Shown: piece after piece, positions 1-64,000 of the stretch | Layout: the number at the start of each line of letters is the position of its first letter | Position numbering within the stretch: position 1 is the first letter of the stretch | NCBI GenBank assembly: GCA_024336345.1 | Contig: JANFOG010000009.1 | Span: 1,798,001-1,862,000, forward strand | DNA length: 64,000 nucleotides | Source: Mariannaea sp. PMI_226 | Lineage: Eukaryota; Ascomycota; Sordariomycetes; Hypocreales; Nectriaceae | Reading direction: 5' to 3' | Position numbers and translations under genes: made by a program | The notes under the pieces: generated by a model | The model's input: only the letters and a program-made list of their open reading frames with translations | The model's database searches: none | What the model was told of the DNA's origin: nothing

Positions 1-356
1 ATTCCTACCTTTCCCTTACCAGCATCAGCAACGAAGCTTTAGCCTGGTTAGGTGACGTGTGAGTGTGCCCGCGTGAACTGGTCACTCAGCCTGAGCCTGC
101 CTAAATATGGGACTTTGGGACTGAGTGATTCTGAGCGATGGACAACCGACATGGAGTGAGGGGAAAAGAATAACAGGGGTGAGGAGGGGCTTGAATGATA
201 AATAGCGGTGGCGTCAACCAGTTCATGCAGGTTGACATTCAAGCTTAACTAGAATTTACCAACAATTGCATTAATTCGATCGTCGAGAGCAGCATCAATT
301 TCGCTTAGACGTCTTTATCACATTTCTCAAAACTCATTACCAGCAAAGGCACAATC
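1..356. other. Intergenic / 5' flank of first gene
   Basis: No convincing gene. The only open frame, a 64-codon frame on the minus strand, has no recognisable domain. The part next to position 357 is probably promoter and 5' UTR of the Gly/His-rich gene. Confidence 0.5.
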
Positions 357-842
357 ATGTGTCTCCCGGGTTTCTTCCGCTCAAGGAAAGAAAAGCCGCA
401 GCCGATGAGCGTGAAAGCGACGGCTCCCCGGCCATTCATTCCCGCTCCCCAAAAAAGACCACAAATACCAGCTACCAAGAGTCACATACCCCCGACTGTC
501 CGGAATAAGAGCAATTATCTTACTGCCGATAACGGCTACTACAGCAATAACGACACCTATCAACGGACTACTGGATATACATATGGATACGGAGGCACAT
601 ACGGCGGAGGCTACGTCGATGATGGCTCAGGACATACTCAAACCGGACATGGACACGGACACGGACACGGGCACGATCACAGCCATAGTCATGGGCATGG
701 GTATGGCAGCGGACACGATAGTGGCCATAGTGGATGGGGAGGAGGAGGAGGTGGAGGGGGAGGAGATTCGGGGGGAGGTGGTGATAGTGGCGGAGGAGGC
801 GGAGGAGGAGATAGTGGTGGTGGCGGAGGCGGCGGTGACTGA
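357..842 (+). CDS. Small Gly/His-rich low-complexity protein
   Basis: This is an uninterrupted frame of 161 codons from an ATG in a favourable context (caatcATG). No known domain is recognised. The first 45 residues are basic and Pro-rich and begin MCLPGFFRSR, which could place a lipid-modified cysteine near the N-terminus. A Tyr/Gly-rich middle follows, then a (GH)n/(SH)n block at about residues 97-120 and a poly-Gly tail broken by Asp and Ser. The GH block could bind Zn, Cu or Ni, but that is inference from composition. The repeat comes from a GGACAC-type hexamer near 651-672, so length may vary between strains. The two other forward frames are also long here because the DNA is low complexity; this frame is preferred for its normal, non-repetitive N-terminus. 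Function is unknown. Confidence 0.55.
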   Translation: MCLPGFFRSRKEKPQPMSVKATAPRPFIPAPQKRPQIPATKSHIPPTVRNKSNYLTADNGYYSNNDTYQRTTGYTYGYGGTYGGGYVDDGSGHTQTGHGHGHGHGHDHSHSHGHGYGSGHDSGHSGWGGGGGGGGGDSGGGGDSGGGGGGGDSGGGGGGGD

Positions 843-2632
843 AGACAAGACCTTGAGCAAAGTGTGTAATTTGAGCGATAGATTTCCTAGTGTCCAAAGC
901 GTTGCGTAAACGCATAATTAATTCGAAATATGTGTTCATGATTCACTTAATCCTCTTTCTATAGTTAAAATCTGACTAATACAATAAGCTCGCTAGGATA
1001 ATGCGCGGCTATGAACTGCAGGCTGAATACAGATTAGTAGGCAATGGACCAAGCGATACTTCCAGTCAGAATTGCGATGCACTTCTACGCAGGAAGAGAC
1101 CTTATAAGGTGGCCATTAGTTCTTCAAGAGGGTCACTGTTTATCACTCAGGCTACTGGGATCGTCTTGGGATGGTATTGTTGTCGGGGGGAGCCTGCGTG
1201 CTCGCGGATGTCGGTCAGACAAGACTATATCTTAGGTGGCTGTGGTCGTCATGATCTCCTGATTGTGTTTCGGCGATGCGTCAGACATTTGCTCCTTCAG
1301 TTGATACCGCGAGGTTACTTTTTGTCAATAGCGCGGTCTCGATTTCAAAAGTGTCATGGCAAGTTACTCCAAGGCAAACCCGCCACTGTCTATCCACTCT
1401 TAGTATCCTGAACGCGTTGCCTTTGCAGAGCATTTCAAAAACAAACATTTCCAGTCAGTCCATCTCTCACCCTCTCCCAGATTCTACACTCAAAAGGGCG
1501 ATTGACACGAATCCTTGGCTTAGAGCTCATGCAATGTCTCGTCACCTTTTGGTAAGATGTTTCGAAAGACCGTCAGCCCCCGCCAATTCGAACTATTTAT
1601 TGATGCTGATGGACAGCTAAAATATCGACGCTTAGCTTCGGCCGTGGTATTTGGGAGTTGAACGTAGCTAGGGTAAATGTTACTGTATCCATGTAATGAA
1701 ACTGCGTTTTCTTGTGGTCGCCTAATTGGCCAGTGATTTGATTCAGTTGGATACTGCGACGCTGGGGATAACTCATTTGGTTAGGCTCGGTTCCAGCTCA
1801 CGTCGAGCTAATGCTGATTATCTCCATTGGGTTACCGTGTACGGGAATGAATAAGGTTTGCGACTGGAGAATGAAATGTTGGGACTGCATATTCGCTCGT
1901 ATCTGCCGGCTAACTGATGTTGATTCCCGGTGTGATACGGTCAATAATCCGGGGTACAGGCAGCAAATCCGTCCGTTTCGGCCTTATGGAAAATTACCTG
2001 CTAGGGGCAACCCTGCTCAGGGAGCCATTGAAGCCATTTACATCGCATGCCGTGACCTACCGACTGCCCGAAGAGGCTGGATACTGGTATACCCAACTTC
2101 ATCGTACTGCTAAGTCTACATCAACACCCAGATATTTGTTTCGAAGTAGTTTTGCATGGCTAGGTGTTGATCGCGTCGTTCTTTTAGCGATACACCAGGT
2201 GGTTCATCTGAGATTGGTAGATGGTTGTTTCAGAATAATTCAAGCTTTGTTGGGAGAGCCATTGGCGTCGTGAGGGGGCGGATTTCCCCGCAAACTGTAT
2301 CAGCACAATATGCGAGTGCTTCAAGAGGTCATGACGAATGCAACAACGAGCTGCAGACTGAAAGTACGTTGACGCAGTTGTGATTCATCAGTGGTAGCAA
2401 AGCTAGGACTTTGCCGTGGCATGAGACTGGACAAATGCAACGAAGGACTGCGGGGTGAGGTTATGTTGACGCGGATCATCGGCCACGGGCGACTGTGTAA
2501 TACGGGCTTCACAATGGCGTGGATATTGACGAATTCGATGGAAACCAGTAAACTGAGGGCACTCTGGCGCATTCACAATTTCCCACGGCGGCATGGTCCG
2601 GATCAAACTTAGGTACGCGATGTAGGTCTAGG
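843..2632. other. Gene-poor stretch
   Basis: Several open frames of 60-136 codons occur on both strands (for example 1001-1411 and 1917-2273 on plus), but none carries a recognisable domain, and I could not join them with plausible introns. The 1917-2273 frame has a coding-like composition and may be an eroded gene fragment. I see no terminal repeats. Confidence 0.4.
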
Positions 2633-2640
2633 TATAAAAG
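2633..2640 (+). promoter_or_regulatory. TATA box candidate of the calpain-like gene
   Basis: TATAAAAG lies about 145 bases upstream of the chosen ATG at 2783, a spacing compatible with a fungal core promoter and a 5' UTR of roughly 100 nt. It is recognised by motif only. Confidence 0.35.
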
Positions 2641-2782
2641 ACGTGAGTAAATCCTCTTCAAACATCTTCCAACAGAGCAGATAGCAATCAAATTCTTCGT
2701 TTGGACACTTGCTCAAGTTGAAGCACTATTCTGATCATTTTATTATCACAACCCAGAAGTTTTGAAAACCTCTTCCTTCAAC

Positions 2783-4363
2783 ATGGGCGATATCCTCCAC
2801 AACTCATCTTCTGACGCGCCCAACGACGGCAAGGTCCTTGCCATCGACCCCTACGCGCTCGTTCAAGCCATTCTTGGCCAAAAGATTGAAAAGCCGTTAT
2901 CTACTGGTTCTGGTGGAATACAGTCTGGATACGATGAGCTTCTCGATCTGAGACTTGAAACTGGGCTGTCCCTGGGTGGAGGAAATCTGAAGCCTGACCA
3001 TCCGCCGAAGGACGTCAGAGTCGGTGCCGTCAATCCGTATGCCCTGGTAGAAGCCATCATGGGCAGAAAGATTGATAAGCATTCGATCAACTCGGCAAAG
3101 ATCTTGTCCAATGTCCTTCAAACTGACTATGATGAGCTCTTTGATATGAAACACGGCTCTGTGCTATTTGCCGGGCTGAAGCTGAACGAGAAAGAGAGGA
3201 AGGCGGAGAAGTTATCTGAGAAGGACATTAAGATCCTGCACGAACGAGACCTGGTAACTCCTGATCTATCTGAAGTTCAGCGACTGCAGGATCTCGAGAA
3301 GATTGGGCTCAAGGACTTGGAGAAGACACGCGTCAAGATGGCCCGCACTCAGAATGGGAAGCTGCTCTTAGTGCTCCATGCTCCTTTGGGCAAGACTCTG
3401 TCCAATCACGAGGTTACAATGTCTGTCAATGAGCTCGTCAGCCCATTCCGGATGCAACATGGTCACTGGGCACCGCCCAACAGCTCGTGGCACGACATGT
3501 ATGACTACTTCTTCCAGAGAGTCAACAGGAACGTCATGAACGACCTCACCATGTATCAGATTACTGAGCAGCAGAGAACTACACACAAATTTGATGATCC
3601 AACCCAAGGTTGTTCCAGCAACAGCTGGCTTATCGCAGCTCTGTTTTCAGTCTTCTGGTCTGATCCCTCTGCAATCAATCGCGCTACCAGAGTCTACCAA
3701 ACTAAAGATGAGAAGAAGCACCTTTCTATCAAGCTCCATGACAAGGGAGGCGACAACAATGCTCGCACTGAGACTGTTGAAGTAAACTACGAAATACCTA
3801 TCAATAACTCTAACAATGAGCCTATGTATTGTCGCTCCAGTGATGGAGTTAACATTTGGCCATCACTGTACGAGAAAGCTTTCGCTAAGTGGATTACTGG
3901 CGGCTCGTCGGAGCATCCTGACATCACCCAGACGCACTGTGGTGATCCGATCAAGGCCATGGCACAGATCAATGGTAAGGACCCCCATTACTACATGACT
4001 GAGCATCACTCTTTCAACGATATGCTGGGATTGGTCCGCTCCAACTGCGTGAACTTCAAGACCATTAATCCAATGGCTGCCTGGACCTACGCCACTGGCG
4101 ATATGTATAGAGGCAGCAACATCGTTGCTAATCACGCCTACTCCATTCTTGGTTACACAATGCTTGGTGACAAGCAATACATTGTTCTACGTAACCCATG
4201 GGGAGTTACTGAGCCTGTTGGCTTGACCAGCAACCCAGGACTCCTCCAACGTGTCGAGCCAGCTTTGTGGCACCCAGCCGCGATGCTTGATGACGGTGGT
4301 CTGTTCGCAATTGAGGCTAAGGCCTTTAAGGTCTGTTTTGCTTGCATTGGTGTCGCAAAATAG
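2783..4363 (+). CDS. Calpain-like C2-family protein, nucleophile Cys replaced by Ser
   Basis: The product is 526 aa. The ATG at 2783 is preferred; upstream in-frame extension would need a TTG start. The C-terminal half is a calpain protease core. The His and Asn of the triad are present, in NHAYSILGY (His451) and LRNPWG (Asn471). At the nucleophile position the usual GDCWF-type motif reads GCSSNSWLIAAL, so Ser281 (codon AGC, 3623-3625) stands where Cys is expected; another Cys lies four residues earlier (Cys277). The protein may therefore be a pseudoprotease or a Ser variant. The first 130 residues hold two copies of a module (PYALVQAILGQKI...YDELLD and PYALVEAIMGRKI...YDELFD). A Lys/Glu-rich, possibly coiled-coil stretch follows at about 130-190. 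No signal peptide is seen, so a cytosolic location is likely. The gene is intronless. The family call is firm; activity is open. Confidence 0.85.
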   Translation: MGDILHNSSSDAPNDGKVLAIDPYALVQAILGQKIEKPLSTGSGGIQSGYDELLDLRLETGLSLGGGNLKPDHPPKDVRVGAVNPYALVEAIMGRKIDKHSINSAKILSNVLQTDYDELFDMKHGSVLFAGLKLNEKERKAEKLSEKDIKILHERDLVTPDLSEVQRLQDLEKIGLKDLEKTRVKMARTQNGKLLLVLHAPLGKTLSNHEVTMSVNELVSPFRMQHGHWAPPNSSWHDMYDYFFQRVNRNVMNDLTMYQITEQQRTTHKFDDPTQGCSSNSWLIAALFSVFWSDPSAINRATRVYQTKDEKKHLSIKLHDKGGDNNARTETVEVNYEIPINNSNNEPMYCRSSDGVNIWPSLYEKAFAKWITGGSSEHPDITQTHCGDPIKAMAQINGKDPHYYMTEHHSFNDMLGLVRSNCVNFKTINPMAAWTYATGDMYRGSNIVANHAYSILGYTMLGDKQYIVLRNPWGVTEPVGLTSNPGLLQRVEPALWHPAAMLDDGGLFAIEAKAFKVCFACIGVAK

Positions 4364-4813
4364 TTTGTTTGTTTTACCAACAGAACAAAAAAAAAAAAAA
4401 AAAAAAGGCTTTCTTGACCCTGTTCGATGGTTTCCTTGCTCTGTCTCCCCGCCGGGTTGCGGTGTCACTCTTTTGTGGATAGCTTTCTTTTGAGTGAGGT
4501 TTGGGTACGAAACTAGGACATATCTAGGTTGACAAATTGACATTATTCAACTGGGAATATTTGTCTCTATGTTTATGCGGTCTTTTTTCTTGCTTGCCGC
4601 ATTCATGATATTTTCTGTGCTACACTCTGGACCAGGTGTATGTCGTCTTACGCTGCTTTATCGAGAAAGTAAATTCATTCTAGTTGTGTAATGCTCAATA
4701 TTTCCAATTTCCACCATCGCTTGGTTTTGAAGCAGGGGTTTTGCCAACAGTTAAGTTGAAATACACATAAGGGTATCAACTCTCGGGCAAATCCCAGCCC
4801 TTTTAGTCTCATT
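4364..4813. other. Intergenic, convergent 3' ends
   Basis: This is the 3' region between the calpain-like gene and the minus-strand dehydrogenase. It begins with the likely 3' UTR of the former, including the poly-A run at 4387-4406. No gene is seen. Confidence 0.5.
4387..4406. repeat. Poly-A homopolymer (20 nt)
   Basis: An uninterrupted A run lies 24 bases after the stop codon of the calpain-like gene. It is probably a length-variable homopolymer in the 3' UTR. Because the upstream gene has no introns, a retrocopy origin is conceivable, but no target-site duplication was found. Confidence 0.8.
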
Positions 4814-5710
4814 TCAATTGCCCATATATCCCCCGTCTACAACAAGTACCTCTCCTGAAACATATTGACTGGCAGAACTACAGAGGAATACAATAGGGCC
4901 AGCGTAGTCAGCAGGAGTCCCCCATCTGCCTGCAGGACAGCAGGCTACTCCGGCATCATATTGTTCAGGGTCCGATCGAAGGTCCGTATTCCTACTTACT
5001 GTATGAGTCAAGCACTACGGCATCACGCTGATAGACTTACATATCTGTAGCCACATATCCGGGCGCAATAGCATTAACTTGAATGTTATGTTTTGCCCAC
5101 TCATTGCTCAAAGCCTTGGTCAACTGAGCCACCGCACCCTTGGATGCGGCATAAGGGGCAATAACGTCCCCACCTCTAAAGCTGTTGATGGAAGCAATGT
5201 TGACAATCTTGCCTGTTCTTCGAGGGATCATATGTCGACCCGCAGCTTGGCAAATAAAAAACAGTGCTTTGACATCGACGTCGAAAACCTATTCCATTGT
5301 AAGCTGGACTGAAGAGAATATGATCCAAGGGTTGGCATTCATACACTGTCCCATTCATGTTCCGTAACTGCTACTGCCTCCGCCCGTTTTAAGATTCCTC
5401 CACAGTTTATTAGAATGTCAATATGCCCACCCATAAGTGATAGAGCTTCCTGAAATACGGGTTCAAAGTCATCTATCTGACTCAAGTCGCATGAGATGAT
5501 TTCCGCCTTGGCGCCCTTTGCCCGAATGGCATCGACAGTTTCAGTATTGCTAACATCTCGCTGCGCAATGCAAACCGCGGCTCCAGCTTCGGCGATGGCT
5601 TCCGCCATTCTGGCGCCAATTCCTCGAGATCCGCCCGTAATAAGGGCATTTTTACCCTTCAGGGAGAAAAGCTCCAGTGCTGGAACCTGGGGGGTATGGT
5701 TAGCTGCCAT
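4814..5710 (-). CDS. SDR oxidoreductase, 2-deoxy-D-gluconate 3-dehydrogenase (KduD)-like
   Basis: Deduced exons on the minus strand are 5710-5345, 5288-5041 and 4991-4814, giving 263 aa. Introns are 56 and 49 nt, with donors GTATGA and GTAAGT. This is a classical short-chain dehydrogenase of the usual length. It has an NAD(P) motif GGSRGIG near residue 27, an NCGG segment replacing NNAG, a catalytic Ser in NIASINS, and YAASK supplying Tyr and Lys. The end (VSGEVLVVDGGYMGN) is typical of KduD/gluconate 5-dehydrogenase-like SDRs, which reduce or oxidise sugar acids in the cytosol. Substrate assignment is only by family resemblance. The start at 5710 gives a normal N-terminus; an in-frame ATG at 5782 would add 24 residues unlike the family. 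No pathway partner is adjacent, although a gluconokinase lies 43 kb away. Confidence 0.85.
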
Positions 5711-6479
5711 TTTGAAGTAAAGTTGCCGATAGAAACCACAAGAATATCTAGAAATGGGAACACACTTGTGTGCAATCTGCATTTAAAGCATCCCATGATT
5801 ATTGCGCGAGGTACCCAACACCTCACAGTGTTCCCTATTAGGAGACTCGGCTTCGTAGGCTGTGGTGATCCGATGGCGGGGTTCTGATGGCGGAGTCGTC
5901 TTGGCCCATGCTCCACATCCGAGTCTTCGTGTCAATTATGACGGACACAGGTTCGGGAACAGATCCGACCCGTAGCTGTCCGAGCTATGGTGGATGAATT
6001 GGCATCTCTGCAGAAAAAAAAAGTTTAACGATGTAGCGTAAATGAATTAAGCTCGTTGTGCCTTGCTTTTACTATCCCCTGCCCATTATTCGGCTCGGTA
6101 ATTCCGATTTGATTGTGCATCTTATCATGTCCAAAGGACCCAAAGCCCAGGTATGCTTATCGCTGATATAGCACTAGTAAGTAGTGAGGCACTTCATATT
6201 GGCCTGGTTAGGTTGTATACCAGTTCAAATGCCATAGCTGATTCATCGATTACTTTGGAAGTCATGGTGCTGGCTCCGTGATGCTAGTCAATTTGTAGGT
6301 ATTGATGTTAGCATTAGAGCAATGGAATGTTAGCAAAAGAAAAGCCGCCATAATATCGCTATGTTGATCTAATTATGCACTTCCACATCATCTTTCATCT
6401 GGTGTGAAGTACGAATTGGTAGAATAAATTCTAACTGTAGCTATGGGAACAGGATTTTTACTTGTTTGCGTAAGACTTG

Positions 6480-6890
6480 AGGCGATGCAATACCACTCAG
6501 AGACTCGGAGGCCTGCTGAATGACGCAAGGCAGACATCAGATCAGGAGATCCAGAACCTCCCACACACTGGCAAACTTCAGCTGACTCCAGGCTACAATT
6601 GCAGCGTGAGCACCCTTGCCATTACCAAAAGGGGTATAGTACAAGCTACCACAAGGCAGAACCCTGAGCGACGCGACATTGTTTTACTGGGCAATAGAGT
6701 GCTGGAACGCACTCAGCTGAAGTTGTGGTTTAACAGGTTGGGCTTCGAGGGGCGAATTTACCAGCAACTCCACGCCTCAATCGGGCGACAGAGAATCCAC
6801 CGTCGCCCAGGTTCAACGGACTTGCATAAGTCTTGCTCGTTGTCGTATCGAATTGTTGTCGACGGGCTTCATCACTAGGGGCTCCAATAA
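6480..6890 (-). pseudogene. Eroded coding fragment, family unknown
   Basis: One minus-strand frame reads like coding sequence (for example LYYTPFGNGKGAHAAIVAW followed by a Leu/Trp-rich helix-like stretch) but carries about four stop codons and has no clear start. I do not recognise the family. It could also be chance, and intron splicing cannot be excluded. Confidence 0.2.
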
Positions 6891-7320
6891 AATGGCCATT
6901 GTGACAGCCAAGACCTCCATCTTTGCAGACGAGTCAACCTTGGCTAAAGTTGAAGACTGCCGGTCACCCTCCATTCCCCTACCGCTCTCCCGTCAAGCCG
7001 TGGGCTGCTGACGTAGACGTGGTAAAGACATATTACACCTATCAATAAATAAACTTACAGGTAGTTACACCTTTCCTATTACCTCTTCCATAATCGCTTC
7101 AGAACTGCCGTTTCATCAGAGCCACGCAGACAATGAGCTTCACCAACATGTGCCTGTCCATCCGGATGCCCTGGTCGAAAAAGCACCAAATGAAAAGTGA
7201 GATGCAGAAAATTCCCAGGATTGTACTTCATTCTCCGACGGAACAAACACTCAGCAGTCCCATTCCGACGAATCTACAACCAAAGCAATCACTTGAATCC
7301 ACTCAAACTTGACGACCACC

Positions 7321-7343
7321 AAAAAAAAAAAAAAAAAAAAAAA
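7321..7343. repeat. Poly-A homopolymer (23 nt)
   Basis: An uninterrupted A run is followed by an A-rich AAAGAAAAGA stretch. It could be the 3' tail of an old retroposed sequence, but no flanking duplication was identified. Confidence 0.75.
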
Positions 7344-8056
7344 GAAAAGACAAAGAGGGAACAAAAAGATCAGTACTCCACAACCGTTGAAGCCAAGGAC
7401 GACCCAGTCGATGAAAAGATATTATTTCAGGAGAACATCATAGTTGAATGTGAGCACAATAGGCCATATTGGAGGGGAAGGCCCTGCCAGCCATACCTAC
7501 GCAACCGTGAATGATATTGCCAATATTGCTATGCACGAGGCATCATTGCATCACCCAGACATCAAGAGTACATGCGACGACAACAATCGACACAGTTGTA
7601 TGCACCACTTCCGAGGCGGAGATCCCGACTACTCCTTAGGTTGCGTTGGTGAATCGCAGCCCCTCAAATCTTGCGGATATTATTCTCAGTCGTTTATTCA
7701 ACCAGATTATCAGCAGCGGAACCTCATATACTCACGGAGGATGCATATCTAATGGCGAGGGAGATTTTTTCTGCTTCTGGAAGTGGAACCCAGAGAAATC
7801 GTGGGCGCGGCGGTTTTAGGAGCAGTGATGGCTGCGCTGGAGGACCAGCAAACTGGTGGATAAGCAGGGAAGAATGCAACATCTCTAATACTATTATTCG
7901 CATTGCATCAAATTTCAGACATTGGGGCTTTGTATATTACAATGCAAAAGATGCACCTACCCTCCCTCCTCTCTGATCTGCCTCCACGCTTCACTATGTG
8001 TCTTCTTAAGTGGAAGCGATTTATAACACCGTGTAATCATTCCCTTCCCCAACCAG

Positions 8057-9478
8057 TTAAGACGATTTTTTGACGTTTGCAAACACGTCACTAAGCCAAC
8101 CCAGAGTCACGTAAGCCTGCTGCTGCTCTGCTCCAATAGCACAATGCTCGCCAGCACCCAACTCAGTCTTAAAGAGATGGTATTCAGACTGATTCCCCAG
8201 AATTCTTGCCATCTCCTCGGGCTGCTCAGGTGCTGTGGTGTCGTCCTGGCCCGAAGCAACAAAGACGGGGCACTTGATCTCTGCCAGGTTAGTTGCGTTG
8301 AGATTGAATTCTCCCATTCGCGAGAACCAGGTATAAGGATCAGTGGTGTTCCAAGCCCACATGCCCTGGTTGATACTCCAGCGAAAGGAAGTGGGAATAT
8401 TCGGCGTGGCCAGCACCTTGTTGACGTAGGCATTGAAGCCAGTCTCGTTTTTGGAGAAGTATAACTCGTCCAGACCAGGAGGGAACTTCTCGATTATTGC
8501 CCTCTGCAGGTTAAGCATGCCATCAATAGCTATCACAGCGGCGAGGCGATGCTCTCGAGTAGCTGCCAGAGGCGCAAGTAGTCCACCAAAGGAGACACCG
8601 ATCAGTGCAACACGGTCAGGGTCAACATCCTTCCTTGTGCGAACATAGTCGACGACTGGGGTGACGGCCTCCCACCACTCTGGGATGAAGCCGATATTTT
8701 GCTCGCGACGTACAGTTGGCTGGCCAGGGCCTTCGTACGTGATGCAATTCCAGCCCCTTTCGATTATTTCGCGACAGGAGCCGTGGTATAGTTCCTCTTG
8801 CGAGCCATCGTATCCCGAGCCGACAATGACAGTAGGTCGACGAGTATTCCTGGAGGGTTTCTGGCTGGGAGGAAATTGGGGATCAGCTGGGAAAAAATAG
8901 GCTGGCACAGTAAAGTCCTTCGCCTGTAACTGGACAAAGGTAGGAGGGCGTGGGAGCAGATTGACGGCCTTTGTGAAGGTGTGGTTTTGTTTATCCCAGA
9001 GCGAGTAGATCCTGGGATCGGAGATGTTGCCATGGAGAAAGAAATCAGCTGCGCGGTAGTACGAAGAGGCCCGGAAGTAGGCCTTACGTGCAGATACAAG
9101 GGCATTCTTCTTCTCTGCGTCCTTAGCCTGTGCCAGAATCTGGTCGGCTAGATAGGTGAACTCTTTATTCCAACTCTCCAGGTTCCCTGGTTCAATCTCG
9201 GCAGCGGCCCTAAGGACCTCGCCAGTAGCCGCGCCTCCTTCATTGGAGAGGGACAGGTATTCGCTGAGGACGAAAGCAAACTCGGAGTCGCTACTCAACT
9301 GATACATGGATGTAGTCGAGTTAGTAATGGTGGCATTTGGCGGGTATGCATGGTTTCCCTTTGCGTTGGCAGTCTGTATCACGGAACGTATCAGCAGCTT
9401 GTCGTCTCCACGTGCGAACGGAATTCATACAGCGAAGTGAGCAAGACTCGCGACCAAGACTTGCTTGGAGAAGAGCAT
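8057..9478 (-). CDS. Secreted alpha/beta-hydrolase (FrsA/Ayg1-like)
   Basis: Two deduced exons on minus, 9478-9431 and 9373-8057, with a 57-nt intron (GTATGA...ATACAG), give 454 aa. The first exon completes a clean signal peptide (MLFSKQVLVASLAHFATANA), so the enzyme should be secreted. The N-terminal third is a helical cap. The C-terminal half is an alpha/beta-hydrolase core with oxyanion segment VGSGYDGSQEE, EGPGQPT, the nucleophile elbow GVSFGG, an acid in SGQDDTTAP and a His in GAGEHCAIG. This layout matches the fungal FrsA/Ayg1/dihydropseudooxynicotine-hydrolase-like group, which cleaves C-C or ester bonds; the substrate cannot be read from sequence. There are several N-glycosylation sequons near the N-terminus. 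It stands alone, with no biosynthetic cluster beside it. Confidence 0.85.
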
Positions 9479-9574
9479 TTTGTGTTGTAGAAGGTTGAGA
9501 TCTGATTCTGTAATCGGGATTGAGGTGAACCATGAAGATATGAGAACCAGTTCATAATGCCGTTACGTCCCTTT

Positions 9575-9582
9575 CTTTTATA
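9575..9582 (-). promoter_or_regulatory. TATA box candidate of the secreted hydrolase
   Basis: GATATAAAAG on the minus strand lies about 100 bases upstream of the ATG at 9478. An almost identical GATATAAAAA sits at similar distance before the carboxylesterase gene at 59 kb. Confidence 0.45.
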
Positions 9583-11232
9583 TCCTCATTTGAAGTAGGA
9601 CGTTCGCGTCTTGTTCCGAGAATGACCTCATCTCGATGACCGTTTGAACAAAGGTTTTCCATCGACATGAATCACGTGTTCCTCAGCTTCCGTCCTCCGA
9701 GTGAGAAGACCAATATAAAAGCCCAAATGTCTCTTGTTCAAATCGCACGGATTGTCTAACATCCGTCGTCCGAGTGGTCAGGTTGATATCATCATGTTTC
9801 CTATTCGAATGGGCTACCCGAACCAGTATAGCGGAGAGGGCGGAGAAGGCGGAGCTAGCAATTTGGGCTTACATGTCGGATGGGGAGCTGCACGCCACTG
9901 GAGATCCCCCTCCCGGTGCCAATTGAATGGTGGTAGATCCCGCTTTTAGCGACGAGATTGCCGACTTGGCAATGCATCAACAGCACAAACAACCCTGGTT
10001 CGAATTGGACGCTAAATGGGTTATAGCGCATTTCGGGAAGAGCGGCAGTCAGAGCGTGATGCGAGGCCGCCGGCACAGGCACATTCTGCATGAATGGCTA
10101 CGGGCAATTGAAGTTTGCTGGAAATAATGGCGCTTTCATATGTTTACTATGTATCAGGTCAATGACGATACTCGACGGCCATGTTGACTGTGAACCACCC
10201 AATAATGTGAATTTGGGGCGATTTTTCTCCTTCAACGCAATGCTCCAACTTCACAAAATCTCACGTATTCATACAGGGAACAATAAAGGTCACTCTGCTG
10301 CGCCCTGGCCCCCCCAATAAAAAAAAACAATGCAGAAGAACGAAAAATGCAGAACCGCAGATGCTATAAGTGACCTAGTAATGCAAGATTTCCTACCTAC
10401 GATACCAAGTTATAGTTGGATGTGGCTTACTTTCTTAAACGGCGATACCCCTTCTCCTCCGTCAGATCTCACAATCATGAGCTCATAGAAGTCCCACAAC
10501 TCCGCGGGTAGCTATAAACTTACTGTACCGCTTACTACGGTCAGTCCTGACACCCACTGAAAGATTAACCGTTGGTGGGAATTTAGAGGGATGACATGCC
10601 CAAATCTGCGACTTCAAACCACAATAGAATAGAATGTTGATTTTGCCTATTCGGGAATGGAAATGAGCATTCGCAGTCAATAAATACGTAGCTGTTGTTG
10701 CCGTTTGCCTTAGGCTCCTTCACGTCCGACATCGCTCTCAAGCTGCGTAGTTCAGAGTGGCTGATCGTATGCATCTCTATCCAAGTACATCAAAGCCATC
10801 TTGTTGCCGACACGTGTCTGTAGACCGCGGTATGCTCGTCGAATATGCCTCTCGAATATGCATAACAATGAGAATCTAGGAAACTTCCCAAGTCTCATCC
10901 ACGGACATCACCGACGTACAGCGCCAAATAGGCATCAAATGTCTGGGCCTCGCCTCAGCCATTGACGTAAAGATGCTGTAGTAGAAGTCATACCAAGCAA
11001 CAACAGGGAGAAGCGGCACTCATGATTAAAAAGGTTTCTTCTCTTTGAGTAATTTGTACATCGTTGCCATGGCATTATGACAAGGATGGCATTTCCTTGT
11101 ATTACTTTACTTTTAAATATTAAATGATGACATCCATGGTCTACATGGCTTCGATTAAGCATCTCATAATGAACAGAGAATTACTGCATCCGGGATTTCT
11201 TGCGTGAACCCGAATCAAAAAGTACACCGCAC
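9583..11232. other. Gene-poor stretch
   Basis: No intact gene. A coding-like fragment is described separately at 9785-10127. The rest shows only short frames without recognisable domains. Confidence 0.4.
9785..10127 (+). pseudogene. Broken short coding fragment, unknown
   Basis: A plus-strand frame reads through an Ala/Glu-rich helix (AERAEKAELAIWAYMSDGEL), meets one TGA stop, then continues as an acidic-to-basic segment (DEIADLAMHQQHKQPWFELD) to position 10127. The composition is protein-like, but there is no start codon in frame before it and no family is recognised. It may be a gene remnant. Confidence 0.2.
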
Positions 11233-13028
11233 CTATGGTGACAACATCCTTGCTGCCCTCTTCCGTTCCCTCTCCAATCTCCACGTCTCCCCCCACTGTC
11301 GATGTACCCAAACGAGTGGCGAGAAGGCTGCCACGACTCCTGCTAGAATCATGAATGAGTTCCTGATCCCCAGCGCGTCAATGAGCGGTTGGATCACGCT
11401 GACGCCTGCAGCTCCGAAGAGGCATCGACACAAGTTGTTCGTTGCGATAGCACCAGCGGGTCCCTCGGGGAAACAGTCCACCAACATGGTGGAGTTGATG
11501 TTAAAAATTGCTGTAGCTGTGAATGCAATCATAAACTGCAGGCTTAGTGAGGCGACTAAATTGGCAGCAAAGTACCGGTGCAAGCCATTCAACTCATAGC
11601 TAAGGCCATAGAGCGCAAGGGATACGGCGAAGGCGATGCTGAAATATGGCATCAGTGGGAGGCGCGCACGTTCAAACGGGAAATCCTTGTTGTGCTTAAT
11701 GTTGATTGTCTCCAAGCCATGCTCTTCTTTGTATCTCGCCTCCATACGCTTGTACGTTCGGTCTAGGAGTCGCCCGGTACATATCGAACCTAGGACACAC
11801 CCAATGCCGTTTGGGAGAAAACAAAGACCAACTTGCCACTGCGTCAAGACCGGGAACGTCTTCAACAGTGCTGTCGTTGTAGAAGAGGTCACCATGCTCC
11901 ATAATGTGTAAACCAGGGAGCCCCAGGCCGCAAGAACGAAAATATCCTTCTCCAGTACATTCTTGAGAGGCGTAATAATCTCTTTGAATGCTATGGTAGG
12001 CATTCGTTGTGTTTGCTCAGCCATGCCAGCCCATTCCTTCGGGGGCTGTACTAGAAATATCCAAGGCTTGCTGAAGCCTGAAAGACGAGTGTGACCATTC
12101 CCTGCTATTCTTCTCTGCGTTTCGGGTAAGAAGATCAATAGCATAACAAGGATGAGGAGGCCTGACGCAAATAGGAACCAAAATATGCTCCTAAAACCCC
12201 AAGCACTATTCAGAGCACCACCAATGACGGGTGCAATAGCCTGCGCTATCATCCTATGACTAAATGAGTACACGGTGCAGGTGCAGCGGCTTGTTGGACA
12301 TACCTGATGCCAGTACTCATCCCCATGAAGCTCTCCCGTTCGTTAGTTTCAGCCATATCGGATATAACGCCAGCGCTTACAACGATAGTTGCAGCGGAGC
12401 CAGTCGCCTGCAGCCCTCGAAGAGCAAGCAGCATTGGGAAATTTGACGTGAAAGATAACCCGACGTTTGCTCCCATGTAGATAGTGAGGAGCATGACGAA
12501 AGTGAGGCGACGCCCATATGCGTTGGATATGGCACTAAATAGGGACGGGGTGATGCCTTGTACGATCATGTATATTGTGATAGTTAGAGCAACAAATGAC
12601 GTGCTGACACTCAGACTTTGTGAGATGGAGTCGAGGACCGGCAGGTAGATGTTTGAAGATAATGGAGATAGTGCCCCAGCAAGTGAGATGAGGAGGACGA
12701 GATTCCATTTCTGGGGCTTGGAGAAAACATGATATGGTGGTTCTTCTAGCTTAACCGGCCGGGAGAAAGCCGTAAACTTGGTATCCTCGCCACGCAGCGC
12801 AGGAGTTCTTGGTGAGGCAGCTCTGTGATGTGTATCTTCTTCGTCAGAGGCATTCTGTGCTGTTGTGCCTTCGGCTGGTATCCCAAGAGGAGGAGATGGA
12901 GCTGCTTCTGGTGTTGGATCAGAGCTGGTATTCACCCCAGCTCCTACCTGCGCTGACATTTGTGCAGATATTTGTGCAGGCATCGGGCAAGACAAGTTGT
13001 CCGTCGACATGTTTCTTCCGTGGCACAT
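11233..13028 (-). CDS. MFS drug:H+ antiporter (DHA1, Qdr/Aqr1-type)
   Basis: Two exons on minus, 13028-12304 and 12253-11233, with a 50-nt intron (GTATGT...CATAG), give 581 aa. A second ATG at 13010 would remove six residues and is equally likely. Residues 1-100 are a hydrophilic cytosolic tail rich in Ala, Pro and Ser. About 12 membrane helices follow. The motif after helix 2 (SNAYGRRLTF) corresponds to MFS motif A, and the segment LRGLQATGSAA with GVISDMAETNERESFMG is typical of the DHA1 branch that includes Qdr, Aqr1 and itaconate-type exporters. The likely role is proton-driven export of small acids or xenobiotics at the plasma membrane; the substrate is unknown. No biosynthetic genes are adjacent. 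Confidence 0.88.
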
Positions 13029-14538
13029 AGAGTAAAATTTTAAGCCCCCGTAGCCAGCCTTAGACAACTACATATTCAACATTATATAACAGACTAGACT
13101 TTTTGTTTTTGTTTATCGCATCGCGTCGCACAACACCTATTACGTCTCACTTCAGCCATATCCCTACCTCACGTGAGATCCAGTCTGGCAGGTAGCGCTT
13201 CCATAGAAAACCCTATAGCCGATACTCCCCATTTCTCTGTTCTTACGCTTCATTTCCGTGCTACAATGGTTTGTTTTGAGCGATTGGTGCAGTCAACCCA
13301 ACTTGCGCAACCCCTTTGCCGTCGTCTTGGAAGGCCAACGGCTGATCGACAGCATTGTATTCCATAAGAGTAGCAGTTGTCTCACGCTCAGCCCTGGTAA
13401 CCCATATGTGTGCACAGAAATTAGGTGTCCTATGGGCCAACTACTGTGATGTCCGAGACATTCTGTTGACTTTATATAGCGGTTCCCAGACCTCGTGGCG
13501 CCGAGATGAAATCATGATCGGCAAGGGAGCGAAGTGCTAACGTTGTCGATCAGCTGAGATAGTGCAGGCACTCCATAATTAGCGTGTTCGATGGTGATGT
13601 CCCTTGATGAGGGCGCTGCAGGGCGGATATTAAGTGACTAGCATTCTCTCCGACACCTAATAAAGATGCCCACAGCAGAAGAAAAGGGTAAGGGAGCCCT
13701 GGTTTTTTTATGCCTCCCTCTTCTCAAGGGCAATTTATCTGATCCCTTTTTCTGCAAAAACCACCGTTCGACTAGCTAGAAACGATAGCTCACAGGAATG
13801 TTTTTGTTTTCTGGAGAGATTGCCGGACCGATTTGCTCATCAGTATACAGCACCCGAATATTTGTCAAGTAGCCATTGTCAATATTGAACCAAGCGTCAT
13901 CGTGAATCTTATATCCTAGGACAAGGTGGCCCGCACGCCAGTCTCGCCGTATTTGCCGACTATCTTTGTGCTTTTTAAGATTGGTAGGATAAGATGATGA
14001 TTTCAACGCTGGGTAGGCCCAAAGATGTTAGATCTTAGGTGCGGTAGTTTTTAATAATTAGACGCAACCTGACAATGGGTAGCAAAATAAATGCAGCCTC
14101 TAAATTTTGCTAATACTATAAATCAAATAAACAACAAGTTCTTGTAGTTAAATTTCGCAAAATTGTCTCCTGCTAAAATGGGAAGCCAAGCGAAGCCAAC
14201 ATGACAGGCCTTGGCATGTAGGGTAGGTATACCGCTGATCTACTTAGTGAGATGGCTACAAGTACTAATCTATAGAAGATATTTTCTTTTGCAGGCAGTG
14301 ATATGCAGGCATTTGGTATATGATTAATTGAAAACCGGATGCTCCTGGTCTTTCAGTCGAAGCAGATGGAAGATGGTAACGCTTGAGGTTGAGGAAAAGT
14401 ACGTGCAACGACATCGGTTGCTGGTGGGAGTCGAAGTTGATAAAACCAGCTGGCATCTGTGCCATTACCATATTCAATTGAATTATATATGGCAAAAGAA
14501 TTTATATGTCATCGTCTGTACACGGGCAAATCTAGCAA
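13029..14538. other. Intergenic
   Basis: AT-rich in its second half. A minus-strand frame ending at 13776 (76 codons, with HLVLGYKIHDDAWFNIDNGY) looks mildly coding and is preceded by a branch-like TCTAAC and a CAG, but no upstream exon could be found. Confidence 0.35.
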
Positions 14539-15295
14539 GTTGAGCATCTCAAATCTCAGCCAGTGGCTGCACCCATAGAGCAAATATCTGTTCATCTTAG
14601 TAACAGCATTGTTGAAGCAAGTCGGCACCTTGAGAAACTTGAAAAAGATGATGTGGGATGGCAGAATAGAGAGACAGCCCGGCAAGCTAGCAATTTGGCT
14701 GCTCTGCAGCTGTCCCACCCTGAAGAAACAGGATCTGACAAGGTCATTAGCCTTTATGAACGGCTACTCAGCTCGCACAAGCGTAATCAAGCCGTTGATA
14801 AACTGGAAACAGTGCGTTGCCAGTACAATCTCGCATTTGCCCATGACGCTTGTGGTCGAATCAAAGAGGCCGAGGCAGAGTATTGCTCGGCACTAAACAT
14901 GATTCAAGAGCAGCTCAAAAAGCAAAAATCAGATTTTATGCTACTTGCTCTCCACATCAATACCCTGGACAGTCTGGGTTGTACTGTGTATGTACTGTCA
15001 TCAGCGGCGTCTAGATGAAGCAGAAGCAGTATTCTGAATAGTTTTCCCGGCGAAATGCAACCTTTTGGACGTGGACCACTCGGACACGCTCATGATACGT
15101 CATGATATGGCCCTACTCGTACAGGAAAATGGCCATGTAGAAGAGGCAGCTGCAGAACTGCAGGAGGTACGCCAGATCCAGGCCCACCTTCCTGAGCGCT
15201 TTGACCTAGCGACACTACGGACGATGTGTAGCATCGCACTAAACCACAGTCTGAGAGGGAATTTTGATGAGGTAAAGAGCCAGTATCTTTTTTGA
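14539..15295 (+). pseudogene. Broken TPR (kinesin light chain-like) protein fragment
   Basis: Two reading frames together encode tetratricopeptide-like helical pairs. The first, to about 14990, includes YNLAFAHDACGRIKEAEAEY. The second, from 15005, includes RRLDEAEAVF, then HSDTLMIRHDMALLVQENG and VEEAAAELQEVRQIQ. The frame changes between 14990 and 15005, and a TGA stop lies at 15035. The 17-nt gap sequence looks like GTATGT...CAG but is far too short for an intron. Such TPR arrays usually form the C-terminus of fungal NB-ARC or NACHT proteins; no nucleotide-binding domain remains here. I read this as a decayed fragment. Confidence 0.55.
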
Positions 15296-17684
15296 TGTGT
15301 CGCATTACCATCTGAGGCAAATGGGAATGCGCATTCCGCGCTTTGCTGCTCAGTAATAATGACTTATAACTATGTGACATGATGTTTGGCGGTGTTTGGC
15401 TGCAAACATCTTTGCCGGCAGCCATGGAGGATTCTGCCTCGATGAGTACATGAAGGAACAGCAATAATAATATCAATATACTATCCCCAGATTAGAGCTT
15501 TAGTGCCACTATTGATTTTTAAGTACACAGGCACTGAAGAAAAAGGTTTCGTTAAAGGACAGGTGAACGCGCAAGCTAACTTTCACTTCGATAACGCCGA
15601 GTGCTGATGCTGTCGTGTTCTCTCAATCTGCGGGCAGGAAATTAGCTGAATGCATAAAAACGAAGCAGTGGCAATCTCAAGGCACACAGACCGTCAGCTT
15701 GGACAAGAAGGGAGGGGGGGTGTAGTATAAGGTCCACTCGTAACAACCAGATTGTGGGCCGACGGACGGACCGGTGAAGAGGTATGCGTAGTTGGGGCTC
15801 AAGAAATACAAACCCTTTCTAAAGTCTGGTAGATACGAGGTTGCGTGTAGCTATGTTTGTGTTGAAGCTAGATTGCCATTGGTAGCTTCCATGTAGCATG
15901 AGCCACCACGCTATCAGCGCCAGGCGTCATCCATATGCTCACTCTCCGTTGACGCTCGTCAACTAACAAAGGTGGTGCTGGGCTTGACGGCGGTGACAGC
16001 TTCAACTTGAGCCCACACTAAATCTTGTCACATTGCGTTATTTGTCGATCGTTCTACCCGTCGGGAGGGGGTCTTTTGGTCTAGCCCACATCAGCTTGGA
16101 AAGAAGCTGAGAGCATCCTGGGTTGAGCCCCGCCACCATAACTAATCCTTCCAAGCAGGCTGTGGATAGAAGAATTTGATTCGGTAGATAAATCATCAAA
16201 GGTGCAGATTGAAAGATTTAGTTGGGATGGAGAGGGGGTTGGTTACCAGGGACAGAGTCGACCAAATCAAGCATATATGAACAGAAGATATTGTCCGTCA
16301 GACGTATTCTGAAAGAAGTAAACTATCAGTTTCTACTTCGTCTTTTTTTCACATATTCTCTAACACATACCATTGCTTCCATCTTCAATTCCCAAACAGT
16401 CCTGAAACATGACGGCTCTCATCAAGATCCTCACCCTCACGCTCCGCTTATCGCAGCTGGATGGCGCAGTTATTATCGTTGGTCTTGCCAGCAAGTAACT
16501 GTGCAAAGTGGTAATTAATCGGCAGAGAACTTTTGGGAGAGTCTGACCGCCCTGAATAATAAAAGAACGCCCCTTGCTATTGCTCAAGGTTGCGCCGTGG
16601 CTTACATCGCCGCACACCTGCGAGGCGAACAATGATAGACCTAGACCAAGGAGTGAGAGTACCTCACCTTCGTGTGCTGCTCCGTTTCCTTGGATTGTAG
16701 TGGCTTGCTTGGGTGGTGAAGCTGAGACATGCACATGATAAAGGCTTACTTGATTGGGATTCAATTGAGGAATCAGGCTGAGAACGACTGGCTGGCGATG
16801 CTGTAAACATTCAGGCAGATTGGCGGCAGGATGCTATACGAACTAAAGTGCAACAAGAAAGCACACTAGTAATTCTGCCTCAGCTGGGCTCTGGTTTCTC
16901 ATCTCTCATCGCGCTCCTCCGCAAATTGATACAGCAATGTAAAGTTGGTCTTGGTCAGAGTGACTTACAAATAGGAATGATCTTGATGAATGTAGTTGCT
17001 AGACCGGTTCACCCAGCCGTTTCACGTCATGAGGCCTGCCGGCTGGTAGGTGGTTTTGCGTGTGGGTTTTCCTCCCAACAAACAATATTTAAGCAGCCGT
17101 GTACCAACTGTAGGTGGCGACTTTAGATACATTAATCTGTACTGTGCCTTAATTTTACATATCAGTAGCTGATTACTACATGCCACGTTACATGCATCAG
17201 AGGCCAAAAGATATCACTCACGCCCTACTTTCCAGAGCACTGGATTCATACCATAGATTAAAACCAAAGTCGCTATATCTGACGTATGCATTATTGCGCC
17301 TCGATTTTACGTATCAGAAGCCAATTAATGTACAGCGCGTTACCAATATTAGATGCCAATAGAAATCATTCTCGCCATACTTTCAAGAGCACTAAATTCA
17401 ACCATAGATTGAGCTCGAGGTCGTCTTTTTCCCTCTCTTTCAATTACATCCCGACATACGTTACCTTCATTCCGCTTTGTCACCGGTAAGGATTAACTCT
17501 CGTCTATTTAGTCTGGCTATATATATAGCTGCAACTAATTGCACTTCCCATCTGGAAGTTATAACTCTTTGGAGAGCCTCCAGGAACCCCATACAGGCCA
17601 ATCAGCCGGGCTAGTCATGCTTGGAGCTACAACGTACTTGTAAAGAACTGCATTCACTAAGTGCCTCGGAAGTAATCAGTATTT
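15296..17684. other. Gene-poor stretch
   Basis: No supported gene. A short frame at 16409 begins like a signal peptide but stops after 29 codons. The tandem duplication at 17134-17430 lies in this stretch, directly upstream of the disrupted gene at 17685. Confidence 0.4.
17134..17430. repeat. Diverged tandem duplication (two copies of about 145 bp)
   Basis: Copy 1 (about 17134-17275) and copy 2 (about 17285-17430) align along their length. They share ATTTTAC(A/G)TATCAG, then after a variable part ACTTTC-type, AGAGCACT, and end with ATTCA-ACCATAGATT. The spacing between matching points is about 150 bp. The copies differ at many sites, so the duplication is old. It may be part of the promoter of the following gene. 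Confidence 0.6.
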
Positions 17685-20665
17685 ATGGCGATCAGTCGAC
17701 TTCAGGCGGCCCTGGCCGGGGTCACAAATGAGTTGACCTTTGCGGCAGCGCAAATAAATTTTGACTTCACTCTCATCAAATGCGAGCCTCCGGAAGAGTT
17801 CCGACCTCTGGGCGACGCACTTTCGAAGCAACGTAAGGACATGGCGGAATGTGGAACACCTCATGTTACGGCAAAACGACTCGGTGCTCTCTTTGAGGGT
17901 GTTTGTCCGACAACGCCACATCTGTTCAAGGCGTACAGCAGTCGTGTCTCCGAGATCGCTGAGGCCATAAAACAAAAGACCGAGCCCGAGCCCGAGGGCA
18001 GCATATTTGCTGAGCATTGTGGTTTCGACGGAACGTCTATATGGGCGGCCGCAACGTCATCTCCCACAGCATTGCACGTCCAACTGCTCGCATGCATGTT
18101 GGCTCGGGTCTGGAAGGCACCCGAGGCGGTTTCTGTATGGGTGGAACTTGTGAAGGAGAGGAGGAATGAAATCGAAACACAATGGAACAACGGAGATGCT
18201 CTCCCATATCCAACCATGGCTGCTGCTGGCCAATCACCAATTACGCGTTCAAGTCTTGCCGACTGGGATGCTAGTGCTCGCTCATGGCTGCGAACGGCGG
18301 ACCGTATCAAAGTTAAGGAGCAAAATCAATTCATGTTAATTATTGCAAACCTCAGCATCCCGATAAGCCATGAAATGACGGTATACAGCAGTGTAATTTC
18401 GGCATGGCGATCCGCGCTTGAGTCTGTTGAGAGCATCATCAGCGGCATGCCTCAGTCCGTCAACAGCGGCCCATCACTCTTGGCATTGAGCTCCTGGCAC
18501 CTGTATCCCGACATCCTGGTCGTCATGCGACAAATCGTTCAACACCGTTTCAAAGATCGCCTTGTTGCTCAGGGAGGCACATTAACAGTTGGCCTAAGTC
18601 GAAAAGGTGAAGATGAGCCGCGAGGAGTCTTCTGGTCATTGTCACTAGCACACATGAGCCACTACGGATTTCCGGTTAAAAGTGAATCTAGACTGGATAT
18701 GGATTTTTCCCGCATAACCTTCGACCAGTTTGTTCAGGCGTTCTGCAGTGGGATACTTCATAGATCAAGGACTGTGGGCCTGAACACTTTTGCTGGTGCA
18801 CGACTCTGCATCTCAATACTGGATTCGCTCAATCGAGCTGCGAATTCAACGTCTACCACAGAGTTGGGAGATCAATTACAAGCGATTCTTCGAAACAGCT
18901 GCCACTGGTACAATCTTCTTGCCAGAGCTGCTACCGCCTACATTGAGAAGGAGAATGACCCTGGAGATATAATACATAATCTTATTCGCATCGGGCGTCG
19001 GCGAGCCTCGGTCGGTGTTGTTCAAACTGACAAATCGTTGTCGTTCCTCGATCGTCTCGATAGTGAATGGCTGATTCAGCACATGAAAAGTGTAGATGAT
19101 CGGATTTCCTTCCTCCGTCGATTAAGCCTCCCCAACTCGGAAAATAACCCCTGGTCCTCATTGATAGTCTTCGATGACGGATTAGGTCCGGATATCTCTG
19201 GCCACAGACTAATGGGCTTGGCTACTGCACAGCCAGTTCCACTCGCCCAAAGCCAGCATTCAGCTACGAGCGATAGCGCCCTGGGCCATCAACGTTGGAT
19301 AGTACGACAGCAGTCCACCGTTGGATCTAACCCTACAAACGAAACTACCCACAGGATGAGGCTTGAAGACTCCCAGTGTCTTCGATCAACACACTTAGGG
19401 TTCACCCTCCCCCCGTCCGTTATTGCCGCAAATCCCTCTCTACACTATCGCCAAGGCCTCTCTCGCCATGTTGGTCCTACAACATATCGCTATCACCATT
19501 ATTTTGGCAAGCCAGAGCTTGCGGCAGTCTACAGTCAGGATGGTTGCTAACGGAATCTTGTCGACCTATGGAGCTTGAGGACATCATCTGGTGCTTTGAC
19601 AACGATCTGATCAGTCCCAAGGGACTTTTATCCATTGTCTCAAATAATAACCTTAAAGGAAGCGAGCATGATGGTCTTTTGGCTCTCTCTTTAGCTGGCC
19701 AGATATTCCAAGTCCTACCCAATGCTACCGTCTTAGTGGAGACATTGGCATCTCCGATATCTGGTCCCATTGGGCGCGCTCTGGGACTTATGTGAACAGG
19801 GAAATAGCATTGGCCTGCGTGGCACACTTTCAAGCTGGATTTGATATAGACCCGGCGGCACTTAATAAGGTATTTGCCATCGCATATGAGGATTCCATTT
19901 TTGTGGCAATGAATGTGAGTATCGACAAACCGATCCATGGAAATTGTTCCATAATGCTGACCATAGTAAATGAAGCTGATGTGCGATCCCTTGGAGTCTC
20001 CCAAACCACATGAGTTAAAGCAGATTATCGGCAATATTGGAAAACCAGGTCTTACTCTAATGATACCACCCGACGAACCTATGATTCGACCACGGGACCC
20101 AAGCGAGTGGAGGATTCTGAGCACCACAGATTTCAACGGAAAAAAGGAGAACCACTTTACCGAGACGTCGATGCACCTGACTTTCACTGATTACTACGTG
20201 CCACTTATCCTCCGCAATAACCGCCAGCTCGTGGATAGCCAAATCTATATGCTAGAGTCAGTAGTATCTATGCATGATTCAGGGGCGTGGGTTGGAGATA
20301 TAGATATCCTCAAGCTCCTAAAGGACAAACGATTCGTTCGGCTGCCACTCGTACCATGCCGCGACCATAAGGAAGGCTGGAAAATGAATGGAGTCTTGTC
20401 GGCTGAGAATTGGAGTGACATCCTCGACCCGCCCCTCAGTGAGCCATTCATCATTCGTGCACATGGGAATTGGGTTGCCCGGCTGGCCACTATGGCTATC
20501 TACATACAGCGTCTCAGCGATAAAGGCAAATGTATTGTTATTTGTCCTGAACACGTTTGCTGGAAATGTAACGAGAAACTATGGGGAAAGAACACTGTAC
20601 TGTGTCGAGGATATTGGGCACAAGTTGTCCCAGCAGGCATGATAGCCCAAGCGGTAATATATTAG
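17685..20665 (+). pseudogene. Large fungal-specific protein gene broken by two frameshifts
   Basis: A 621-codon frame (17685-19550) is followed by in-family sequence in two other frames: RPMELEDIIWCFDNDLIS to about 19790, then ALACVAHFQAGFDIDPAAL to 19914. A canonical 61-nt intron (19915-19975, GTGAGT...GAAG) leads to the last exon, 19976-20665. Together they resemble a family of roughly 900-1000 residue proteins common in Sordariomycetes, with motifs such as FWSLSLAHMSHYG, IIGNIGKPGLTLMIPP, ESVVSMHDSGAWVGDID, RAHGNWVARLA and a C-terminal CWKC. No function is established that I know of. Each frame change equals a one-base loss (near 19545 and near 19770-19790). No intron of credible size explains either. 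It is a pseudogene unless these are assembly errors. Confidence 0.65.
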
Positions 20666-21459
20666 GCTTACTATTAGTATATATTGCAAAGGGAGGGATT
20701 ATCCGGGGACAGATGACTGCTTTTCCAACAGAAAAGGCGGTCAAGGGAAGTCAACTGCACCTTTACCGGATCTTAATTAAGACTGCCCAGGCTGGCCGTC
20801 AGGCCGTACTTATCCGGACATAGTTACAAGTCATCGTGGCTGCAACTTTGTAGGAATAATCAATCAGTCAATCAATCAACAACCAACTAACCATTCGCTA
20901 GCATATCACTGGAGGCCCCAAGCTTCAGTCTTGAATTAAAGCCGCCAGCAACACCTATTTCTCTCTACCTAGCTATTTATAACCTTACAACCTATTTCCC
21001 TATCACACAGTAATTAAGTGGTACTTTAACATTACAGATCCAACTTCTCTTTTTCATGCCATTTTACTCCTGTTCTTTTCTTTTCCATTGATATTCCTTC
21101 ATGTAGCTAACCCTACTCCACCTAGCAAGCAAAACTGCCTGTGTCATGGAGTCTTCGGAAGGAAGAAGAGGAACGATTTCAATAAATTCATATAATAAGC
21201 GAATATGATATGAGAGCTAAGGAACGGTTATGGGAGTGGCACGAAATAGTGATGTTCATTATGAATGAGATTATGCCTGTAGTCTGAGAAACCCTCCTCT
21301 AGTTGTATTCCTGTAGGAAGAGGAAATTGCCAGTTGTATCACCAATATGAAAAATAAAAGGAAATCAAGATGTTCGAAATTTTGTCTTCTATTCCTCATT
21401 ATTGGCCCATCTCCTCTCGTCCAGCAGGCATTCCAACATTCGTATTGCTTCAAAGCACT
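20666..21459. other. Intergenic
   Basis: The 3' flank of the disrupted gene and the 3' side of the S28 peptidase gene on minus. It contains a short TCAA microsatellite at about 20857-20880. No gene is seen. Confidence 0.5.
20857..20880. repeat. TCAA tetranucleotide microsatellite
   Basis: Imperfect repeats of AATC/TCAA (aatcaatcagtcaatcaatc). Confidence 0.7.
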
Positions 21460-23194
21460 CTACAGCTCACTAGGGACATCCTCCTCAGGTCCGTTTGCTG
21501 TCTGTTCCTTCCATACCTCCAGCCAAGCCTGGACAAAGGAGATGATTTGACTCTGGGCTGCGGCAACTGAGGGAGGTGGTAGGCCAATGGAAATTGACTT
21601 TGGACGTAGGTTATTCTCATCCCAATGATGCACGCCATGGTCAATCAGGATGAATGGCTCACTGGTGGTAGATACTCGCTGTGGAAGACCGATGCGATGA
21701 GGCGTCGCGGCTCGCCACGGATCTGCAGCTCCGTCGATAAATGCTACACGTGGATACCTGAAATTCAATCCGCCTAGCTTATTAATCGACTCTACATCGG
21801 GCGGTTTGGTAATGTTGAAAGCCTCACGGCAGTGAATGGTAGTGAAGTTCAGATCGATTAGGCGGGATATCAGAGGAAGCTGGTCGCTAGGGACACCAGA
21901 TCCAGTCTGAAAGTACCCCCATCTAGACTGTAGTTAATATAATGAACCAAAAGTACTCATGCTACTTGCAGAGGGGGTTGACTTACTGCGTACAAGTCTG
22001 ATATCCCCAGCTCCGTCCCATCCCCTGGTCTAGTGTAGTACGGTTATGTGTTCCGCGAGAGGAATAGCACTCGTTTACGTTCTTATTTTTACAATAAGTG
22101 CGAAGGTCTTCCCGGAGATGCGCCCTAATGTATCCAATATAGTTCAGCATGCGATTTGTGAGTACGTCAACCTCAGTCTCATAACCTCCAGCGCGGAGTA
22201 GCTGCTTCGCGACTGGGGCGAGAGATCGCGAGCTTGCAAAAAGAATGTCAGCGGAGGAAATGCTGCTGCAATAGAAGGCAAAATCAGAATCATCTTCTTC
22301 GGGGTCCCAATTTGAAGCCTGCAACCCAGAGATGCCACGGCTAAGGACATTCGCGAAATCGTCGTCTCGAAGCTCTTCTAGGCCAAAAGCTTGCTTCAGC
22401 AACTGCTTGCTTGTTTCATCCCTACCCAGAAGAATATTATCAACGACATGAGTGAGTTTCTGGGTAGTAACAGCGCAATCTCCAGGAGAAAACAGCCGAG
22501 CGGCCTCATAATACTCCCAATAATCGACAATGGCCTCGGTGACAGCTGACGAGGCAATGGCGCCCCAGAACAAGTCCGGATACAGCTTTCGCGCAAAGGC
22601 TGCAAAGGCCCCAGCGTAGGAACCGCCATAAATGATATATGGGACGTTGGGCGCAGTGAGGTTGACATGCTCGAGGCCGGGAAACTGCACATGCTGGGCA
22701 AAGTAGGCCGTGTCGGCCAGAGCTTGTTCAGTGGACAAGAAACGCATGTTTTCGGCGCTCAGGTCCGGCACTGGAAAGCTTCGGCCGTAGTAACGGTGCT
22801 CAAGGATCACTGCTAGACCTCCTGTCGCCTCTGCGAGCATTGATAGGATGCCATGCTCGAGGAAGGGAAGTCGGTCCTCTCCTCGAGTCTCGCCCGAGGC
22901 CAGGATGATGACGGGGCCGCCCTCGCTGTAGTGCTTGGCATCGAACCAGTATCTTAGAGAGAAATTATCCTCCGAGTGAGGCTCATAGACGGGGACGCTG
23001 GGGAAATGATCAACGGGCACGGAGAAGTTATGAGCCCGGTGTGAGGAAGAGATAGAGTCAATGACATGATGCGGGGTGAACTGAGTCATGCGCCCATTGT
23101 TGTACAAGCTATGGAAGCGTGGGAATTCGGTGCTTGCGACCAGATGCGTGACAAGACTGATGATGAAGTAGGTCAATAATCTCGCGACCGCCAT
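21460..23194 (-). CDS. Secreted serine carboxypeptidase, family S28 (Pro-X carboxypeptidase/DPP2-like)
   Basis: Two exons on minus, 23194-21987 and 21922-21460, with a 64-nt intron (GTAAGT...TCTAG), give 556 aa. The ATG at 23194 is chosen because it opens a signal peptide (MAVARLLTYFIISLVTHLVA) right before the mature-like EFPRFHSLY; longer in-frame starts would bury it. Catalytic features of S28 are all present: nucleophile Ser in GGSYAGAFAAF, Asp in FIDGAADPW and His in DHGVHHWDE. The RYYGRSFP and EQALADTAYFA segments before the nucleophile are also typical. The family removes residues after proline and works in acidic secreted or vacuolar settings. There are several N-glycosylation sites. 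The gene appears intact and isolated. Confidence 0.92.
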
Positions 23195-26177
23195 CCTGCA
23201 TTTATTGGCTAGCGGATAGCGACTTTTTCCAATGTAGAATCTCGTCCTGGCCTTGTCAATGTAATATTTTGGCGTTGCCGTGCCACCTCCACCGGGTCCC
23301 ACGGAAAGACGGGCCATGTGTCCAAAACAAGGAACCTACCCGGGAGCGATGCGAATGGCCAAACACAGGCAAAATATCACGTTTCTCCCTCCTACACTTA
23401 TACCATTCAGCTGTCGCATAATAGATTCACAACGCAGCAGACAAAAAATGGAGGCTCCGGAACTTTTTAACTCTCGCGATACCTTGTTGGTAAAAGAAGG
23501 AAGGAGAAAAAAAAGAGAGTGTGTGGATTTGATCTCTGTGTCCAAGCTTACCCGACAAGAAACAGCACATGTAGCCACTCAAATTAGACAGAACACTTTG
23601 ATTACCAATAATACGAATTATTTAAGCATAACACTAGAGTATGTAATATAAATTTAAGACTATTAAATAGACTAAACAGTACTGTGTAAATGATATCGAA
23701 TATAATTTATTGGGGAACTGGATCGGCCAGCGAAAAGAAAAAAAAAAGAAGAAGAAAAAAAGAGCCAGAAGACACAACAATGCGAGCTTCGAGCAGGAAC
23801 ATCTGATACATTGGTTCATAGAAAGTACGGTCTTCTTGAACGCTTGAATCTGACGACTCAGCTGATATCTAAATATGGATTCGTACGCCTGGGTTGTACT
23901 ATCCATAGGTTGGTAAGGTCAGCGACTCCATCATCTTCCCAATTCGACTTATATCTAACCAATAAAATTGCCTCCGGCACTTCTGGCTAATGCGGTGATA
24001 TTACACTGGAGAACCTTGACTTGCTGAGCGGTTAGAGGCCAGCAGGCATCTTCGTCTACATTATATGGATCAACTCTTCACGTACTACATAGTATTCAGC
24101 AAGGAGATTTCTGAGCGCCCGGCGAGTGCTTGCCAAGCGTTTCGGCCATGTCCCCATAATTACATATGGCATCCAAGAGAAGAAATGCACTAGTTATAGT
24201 CGGGAAGGTGGAGTAGGTGCTTGGAACCATCGTGATGGGAAATAGGCAAATCAAACAGTATGGGTAATGGTTAGTAAAAATAGCTAAGCTCTTGATGGAA
24301 CTGACTAACCCAATCACGAGGCTGATCTTATCTTTTGATTGGTTCGCCGTCAGGTAAAGGAATAAGTTTGCTAGAAGAAGAATAGAAGAGATGAGCAGAC
24401 CCCTTTTGCGGTGGATTTGTACATAGTAGTACCTTGAAATTGACCAGATGGTAATTAGGTAGTACAGTACGCAGGTCTCTGGTTGGAGGACCTGGCATGT
24501 GTACCATAATCTTGTGCTGGATACGGTAAGTTAGAATTCGGCAACACTCCTCGCATGGTCAACGAGGTAACTGACAGGGCGAAATTCCTAGTTGACCTAT
24601 GTTAAGGACATTGGCACCCGCCCTTTGTCGTGGATCCTTGCGGAATGACCGCTACCCGAGCGAGCCTATCTAATTTCTACAAAGATAATGTTCAGCTCCC
24701 ACCAAAGGTCCTATCGCTGACTAGCGTCGTTTTCAGATTCTTTCGGTGTGGATCAGTAGAGTGATAAACCTCTCCCAATCCCATTGGGAGCCCTTCCGCA
24801 AACCGTTCTGTCGTTTCGATCGTTGAAGTGGGTAAATTTTTTTGGTGACAAATCTGCGATCTCAACGATAATAAACGTAGTCCATATTTCTCCACACAAG
24901 AGTTTGTGTCCCGTGCAGGGCCTCTCAAACATAGCGTCACAAAGATCCTTTGGCCTGACATCGCTCACTTGAACTGGGCACACGTGCATCGCGAGACTCC
25001 ACTCCGATCCAGGGACAAGATCCAACAACGTAGCCTGGGACACGAACGTGTCCTCCCCTGCTGATCCCGGGCTAGATTTCATCACCCTTCTAAAGGGAGC
25101 TTACCTACTGCAGTACTGGTTGTGCTACGTACTCTTCCTCGTTGGCCATTAGGAGTATTTCTCCGAGGGGAAGTTTTGTTTCAGATGCAAATCCCTTGAG
25201 CAGAATGGATTGACAGTTCACCAATCAAATCTTGAGATGATTTTACATAGTACATGATGCACCTCAATTACTCTGTAGAGAGCAAGAAAATGCGCGATGA
25301 CAGATGCCCAAGACGTCCTTCCACCTTCCTTCAACCGGGCATTTGCAAAGGACTCGAGCACATGTGGATGTTATCTTATTCAACGATGCCTCGAATTCAC
25401 TATCTAGTTAAGTTAATATCAGGTTATATTGAGACCTCCTACCATTGTACATAGAACACCACCAGCCTCAGCAAAGCCTTGAGCATTCCTGAAAAGACAC
25501 CAGTCGTCGACATAGTCTTTCAAAATGTGTTTCAAATGGCAGAATAAGGTCTAGTGGCGCCAGTCCCGAATGGGCAGAAAGGCATCTCCTCGTGTAGACC
25601 GTCGTGGTTCAAAGGGGCCATGGATCCTTTTCCCTGCTAGATTTCACAACAACGCGTACAGTACATAGTAGTCCTCGACCGAGTACGGGTGGTACGAGTG
25701 GTACGAGTCTGTGGTAACTAGAAACAATAAGGTGGCAGGGTCCTATCTACAGTGTGGGTCGGTTAGCGAGAGGATGTAATTACCGTCCACAACTGGTGTC
25801 CAACCTTTCCAACGTATCCCAGAATCTATCCAAGCGGTTTCAACAATACTACCTCTATCCGGATACTCCCATACCGACATCCCATGCCAAATACAAGGAT
25901 CACCTTCCCAAGTGGGAACAATTATCCAGCCTTGATGGGGCCTTTCTATGTGATGAATTCAGATTTGAGAGTGGAGTTATGTATATCATCTTGGCCTTAC
26001 TCTCTTCCTTCTGCTTCTCCTCAGGTTTCTTCTAGTTCAAGGGTATACTGCTTTTCTTCTCTTCTTCATTTATTGAAGCCGGATCCCTCGTCTCTCCGCT
26101 AGCCGGACACTTCGACTCATTTTCTCAACAACGTCCATTATCGAAACTGCCGCCTTATTCTTGCTGCAACTCGAAAG
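23195..26177. other. Long intergenic region
   Basis: Almost 3 kb without a supported gene. An open frame on minus at 24753-25082 (about 109 codons) has protein-like composition but no recognised domain. Direct short repeats (GGTGGTACGA units) occur near 25690. The last few hundred bases before 26178 are probably the LPMO promoter and a CT-rich 5' UTR. Confidence 0.4.
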
Positions 26178-27233
26178 ATGGCTTCATCCAGGATCCTCCT
26201 CGCTCTTCTCGCCAGCGCATCCTCAGTGACTGCCCACGGATTCATTAAGAATATTGTAATCAACGGCGCCTCCTACGATGGCTACAACACCCTCACCGAT
26301 CCCTATGAGCCCGAGCCTCGTCTACTCATCGGCTGGGCGAATAAGGCCACTGACCAGGGACCGGTTTCTCCCCATGATTACGGCAACCCAGACATCATAT
26401 GTCACAGGGGCGCCGAGAATGCCAAGGGCCACGCCCAGGTCCCCGCCGGAGACGACATCTTTTTGCAGTGGACTCCGTGGCTCGAGGATCATAAAGGCCC
26501 AGTACTGACATATCTTGCTGCGTGTGGTGACATGGGCTGCGAATCTGTTGACAAGACATCTCTGGAGTTCTTTAAGATCAGTGAGAGGGGCCGAGTTGAT
26601 GATTCTACTGTCCCTGGTGTGTTTGCCGCGGATCAGCTTCGCGCCAACGGCGACGGTTGGATGGTTCAAATCCCCGCAACCATCAAACCCGGTTTTTACG
26701 TTCTTCGCCATGAAATTATTGCCCTACACGCCGCCCAAAACCCTGACGGAGCCCAGAATTATCCCCAGTGCATCAATCTCGAGATTACGGGCTCGGGCAC
26801 TGAGGTACCAGATGGAGTTCTGGGAACTGCTCTTTATAAGTCAAACGACCCTGGTATCGCCGTGGACATCTGGGACCCTCTCCCTACCTACGTCATCCCC
26901 GGCCCTCCCTTAATCCCTGGTGTAAGCGATATCAAGCAGACCACCTCTGCCATCCAGTCCTCTGCTACGCCCACCACGGGTACTCTTCTCGCACCTGGCG
27001 GCTCTAACCCTACTGGGGCTCCTATTGGTACTCCTATTGGTACTCCTATCGGTACTCCTATCGGCACTCCTATTTTCACACCATCTGTCCCGACACTAAC
27101 CACCACGTCTTCTGGCTTGATGGCAACTATTGCTACTGCTGCGCCCCTTCCTCCGCCCAGCGAGCCTAGCTCTGGTCCTGTCGCCCGCGGTTTCCGTCGT
27201 GAGCTGAAGAAGAGAGTTCGTCACAGCTCTTAG
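26178..27233 (+). CDS. AA9 lytic polysaccharide monooxygenase (GH61-type)
   Basis: A single-exon gene of 351 aa. A 19-residue signal peptide (MASSRILLALLASASSVTA) is followed by His20, which becomes the N-terminal copper-binding His after cleavage. The second copper His lies in DHKGPVLTYLAACG and the axial Tyr in NYPQCINLEI, completing the His-brace. The catalytic domain ends near residue 230. A Pro/Thr/Ser-rich linker-like tail follows, containing five GTPI/GAPI units (27015-27074), with a basic end (RGFRRELKKRVRHSS) and no CBM1 domain. The enzyme is secreted and oxidatively cleaves cellulose or related beta-1,4-glucans, using a reductant with O2 or H2O2. Family members are usually induced on plant biomass and repressed by glucose; no binding site was assigned here. 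Confidence 0.93.
   Translation: MASSRILLALLASASSVTAHGFIKNIVINGASYDGYNTLTDPYEPEPRLLIGWANKATDQGPVSPHDYGNPDIICHRGAENAKGHAQVPAGDDIFLQWTPWLEDHKGPVLTYLAACGDMGCESVDKTSLEFFKISERGRVDDSTVPGVFAADQLRANGDGWMVQIPATIKPGFYVLRHEIIALHAAQNPDGAQNYPQCINLEITGSGTEVPDGVLGTALYKSNDPGIAVDIWDPLPTYVIPGPPLIPGVSDIKQTTSAIQSSATPTTGTLLAPGGSNPTGAPIGTPIGTPIGTPIGTPIFTPSVPTLTTTSSGLMATIATAAPLPPPSEPSSGPVARGFRRELKKRVRHSS
27015..27074 (+). repeat. 12-nt coding tandem repeat (5 units, GTPI)
   Basis: Five consecutive 12-nt units, consensus GGTACTCCTATY, encode GAPI-GTPI-GTPI-GTPI-GTPI inside the LPMO tail. Units differ only at synonymous or single sites, so the array is recent and could vary between strains. Confidence 0.9.
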
Positions 27234-27471
27234 TGTCAATTTACTTTAAATCAAGTACCAAAAGATATGTTGCATCCGCTGTTTCGGTTCAAGGGCTGTC
27301 TTAGATGGAGAAGGGTTTCTGACTTTCGGTATGAGAATGAGATTTGAAATGATGCCATGTATATGAGTTATTCTGCAATATGTGTATACGCTTCTTGACC
27401 CCATGAATACTTTACTTTGGGATGTGTCCTTGCCGCTCATTCGACTTGATTTTCCGTCTGCTTCTTGTTGT

Positions 27472-28270
27472 TCATGCAACATTGGAACAATCCTTCACCT
27501 CTGGCTTTGGTTCGCCAGGTCGTTCAAGCTTGCGAATAATCCTAGCGGGATTGCCTGCCACAACGTGATACTCCGGTACATTCTGATACTTATTTAGAAA
27601 AACAGTCAATGGCCTCAAGAGGTTCTGCTTATTTACCTTGGTCACGACGCTTCCCGCCCCAACCGTGCTTCCTCTGCCTATCGACACGCCGGGCAGGATA
27701 ACAACATTTCCTCCTAACCAACAATCTTCTCCAATCGTAACAGGCGCGCCAAATTCTGGACCATACGTTCCATTGCGGATCTCTGGCTCGAGAGGGTGAC
27801 CACCACTGTATATGGAAACATTTGGACCTAGGAGAGTTCGTGATCCAATTGATACCGGACTGCTGTCGATAATTGTACAATTGAAGTTGATGAATACGTT
27901 ACTTCCAACGTTGATGTTAGTACCGTAGTCCGCCCGGAATGGTTGTTCAATCCAAGGATATTCATGCAGGACCTCATCTTCCTCATCTTCTGTTGATGCC
28001 GGTGGAGGCAGAGGGCGGCCATCGTTTGTTATCCTTACACCAGTTAGCCTTAAGGGACATAACTAGGGCGGTGAGCAAGAGTTTGCATACGCACTCTTTC
28101 CAATGCTCAGCCATCTGCCGACGAGTCAACTCTCCTGGATAGTGGTTGAAGCGGCTAAGTGCCTGTCTCGCACGTCTGCGATCGGCCGTAAGCTGTGGGG
28201 TGAAGGCGTAATAAAGCTCACCCCGCTGCATGCGTGCGAGATTATCTTCCTCATTGACATCAAAGAGCAT
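27472..28270 (-). CDS. Sugar O-acetyltransferase (LacA/NodL/maltose acetyltransferase family)
   Basis: Three exons on minus, 28270-28095, 28033-27637 and 27582-27472, with introns of 61 and 54 nt, give 227 aa. The second intron has no stop in frame, so unspliced reading would insert 18 residues between VVTK and NVPEYHV. The N-terminal helical Mac domain includes EDNLARMQRGELYYAF. A left-handed beta-helix of hexapeptide repeats follows (VFINFNCTIIDS, IGSRTLLGPNVSIY, IGEDCWLGGNVVILPGVSIG). The catalytic His is in SGGHPLEPEIR, and VVAGNPARIIRKL is the usual C-terminal signature. The family forms cytosolic trimers that transfer acetyl from acetyl-CoA to a sugar hydroxyl, often in detoxification. 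Fungal members are common; the substrate is not assignable. Confidence 0.9.
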
Positions 28271-29573
28271 GGTGTTGTGCGTCCTGAGCTGCAAGCACAG
28301 GAAGATTAGAAATTTCTGAATGAATAATAACTCGGGAACATTCAATGATGGAGGGATTTGAGCGACCGAACCCCGCTAAGATGAAACGTAGTGAAGTGAG
28401 GGGAAGCCGATTGTCTTCAGGCGGAGTCTAACCCACATCAGGGGACCCATATTGATAATCAACCAGGAGTAAATTCGAGTCATAAAGAGAGAGGTCGTCG
28501 CGGAGACTGGCCTGTTCTCCGCCCAAGTCCTGATCGACATAATTGTATGATGGGCGATAAAGATCAAGGGAATGCTCTGAAGGAAAAATTTCGTGCAATA
28601 TTAATTGTCAGTCACAAGCTGTGTCGACAAGGCCTGTCAACGGGGGCAGCAAACCATGATGGTTCTTAGGATAGCACATCCAGGAACCGAATAGGCAACT
28701 TTACCATGTTGGCATCAACTTATCTACTAGTATGTAAGGCATGCTCTCGCTACATAACTCGTGCAATTCCTTCACTTTCGTTTGATATAAATTGGTTCAA
28801 TCCCAGTCCATTATTTCGAGTTCGCGGATAGAATGATGGATAGTCTGGGTATCATTTTCGAACCATCCAGACTGCAAAGAAAGGAATAACACCGCACGTA
28901 CATGCATCTCATCCTGAAGAGCTATCAATTTATTTATTACTATTCTGCTGTCAATTTCACTCTAGCGATTCTCGTCCCCAACACAGGATTGACAATGTCA
29001 GGACGCTACTACGAAACTTGGACCTTGCTTCCTCTCACCGATCTCGATTGTATTTGTCAGATGAAATAGACCAAGTAAAAGACCCTGCGTCAACCAAGGG
29101 TTCTAATCGACTAACCAATAGCCCTCCTAGTCAAACTCGCGTGAAAACTTCGGCCTGTCCTTTTCAATGCGATATCAGCCCACCAGACCTCAAATCACAA
29201 GATGTCGCGTCCACCTCGCGCTCTAGGTCAAGACAAATCAGGCGGTCTATCTATCATCCAAGCGCGTTCTTTGCGCGTCAAGGAGATGAGATGACTCAAT
29301 TATCATCAGGCTGGTGGCAGTTGGTCGTGCGGTGAATCCCAGCTCGGTCATCACAATCAGACGAGGTACGTAGACGTGATGTTTACCAATTGTCCGGTTG
29401 CCCCCAAACGCGTTTCATATAATTGTAACTAGATTTCCAGAATTACTGCGTTTGTGCAAGCTTGCGATAAATGCTAGTTGCATTACTGAAGAACCCGCGA
29501 GCGCACTTTGCACCTAACTTTTTCAACTCGGCTATCTATAACAAGACTTAGTGAACAGTAAACGACTGACATC
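28271..29573. other. Intergenic, divergent promoters
   Basis: About 1.3 kb between the minus-strand acetyltransferase and the plus-strand NrdD-NrdG fusion. No gene is supported; a 105-codon plus frame at 29018-29335 begins only with TTG and lacks any domain. The region should hold both promoters. I could not identify a defined oxygen-response or sterol-response site by eye. Confidence 0.45.
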
Positions 29574-32075
29574 ATGTCGGTATCAGAATCTTCGCTTCCC
29601 ATTGCTCACCTGGTCGACTCCTACGTAACACAAGCAACATGGAAAAGCTCTGAGAACGCGAACTCGACATACTCCCACCAGGGGCTCATGCAGTACGTTT
29701 CCCAGCACATCATATCAGAGTACTGGCTTGAGAAGATATACACGCAAGAAATTCGACGCTGCAACGACGAGAACCGCTTCCATATCCACGACCTCGGCTT
29801 TTTGAGTGCCTACTGTTCTGGTTGGAGCATCGAAGACATCCTGCTGCAAGGTTTCGGTGGAGTCGAGAATAAGATCCAGTGCCGGCCACCCAAACACCTC
29901 AACACTGCGCTCAACCAGACCGTAAACTTCCTCTTCACTCTCCAGGGAGAGCTCGCCGGTGCTCAGGCATTATCCAACTTTGACACGTATCTTGCCCCAT
30001 TCATTCGGCATGACGGTTTGTCCTACGTTGACGTCTTCAAGTACGTCCAAAGTTTCGTCTACTCCCTCAACGTGCCCACGCGAAGTGGCTTTCAGTCCCC
30101 TTTCACCAATGTTTCACTCGACCTCATTTGCCCCAAGAACCTCCAGTATCAGCCCGTTATCATTGGCGGGGAACCGCACACAACGTGGCTCTACGGCGAT
30201 TTCCAAGAGGAGATGGATATGCTCAACAAGGCATTTGCAGAAATAATGATTCAGGGCGATGGTAATGGAAACATATTTTCTTTTCCCATCCCGACATATA
30301 ACCTATGTGAAGGGTTCGATTGGGAATCGCCTCGCTGGGAGCCCATCTGGAGCATGACGGCAAAGTATGGCATCCCTTACTTCGCCAACTTCATCAATAG
30401 CGACTTGGACCCTGAGGACTTCCGGTCTATGTGCTGCCGTCTACGTCTTGATATCAGCAAGCTGCATTGCAAAGTCGGTGGCCAGTACGGTGCGAGTCCG
30501 CTGACCGGTTCTATCGGCGTTGTGACGGTGAACCTCCCGAACCTAGCCCTCCGTTCGCAGGGGTCCAAGGAAACGTTCCTCAGGGAGCTAACAGCGACAC
30601 TGCGAGTAGCCAAGGATGCGCTCGAAATTAAGCGGAAAGTGATTAACGAAAACACCAGCCTGTATCCGTATGCAGCGCATTACCTATCCGTCACAAAGCA
30701 TCGAACGGGATCACATTGGACCAACCATTTCAGTACAATTGGCATCAACGGCATGAATGAAGCTCTTGTGAATCTCCTTGGTGAAGGCGTTGCTACGCAC
30801 AAGGACTTCGCCTTAGAGATCCTTGAGTTTATTAAGGAACACCTGCAAGAATTCCAGAATGAAACAGGTAACTTATACAACTTGGAGGCCACCCCGGCGG
30901 AGAGTACATGCTACAAGCTTGCCCGTCGGGACAAGGAACTATTCCCAGGTTGCAGCATTCCGACTTTCTACACGAATTCGACCATGCTTCCTGTAGACAC
31001 AACTGAGGACCTTTTTGAGGCTCTCAACCACCAAGAGGAGCTCCAGTGTTCTTATACTGGTGGCACCGTCTTCCACGCCTTTCTGGGCGAACGGTTGTCA
31101 AATTGGAAACTGGCTCGAGACCTCGTCAAGCTGCTCACTTCGCGTTACCGCGTTCCCTACTTGACCCTCACACCGACCTTTAGCATCTGCAAGACGCATG
31201 GCTATGTCACTGGAGAGCAGCCACAGTGTCCCAAGTGCGCACAAGAGTGCCTGGTCTACTCAAGAATTGTCGGTTACTTCCGCCCAACACGAGACTGGAA
31301 CAAAGGAAAAGCGACTGAGTTCACGATGAGAAAGACTTACCGATATCCTCTTGAGTTGTCAACAGGCGATGAGAACCATGCTCGATTAGAGGAATTGGAG
31401 TCCCAGGTCGAAGCGATTGATGATCTCCCCCTTGCCGGCTATACGAAATTAACGTTGAGCGATTGGCCAGGCAAGATGCAAGCCTCGATCATGTTTACAT
31501 CGCGATGCAATTTGTCATGCCCATGGTGCCATAATGGGCCTCTTGTACGTGGCGAATGCGACGACTATACTATTGTAGATGTCTTCCGCCACATCACGTC
31601 GACGCCGCACAAATCGCTTGTCATCTCGGGTGGCGAGCCTACTATCCACAAGGGCCTGGTTCCATTTATGCGTATTCTGAGAGAAGCAGGTGTGAGTGTC
31701 AAGCTTGACTCCAACGGCACATCACCTATGACGCTGCGCCGTGTGTTTTCTGAGAAGCTCGTTGACTTCGTGGCCATGGATATCAAGTGTGCGTTAGAGA
31801 ACTACAAGAAGGTGACAGGCCGCAAAGTCAGCCCTAAGGCTTTGCAAACAAGCATCACTCTCATCAAGGAGAGTGGGGTGCCGCATGAATTCCGCACCAC
31901 GGTCGTGCCGTCGCTCGTAGACATTGAGGATTTGTTTGAGGCTAAGCGACTGGCTGGTGGTGCACTCACAATGCAACGTTTCCGCAAAGGCGAGAGTAAT
32001 CTACACGAAAGTTTCCGTGATTGTGAGGAACACACAGAACACGAATTCAAAGCCATCGTTTCTCAGGTAGCATAG
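29574..32075 (+). CDS. nrdD-nrdG: Class III anaerobic ribonucleotide reductase fused to radical-SAM activase (NrdD-NrdG)
   Basis: An intronless frame of 833 aa. Residues about 28-590 are a class III ribonucleoside-triphosphate reductase, which makes dNTP precursors by glycyl-radical chemistry without O2. Key features are ENANSTYSHQGL and FHIHDLGFLSAYCSGWS near the N-terminus; SMCCRLRLD (Cys287/288, thiyl-radical region); GASPLTGSIGVVTVNLP; YNLEATPAES; four Cys for the C-terminal zinc site (539, 552, 555, 559); and the glycyl-radical motif RIVGYF (Gly567) followed by DWNKGKATEF. After a linker, residues about 618-833 are an NrdG2-like radical-SAM activase with TKLTLSDWPGK, the CX3CX2C cluster motif CNLSCPWC (645, 649, 652), and GGEP (686-689). 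In bacteria these are usually two genes. There is no room for an N-terminal ATP-cone. Lack of introns and the prokaryotic families point to horizontal acquisition. No targeting peptide is evident, so cytosol is assumed. Confidence 0.95.
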   Translation: MSVSESSLPIAHLVDSYVTQATWKSSENANSTYSHQGLMQYVSQHIISEYWLEKIYTQEIRRCNDENRFHIHDLGFLSAYCSGWSIEDILLQGFGGVENKIQCRPPKHLNTALNQTVNFLFTLQGELAGAQALSNFDTYLAPFIRHDGLSYVDVFKYVQSFVYSLNVPTRSGFQSPFTNVSLDLICPKNLQYQPVIIGGEPHTTWLYGDFQEEMDMLNKAFAEIMIQGDGNGNIFSFPIPTYNLCEGFDWESPRWEPIWSMTAKYGIPYFANFINSDLDPEDFRSMCCRLRLDISKLHCKVGGQYGASPLTGSIGVVTVNLPNLALRSQGSKETFLRELTATLRVAKDALEIKRKVINENTSLYPYAAHYLSVTKHRTGSHWTNHFSTIGINGMNEALVNLLGEGVATHKDFALEILEFIKEHLQEFQNETGNLYNLEATPAESTCYKLARRDKELFPGCSIPTFYTNSTMLPVDTTEDLFEALNHQEELQCSYTGGTVFHAFLGERLSNWKLARDLVKLLTSRYRVPYLTLTPTFSICKTHGYVTGEQPQCPKCAQECLVYSRIVGYFRPTRDWNKGKATEFTMRKTYRYPLELSTGDENHARLEELESQVEAIDDLPLAGYTKLTLSDWPGKMQASIMFTSRCNLSCPWCHNGPLVRGECDDYTIVDVFRHITSTPHKSLVISGGEPTIHKGLVPFMRILREAGVSVKLDSNGTSPMTLRRVFSEKLVDFVAMDIKCALENYKKVTGRKVSPKALQTSITLIKESGVPHEFRTTVVPSLVDIEDLFEAKRLAGGALTMQRFRKGESNLHESFRDCEEHTEHEFKAIVSQVA

Positions 32076-33299
32076 ATTGGAGCTGAGACGGCTGGCTGGC
32101 GTTGGGATTTCCTGGTTCCGACAACTCCGGCATGATCTCCATTTATGCAGTTCGGTAAACAGATATTGACTTAGCCATGATTATTGATACTGAGATTTGT
32201 TTTATTTTTTCTCTATCTATAGCACACTAAAAATAGGACCTAATTCCAATGATGAGACTTCCGCCTCGGCTCTGAACCTTTATATGTCTCACGCTCGAAG
32301 CGTATTCAATCCCGGTACCTGACCAGTAAATGAGTTCACTCCAGGCTCATTTTTTACCATTCATATCTGAATCATAATATGAACCTTGGACAAATGTTAT
32401 AATATCCGGCTATACAAGATTATAACTAATTAGCTTTAAAACCAATGCTGGGCTGCCGGGCTCCTCGTTTCTTGCTTTTCTCCTTATCCATTCAATTCAA
32501 TTCAATCTCACAATAAAGGATTGTATTTCCTTCCTGCTGATTACTCCCTTCTATTCGTCTTGCTTCCCCTTATTTTGGTATACTCTCTCAATCGATGGTC
32601 AGACGGTGTGCCGCTTTTGCACTTTTATCTGTTCAACGAATATAACCTCCTTACCAAGTCATTATACAAACTGTAATTATTTCATTGTGTACTGCTTTCT
32701 AGGAGATGACCTAGATAGTCTAACCATTGGATCTACATAGTGAGTGGCAACCTCTCCCCTCCGCAGGTAGTTTTCCCCCATCTAGGTTAGTGCTGGTGGG
32801 GGACGTTTGACAAGATCCTCGGCTCCGCCTTGCGTGCGCCCTATCGGTTCTGTCTTTGCGTGTGTCGTTTGACAAGGACACACACTCTCGGAGCTTCGAT
32901 CTCGGACTGTGCGTGGCTTTACCGAATGGCGCCTTTCGAGGAGGAGAAGACTGGAGATTGCACTTGAACAGGTATAGTGCGCCGTTCACAGTCAGAGGTT
33001 CGCAGTGCGGAATGGCAGATTCCCGATGCAAAGCGATTCCTGCGACGATTAATTGGCGGCGGGGACAAGAAAGCGGACAGAATTCTAATCTGTAATCTCC
33101 ACGACTTCCCTGGAAAAGATTCAGCTTAATAATGATGCTTGTGACCATCATGCTCTCTAACATCCATCATCGGAGACAAGCCAAGTTAATAAGAGCCTCG
33201 TCCTCTGGCCCATTGATCTGAAAAAGCTACCCCGCTTCATCCATTCATACTCTACAAGAGATTCATTCTAGTTCTCACTCGAAAAACTGAGTAACCGAA
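32076..33299. other. Intergenic between fusion gene and decarboxylase
   Basis: It holds the 3' end of the fusion gene and the promoter of the decarboxylase, both on plus. A minus frame at 32720-33163 (147 codons) overlaps but has no recognisable domain and unusual composition; I leave it out. Short repeats ATTCAATTCAATTCAAT occur near 32490. Confidence 0.45.
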
Positions 33300-35048
33300 A
33301 TGCCGTCAGCTTATGACAATGCAATCAAGCTTGGAGAGTATGTATTCTTGAGACTCCATCAGCTCGGAATCCGTTCCATCTTTGGCGTGCCAGGAGATTA
33401 CAACCTCCGGCTATTGGACTTTGTCGAGCCCGCTGGTTTGCACTGGGTAGGCAACTGCAATGAGCTGAATGCTGCTTATGCAGCTGACGGATACGCAAGG
33501 ATTAAAGGCGTTGGCGCTCTGGTCACGACATTTGGTGTGGGTGAACTCTCAGCCATCAATGGAATCGCCGGCGCATATGCTGAAAAAGCACCTATTATAC
33601 ACCTTGTTGGCACGCCTTCGCGAGAGCTTCAAGACGCGCGAATATCAGTGCATCATACGTTTGCTGATGGAGAATACCGTCGCTTCGCTGCCGCACATGC
33701 AAACGTTACGATTGCGCAGTCCAATCTTACGGACGCAATAACTGCCCCGGATGAGGTGGATCGCATCATGGAACAGGCGCTACACCATCAGCGACCAGTT
33801 TATCTTGAGATCCCAGATGACATGGTGGACGCTGAAGTGTCTGCAGCCAATTTGCACCGAAGGCCCAAACTTGGACTTTTACCTCCACCAGAGACAGAGA
33901 ATGAGCTAGCTAAAATCGGCCTTGTCCTTGAACGTTTATACACGGCCAAACAACCCGTAATTTTAGTTGATGGAGAGAGCAGAGGTCTCAACATCCTGGC
34001 CGAAATTGATGCACTCATCAAAACAACAAGTTGGCCGACATGGACGACAATCTTCGGAAAGGGTCTCATTGACGAGCGTCAAGTAAATGTCCACGGCACT
34101 TATAGGGACAAACATGGCCCTGAGAAGGCATCAGCATACATCAAGTCTTCCGACTTGATCCTACATTTTGGACCACATATCAGTGACACCAACTCCCATG
34201 GGTTCACCACAGTTCCCAACGACGCGGTCACAATAGCGTTTTCCCAGAGTACCGTTAGAATTCGCGGTGTCATTCATCGCAATCTGCCAACCCAACGATT
34301 TCTTTCCACCCTGTTGAGTTCACTCGACACAAATCGACTCACTCGAGTTGAAGGGCCCAAAAAGCACGTTCGATCACAAATGCAGCTTGAGAGCTCGAGC
34401 CCCTTGGTGCAGCAGCACTTCTGGGGTGTTGTCAACTCAATCATCCGCCCTGGAGATATCGTTTTAGCGGAAACAGGAACCGCAGCGTATGGAAGCCGCA
34501 CTTTTGAACTGCCATCAAATACGCGACTCCTCACCGCTGTGACGTGGCTCTCAATTGGATACATGCTACCAGCAGCTCTTGGTGCGGGTATCGCACAGCG
34601 AGAACTACTTCAAAGTGGAGAATCGAATGGAGCAGAAAAGTCCACCAGAGAACGAGTGATTCTATTCATCGGCGATGGTAGCTTGCAGATGACAGTACAA
34701 GAACTGAGTACCATTATCAAGGAAAGGCTCAATATCACCATCTTCGTTCTCAACAACAACGGCTATACTATTGAACGAGTAATTCATGGTAGGAAGCAGA
34801 GTTACAATGACATTGCAAATTGGAACCATCAGTGGGCACTGCGCCTTTTTGGTCTAGACGACGAAACTGCCGCCCAAAATTACTTCAGGGCAAGAACTTG
34901 GGGAGAGCTTGAGACTACACTCAAGTCTCGGCAGGTACAAGACGGAGATGGAGTGGTTTTAGCAGAGGTCTATCTTGGGCAAGAGGATTGCATTGATGGT
35001 CTTCGAGATCTGCTGCACAAGCAAGTATCTAAAGAGACAAAACTCTAG
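33300..35048 (+). CDS. Pyruvate decarboxylase-type ThDP enzyme
   Basis: An intronless gene of 582 aa, close to the usual PDC length of about 560-590. Family features in order: FGVPGDYNLRLLDF; the ThDP-activating Glu55 in GNCNELNAAYAADGYAR; the paired histidines His118-His119 in SVHHTFADG; the cofactor motif GDGSLQMTVQE (458 on) ending in NNNGYTIE with Glu492. All residues needed for decarboxylating 2-keto acids are present. The most likely reaction is pyruvate to acetaldehyde and CO2 in the cytosol, the first step of ethanol fermentation; indole- or phenylpyruvate decarboxylase is the main alternative, because these share the fold and length. It follows the class III reductase in the same orientation with a 1.2 kb gap, so it has its own promoter. 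Confidence 0.9.
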   Translation: MPSAYDNAIKLGEYVFLRLHQLGIRSIFGVPGDYNLRLLDFVEPAGLHWVGNCNELNAAYAADGYARIKGVGALVTTFGVGELSAINGIAGAYAEKAPIIHLVGTPSRELQDARISVHHTFADGEYRRFAAAHANVTIAQSNLTDAITAPDEVDRIMEQALHHQRPVYLEIPDDMVDAEVSAANLHRRPKLGLLPPPETENELAKIGLVLERLYTAKQPVILVDGESRGLNILAEIDALIKTTSWPTWTTIFGKGLIDERQVNVHGTYRDKHGPEKASAYIKSSDLILHFGPHISDTNSHGFTTVPNDAVTIAFSQSTVRIRGVIHRNLPTQRFLSTLLSSLDTNRLTRVEGPKKHVRSQMQLESSSPLVQQHFWGVVNSIIRPGDIVLAETGTAAYGSRTFELPSNTRLLTAVTWLSIGYMLPAALGAGIAQRELLQSGESNGAEKSTRERVILFIGDGSLQMTVQELSTIIKERLNITIFVLNNNGYTIERVIHGRKQSYNDIANWNHQWALRLFGLDDETAAQNYFRARTWGELETTLKSRQVQDGDGVVLAEVYLGQEDCIDGLRDLLHKQVSKETKL

Positions 35049-35388
35049 GAGTATTGTTTTCATGTCCGGGCTAATAGATTGGAGCTTGGGGAGATCCTGC
35101 AGAATGTCTAGAACCCACTTTAGTCTCTTAGTAAAATAGGATATCTTATCGTACTTCATTTCAAGAATGAAATTTCCATATATATGAATAAAGCTCCAAC
35201 ACGACAACCATGAACGTAATGGACAAAGAAAAAGAGGTGCATGCCCTCGAATCAGCTTTGTTGTAGAGTTGAGGGCCGCTCTCATACATCACAACCCTCG
35301 GCCAAACGGTCAACACTGCTGCATCATCCGTGAAGTTGACGGTATACGGAAAAAAAGAAGGGAAGAAAAAGTCGATAAGTTGAGTTCT
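35049..35388. other. Intergenic, convergent 3' ends
   Basis: A short region between the stop codons of the decarboxylase (plus) and the ankyrin protein (minus). No gene is seen. Confidence 0.5.
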
Positions 35389-36834
35389 TTACATCCTCTT
35401 TGGATCCAAATATGCCATAATCTCCATAAAAGCCTTTCGCACTGACCGCCCAATAGCCAACAAGCATTGCCACAACTTCCAAGGAATGTACTGAATAATC
35501 CATACGATCGCGGCTCCAAGATACCACAGCACTTTTCCAAAGCAACCTAGTAAGTTGCTCAACAAGTCGTACGTCAGGTCGCCAACCGACATAATCAACT
35601 TGAAAATGGCCGTTGGCATCTCAACAAAGACGGCCCGGAAGAGGTAGGTGACGCCATTCCAAACATCCTTGAGAGTGATACTTCGGAAAAGAGAGAATAT
35701 AGCTGAGAAAATGGTGTGTATGAGAGAGAGTAGTTTGGCAAACACACTAAAAATGGCTTCCCCAACCGATTTGAGACCCCGACCGATCCAAAGCAGGACA
35801 TCTTTAAGAACGCCGGGAATGGATTTGATGAACGTCCAGATCGCCTTGCTGAGCTCCTTTATCGCCTTCACTATCCATCCCGGAAGCTGTTTACCAACCT
35901 TCCAAGCCTCCTTTGCTTCGTTCTTGATAATACTAGGCAGCTTCACGAGTCCTCGGAGGGCTTTGCCAGGTAGTCTTGTCGCCGCCACAGCCTTGTTCTT
36001 GCACCAGGTAGCGATATGGCTACGCCGGCGCCACACGAATTTGCTGAATTCCACAGGAAGATCGTAAACGATAAATCTTGGGATATACCACACTAGAGTC
36101 TTCATGAAGCAGTAGATATGCCGCAATGCGCGGCGTATTCTCTTCATCTCTGCTTCATGTGCCGTCTTCCATCGCAGCCAGGCACCCGCTCGTTGAATAG
36201 GGAGGTATTTGACAGTGTCGCGATGCCCGTTAGCAGCAGCCAAGCGCAGCGCAATCGCGCCATCCGGTGCGACCAAGCTGTCGTCGGCACCATAATCCTC
36301 CATCAAGACCTTGACCAGCGCCAGGTTCCCTTGTTCAGCGGCAAGCATCAGAGGCGTTCGCTCGGGATACGTCAGAGGATATACACGCGCATCGTTTGGT
36401 ATCGTAGAAGTTCCAAAGGCGTTTACTGTTGCACCGAGTGCTACCAATCGGCTGATCATTGGCAGCTTGCTGACGCGAACGGCGGCGAGGAGAGGCGTTT
36501 CGCCTCTCTCGCTGGTAACGTCTGGCGAGACAAAGCCACGCGAGACGAAATCCATGACGATGTCATCGTGACCGGCATCGATGGCAGCAAAGAAAGCTGT
36601 GACGATGTCGCGCTGGAGAGAACATGCCTCGGTTTCATCGCTGCGGGCCAGCGGGTCGTCGATGAGAAGAGAGGTGTGATACTGGAGCTTGGGGGGCGGA
36701 GCGTGAGTGATGGGAAGTTTCAAGGCCGTGGCCTGCTCGATTCGCGTATATAGAGAGTCATCACTGGTCACTGAGTAGGCCGGAACGCCATGTAAGGCGT
36801 CGTCGTGAAAGCGGTGAGGGGGTTCGGAGCTCAT
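35389..36834 (-). CDS. Ankyrin-repeat protein with hydrophobic C-terminal tail
   Basis: An intronless frame of 481 aa from an ATG at 36834. Residues about 75-215 hold ankyrin repeats (FFAAIDAGHDDIVMDFVSRG, GETPLLAAVRVSKLPMISRL, RTPLMLAAEQGNLALVKVLM, AIALRLAAANGHRDTVKYL). From about 230 to the end the chain is made of basic, aromatic and hydrophobic helices (IPGVLKDVLLWIGRGLKSVG, FSVFAKLLSLIHTIFSAIF, YLGAAIVWIIQYIPWKLW). These look amphipathic or partly membrane-inserted. No signal peptide is present. Proteins with this plan occur across filamentous fungi without an assigned role. Membrane association with a protein-binding head is my inference. Confidence 0.75.
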   Translation of the reverse strand: MSSEPPHRFHDDALHGVPAYSVTSDDSLYTRIEQATALKLPITHAPPPKLQYHTSLLIDDPLARSDETEACSLQRDIVTAFFAAIDAGHDDIVMDFVSRGFVSPDVTSERGETPLLAAVRVSKLPMISRLVALGATVNAFGTSTIPNDARVYPLTYPERTPLMLAAEQGNLALVKVLMEDYGADDSLVAPDGAIALRLAAANGHRDTVKYLPIQRAGAWLRWKTAHEAEMKRIRRALRHIYCFMKTLVWYIPRFIVYDLPVEFSKFVWRRRSHIATWCKNKAVAATRLPGKALRGLVKLPSIIKNEAKEAWKVGKQLPGWIVKAIKELSKAIWTFIKSIPGVLKDVLLWIGRGLKSVGEAIFSVFAKLLSLIHTIFSAIFSLFRSITLKDVWNGVTYLFRAVFVEMPTAIFKLIMSVGDLTYDLLSNLLGCFGKVLWYLGAAIVWIIQYIPWKLWQCLLAIGRSVRKAFMEIMAYLDPKRM

Positions 36835-39067
36835 CGGATGATTCAGTTGCTGACAACAAAAGACGTACGTGGGGTTGGTTATAAATGAGTGAGTGAGTAG
36901 AATACCAAGATAGAATTGGGAGCTGTCATATTAAGTATCGAGGAGGGCACACAGTCATGTTTGAGGCCATCCGCCAAATTTGCGGCTGAAAGTTGGCTTC
37001 CGACTGCATCTGTGATGATGTGCCAGTGATTGTTAGGTTGGACGAGGTAAGGCATGCCAGCATGAAGTGAGGTGATCATGGGCGAACCCAGCAAGTCCCG
37101 GCCGGATCTGCACCGCCATTGGGCAGGCCACGTAGTCGGCCACCGGAGGGCGGCCAGCGCTTGATTCTAGAGGTGGGCTCTGATGAAACCAGGCAAAATA
37201 GTGCCTAGTCTAGGGAGTTAGCCCACTGAACAGCCACCACCCTCACCACCCACGGCTTCCTGTGGTGCCTGCAGCCCCTCCATGTCAACCTAGGCCACCG
37301 GGTGTCTGTCACCTGGTTGCTTGTGGTGGCGGAGCAAGACCCTGATATTGCTGGACATTTCGAATAGTCTGCTCTGTAATCTGTACGTATCGCAGCATTT
37401 GGCCAACCAGCTCGGGATGTTGCCTCGGCAAATGCACCTTGCGTTGCCATCTCCCCAGTCACTGTCCGGACATGGATAATCAACCCATCGCATGTGAGAT
37501 AAGGTACCATCAATTGTATCCTTTATTCCTTCAATATCAGTTTGACTCGCATTCCTCATCAAAACCCAAGCGCTCCATGGCTGGGGTAGCATTTTCTTCA
37601 GCCTCGACTAGTAGCCTTCGCTGCTTTCGCCCGCCGAGCGAAAGATTAATAAGGTAGACCTCTCTAGTGGCTCCCTCGGGTCGGTCTCCAAATCATGCAA
37701 GAACCTAGGCAAATACAGAACGGAGGCAACCAACCATGAGGCCGCCCTGGAAGCATTGGAATAGCATTCTTTTCCGCACGAAAAACCGCAAGGCTCCCCA
37801 AAGCTGTACATTGCAGCGGTTTTGCTTGAAATAATTAGATACGTTAAATCACTGAACTTGTCGATCATTTTGTGAGACCTTTTTTCCCCCTTCTTTTCTT
37901 CTGCGAGAATCTAGTGGCAAGGACTTTAGGGCAGATGGACAGCGAACTTTCAAGCTTCAATGGCCCGGATCAAGATGCAGATTAGGTGATACAAGCATAT
38001 ATGTTTGTGTTGACTCTACCTAAGTCACAATAATGCTTATCGATAAACAAGCCGATTCAGTTCTAAAAGCTGCATCTTTCTGGAATTGATTGAATGGGTC
38101 AAGTGGCGGCAGTTGTAGAAATAAAGTACACTCGTTGTAAACAGTGATATACCGGAATACCTTAGCTCTCAAGTGGAGCGTTTCATTTTTGCGGTTAAGA
38201 CTCGTGATTAAATGAAGAACAAGCAACATAATTAGAACTAACTGATTCTCGACAAACAGAAAATATACTGGGCAACCTCCTAGCAAGTGCTGCTAACGAA
38301 TTCTTTCAAGATGACTATCAATTGGTGCAGCTAGTCTCTCCAAACCCCAATGTGTGTTTTTTGGTGTGACCTACCCATCCTAACTCCGACTTCTGACGAA
38401 TGGGTCAGTCCTTACCATCACGCTCAGTGTCTATGCGTTATAGGTAGAAATTCGACCTATGTTTCCGCTCATTGTTTCTTTTCTTTTCCGTCTCCTCATC
38501 GCCGCTTGCAATTATGCTTGGTTATGTCTCTTTGTTAGATTTCAACCACACCCTCATCGACTTATCCTAGGTACCTTAGACCACATTGGCGACAAAGATT
38601 GGCTTCCATAAAAAACATACTACGATGATATGCTAACGTAGAGAACTGCTAGCGACTAGAAAATTGGCGTGCAAAGAATTGGGCGCTCTTCTTAGAACTA
38701 AATATTTTCTCAGAGATACCCCCTGAAGCAGTTGGTAGCTTGATTGCGTTGCTGCTCCTCGGAGCACTACTCCAATATCCCACATCCCACTTTCACATAC
38801 AATGACAACATTTCCACCAAATTGATAGCAAAGGCACCGATTCAATTGATCCGTCAACCAGTATCCACTAACCTACCTGCAAACCCAAGTTTGGAAAGGC
38901 GTCACATTACCCCACCTTGACGCCAGCAGCCTACCCACGCGGGTGATGGGTGATGCTAATTTGTCATCTTTGATAGTGAAATAGTGTCTGCTATATACAC
39001 ACGGTACTTGCATCGTCTTTGAACCCAGGAGCAAGCACTTCTGGAAGAAACGAATCAACTTTTCACA
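36835..39067. other. Gene-poor stretch
   Basis: Over 2 kb with no supported gene. Minus frames at 37290-37592 and 37608-37868 and others are short, without domains, and could not be joined convincingly. The last 200 bases should be the promoter of the dehydrogenase. Confidence 0.4.
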
Positions 39068-40385
39068 ATGGCTCTCATACGCGTTAACCACAACCGCACC
39101 CTGAAAGGCCACAAAGCCGTTATCCTCACCACGATTCCAGTGCCCTCAGGATCCATCCAGGCCATCCGTGATCGCTTCCCCGACCTTCAGATTATCGTGC
39201 GAGAGGTTCCATGGCTCTCCGATCACATTCCAGACTTCGACGAGAAAGAATGGAATGACACTACAATATTGCTCACTGCGACCTTTCTCCCAACTATTGA
39301 GCAAGCTCCTCGGGTGAAATATGTCCAGCTCACTAGTGCGGTACGGGAGTAGATAGAGCCCAACCACTCACCTTCAACTCCCATGCTGAGTATTTATCGT
39401 TATAATTAGGGCGCCAATCACATCGTTTCCAACCCGTTCTTCTCAGAGACCAAGATTCCATTTTCTACGGCCAATGGCGTTCATGGGTAACATTACATAA
39501 CGCTGCAGATATCTCTGACCTGCTGACACCCATTGCAGCCCTCAAATTTCCGAGTGGATCGTTGCCACTTTCCTCTCATTCCAGCATCAATGTGAGTAGA
39601 TTACTCTTCCTATGAACGATCGCCAACTAACAAGTCGTAGTATACACTTACTACGACTACCAAAAGCAAGGTAAGTGGAAGCGCATTACAGAAAATCCCG
39701 AAAACGCAGAAGATGCAGTTGGGAAGCGAATGTAAGAAAGATACTTCCAATCTCATTCCCTGGTCAGCTTTGACACACTGTCAGTGGTATCCTAGGCTAT
39801 GGAAGCATTGGTCGCCAAACTGCTCGCGTCGCTCAAGCCCTGGGAATGGATGTTCACGCCTACACCTTGCATCCCCGAACTACCCCAGAGTCGCGAAGAG
39901 ATCGGTCCTATGTTCCTGATGGATTAGGAGATCCCAATGGCGAGATCCCCAAGAAGTGGTTCTCTGGCGGTTCCAAAGAGGAGATTCATGAGTTTCTGGG
40001 CTCTGGACTTGACATCCTCCTCGTTGCCACGCCACTGACTGATAAAACACGCAACCTCATCGGCAAGCATGAATTTGAGATTCTCTCTAAGAAACGAGCC
40101 TTTGTCACCAACATTGCGCGGGGCCCAATCATCAATACAGATGATCTCTTAGAGGCCCTTGACAAGGGTCTGATTCGTGGTGCTGCTCTTGACGTAACAG
40201 ATCCCGAACCTTTGCCTGACGGTCATCCGTTGTGGAAGGCTAAGAACGTGACGATTACTCCCCATATTAGCGCCACTTCCAACGCGTATTATTCACGACT
40301 GCTAGAAATTTTCAAGATCAACTTGGAGAGGCTAAGTGAAGGGAGAGAATTGATCAATACGGTGGACAGGCGGGCCGGATATTGA
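39068..40385 (+). CDS. D-isomer-specific 2-hydroxyacid dehydrogenase
   Basis: Five exons, 39068-39340, 39410-39486, 39539-39591, 39641-39731 and 39785-40385, with introns of 69, 52, 49 and 53 nt, give 364 aa. Splice choices were fixed by family matches: QLTSA-GANHIVSN, VHG-PQISEW, FQHQ-LYTYYDY and GKR-IGILGYGSIG. The NAD-binding motif is GYGSIGR. The catalytic Arg is in NIARGPIINTDDLL, Glu in DVTDPEPLPDGHPLW and His in TPHISATS. This group interconverts D-2-hydroxy acids and 2-keto acids (glyoxylate, hydroxypyruvate, D-lactate type substrates) with NAD(P)H in the cytosol. The individual substrate is undetermined. The gene ends 98 bases from the convergent NACHT gene. Confidence 0.9.
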
Positions 40386-40483
40386 ACTGATACGGCTTTA
40401 ATCAAAATGTCAGATCAAATTGAATCATGTAGAGAGCAGTAGTAAGTGGTGACGAGTAAGAATGAGAATGATATTTTGGAAAT

Positions 40484-43400
40484 TCAAGTCTTAACCTGTA
40501 ATTTCTCCATAAGAGCCCTTATATCTCTCACACCAAGTCCTCCTGAAGCGTCCTCCACGAGCCTCAAGACCCCCACCGCAGATATCTCCGGATCCCAAGC
40601 ATCAGCAACTACCACCGCATTCACATCCGCTCCGCCAACCTCAATAAATAATTTCACAATTTTCTCCCATCGCGAGACGCCATCGGCACTGCTGTCATCT
40701 TTCACAATCCAGCCTCTTCGATGTGCGTCCCGCAGATGTCGAAGCAGCGCAAGCCAAGGGGTTCGTGCGGCATGGGTAACGAAGTCGGTGTACGTATCGT
40801 TGGGCCTGAGGTTGATTTTGGGGGAGGGGTTTCTGATAAGATATTCGACAAGGCTAGGATCAGAGACTGGGAATATCGTCTTATTACGGGAGCAAAGAAA
40901 TTCCGTCGCATAAGAGAGCAGGGGAGTTGGTTCTGGAGCACCGTCGACTGCATCATCCAAGCCATCTTGCTGCCCAAGATCTTCTAGCTCTTTAGACACG
41001 TACTCAGTCAACCCAAATTTGGTGGCTAGACATAGGAATGGACGGCGAATTGGTGGTGCTTTCATACGGATTTCGTAAGACCCGAAGGCGCTTCTGGCCC
41101 AATGATCAAAAGGATCAGAAGACTTTGATAGCCAATACCACGACAGAGTTTTGTTCATCTCATTCAAGAATGGCTGCTGCAGTTGACTTGGGTCGGTGTC
41201 AACATATCGGGCATGTGACATGGCTAGGGCGATGTCAGGGTACCACTCGTCCAGTCGGCGGTGATGCTCTACCTCCTCTAGCGGGTGTTTGAGTCGTAGC
41301 ACATAAGATCTCAGCAACCGAAGATGGGGATCAAACCCAGCAGTGGAAACGGCATTCAACCTCTTATAGGCGCCGCTCGCATTCATCAACCAGTCACGGA
41401 CGGTACGATGAATGTATGTAACTTTGTCATAGACAAAGAAGGGTTCAGCAACCCCATGTTTTTCATCAACAAACCTAGGCACGCGAAGGTTGCCTAGTCT
41501 GCGGCGACGGTGAAGGTTCAAGAGCCCGACGAAGCGAGTTTGGACCCGTTCTGCTGTCATCTGATATCGAGATACTATCTCTTCAAGAGACGCCTGCTTG
41601 ACTTGGGCTTGGAGAGCTGAATTGTCCTCGTCGCTGTTGAGAGCAAAGGCCACCTCCCATGCCGTGAGAGAGTTTGAGGAGTCGTCCTTGATAAAGTCGG
41701 CGACGACTTCTCGAGCACACATGAGCCGGAAAAGATCCGCCGCCTCGGTTATGTGAGCCAGAGTCTGGTCCTTGAAGATAAGCTTTTCAAAAAAGTCATC
41801 TAACTCGCGCGGGAAGCTTGAGACAATAAAATTGAGATCCTCATTACTGTGAGTTTTCTCCATGAGATGAAGTATTCTCTCCACTGCCAACCTAACCCAC
41901 AGGAAAACGCCGTCCGCCTGCTGGACTAAATTCTCAACGAAATCATGTTCAAAGGCTGGATCCTTTCGGAATGCCTTCTTGATGTAGTGGTTATTCCTCA
42001 ACTCATCTTTAGCATACTGATACATGTCGTCATGAGTAAGATCTTGCAAGCGGCCGTTAGGCACATCATGCTCAAATGCATCAGAAAAGACTGTCCATGG
42101 CCGTGATGATAAGCACATCTTGAGGGCGTGGCTGTTATGGCCCACGGAGAGGGTTTTGAAAAAATCAATAATGCTGGTATGGTCACCGTCAAACTCATCC
42201 AGACCATCAATAAATAGACAAATGTTCATGGTAGGCAACGCAGCGTCCAGGAGCAGATGGAATGCATCCATCAAATCCGGCACGCTCCACTCGAGAGACA
42301 GTCGGACTCTTTCCTTAGTCGACATTTGCCTCAGCCTATTCCATAGAGTTGGGAAAGCCGCAGGGATGAGATGCGGGTTAGCGGACAAAAGTTGATGCAA
42401 GAGACTGCGCAATAGCCCAGCCTGGGATCGCTGATCTCGGGTGCCACTCGTCCAGAAGAAGAACCCTGCGACAAGGAATGGACGGTCACCAGCCCATTGC
42501 TGGAGGAGCTTCTTAGTAGTCGAATGTTGATATAAGAAGCCTGTCAGAGTGGATTTTCCTGATCCAGGTTTCCCAGTAATCCAGTAAATTGGGCCCAGAT
42601 TATTGGTTTTCAACCACAAGATAAACTCATCACGGAAGTGTTTTTGAAGTTGATCATCGACAGCAGTGTTGTCGAAAATCCACTCGAGAGTCTTTGTATG
42701 AGCCTCGGTGACCTCGTCCTCGCGATCATACATGCTCTTAAATGCGAGCGTTTCGAGAAAGAAGTCGTTGATGAGTCCGATTGGGGCCAGCTTGGGGACC
42801 AACGGTGGTTTGTCGTAGTTGCTTCTCTCGAAGCCAATGTTGGTGCCAAGATGATCATCCGAGCCTTCGTCTGGATGATCGCGTGACTTCTTTTGAAGTT
42901 CCGTATTGAGACCATCGTTGGTCGAGTTGGAAATCGTGAGCCCCGATGGGCTTTCGGGCAGTTTAAGTCTGTCGGTGCTGGACACACGGAGAGTTATTAA
43001 AAGTAACGATTCAAGATCATTACACGGGAGGAGAATGGGCGGAAGGGGACACAAAATTTGGTAGGGAACGGATGAGTACCTGATGGACGGTTTCAATTCC
43101 TGACATCGTGCAATAAGCTCAGTCAGACGTTCATTCAACGCGACAACGTCGGCGCGAGACCAGAGGGCATAGAATTGCTCTGCATCGATCTGGGGAGAGT
43201 CTGCATCTAGAAGGGATGGACGAGCAAGATCAACCTGTGCGACTATTCCCTGGCCAATCTTGACGCAAGAGTGCATCAGTCGCAAGGTGATAGCATTACC
43301 GACGGTGCTGGAAGCCGTGTTGAAGAGTTTCAACAATGCGAGAACGCACAGCGAAGCCTGCCCAACGCGCTCCTCCAAATCAAAATCCACGGATATGGGG

Positions 43401-43522
43401 CCAGATTTGGGAGACCCAGCATGAACAGCGTGAGCCACGTTATGGATGTCGACAGCAGCATTCAAGAAACCGATAATGGCTTCCCAAGCAGCCTGATCAG
43501 ACGAGGTTGCGACTGAGGCCAT
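40484..43522 (-). CDS. NACHT-domain STAND protein (NLR-like)
   Basis: An open frame of 1012 codons. The N-terminal 260 residues are a helical effector-like domain of unknown class. The NACHT NTPase follows: P-loop GKPGSGKST (317-325), Walker B LFIDGLDEFDG (436-446), sensor LSSRPW and a winged-helix-like region. The C-terminal half lacks clear ankyrin, WD40 or TPR repeats. A canonical 111-nt intron may lie in frame at 43079-42969 (GTACTC...CGACAG); removal would delete 37 hydrophobic residues around ILCPLPPILLP and give 975 aa, and I think splicing is likely. Fungal NACHT proteins act in heterokaryon incompatibility and innate-like recognition, changing state on ATP binding. Ligand and partner are unknown. 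It is divergent from the glycosylasparaginase gene. Confidence 0.88.
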   Translation of the reverse strand: MASVATSSDQAAWEAIIGFLNAAVDIHNVAHAVHAGSPKSGPISVDFDLEERVGQASLCVLALLKLFNTASSTVGNAITLRLMHSCVKIGQGIVAQVDLARPSLLDADSPQIDAEQFYALWSRADVVALNERLTELIARCQELKPSIRYSSVPYQILCPLPPILLPCNDLESLLLITLRVSSTDRLKLPESPSGLTISNSTNDGLNTELQKKSRDHPDEGSDDHLGTNIGFERSNYDKPPLVPKLAPIGLINDFFLETLAFKSMYDREDEVTEAHTKTLEWIFDNTAVDDQLQKHFRDEFILWLKTNNLGPIYWITGKPGSGKSTLTGFLYQHSTTKKLLQQWAGDRPFLVAGFFFWTSGTRDQRSQAGLLRSLLHQLLSANPHLIPAAFPTLWNRLRQMSTKERVRLSLEWSVPDLMDAFHLLLDAALPTMNICLFIDGLDEFDGDHTSIIDFFKTLSVGHNSHALKMCLSSRPWTVFSDAFEHDVPNGRLQDLTHDDMYQYAKDELRNNHYIKKAFRKDPAFEHDFVENLVQQADGVFLWVRLAVERILHLMEKTHSNEDLNFIVSSFPRELDDFFEKLIFKDQTLAHITEAADLFRLMCAREVVADFIKDDSSNSLTAWEVAFALNSDEDNSALQAQVKQASLEEIVSRYQMTAERVQTRFVGLLNLHRRRRLGNLRVPRFVDEKHGVAEPFFVYDKVTYIHRTVRDWLMNASGAYKRLNAVSTAGFDPHLRLLRSYVLRLKHPLEEVEHHRRLDEWYPDIALAMSHARYVDTDPSQLQQPFLNEMNKTLSWYWLSKSSDPFDHWARSAFGSYEIRMKAPPIRRPFLCLATKFGLTEYVSKELEDLGQQDGLDDAVDGAPEPTPLLSYATEFLCSRNKTIFPVSDPSLVEYLIRNPSPKINLRPNDTYTDFVTHAARTPWLALLRHLRDAHRRGWIVKDDSSADGVSRWEKIVKLFIEVGGADVNAVVVADAWDPEISAVGVLRLVEDASGGLGVRDIRALMEKLQVKT

Positions 43523-43905
43523 TTTAAAGCATGGGCGCAGCGCGAGTTTAAATTTCTACGATTGTGTGTCTATGTGCAGGAAATTGTACAAATACTCAGT
43601 GAGCACCAGTGACGTGTCAGCAAAGGTCCATGAAACGTGCAGATGAGATCGACCCATGTGATGTTTTTATATGCCGCGGATCGACCTCACGTGTTTTCGC
43701 GTAGGCGGCTCCGGAGATACATAAGACCGAGACCACGGTGAGTCTGTCATGAATTCCCTAGAGAGAAGTTGATATTCATGTTCAGATTCTTCTTATTTTT
43801 CACGATTTACCATCAGCTGGAAGGGAAAGACTGTAAGTCGTTTGCTGGAACAGCACAATTTCATGTAGTCGTCGTTGAGGCTTCGACGGCGCCTTCGTTA
43901 TCATA
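43523..43905. promoter_or_regulatory. Divergent promoter region (NACHT / glycosylasparaginase)
   Basis: 383 bases between two divergent start codons. On minus, a TATAAAAAC-type box near 43664-43672 lies about 145 bases before the NACHT ATG. No specific regulator site is recognised. Confidence 0.4.
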
Positions 43906-44946
43906 ATGCATTGGCCCTCAACTTTGATGCCCCTCATCTCACTCAGCGTGCTGGTGCGTTCGAGCCCATCACCTGGTCTCCCAACAGTCATCAACACATG
44001 GGGAGGTGATTTTACTGTTGCTACAGACGCCGCTTTTGCTGCTCTCAAGATCCCCAAAATGTCAGCCCTTGATGCTGTCGAGGTTGGCTGCATCGCCTGT
44101 GAACGCAATCGGTGCGATGGGACCGTGGGATATGGTGGTTCTCCGGACGAAAACTGCGAGACAACTCTCGATGCTATGATTATGGATGGCACGACTATGA
44201 AGTCAGGAGCCGTTGCTGCACTGAGGAGAATTCGCAATCCCATCGCTGTTGCTCGCCATGTTCTTGAGCATACGACACACACGCTGCTGGTTGGAGATTT
44301 TGCAACTGAATTTGCAGTCCAGAATGGTTTCAAGGTCGAAAATCTCACTACAAAAGAATCGGCAAATATATGCAACGAGTGGAAAAGGGGTAACTGTCAG
44401 CCCAACTACCGCGTCCATGTCAGCCCGAATCCGTCCTCATCTTGCGGTCCATATTCGCCTTCCTCCGGGCATTTTGGAGCATATAACACTCGCCAGGCGT
44501 CACATGACACTCTCTCAGTCATTGTCCTGCATTTGGATGGATCTATGGCTGCCGGAACTACCACAAATGGCGCCTCTCACAAGATCCCAGGTCGCGTGGG
44601 AGACGGCCCTATCACTGGCAGTGGATCATATGTGGACGGGGATGTTGGTGGATGTGGTGCTACGGGTGACGGGGATATTATGATGCGATTTCTACCATGT
44701 TACCAGGCAGTTGAGAATTTGAGGCGTGGTATGACTCCTACTGAGGCTGCCGAGGATGTTGTCCAGCGGATGCTTAAACGGCATGCGAATTTATTAAGCG
44801 GGATAGTAGTCATTAACAACAAAGGTGAATTCGGGGCGGCTGCAAGCGGATGGACATTTACTTACTCATACCGCGGCGGGGATATGAAGAGCACGCAGGT
44901 AGTAACGGTACAACCATTAAATAACAAGGCAAATCAGGAATTATGA
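43906..44946 (+). CDS. Secreted N4-(beta-N-acetylglucosaminyl)-L-asparaginase (Ntn hydrolase)
   Basis: A single-exon gene of 346 aa. Residues 1-20 form a signal peptide. The chain matches glycosylasparaginase: VINTWGGDF at the start of the mature part, CDGTVGYGGSPDE, and the autocleavage site HDTLSVIVLHLDG, where Thr202 becomes the N-terminal nucleophile of the beta subunit. NGASHKIPGRVGDGPI and GGCGATGDGDIMMRF bind the substrate. The enzyme splits the GlcNAc-Asn link left after glycoprotein breakdown and usually acts in an acidic vacuolar or lysosomal compartment as an alpha/beta heterotetramer. All expected catalytic elements are present. Fungal copies are scattered; no partner glycosidase is adjacent here. 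Confidence 0.92.
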   Translation: MHWPSTLMPLISLSVLVRSSPSPGLPTVINTWGGDFTVATDAAFAALKIPKMSALDAVEVGCIACERNRCDGTVGYGGSPDENCETTLDAMIMDGTTMKSGAVAALRRIRNPIAVARHVLEHTTHTLLVGDFATEFAVQNGFKVENLTTKESANICNEWKRGNCQPNYRVHVSPNPSSSCGPYSPSSGHFGAYNTRQASHDTLSVIVLHLDGSMAAGTTTNGASHKIPGRVGDGPITGSGSYVDGDVGGCGATGDGDIMMRFLPCYQAVENLRRGMTPTEAAEDVVQRMLKRHANLLSGIVVINNKGEFGAAASGWTFTYSYRGGDMKSTQVVTVQPLNNKANQEL

Positions 44947-45119
44947 TGGCTGGGTAAGTAAATAATAGTGGCTGGCCGCTCGGATGTCACTCAGTCTTCT
45001 ACTAACATAATACCATGTGATCACGTAGTAAGTAATAATAACTCAATGGCACAACCCAAATAATAACTGCATCGACTTTTTTTAAATCGCTGAAGTCGTC
45101 ACAATGAAGGCTAAGTAGA

Positions 45120-45457
45120 TTAAGAAGACAAGCCACCCTTTCGACCAGCTTCTTTGGCCTTCTCACTCCCCGGTTCGAAAGAGCCCGATGAGGCCTTTCC
45201 ACCTTCAGATGCAATTTCTTTCTTCCAATTTATGTCAACGCTTGATGGATTTTGTATCAGACATGATTGAACTTACCTGCTTCTGGGGATCCATGCTAGC
45301 AAAGCCGCCAGTGTGGCTCGCCTGACCGCCCTTTGAGGCGATTTCTTGAACTTCCTCTTTGGGTCTGTATTGATTGTTAGTGAATGCGAGGAACGCAGCT
45401 CCAACAAATTACCACTCACCGGTTGGCAAAATTTCCGGGGTTGGTATTGTCAGCCAT
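45120..45457 (-). CDS. con-10: Con-10-like KGG-repeat stress/conidiation protein
   Basis: A small gene with three exons on minus, 45457-45420, 45364-45277 and 45221-45120, and introns of 55 nt each (donors GTGAGT and GTAAGT). The product is 75 aa. It starts MADNTNPGNFANR and carries the repeat motif three times: EIASKGGQASHTGGFA, EIASEGGKASSGSFEPGS and KEAGRKGGLSS. This is the hydrophilic KGG family typified by Neurospora con-10 and bacterial GsiB, which accumulates during conidiation, desiccation or other stress and is thought to protect macromolecules. Each exon holds roughly one repeat unit. It is intact and in the expected size range (about 70-90 aa). Confidence 0.93.
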
Positions 45458-45567
45458 CTTGTGCTATAGGACGCGGTTGTAGAATCGTGTTAGTTTAGTG
45501 TGTGGCATTCAATGATTAAATGATAGCTAAGGAGGATGAAAATGAAATACGGCAGCCACTATTGGAA

Positions 45568-45573
45568 TTTATA
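45568..45573 (-). promoter_or_regulatory. TATA box candidate of the con-10-like gene
   Basis: CCTATAAATTCC on the minus strand, with TATAAA about 110 bases upstream of the ATG at 45457. Confidence 0.4.
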
Positions 45574-47209
45574 GGAGGTTCTAGCACGATATCTAGCATC
45601 GTTGAGTCATGATCTCAGAGCTGGTCTACTCGCAGTATGCTTGTCGATGAGATCATGGATGTACCAAATGTCAAGTAAACCGAGCAAAATGAAGTCTTCC
45701 AAGTCATCGCTTGCGTCCCAAAAGCAAATACTCTGATTCTTACGTATGCGACTTTGTGATTAGGCCATTTTAGAAACCTATAGCTGCACTGTTTCATCAG
45801 CCTGACCTCATTGGTTCCAATAATCAAAGTGGAATCCAGTGCTTCCGTGCTCCTATTTTACCCTTCCGGAATCATAGCTGTGTCCTTCCGGTGCTGAGCA
45901 GATGGCCTCCAAGTATGTCTACTAATAGGTAGGCAAATGATGCACCCGCTTTGGCTATGAGACTTGGTCGTCCGCCGTAAATTTTCAACTACGAACAACT
46001 TTAATATTGGCGATAACATTTGGAGCGTAGATGGTTAGTGCGCCGGTGAGAGGTAAGTAACTGTATATCCAACGTCTTCGAGCCCTGCCTGATATAGTGC
46101 GTCATTGTGAAGTTGATCATTCACCTTTTCCATCTCACTCCACCACAACCACCCGTCTTGAGTAAACGCCAATAGGATAAGACACTACGAAAATACGAAG
46201 AATGCTTATAATACCAGTAGTCATATATTCTTGCTACTCGTATTTTCTCACTTCCTCGCTGAGCAGCTCGTCATACATATCCTTTCCCCCCCAGTTCCCA
46301 ATTCAAGTCATAACTGACCACCCCAGAGAAGCAAACATGTCGACAGCTATTGCTTGATATTCTTGGAGTTCCTAAGCTTTCCATGAATGAGGCAATATTA
46401 AGCGTTTATTAGGAAGCCACCACAAATTTTTGTAAGGCTTCCAGTATTCATCATGAATCCCACCCATCTCACCCTGCCAAGCAATATTAAAAATTTTCAA
46501 AGGCGATCGCCAGGTTCTGAAGGGTTATTTGGAGGAACTTTTTAAACAACTGCCCGTAGAGACGAAGGTCATGATCAAACGGCAAATGATCCAGAGCATT
46601 TGCAGATTTTATCTTTGATTCTTTGAAATGCTTACACTGTCAAGTTTCAGTGCTGCAAGGCCAGCTTGATATTCCTACAACGAGGTACCTATTCACAAGC
46701 GACAAAGGGCGCGAAATATCCTACCTTGACCGGGGTGAGCGAAGCTGAAAGCTGCAGACTGAGTTTTCATTTGTTTGCAGACAACCTTGCCATGGCTGTC
46801 AGAAACATTTGAAGGGTGATATTTTTATTCCTATTCGACTTCAAATAGCGTTGCATAGGTAATGTGGTTATTATTGGTGTTCAGTCAGCTGGGATTTCTG
46901 CGCAAAGGCTATTGACGAGGCCACTGCTCGTTTTCAGCCACCACGTCACTGTCCTAGTGCTCACTTACTGTGCATTTGGAAAATGACACGGATATGACAC
47001 ACTCTGAGCTGCCAAGATTGGGCGAACCTATTGGAATGATGATCAAAGTAACCATCCGTACAGTATTGACCGTACAAGCCACATACTTCATGTCATGTGA
47101 AGGTTCAATTTCGCCCATAAACGTCATTGCATCCCCACGACATTTTCACGAGTTCACTTTTCTTTTTTCTTTGAGTCGAATATCACGTATTGCTCGACAA
47201 ACTGATAAA
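45574..47209. other. Gene-poor stretch
   Basis: No supported gene on either strand. The last 200 bases are the likely promoter and pyrimidine-rich 5' UTR of the small gene at 47210. Confidence 0.45.
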
Positions 47210-47511
47210 ATGGATCGCAAACTCGCGTCTGAGGGTACGGCACCTAACGCACCTGAAGGTCAACCGGACTGGTACATGCAGAAAAACGAGGCGCTTCCGG
47301 GTGCGAAAGATGGTAAAAACATGACAAGTTCCAAGAGCGCTGGCTCTAAAAAACAATTTGGTAAGCGGAAAAGCAGTCTTCGGCTCGTATAGCAGGCATT
47401 GGAGAATTGATAGGACGCCTAGATGACGACGACGACGATGCACTTCACCACGAAATTATACGCGAAGGAAAGACAGAGGGTGGTGCGGCGCGTATGGTAA
47501 GAACAGAATGA
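47210..47511 (+). CDS. Small hydrophilic protein of unknown family
   Basis: The ATG at 47210 sits in a good context (aaaATGg). The simple frame stops at 47392 after 60 residues and begins MDRKLASEGTAPNAPEGQPD, which looks like a genuine short stress-type protein. At 47361 a perfect donor GTAAGC follows the codons for KKQF. If 47361-47395 (ending TAGCAG) is removed, the frame continues through GIGELIGRLDDDDDALHHEI and GKTEGGAARM to a stop at 47509-47511, for 88 aa. At 35 nt that would be an unusually short intron. I cannot decide between the two. No domain is recognised. Confidence 0.4.
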
Positions 47512-48064
47512 AGAAGTCCGGCAGTATATGATGATGGGATGGAATACGGGCGTGCAAATACGGGCCCGTGGGGAGGAGGGGAGGCAAGAGGGGTCAATAA
47601 AGCTTCTCCGTTCCACCATACTGTTTCCCATGATGTGAAATATCAGAAAATTGAGATATATCGCTGCACGTTGGAATTTCTAACTGGCACCACATGCTCG
47701 AACTATCTACCGAATATCTCATCATGGGATATTACTGAAACCTGTTCGTTCCATTATGGGACAACAATGATACGGGACAAAATTGACATGAGTGTGAACA
47801 TTGACGTAAGCTTCAGTTGAGTGAATGTAATGCCCATGGGCAATGTTAAGGGCGGGTGGCCGTGACGTTGAGATGACGTGTGAGGCGAAGGTAATCACTA
47901 AAATGCCCCTGCCCGTGACTGGGGATGATAGAGGAGTAAGATTTGGGTACACCAATATGACCTCTTCTGTCCAGCATCATCCTTCCACAGCTGCGCAGCT
48001 TCGGCTCCATTGTAAATGAACAATCTAATTGAATTTCAATCTTCACCTGTCTTTAAATGCCGTG
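47512..48064. other. Intergenic
   Basis: It holds the 3' flank of the small gene and the promoter of the gluconokinase. No gene is seen. Confidence 0.45.
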
Positions 48065-48716
48065 ATGGACGACCAGATATCACCCAATAACGATCCTCAC
48101 GGTTGGATCTGGTTCATTACGGGGCCAACCGCGTCGGGGAAGACAACTGTAGCTAAAGCCCTCTCGGGGTCCTTCGACTTTACTTACATTGAAGGTGATG
48201 ATGTTGGTCCCCATTTATCTGAATTCGCATTTGCTCTTGTGCATGCTAAGGGTTTTTATGTCCAAGTTCCGACCAAAGGGAAGCATTGATAAAATGAATC
48301 GCGGCATCCCTCTTACGGATGCAGACTACCACGACTGGCTTTTGCCTCTTCGAGAAGAGTGCTCTCATCAATATGAGCAAGGCCATAAGCATTTAGCCGT
48401 TTCGTGCTCTACTCTTACTCGTCAACACAGAGATACTCTGAGGCAGGTTTCTAATGGTCTCAAAGATGCGCACGTTGGATTCGTGTGCCTTGATGCGCCG
48501 GAAGAGGTACTACTTGAGCGAGCGATACATCGCCACGGGCGATACGCCGGAGGGAATCTCGTTCAAAGCCAGTTCCATTCGTTGGAGCCGCCAAGTGATG
48601 ATGAGACAGATGTTTTAAGAGCGGATGCCATGAGGGGTGAAGATCGATTGAAGTCAGACGTGATGCAAAAGGTCGAGGATGAGATGCGACATTCTGGAAG
48701 GGGTTATATCGCCTAA
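48065..48716 (+). CDS. Gluconokinase (GntK-like)
   Basis: Two exons, 48065-48202 and 48267-48716, give 195 aa, the normal size for this kinase. The 64-nt intron has the weak donor GTTGGT and acceptor CAAG, but the join restores the family block EGDD-FRPKGSIDKMNRGIPLTDADYHDWL, in two pieces around the splice. The P-loop is TGPTASGKTT near residue 18. RHGRYAGGNLVQSQFHSLE and the ending EDEMRHSGRGYIA complete the family. The enzyme phosphorylates gluconate to 6-phosphogluconate, feeding the pentose phosphate pathway in the cytosol. Without splicing the frame runs to a stop at 48287-48289, before the IPLTD region. Confidence 0.87.
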
Positions 48717-49974
48717 ATTGGATCTAGTAAAGTAGAGAATTTACGAATCTTTTTCCCGCCCACCAAGCCATCCTCTGCGGTCTGGACTTTTATGATCGGC
48801 CTGAATCCCGATGCCCTCGTCGTCACCTTCGAATTGCCGCGCAATATCCCTGCTTATTCGCTCTCCCAAAGTTCCATTCAACCCAACCTTTCTGAGAAAC
48901 AAAGTACCTATGACCGGTTGTGCGTACGCGCTGGAGGCTTAAGTGCTTACCGAGAGTATAAAGGGTAAAGGGGCAAAGTTTTGGTCAACCACATATCATG
49001 CACTTCTTACAAAAAGCCATTTCTATAAATTCATGGTCTATATGCCTCAACATGAGGAATGCTTTTTAAAGAATAGAGTGTTCTAAATTTCGAACTGCTA
49101 AGCCTTAAGCAGGAGATAGAGGCGATGACCCCTGGTCTGTTCGCTGCATAACAAGAGTGACTAGGGGAGAAAGCAATAATATATTTACGAGCTGGATCCA
49201 CCTATATCGTCTAGACCTCACGTTTGATATATCATACTTGACTAACCTGCTTTTAGGTATTGCTTTTTGTATCATGGCATGAACCCTAGTGTTATGACCT
49301 GGCCTTCTGTCTAGTTCCCCTGATATAGCTCGCCATAAGCCTTATGATATACTAGTGATTAAAATTACAAACACATTAGGTAGCCTCATGTTTTCAAATT
49401 ATTGATTTTTCAACAATTGTGACCGAACCTAATAGAAAAGAGCCTGCTCATATTCTAAAGACAATTAATCCAGTCTCCATGGTATACAACCTTTCCCGTA
49501 GAGGACTATAATAAAAACCTCGTCTCGAGCTGCTCAACCGCTACTCGCCTACGTATGAGCAAACGCTTTAGCAGAATTAAGGATGGTATAGGCTCTTTTT
49601 ATCTCTCTCTCTCTCTCTCTCTTTTTTTTTTTTTACTATTTCTTTTTTTATAAATTTGCTAAGACAACTCTTGCAGCGATCGACTGTGCCTGTGACCCAC
49701 GTTGTTGAAGCCCTTCTGCTAAACATGCCATGTGACCAGGTACAAAGATTAATGAAGCTTGGAGGATTCCTTTGCAAAAGCTATGAGTTAATGCACGAAG
49801 AGGCACTGCATATTACACCTCTTTGAGCGATGCCAAGTAGACAGGTACAAGACATAAAATTCCTGAGCCTCCAGACCACCCTTGGCAGGCCAAAAATTGA
49901 GACAACTATCTAGCTCGCCGCAAACGCTACTCTATCTCAAAATGCTGTAAAAAAAAATAATACTCATCGTATGG
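48717..49974. other. Intergenic, convergent 3' ends
   Basis: AT-rich region between the gluconokinase and the transcription factor gene. It contains the CT microsatellite at 49602-49634. No gene is seen. Confidence 0.5.
49602..49634. repeat. (TC)10 microsatellite followed by poly-T
   Basis: Ten TC units followed by thirteen T. A simple repeat, likely length-variable. Confidence 0.9.
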
Positions 49975-52756
49975 CTAAAAAATAGCAACCTCATCGATCC
50001 ATTTCCCAAATACATAAGCTTCATGCTCGGCGTCAATGTCATGTTGGCTTCGTCGCAAATTATCTTGCGATCCCGTCAACTGGATTCTTTCTTCCTCGAT
50101 AATCGCACTCATAGTAGCGCCCATTGTGTTCTCCACCTCCACTTTCTCTTTCCCTTTGTCAACCTTATCCCCATTTTCTTCGGGGGATTCAATCTCGGTA
50201 ACCCTCGTGCTGGTTGTGGTGGCCTCAGTTTGTGAGAAATATGATTCTGATGTGTCACCAACTGACTCCTCATAAGCCCAGAGATTGCGGGAGTGGACTT
50301 GCACACGATTCAAGATGTCAATGTCGCCCAAGCTGAATGATTCCGGTAACACACTGTAGTGGAATGTGTTTGAGCCATTTTGTTGCGGCGACTCCATCGT
50401 CCTCAATCGTAGTGGCAGGTCACTATTGGTGGGCATATGACCTGCACTGAGGCTGAAATCTATCTGAGTTGCCAAAGACAGATAAAAGTTCGGTTGCTGT
50501 CGAAGAATGTCCGTCCAGCTTCTGGACTGTGGGAGATGATGCCCATTCGCGTTCCAGGAACTGTTACTGGAGAAGAGAAGTTTATAGAAAGCCTCGACAT
50601 TGACTCTGATGCAGCTCAGAACCCAATCAACGGCGGGGAATCGGGGACGACACATTTGCATAGCCTCGATGACGCCAATGAAACGTGTTTGCTGTTGCCT
50701 CAGCATAACTGCATCGGAACTTCTTTGCGAGCGTGAGCTACTGTTTGATAGTAATTTGAGGTCAACAATCTGGAGAGTAAGAGGATGCATCGCAATCCCA
50801 ACCCTGGGGAGAGAATTAGTGAACCGATCCATCGTCGCCGAGCATCCGCTCCACTTACACGCTGAGTGGTAACATGTCCGCGACTCGAAAATGCACAAGT
50901 TTCATCAAGCACTGGACCATTCCAGATGTGTCCATTTGAACACGATCTCCACTGGGGGTATTTCCCATGATGGCATCCAGCCCCATGTTAGTAGCATAAG
51001 GGCCGAAAATGAGCATTTCCTGATGGGACAATGCAACATTCGCCGAGCTACAAGTATCATTAGCTCCACTTCCAAGGCTTCTTTTGGAATATAAAAGACT
51101 CACTGGTAATACATGCTTACTATATTGGCAAACAAGACGACAAATGCGGAGGAAGAGCCGGTCAATTCCCCAGTGACCGGCACCGCATTATCCTCCAATC
51201 TGAGATTCAGATACGACTCATGCCAGGCCTGCATAGCCGCTCGACAATCACGGATTCGTGTAGCCTGCTCAGCTTGCTGCATTGCCGTGTGCACCCCGTC
51301 TCTGCCGGGAATGTAGCTGACAGAGAGGACATCCGTCAGGACGACACATAACTCAACAAACTTTAATAGGACTAGAACGACTCGTTTTTTTATGTCTGGA
51401 TCATAAACGGAAGAGTATCGGATCTCCTCGGCAAAGTCTGAAGCATCAAGGATCGGATTGCTATCAAAATCGAAAACAGACCGGTTAATGCGAATGTTGT
51501 GGCGAGCGGCGATAGGCATGACACGATCTCGAATGATACAGGTCCACCATAATCGTTTCAGTATTTGCCGTCGCCTCTCGTTCTCGATGGTATTAGGCCG
51601 CGCTGTAAGAGATAAGGAATTGTAATCAGGTGCACCAGCCAATTTAGCATTTTGTATGGCAATGGTCAGCCACATGGGAGCCATGCTATTGAGCGTGCTA
51701 CTTTTAGTAAAATAGCAGTGTGAGAGAAGGACGGCAGCCTGAGATATGGCGACTGGTGACTTTTCGAATCCGGATTCATATAATAGCTAGGTAATTTAAT
51801 AAACGTTCAAATTAAACAATGAATTTTCCCTAGGGAGGGACTTACCTTGGCACGCGAGTGGAAGTCATTCTTCGCCTGATGGATGTTGTGAAATCCAAGG
51901 CCCCGGATAAGGCTTGTAGGAACATACTACCCATCGGGCTCAGAACATAGTGATTCGAAGGAGGGATTGGTTGGACCAACTTACACTGGCAGATGTATAC
52001 AATATTCCGTACAAGAGAAAAAGAGATAGCTGCCCGCTGATGATGAGATCGGCTGCTGAGCTGTGTCGAAGAGACTCCCAAAATTCGGCCTCGTTGAGGA
52101 GTGGAAAGAGAGGATGAATATGCAAGAAGTATTGCTGGAAGAAAGGCTCAAGAGTTTCTTGGTTTGGTATAGTGAAACAGCCCTGATAATTGAGAGTCCT
52201 GACGTCCTTGGGGTTCATGGAGGCAACATGGGGAAGTATGTTGCCTGGCTCAGGCGATTGGCCGCCCTGGGACGTCGCATTGGATGGACTCAAGGCTTCG
52301 AGGATTAGCTGGTTGAAATGATCATCTGACAGACCTGGAGGACTTTGGACTAGCTCCTCCAGTGCCGTATTTGAGTCTGGCTCAGCCGTCCAGGCCTTGG
52401 CTGGTACCGGGCGTGTCTGACTGGGTGGTGGCAGAGTTGGAGGGCGCCTGAAGACGGGTGTGAGCTGAGTCCGCGGCTATGCGTCAAGTAGTGACTGCAT
52501 GCCAATAAAGACATGCAAGACGAAAACGATGGGTGAATGGAACTCACATTGACCCGCTATTCGACATAAGGGTGCATGGCTTGTTGCCCATGTTGCAGTT
52601 GACACATCGTTGCTGGCCATCAAGGCGGACACACCGCACCTTCTGCGACCGGCACTGGAAGCACGCGGTGGCCAGCCGCCTCTTCGGTCTGTTTCGCGCC
52701 AGTCGAGAAGGATTAGACAGCCTGGCAGGCGGCTGAGCTTCGCGCTGCGAGTCCAT
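49975..52756 (-). CDS. Zn2Cys6 fungal-specific transcription factor
   Basis: Six exons on minus: 52756-52548, 52447-51985, 51926-51846, 51786-51104, 51047-50859 and 50803-49975, with introns of 100, 58, 59, 56 and 55 nt. The sum is 818 codons in frame (817 aa). The binuclear zinc cluster has Cys at 32, 35, 42, 51, 54 and 61 (C-X2-C-X6-C-X8-C-X2-C-X6-C), preceded by the basic RNRPKRR. The central fungal-specific TF domain includes YFLHIHPLFPLLNEAEFW, AKLAGAPDY and RRQILKRLWWTCIIRDR. The C-terminus is Ser/Thr/Glu-rich and could activate transcription. An upstream in-frame ATG at 52957 would add 67 Cys/Pro-rich residues unlike the family, so 52756 is preferred. Target genes are unknown; none of the neighbours forms an obvious pathway. 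Confidence 0.88.
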
Positions 52757-54954
52757 CGAGTTGCGGGCACACCGGGTTTGGTGATGTTCCTGGTTCCGAC
52801 GTTTGGGGAGGGGGTGCCGGCCGCAAGTGGGTTGTTCTGGTTCAGCCCCGTCGCTTGAGAAGTATTCCGCCCGCCCCGATTGGACCAATATCCGCTTCGT
52901 GATGAGAGGCCAAGTGGAGCAGGGGAGCGGAATAAAGCAATCACAGACAAGGCTCATCGCCCTGCAGGGGGGCGGTTTTGGAGATGTATGTCATTACCGA
53001 GGCGGGTGGGGCGCAAGTGCACTTAAAGGGGAGAATTTGATGGCTTATCCGCGGTCTTACCAATGTCTAATTCGCTGACAGTATGACAGAGAATAGTGTC
53101 ACACAACGGGAGTGGCACGGCCTCCAACACATGAACTAACTTATGTATGATGATGGAGATGGAACCAGACTTATCTCCCTTGTTACCTGGATGTCAGGGA
53201 CCAGGGAGGGATGGATGTGGCATGGTGCTGGTGTCGATGTTCACTGGGCGCTCCCGCGATGAAGGCCGGGCGTCAAAACCCGCGTAACGGGGCACCAGCC
53301 TGAAAAACCTAATCAGGGATATAACGGTACGAACATGCAACGGCCCTTACTTGGGATAAGGCCAGCAATATTTCGTCAGCAAGGCTGAGCCCATAATCTA
53401 ACCAGATAACTAGATAACTGGTCACCAAGTCAGAGTTCAGTCTAGACACATCGGAGATCCTGGTGTCTCGGACCTTAACTGAGACATACAGGAGGACATG
53501 GACCAAGGGAGGCCGATCGTGTCTGGCAATATTTATGATCCGCTATCCAAGCATGGCTTGCCCCTTACATTTCGGGTCTTCAGACGCGCCATTACATTTT
53601 CTGTGATTACACAGAACATTAATCACTCCGAAGTGACTTTTTTTTGTTTTGAGGACATATACTGAATACTTGATTTGTCGTACCTCGGTGGAGAATCGAG
53701 GTCAAGACCCTTTGAATCAAATCTGGCTTGGTTATGGGTGCACCACACCACATCATACCCTGTCTCATATTGAACCAAAAATAGGGTACGGGGTTGAGTG
53801 GTGAATCAAAACGGCATTTTGCATTAGCGGTGTCTTTGTCATACTACGCCGTCCAACTAACGCATAACTTAGTATCTTTATACGGTCTCAAACATGGAGG
53901 ACCCGTTGCATGGGTGCCCATTGCCTTCCTTCCTCAACAGCCAGCTTCTCATTAGAGAGCAGGCCTAAATAAACGCTCCACCCTTCTCTCTGTGGTTTCC
54001 AGAAAATGCACCAGAAGCCCTTCCTATTGATCATCCCTTAATAGCAATAAAACATCCACACTAGAAACAGGTGGCCCAGGACTCGCGTCGTGGCCCCAAT
54101 GCTCACACAGAGCGTTGGGATACAGAACCAGACAGGGAAACTGATACCTCTTCGTCCACGCAAAAGTACACGAAGAGTGCAGCGTAAAAGTTGGCAATCT
54201 GTGCAGCGTCGAATGAATGGACTAATCCTCGAGCGGTAGGTAGGGGTGTAAAGATTACCTTGATTTCACGTTCTTACTTTGGGAAATGTGTGGTTCTCCA
54301 ATAAATCCAACTCACTTGAGGACTTATGAAATTAGCCAGGCGGAGCTTAGAGCCTGATGTATTCCACATGGGGCGCAAGCATCCCTTTGGAGTGGCGCGG
54401 CGACAACAGTGTTGCGAGGGGTAAAGCGTCGGCGAGCGTGGTTCCAGATAGGAAGAGAGGCAAGACAGGGACACGGCAGCTTTCAAGCTAGTTAATAGAT
54501 CAAGGATCGCATTCCTAGGTCACTTGCTTGGTATTTCAGTGACCCGTACGGGCCGTACTGATAGAGAGCGCGCAGTGTCCACCGATTCGTTGAAGGTGCG
54601 CTAGCATGACATGCATCGCTTTCACCAAATTATCACTTAAATGATTGCCGTCCCATTTCATGTGCGCAGACATGCCCCGCCGTTGTGGAGGAGGATCCGG
54701 TAGTTTTTTAATCATGCATGCGAATTAACTCGTGATTATGATATGGATTACATCAACCGGGACCTGTTTGAACGCCTTAACGGTCTTTATTGTTGCATGG
54801 ACCATGCTCTCTCGAATCGCCCAGTGCTCGACACCACACAATTCTAACACATCCGTACCTTGCTGCCAGATTACAATTAGCCACCAATCAACTGCCGAGA
54901 ACTTAATTTACTAATTATTTACGGAGTAATACGCCTCAGACTAATCTAGCCCCT

Positions 54955-55430
54955 CTATGAACCCCAAGTTGACCTTGATAACAACCCTTCCGCAAGCCCA
55001 CCTCTCTCAAACGGGGTTGGGTCGGAAGCGCAAACATGACAGTAGTGCAGCATCTCAATCAAAGCATTTACTAACTGTGACATTACGAGAATCAAGTCGC
55101 CGCGGTGCGTCAACCCGTTTTCGAAGCATGCCCGCATCAACTCTAATCTTGTGTCGGTGGTGTTATGAATGCTGAGATCGGAATCCTTCATACTCTTAGA
55201 GATAAAGTTCTACTCCCACGATTTGCCGATCGAGACAATAACGCTTGTGCTCTAGCGCAAAGATAAAGTAATGAGAAAGGGGTAAAACTGCGGCGCGGAC
55301 AGGAGTTGAAAGAGTGCAAATTGCGTGTCAGGATTTTCAAGGCACAGTTGCGCGCAAGGGGCATCAGCTCCGACGACTGATCCAGGGTATGAAACCAAGA
55401 TAGGAAAGTTGCCTTAACGATCTTCAAAGC
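54955..55430 (-). pseudogene. Broken coding fragment, family unknown
   Basis: One minus frame gives protein-like sequence (PCAQLCLENPDTQFALFQLL, then FLITLSLR, then DSDLSIHNTTDTRLELM and RGDLILVMSQLVNALIEMLH) interrupted by two stops near 55230 and 55200. The helical, Leu-rich end vaguely resembles the end of fungal transcription factor or STAND proteins, but I cannot assign it. Confidence 0.25.
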
Positions 55431-55623
55431 TGATCAAGATGTTCAAACTGTCATGTTGGCGAGGCTCCTTACGACATACATGGCACCTGGCAGAAGTGCT
55501 GGTGCAATCACTCCTGCTCGATAGAACTTTGATGGCGAATACTATCGTCTTGGCTTTGCACAAAAATACAAAAGAAGTAGTTTATTCACAGTAAGCAATC
55601 AGTGAGCAATGGTAATGCAGATA

Positions 55624-56420
55624 TCAAGATTCCGTTCCAGGAGGCAAAGTGTCAGGAAAGCTCTCGTTCTTGAAGAATTGGTCACATAGCACATCTTGCA
55701 ACTGATGGGCCAGCGAAGAACTCCTCTGCACCTCCGGCTCGTAAGGAGGCTGCAAGTGAAAATTCTTGTCCAAGAAAATGGTGACAGTGTAACAAGACTT
55801 TTGTGTCCTAGATGGCGCTTATTATTGGATCAAACTCATCATCACTCTGCTAGGACCATGTGACGGACTGTCTCCTGGGGATTTTCTAGCGTGCCAAAAC
55901 TTGGAAATCCTAGGCTTTGTCGCAATTCTCCTTGACACCTTGTTTAAGACACTCCCCTGTCTCTTCTTTGGTCTCAATCTTGCCCTTGTCCGGTTCTTAA
56001 GCAGCTGCTGACACTATAGCTTTTTTATCCTCCTGCGTTGCAAGACCTTCCTCCAGCCCACGTTGTCTGTAAGTTTTGCAGACCTGAGAGCGAGACTAGC
56101 GACAATAGCTTTCGCACCGCTCTTCATTTCTTCATTGGGTCGGTCTTCTTGACGTTCTAGTGCACCTTTAGCCGTTCATCGGTCAGGAATGAGGGCATCT
56201 CCATCGGTGTACAACACATAAGTCAGAGGAAATACTCTAATCAAATTTCCACGTCGTCAACTGGATCCCCCATTTATTTGTCCCCGTCTAGTACCTACGT
56301 GCGCCCTCTGTCTCTGTAAGACTCTTCGGTGTAGACATATTGACACTACTATTCTCCTTTTTGTCACATTCTGTCCAGTCAGTTTTGCATATTCTTCAGG
56401 TGTTGCGTGAATATAACAGC
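55624..56420 (-). pseudogene. Decayed gene with one intact-looking last exon
   Basis: At 55809-55624 the minus strand encodes about 61 residues of convincing protein (SCYTVTIFLDKNFHLQPPYE, then LAHQLQDVLCDQFFKNESFP, ending LPPGTES and a stop), preceded by a CTAG acceptor-like site. Upstream, a Lys/Glu/Ala-rich stretch (QEDKKAIVSAAA, EPDKGKIETKEETGECLKQG, NEEMKSGAKAIVASLA) is spread over different frames with several stops. I interpret it as a decayed gene whose last exon is still readable. Family not recognised. Confidence 0.35.
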
Positions 56421-57050
56421 TTCTCATGCAACTTGTTCTGCCCTTTCTCACGAGCTGCCTTTTCCTTCACTAGCAAGAGATTAATCCACTAGAACCATTG
56501 TTCTTTCTAAATGATATGATGATGCCTTCTATGCAATGTTTTGCGGTTGTTTTATAAGGTTTATCACTACAGATGCGAACCAATCAAATTGTGGTAATTT
56601 GTCTCCAACACAGTTTCTGGGACGACATAGTAGTCCACAACAATAGGACGGGCCCATAACATATGGGCAATACGCCAGCAAGATACGCGGCACACATTTA
56701 CGTGCATATATCTGTCAAGGGCAGTTTTGAATCAAGACAACAGACTTGGCTCTAGGGTCAGGAAGATCCCAACTCAGGATCGAAAAAGAAACACAGCTCA
56801 CCTACAAGGTTACCAAGGTTACCTACTCAGAAAGTTCAATGAGGTGTTGCAGCCCATAGAAATATTATAAAATTACTAAGCTAAACATTTAGCCAACAGA
56901 ATGGGCTAGAAGCTTGTATAGATACTTGCGAAATGAACGTATCGAGAAATTTAATTGAGGGTATATCTCGCTGAACGCGACGGAATACCGTTTGGGGCTA
57001 CATTTCCCTCCAGCTGATGAATACAGAGATTTCAATCCTCCAGAAGTGAT

Positions 57051-59072
57051 TTACATCAGAAAAATGAGAAGAGTCGACAACATAATTAATACAATTCCAA
57101 CTCCTGCAGTATTTCTCTCTGCGGTAGAGGTCATTGAACTCGTACTGGATGATGAAGGCGCACTTGTTCCACTGGCGTTGGGGCTACTGGTTGAGCTCGG
57201 AGCGTTTGTCGAATTTGAAGCACATTCCGTCTTGGATGGCCAGGGAATGTTGTAGCTTCCAAGCTCAGCCCAGATGGAATCCCAGAACTCGCACTCTGAG
57301 AAATCAAGGCTGCCGATTTTGAAAGTATCCTGCACAGAGAGGCCATTGGATTCACACTTGTCGAACCTGGGCCAGGACTGGTGCTCTGTCGACGGGTTCT
57401 TATTCACAGCCATAGCCGTCCAAGCTTCCACCAGAGTCTTGCTGATACTTCTCTCTGCTGAGGTAGCGTTTGCGGTACCGTTACCCCAAGGTTGGTTATC
57501 GAGGTTGGCAAAGACGAATGGCAACTCTGAGGTATGGGTAGCTCCAAACTCGCTCGCATATGGTCCTGGGAAAGCCTCGCCATCAATCCATAGCCAAGGA
57601 AACGAAGGGGTGTGGTTAAATCGATATGCATAAGCGGGAGTACCTGCAGCTTCGGCAGATCGAAGTACTCGGTAACTTTGGCAGGTATAGCTAGCCACCG
57701 TATCTATGTGGACCAGAGCACTCATCACTGCCACTTCCGTAGAGCCAGAGCTATTGAACAGAGAGAGCGGGTATGCTTTCTTAATGGTAGACTCCAGCGG
57801 GCCCCATTGGGCGAGGAAGTGGGTGTAATTGGCTTCAGTGAGATTCTCAGATCCCATGAGGGCCGGAAGAACGAACAGTGAAGAGTCCAGTTCGGCTATA
57901 TCAAAATTAGCAAGGCACAAGAATACTTCCGCCAAGGGTCATCATACTGGATCCTGCGATGATGGGGACTTGAGGCCCTCTCTTCAAAGGTTCCTCCTTG
58001 ATGAACTCGCCATCTAGAATAGCCGAGTTCAAGTTGGTAATGTTGGGAATATTGAAGCTATACAAGGCCGAGAGCTCGCCGCCATTTACTACGGGGTCGA
58101 GAAGGGCTGGAGTGGTTATGAACCCTTCGATGAGCTCGTCGATCGATCTGGATTGCAAGCAACCTAACTATGTGAACTGTGAGCGGCTTGCATCGTTCTC
58201 CTTCAGAGGGCAACTCACGTCCTTTGTACCACATTTCAAGGCTTCCGCGTAACTTTCACCTGAGTATTGAGCCAGAGTTTTGGATGTCAACGGCATACCC
58301 CCTCCGGACTGCACAATTGCCGCCGAGATAAGAGATTTGGCTTGCGGGAGGGTTGAGATAGTGAAGGTGTCGTCTCCTCCAGCGCTCTGGCCAAATGCTA
58401 CCACCTTAGATGGATCTCCTCCAAAAGCATCAATATTATCCTTGACCCACGTCAGTGCAGCCAGGTAATCCTGAATCGCCATGTTGCCCTTGATACCGGC
58501 GGCCTCCAATCCGAGGAACCCCAAGGGGCCGAGTCGGTAGTTAAAAGCCACAACAATGGCATCTTGGGCTAGGTTGCAGCCATTGTACAGTTCGTATGTG
58601 AGGGACCCTGCGTAATTGGCCCCTCCGTATGCCCAAACCTTGACAGGCAACGCGGACTTCGCAGTAGCGGTAGCGGGGACGTATACGTCGAGGTACAAGC
58701 TGCCTAAGTTGTCAGATAACATGAAGACTGGATGGTTTTATACAAGGGAAAGACGTAAAAAAAGTTGACTAACCAGTCTTCAGAGGATTTTTGGCCTGTC
58801 ACATCGAGAATTGAAGGGAACTGGATGCAAGTTGGTGGGGGGTTCGTCGCCTTGAGAGATCCGCCCTCATATGAGCCGTTGAATGGCTGTGGAGGCATAA
58901 ACCTCAGTTTACCAACTGGAGGTTGAGCATATGGAATGCCTTGAAAAAGCAGTGTTTTTGAGCCAGCACACTGGCCTCCACGTACTTCGCCAGCGGAGAG
59001 GTGGACGACAGGGCCGGACGAGGCTGCTGAGGCCACGCCAAAGTATGAAGCCAGAAAATGCGACACGCGCAT
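57051..59072 (-). CDS. Type-B carboxylesterase/lipase, probably GPI-anchored
   Basis: Four exons on minus, 59072-58774, 58699-58219, 58167-57948 and 57895-57051, with introns of 74, 51 and 52 nt, give 614 aa. A signal peptide covers about residues 1-17. Family landmarks: FQGIPYAQPPVGKLRF, SEDCLYLDVYVP (rebuilt across intron 1), the oxyanion region YGGANYAGS, the nucleophile Ser in FGQSAGG, a Glu in STELDSSLF (rebuilt across intron 3) and His in HTSELPFVF. The last 60 residues are a Ser/Thr-rich spacer followed by a hydrophobic end (GVGIVLIMLSTLLIFLM), the usual GPI-attachment layout. It would thus be a cell-surface esterase; the ester substrate is unknown. The gene looks intact. Confidence 0.9.
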
Positions 59073-59097
59073 CTTGGGTCAGATAAAATGTGGGAAA

Positions 59098-59113
59098 GAG
59101 AGAGAGAGAGAGA
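59098..59113. repeat. GA dinucleotide tract in the 5' UTR
   Basis: A short GA repeat (CT on the sense strand of the esterase gene) about 30 bases upstream of its ATG. Confidence 0.75.
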
Positions 59114-59165
59114 AAGAAAAAGAACGTATAAGGGATTTCAAAATTTGCACGCCTCTCAGAAACCC

Positions 59166-59173
59166 TTTTTATA
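59166..59173 (-). promoter_or_regulatory. TATA box candidate of the carboxylesterase
   Basis: GATATAAAAA on minus about 95-100 bases before the ATG at 59072. Confidence 0.45.
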
Positions 59174-61340
59174 TCCTCACTAATGCATAATATAACACGA
59201 TGGCTAGGCCTCTCACGCGCTGGCATCTGGGGTCATGCAGTTTTCTTGTACATCGTTCCCCACACTGGTGGTTCCTGAATTGGGAATGTGATTCGAAGGC
59301 AACGCGAAAATAGGCAATTCCTTTCGAGCACCAGAAGCAAATCAGCATAACTCATTTAAAAAGATGGACTGCTGAGTTGCCGTGCAGCCGGCGACTCAGT
59401 TTCAGCCCTATCTAGCGCTTACCTTGCCGCAAAAACTTGCCAGAGCTCTGGGTCGGGTTCGATGCCAATACGATGGAGACCAGCCAAAATTGACTCCATC
59501 CATCCATGCGAAATGACTGAATATTGCATGAAGATTTACTACTCCCTAGTCATTATGGGCGACATGATTTCGACACATGGACTTCATTAGACTATCGTCA
59601 ACTGCATTACATACAGTAGTGTCGCATTCATTATCTTGCTCCTCATCCAGTTATAGTTGAGTTCCGTGATTTTGTTGTTATCAATTGCAACAGTAGTGAC
59701 TTTCAAGCCGAGCGATTTTGAGAATTATCAAGTCCACTGGAAAACCATGTTGTTGTGAAGGTAAGCTTTCCAAACTACAAGAAAAGCAATATTGGTTGGA
59801 GACACTAATAATAAAAAAACGCGAATAACCACGCCAAGGATCCTGGGGTGTCCAGATTTAGTTGACCACAAGTTTGGAAATTACCAAGCTGCAGCCCCTC
59901 GCGTACCCCTTGCAGACAGATCTAGAACCAAGCCAGGTATAACTAACATATACTAGGTTATAGTGAGGGAAGGCACTCCAGACTTGAGCTGAATCAGCTA
60001 ATCATAGTTGAGCTAGGTGATTTGCCCAGTCCCGGACTTTACCATAATTATTATGATAAACTTTCTAGGTAAATACCTAAGCAGAGAAGCAGAACCATAG
60101 GGTGGTAGAGCAGCTAACGCATCAAACTCGGGCCAAACCTTCTGAACCCGATTCTGTTAGGGAGAGTCAAGGGATTACCCACGCGGCCACCGGGCCCATG
60201 CTAGAAATCAACCCCTATTGGGGACTGCGTATTTGGAGGATATTTGAATCAACGTCTCCATTCCCTTGGTGCTTTGCGGTCGACACCCACGTGTGGCAAA
60301 AACGGTGCGGAACTGGGTAACAGGACCATAAGCTCATCTTTGGCATCTCGACCGCGCGTGACTCAGATATTATCTTAAGGAGAAATTACCAAGAGCAAAA
60401 AAATAAAGGACGCAAGGAAAGAAAATAACAAGTCAAACCCCAAGAGCGCACAACGGCGTAATAAAGTACACTTGGTCATCACGTTGCTCTTGGCCTGGCC
60501 AATATACCCCTGGCTCACAAGAACAACATATTACAAGTAGAACTCTTTCCAGCTGCTTCATCGACTTAATTTTGTTTTGACGCCCAGACTCGAGTACAAC
60601 CATAATTATTCCGTGGAGAGCCTGTAATCAAGACGCGCTACTGGAACAGGGGAGCAAGCTGACATAGCATATGAACGCAAATAGATCATATGTGGGTAAA
60701 CACGTATTTTACCCGAATACATAAGTAGAGAAAATACTTTTGTTCCTTTCTGAGTGATTTTGGCTTGGAGATTCCCTGTTTTCAGTTCCTCCTACCGGCC
60801 TACCCTTACCCAGGTCATGATATATGGACAGCGACGTCCAAAATGTTGGGGGTGGAGGCCACCATTTGTGCGAGAGGTTTTATCTATGCATTATGATATG
60901 GTATTAGTTATTTTAGACTTCTGGCTATCCTTTGGACGTAATAGGGATATAAGACCAGAGAAACGAATGCTGTTTCGTCTAAGAGCAAGGTTCGGATATC
61001 ACGTGATGTGAAGTTACTCCTGAAGGTAAGCGAGTCGTAAAATAGCACACCTATAGCAACTCGAACAAGATATCAGCCCAGAAACGTCACGAATTGGGCA
61101 GCGGATGGCTTATTGAGTGGTGTCTGCCTTCTCTGGCTGGATTTGTGTGTTGATGTTAGGTGATGACTTCACTGCATTAAACCTCCGTAGACATCATCAT
61201 TGTAGAGTACACCGCGGATAAGTTCACATCCAGAATCATCTCTATATATCTAACTTAATTAGGGTGTTTAGTATCATTCTAGGTTGAAGAGGCTTGAGTA
61301 TTATCCGTCATGGCAAAGTTGCAGTCACTGGTCCAAGCTT
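59174..61340. other. Gene-poor stretch
   Basis: About 2.2 kb without a supported gene. A tRNA-like remnant near 60105-60202 is discussed among the findings. Other frames are short and featureless. Confidence 0.4.
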
Positions 61341-62814
61341 CTATACAGTTGTCGACACAACCTTGACAGCGGGACCTTCGATCTTCTTTACTTTCCTTCC
61401 CTCCCACCAAGATACTAATCCAGCTAGCAATCCTGTTCCACAGCCCAGTCCAATAAAGCAACCAGTAGCCCAACTCTGGTATGTCCGGGTTAGCACACAT
61501 TTCTAGAAGCTTGGAAATTGGAGTAGATAGGGAAAAAAAAAAGAAGAGCAACGTACAGGTCGATCAATTCGATTATAACTCCACATAAAATAAGAGAGGA
61601 CAACCTGTAGAAAGGTATTAAGAACCATCATCCAGATGGTAAAACCTAGTTTCCAGAGCGCAGTAGGTGGAGCCTTTTCACCGGTGAATGTCGCAGACCG
61701 GACAGGGACCGTGTTTATGTCAGTATCGCTGGATTTCTCAGCGTCGTCAATGGCCCAGGCTGGTGGGCGGAACCAGCCCTTGTTCTGCTCGGAGAGCTTT
61801 TGCATGGAGGGGACATGCTTCCAATAGACGGCGCGGATGAACAGATAGAGGTCGCGGAAACGCCATGGAGCTAGGCCGAAGCCTGTTACACAGAATAGCG
61901 CGTTGAGAATCTGACTGTCAATCTCGAGCCAAATCTTGCGAGCTGAGCTATCAGAGTCGGCACTAGGATGGTTCATCGCGGGGGCAGCCTTGAGAAGCAG
62001 GAAGAAGAGCATAGCCTGAGAAGATTATTAGAATATCTAGAAAAGGAAAAGAACAAAAAAAAAAAAGGCCGAATAAATGCATCGCCTGCAATTGAGAGAT
62101 GACTTACACCCCATGCCTTTTGTTCTCAGTTAGCAAGGTACAGCGATTAGAGTTACCAGGTTCAGTTGCGAAACTTACGACAATGTTGAGACAATAGAGA
62201 GTAATGAGAAAGCCAGCAGGCGTGGTGAAGAACTTCCAGAATGCCCTGAGGCCGTTGAGAATAGTTGGTCCCCATTTTTCCTTTGCATCGCCCTTGTGCC
62301 TTTCATAGAGGCTGCGGCGACGTTGCCGTAGCTGCTGATGCTTTTCTCGTAGATGAAAGTGGTGATGATGATGATGGTGATTATGATGCGCTTGGTCACT
62401 GGACGACGCGACATCTGAAGAGGGTTGCTCCAGTTCCGGCTTTTCAGATATGATAATGGGTTCTCCAGGTACAGCCTTATCGTAGCTGGGCGTCGTAAAA
62501 GCCGGCGCTTGGACGTTGGACCCCACCAGAGTCAGCTCGCCCTCCGTGTCAGGCACGGCGATGCGGGTAGAATGACCCTGAGCGTTGAACTCGATATTGC
62601 TGCCGCCGGATTCGGCGTCGCGGAGCTCAGTCAGGTTCGGAGCCTGGGCGAAAGCAGTGCCAGCAATCTGCCATGCTCCCAGCTGCGGGTTGGCGTTGAT
62701 AATGGACACAGATGCGTTTCTGACGCGGCCAACAAAGCCATTATTGTTATTCATACTGGTGGTGGGGGGGTTTGTTGAGGGGGGGACCGATTGAGGGGGG
62801 GAATGTTCTGCCAT
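61341..62814 (-). CDS. DUF2985 membrane protein
   Basis: Four exons on minus, 62814-62179, a 9-nt microexon 62116-62108, 62015-61557 and 61475-61341, with introns of 62, 92 and 81 nt, give 412 aa. The first 190 residues are hydrophilic and disordered, with a poly-His tract (about residues 143-150) and a basic region. The DUF2985 core begins GLRAFWKFFTTPAGFLITLY, continues LNIV-AWG-AMLFFLLLKAAPAM (AWG comes from the microexon), RKIWLEIDSQILNALFCVTG and GLAPWRFRDLY, and ends after VLSYFMWSYNRIDRP-SWATG with a last helix and a basic tail. Three or four membrane helices are expected. The family is widespread in ascomycetes and has no settled function. Every exon junction is in phase 0. Confidence 0.9.
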
Positions 62815-63916
62815 GATGACTTCGTCCCTTTCTTCTTCTTCTCCCTTTTCTTCTTCCTTTTTCTTCTTCTTCCTCGTCCTTCTCTTCTCCTTCTTTCTCT
62901 ACTGCTTCTGTTCTTTGAGGATTTTTGTTTTTAATAGAGCTGCTTGTTGAAGAGGAAATGACTTGGCTGTCGGGGTGGTTTGACAGTGACGATCTTAATA
63001 AGACCGCGACCGGAACTTTGTCAAAAGGATCGTCGCACCGTTGTTTTCCGACGCGCTTGCAAAAGTCCGACAGTGGATAATTCAAGCCGCAACCGTAAAG
63101 TGGTTTCGCCTGGAATGAGTTAGAGAATTGAGAATTGCCATCCAAAGTTCAAATGGGAAATTTTTTTTTTCTTTCCATCTAATTACCTAGTACCAAGTTC
63201 TTGTGTCCCTGGAACTGGTTGGGCGCGTCAGCAAGAGGGGAATCGAGACGCCGGTCAGCTTTTAATCCGGCACCGGGCCTTGCTTGGGTGAAGCTGGGAT
63301 TGATCACACGGACCAACGCACGACCAGACGACCGAAGTCCAAGACCAAACGAATCCCAATTTTAAGCACCATGTACGAAAATTCCAAGAGCGAATTCCGA
63401 TAAGAAAGGATGGCGCTCTTGATGATCCTCTAGCACAAGAGAGAGAGAAAAGGAGAGGAGAGAAAAAAGGATCCCAGTGGCCCCCAAGGTGGCTCGGCGT
63501 CTTTATTTCTACTGATTCGTCCACCTGGCCTGCATTGACTTGGTGTGAGGCCGCGATGCAACGGCAACTGCACGCCCGCACACAAATTTCTGCTGCATAA
63601 CTCGCTTATCCCCGGTTGTTGGCTGCAATTATATATCTCATTGGTAGCACTATCTCCGCCAGCCACGATTGACAGCTTTTTGGTGTTTTCTGTTCTCCTG
63701 CGAGCATCACCTGACATTTGCTGCAAGATCTCGCTCGTCAATCTAGTCATCTAACTCTAACAGATCTCTATTTCCATCGCTACTTTTCTTTTCTTTTTTT
63801 TTCCCTCTTTTTTTCCCTCTTTTTTTTCCCTCCTTTTTTTTTGTCTTCTTGAATCGCCACCACTGTCTTTCATTTCCGTCTTCATCCGCTCGTCAATTCA
63901 CGACGCCATCCCAGCC
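62815..63916. other. Divergent promoter region
   Basis: It lies between the DUF2985 gene and the partial gene at the right edge. A CT-rich tract at about 62822-62902 (AG-rich in the minus sense) is the likely 5' UTR or promoter of the DUF2985 gene. Several overlapping frames here are low-complexity artefacts. Confidence 0.45.
63780..63842 (+). promoter_or_regulatory. Pyrimidine-rich promoter tract
   Basis: A run of T and CT blocks (TTTTCCCTC repeated) about 75-137 bases before the ATG at 63917. Such tracts just upstream of transcription start are typical of strongly or constitutively expressed genes in filamentous fungi. Confidence 0.5.
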
Positions 63917-64000
63917 ATGGCACTCAATCGCACAAGGTCGAATGGGTTGGGCAACATCACTTTCAACAATGACTCCGACTCGGAGAACTGCACCTCAGGC
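63917..64000 (+). CDS. Partial gene at right edge (first 28 codons)
   Basis: The ATG at 63917 has a strong context (cagccATGg). The frame stays open to the end of the window (MALNRTRSNGLGNITFNNDS and so on), a Ser/Asn-rich start without a signal peptide. Too little is present to name a family. The pyrimidine-rich upstream tract supports a real start. Confidence 0.55.
   Translation, partial: MALNRTRSNGLGNITFNNDSDSENCTSG

What the first reader, a model, noticed from the sequence alone, without database searches (positions are those of the whole stretch)
29574..32075. Class III (anaerobic, glycyl-radical) ribonucleotide reductase encoded in a filamentous fungus
Seen: Cys287/288 in SMCCRLRLD, the four-Cys zinc site (539, 552, 555, 559), the glycyl-radical motif RIVGYF (Gly567) and NLEATPAES. 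Established: class III reductases are O2-sensitive enzymes of anaerobic bacteria and archaea, while fungi normally use the O2-dependent class I enzyme. Inference: this fungus can make deoxynucleotides without oxygen, which would remove a key barrier to anaerobic growth.
Basis: partly seen in the sequence, partly recalled or inferred. Interest (0 to 1): 0.92.

Follow-up and report, generated by a model that had tools for sequence, protein, structure and literature searches.

The report
Fungal oxygen-free DNA-precursor enzyme, fused activase
This fungus carries a gene for an oxygen-free way of making DNA building blocks, with the enzyme and the helper that switches it on joined in one protein; such genes were described in a few fungi in 2010, and this is another member.

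Summary
Confirmed and extended. The gene is a one-chain NrdD-NrdG fusion without an ATP-cone. Contamination is very unlikely: it lies inside a 2.04-Mb contig of a 42.2-Mb Nectriaceae-like genome, its codon usage fits its neighbours, and full-length homologues (67-84%) occur in named ascomycetes, others in Phytophthora and unnamed environmental sequences. The genome also has class I R1 and R2. The phenomenon is in print: Lundin et al. 2010 (PMC3019208) described fused NrdDG in Fusarium, Schizosaccharomyces japonicus and Phytophthora. Added here: a longer list, a 57-row tree setting this group apart from prokaryotic NrdD, 0 fused genes in 63 prokaryotic loci, and an active site (MCCR, Glu438, Ser instead of Asn) that fits a redoxin or formate; NrdDs of the same active-site type on virus-catalogue contigs carry a fused glutaredoxin-like domain. 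Anaerobic function is likely but untested. Known kind, new member.

The parts
29574..32075 (+). NrdD-NrdG fusion gene, 833 aa, one uninterrupted ORF
29652..31340 (+). class III RNR catalytic domain (NrdD), residues 27-589; no ATP-cone found before it
   Evidence: Pfam NRDD full profile; Foldseek best matches 8p2s, 4u3e
29814..29816 (+). Cys81, the conserved barrel-strand (betaA) cysteine
   Evidence: aligned to the P. copri residue that I count as Cys171 of PMC11226230 (passage; chain numbering runs 4 higher); 20 of 20 rows
30429..30440 (+). finger-loop motif M286-C287-C288-R289 (thiyl-radical cysteine region)
   Evidence: aligned to the CCR of T. maritima's SCCR; M286, C287, C288 in 20 of 20 rows
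30885..30887 (+). Glu438 in NLEATPAES, at the position of T. maritima's Glu (putative proton donor)
   Evidence: aligned to FNIEQVPAE of T. maritima; 20 of 20 rows
31188..31238 (+). probable zinc site C539, H542, C552, C555
   Evidence: 20 of 20 rows each; ligand role inferred
31248..31250 (+).
   Evidence: Cys in 12 of 20 rows
31263..31280 (+). glycyl-radical motif RIVGYF with Gly567
31341..31430 (+). linker, residues 590-619, length variable between relatives
   Evidence: alignment A1; pLDDT 45 over residues 591-600
31431..31949 (+). NrdG2-type radical-SAM activase domain, residues 620-792
   Evidence: TIGR02495 over cut-off; Foldseek match to PFL-activating enzyme 3c8f/3cb8
31506..31529 (+). 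[4Fe-4S] cluster motif C645-x3-C649-x2-C652

Best explanation
The gene encodes a self-contained anaerobic ribonucleoside-triphosphate reductase, NrdDG. The C-terminal radical-SAM domain binds a [4Fe-4S] cluster and S-adenosylmethionine and makes a 5'-deoxyadenosyl radical, which takes a hydrogen from Gly567 of the NrdD half. The glycyl radical then makes a thiyl radical on the finger-loop cysteine, and NTPs are reduced to dNTPs. The active site (Cys81, MCCR, Glu438, Ser313 instead of the formate-type Asn) suggests re-reduction by a thioredoxin or glutaredoxin, with formate not excluded. It most likely supplies dNTPs when oxygen is too low for the class I enzyme, which the genome also has. A eukaryote ancestor probably received a bacterial nrdD-nrdG pair; joining of the two frames and loss of the ATP-cone followed; within Nectriaceae it now seems mostly inherited vertically. 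Shown: domains, residues, fusion, distribution, tree. Inferred: chemistry, reductant, use in anoxia.
For: Domains over curated cut-offs. Catalytic residues checked. The AlphaFold model matches class III RNR chains in the 36 best rows (8p2s E 4.8e-26) and then PFL-activating enzyme (3c8f E 4.4e-9). 66 of the 120 listed homologues (the window's own protein counted) carry both domains and none of the 66 lists an ATP-cone, while 44 of the 48 rows P0073-P0120 do. Tree of 57 rows: 28 fused rows plus the S. japonicus singleton on one side of a branch with support 100/100. The activase tree agrees, weakly (18 rows, SH-aLRT 81). 0 of 63 prokaryotic loci have both halves in one ORF; 55 of 63 show a separate nrdG ORF on the same strand, 54 of them downstream; 8 show none in the stretch held. 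Redoxin reading: 15 of 78 NrdD ORFs on virus-catalogue contigs, all 15 with MCCR and Glu, carry a C-terminal glutaredoxin-like domain (Pfam PF00462 over cut-off in the 2 tested).
Against: No expression, activity or growth data were available. PFL was not found, so a formate supply in anoxia is doubtful. Other oxygen needs seem unmet: the hopene-cyclase matches are far below cut-off and probably the lanosterol synthase (weak test, no control genome passed that cut-off either), and NirK is absent above cut-off. The model is only moderate (mean pLDDT 76.9, pTM 0.62), so domain docking was not judged. The redoxin-fused relatives were found with patterns that contain MCCR (80 of 159 loci kept), so MCCR is enriched by construction; some are near-duplicates (L111, L112). 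In the larger quick tree the eukaryote rows without the intein rows had support of only 24.
Confidence: 0.8

Rival explanations
1. Functional class III RNR whose main role is not growth in full anoxia but repair or survival: dNTPs for DNA repair or mitochondrial DNA in hypoxic parts of an otherwise aerobic fungus.
For: Class I R1 and R2 are kept. No PFL, NirK or hopene-type cyclase above cut-off, so full anaerobic growth is not obviously provided for.
Against: S. japonicus, which by Lundin 2010 has a fused and a singleton copy (the singleton is P0057), grows anaerobically (passage in PMC8520639). Sterols can be taken up from outside (recalled).
Confidence: 0.25
2. Bacterial contamination or mis-join in the assembly.
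For: The nearest prokaryotic proteins are about 55% identical in the NrdD half, so a bacterial origin of the family is likely. GC3 of the gene (0.604) is slightly above that of 12 neighbouring ORFs (0.429-0.591).
Against: Closest named relatives are fungal (Neonectria 84%, over 99% of the length), several on multi-megabase contigs. No prokaryotic locus of 63 has the fusion. GC and codon preference are within the neighbours' range. The host's R1 and the NrdDG both point to Nectriaceae.
Confidence: 0.01
3. A decaying remnant with no activity.
For: Patchy occurrence: genera named in the R1 list (Trichoderma, Beauveria, Claviceps, Verticillium, Pyricularia) are not among the named NrdDG rows. Some relatives are short or lack the activase domain (P0047, P0055; P0071 is annotated partial).
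Against: Open over 833 codons, with the catalytic residues identical in 20 of 20 aligned rows.
Confidence: 0.04

Closest known systems
Fused eukaryotic NrdDG of Lundin et al. 2010 (Fusarium, S. japonicus, Phytophthora; PMC3019208, passages read)
   Same: Single ORF with NrdD then NrdG; eukaryotes form one group that falls among bacterial NrdD in their tree
   Different: The species cannot be matched to their list; the lack of the ATP-cone in the listed fused rows, the finger-loop type and the longer list of carriers are added here
Bacterial NrdD + NrdG2 pairs (e.g. Patescibacteria L012, Chlamydiota L014, Clostridia L005; PRK08270-type NrdD)
   Same: NrdD half mostly 50-55% identical, MCCR and the Glu kept in 57 of 61 ORFs, nrdG usually next to nrdD
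   Different: Two genes; NrdD ORF about 100 codons longer at the N-terminus (ATP-cone in 44 of 48 listed bacterial-type proteins); NrdG half only about 30-42% identical
Formate-type NrdD (E. coli, T4, Prevotella copri)
   Same: Fold, radical mechanism, glycyl loop
   Different: Those have a single-Cys MGCR loop and, in P. copri, Asn435 where this has MCCR and Ser313; P. copri has Leu at the Glu438 position
Thioredoxin-type NrdD (Neisseria bacilliformis, T. maritima)
   Same: Double-cysteine finger loop and the Glu
   Different: Those lack the Met before the cysteines (SCCR); PMC9669993 (passage) says double-Cys enzymes with the Met could use formate or thioredoxin

Membership tests
Class III ribonucleotide reductase (NrdD) | Full-length NRDD domain over curated cut-off | tested here: met
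Class III ribonucleotide reductase (NrdD) | Finger-loop cysteine(s) and conserved strand cysteine | tested here: met
   C287/C288 and C81
Class III ribonucleotide reductase (NrdD) | Glycyl-radical loop RxxGY | tested here: met
   RIVGY with G567
   C539, C552, C555 and H542 in 20 of 20 rows, C559 in 12 of 20; a CxxH/CxxC site is likelier than four cysteines
Class III ribonucleotide reductase (NrdD) | Barrel fold of class III | tested here: met
   the 36 best Foldseek rows are class III RNR chains, on a model of moderate quality
Class III ribonucleotide reductase (NrdD) | Glycyl radical by EPR and NTP reduction under anoxia | not testable with these tools
   needs protein
NrdG activase (radical SAM) | CxxxCxxC cluster motif, GGE motif, NrdG2 model over cut-off | tested here: met
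   C645/C649/C652 and G686-G687-E688 invariant; 153 bits vs 131
Eukaryotic NrdDG fusion (Lundin 2010) | Both domains in one ORF and placement with other eukaryotic NrdDG | tested here: met
Formate-dependent subtype (NrdD1) | MGCR loop with Asn in the sixth strand, no Glu | tested here: not met
   MCCR, Ser313, Glu438 (alignment)
Thioredoxin-only subtype (SCCR plus Glu) | Double Cys and Glu without the Met | tested here: not met
   Met286 present; criteria from PMC9669993 passage
ATP-cone-regulated NrdD | N-terminal ATP-cone | tested here: not met
   no PF03477 match; only 26 residues precede the NRDD domain

The most novel reading that the evidence does not exclude
A broad, old eukaryotic family of self-activating, ATP-cone-free class III reductases exists in fungi, oomycetes and several environmental, probably protist, lineages. 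It works with the cell's own thioredoxin or glutaredoxin, and ascomycetes pass it on vertically and now and then horizontally as a one-gene module for replicating DNA without oxygen.
Probability: 0.5. Interest if true: 0.6.

Novelty: new member of a known kind. Interest (0 to 1): 0.35.

Why it matters
Class I reductases need O2 to make their radical, so DNA synthesis is one of the steps that tie most fungi to oxygen. A single gene holding both enzyme and activase shows how that tie could be cut by one transfer, makes a clean genetic test possible (one deletion), and offers a one-polypeptide system for studying glycyl-radical installation. No biochemical study of a fungal NrdDG turned up in the searches made here, which cover only open-licence PMC papers.

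Tried and rejected
Contamination was tested and judged very unlikely; reads were not available. A prokaryotic origin of the fusion was tested: 0 of 63 GTDB loci have a single ORF with both halves; 8 of the 63 show no nrdG ORF in the stretch held, some because the contig ends. The one 'fused' flag in the virus catalogue (L118) turned out to be NrdD plus a glutaredoxin-like domain, not NrdG. Other anaerobic genes were looked for: PFL none (3 of 14 control genomes ring); NirK only 6 matches of at most 34.4 bits against a cut-off of 296.3; hopene cyclase 134 and 39 bits against 431 (no control genome passed the cut-off, so a weak test). DHO_dh gave 2 matches that I did not classify. The neighbour at 33300-35048 is a TPP-dependent decarboxylase of the pyruvate/indolepyruvate type (far below the indolepyruvate equivalog cut-off) with paralogues in the genome; whether the two genes stay together in other fungi could not be tested, as I had no search over other fungal genomes. 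A search of the virus catalogue with an intein-bearing relative (P0067) gave one relative, on a contig already seen. No telomere-like array was apparent at either contig end (scattered hexamers only). Wei et al. 2014 was not held. A pattern count over the P rows matched nothing and was dropped; only its 20-row column counts are used. Papers: only passages returned by the find function were read, of PMC3019208, PMC2795772, PMC11226230, PMC4390871, PMC4493059, PMC9669993, PMC9531940, PMC6712302, PMC8520639, PMC11550330 and PMC12662201; all others were seen as search listings.

Tree detail: the 125-row quick tree put the 64 eukaryote-type rows on one side of a branch with support of only 24; together with the 3 intein rows the support was 100. 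It had long rows (P0064, P0072). The 57-row careful tree, chosen by hand without P0064, P0072 and near-duplicates, gives 97/90 and 100/100. The root is not inferred in either. The eukaryote label of unnamed environmental rows is my inference. ORFs are counted stop to stop, on the strand of the match only, so a negative distance does not prove overlapping genes.

Full report
What is there. The ORF at 29574-32075 (+) is 833 codons long and uninterrupted. Residues 27-589 match the Pfam NRDD family over its whole length with 599.6 bits, and NCBIfam's NrdD model at 485 bits against a cut-off of 326. Residues 620-792 match NrdG2, the anaerobic RNR activating protein, at 153 bits against a cut-off of 131. 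In 20 aligned rows they are identical in all, except C559, which is Cys in only 12. His542 is identical in all 20. The zinc site is therefore more likely C539-x2-H542 / C552-x2-C555 than four cysteines; that is inference from conservation.

Is it really fungal? The window lies at 1,798,001-1,862,000 of a 2,039,783-base contig in a 42.2-Mb genome of 25 contigs. The genome has one NRDD match, one class I R1 match and two adjacent R2 matches, which I read as two exons of one gene. Neighbouring ORFs include an AA9 polysaccharide monooxygenase, a calpain-like protease, a NACHT-type protein and an S28 peptidase. The gene's GC (0.511; neighbours 0.481-0.557) and fit to the codon usage of 12 other window ORFs (-1.121 per codon; others -1.058 to -1.225) lie within the neighbours' range; GC3 (0.604) is slightly above it (0.429-0.591). 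The nearest named R1 proteins are from Dactylonectria, Cylindrodendrum, Neonectria, Fusarium and Cosmosporella, and the nearest named NrdDG proteins from Neonectria (84%), Ilyonectria, Cosmosporella and Dactylonectria. These genera are Nectriaceae (recalled), so host and gene agree, which favours vertical descent within that family.

Who else has it. 66 of the 120 listed homologues, the window's own protein included, carry both domains. A second search with the activase part alone gave 56 hits and no NrdD-NrdG fusion that was not already listed. Named carriers of the fusion include Fusarium species, Clonostachys, Apiospora, Phaeoacremonium, Pleurostoma, Xylogone, Ascosphaera, Cirrosporium, two Brettanomyces, Grosmannia, Pleurotus ostreatoroseus and Phytophthora; S. 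japonicus appears with a singleton NrdD. PMC6712302 (passage) reports the NRDD domain as unique to anaerobic gut fungi among the fungi it compared; whether those are fused was not seen. Trichoderma, Beauveria, Claviceps, Verticillium and Pyricularia, which are in the R1 list, are not among the named NrdDG rows. Since named fungal rows outrank bacterial ones, this suggests patchy presence, though unnamed rows and the limits of the search leave room.

Where it came from. Of 63 loci in one scan of GTDB genomes, none has the two halves in one ORF; 55 have a NrdD end and a separate nrdG ORF, 54 with nrdG downstream; 8 show no nrdG ORF in the stretch held. In a careful tree of 57 rows, 28 fused rows (3 with an intein) and the S. 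japonicus singleton stand on one side of a branch with 100/100 support; without the intein rows, 97/90. In the larger quick tree the corresponding values are 100 and only 24. The activase halves also group together, weakly (81). No one bacterial group is the clear sister, so the donor stays open. 44 of the 48 rows P0073-P0120 list an ATP-cone, none of the 66 fused rows does. This is the picture of Lundin et al. 2010 (PMC3019208, passages), on more data: one bacterial source, fusion, spread among eukaryotes.

How it probably works. The AlphaFold model (mean pLDDT 76.9) matches class III RNR structures and then, far behind, PFL-activating enzyme. Alignment with solved chains, read with passages of PMC11226230 and PMC9669993, gives: strand cysteine C81; finger loop MCCR; Ser313 where the formate enzyme of P. 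copri has Asn435; Glu438 where T. maritima has a Glu and P. copri a Leu. PMC9669993 states that double-cysteine enzymes with the Met appear to hold the parts for either formate or thioredoxin. PFL, a usual source of formate, was not found. In the virus catalogue, 15 of 78 NrdD ORFs, all 15 with MCCR and Glu, carry a C-terminal CPNC, CPKC or CHNC domain, glutaredoxin by Pfam in the two tested. Such natural fusions support a redoxin as partner of this active-site type. The scan that found them used RSMCCRLR as a pattern and kept 80 of 159 loci, so the shared MCCR is no independent evidence.

Why a fusion makes sense. The glycyl domain must flip out to meet the activase (PMC12662201 passage); tethering the activase right behind it would keep it at hand, and one gene needs one promoter, as Lundin et al. 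suggested. [quoted passage not shown] inference only.

What it does not show. Nothing here shows expression or use in anoxia. The genome keeps the aerobic enzyme, and bypasses of other oxygen-dependent steps were not found: hopene-cyclase matches are far below cut-off and NirK is absent above cut-off.

Verdict. A real, intact, fungal NrdDG; a new member of a kind in print since 2010. Interest is moderate, for the kind is known and no functional study turned up.

Noticed in passing
GTDB loci L010, L011, L026, L033, L034, L035, L038, L039, L043, L046, L049, L055, L056, L057, L058, L059, L065, L066: Split NrdD: in 18 of 63 loci the NrdD ORF stops just after the zinc site (window residue about 555-558) and the glycyl-radical end (EVYSRIVGYLRP-like) is a separate small ORF of 45-129 codons, stop to stop; 36 loci were intact, 9 undecided. 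Of 17 small ORFs printed, 13 are in another frame than NrdD; the 7 printed from Nealsonbacteria have their own CxxC..CxxC. Found in Nealson-, Dojka-, Falkow- and Kuenenbacteria, an Aminicenantes MAG and unnamed bacteria, so unlikely to be sequencing error. One paper search listed no report of it. It would be a class III RNR with a detachable radical subunit.
   Followed up: partly
IMG/VR loci L097, L102, L103, L105, L107, L108, L111, L112, L113, L114, L117, L118, L119, L120, L121: NrdD with a C-terminal glutaredoxin/thioredoxin-like domain in one ORF, 15 of 78 NrdD ORFs examined; Pfam glutaredoxin confirmed in the 2 tested.
   Followed up: partly
proteins P0065-P0070 (metagenome, 947-993 aa): NrdDG fusions with an insert; in the two printed (P0065, P0067) it lies between the two finger-loop cysteines (RSMC / CRLRLD). 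Pfam lists an intein domain in P0066-P0070, not in P0065. The three rows used branch outside the other fused rows. Host unknown.
   Followed up: partly
P0010 Grosmannia clavigera, P0020 Apiospora, P0007 Pleurotus ostreatoroseus: Rows inside Nectriaceae/Fusarium branches of the NrdDG tree although the named species are from other orders (98/93 with Neonectria, 100/99 with Fusarium, 88/85 for the third): fungus-to-fungus transfer or contaminated assemblies.
   Followed up: no
33300-35048 (+): Uninterrupted TPP-dependent decarboxylase (pyruvate/indolepyruvate decarboxylase type), 50% identical to its best paralogue in the genome, downstream of NrdDG on the same strand; a fermentation-type enzyme beside an anaerobic RNR may be chance.
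   Followed up: partly
window residues 539-559 of the NrdDG protein: C539, H542, C552 and C555 are identical in 20 of 20 rows, C559 in 12 of 20, so the zinc site is probably CxxH/CxxC.
   Followed up: partly
PMC8520639: The passage calls the horizontally acquired anaerobic reductase of S. japonicus 'Class-I'; by Lundin 2010 class III seems meant.
   Followed up: no
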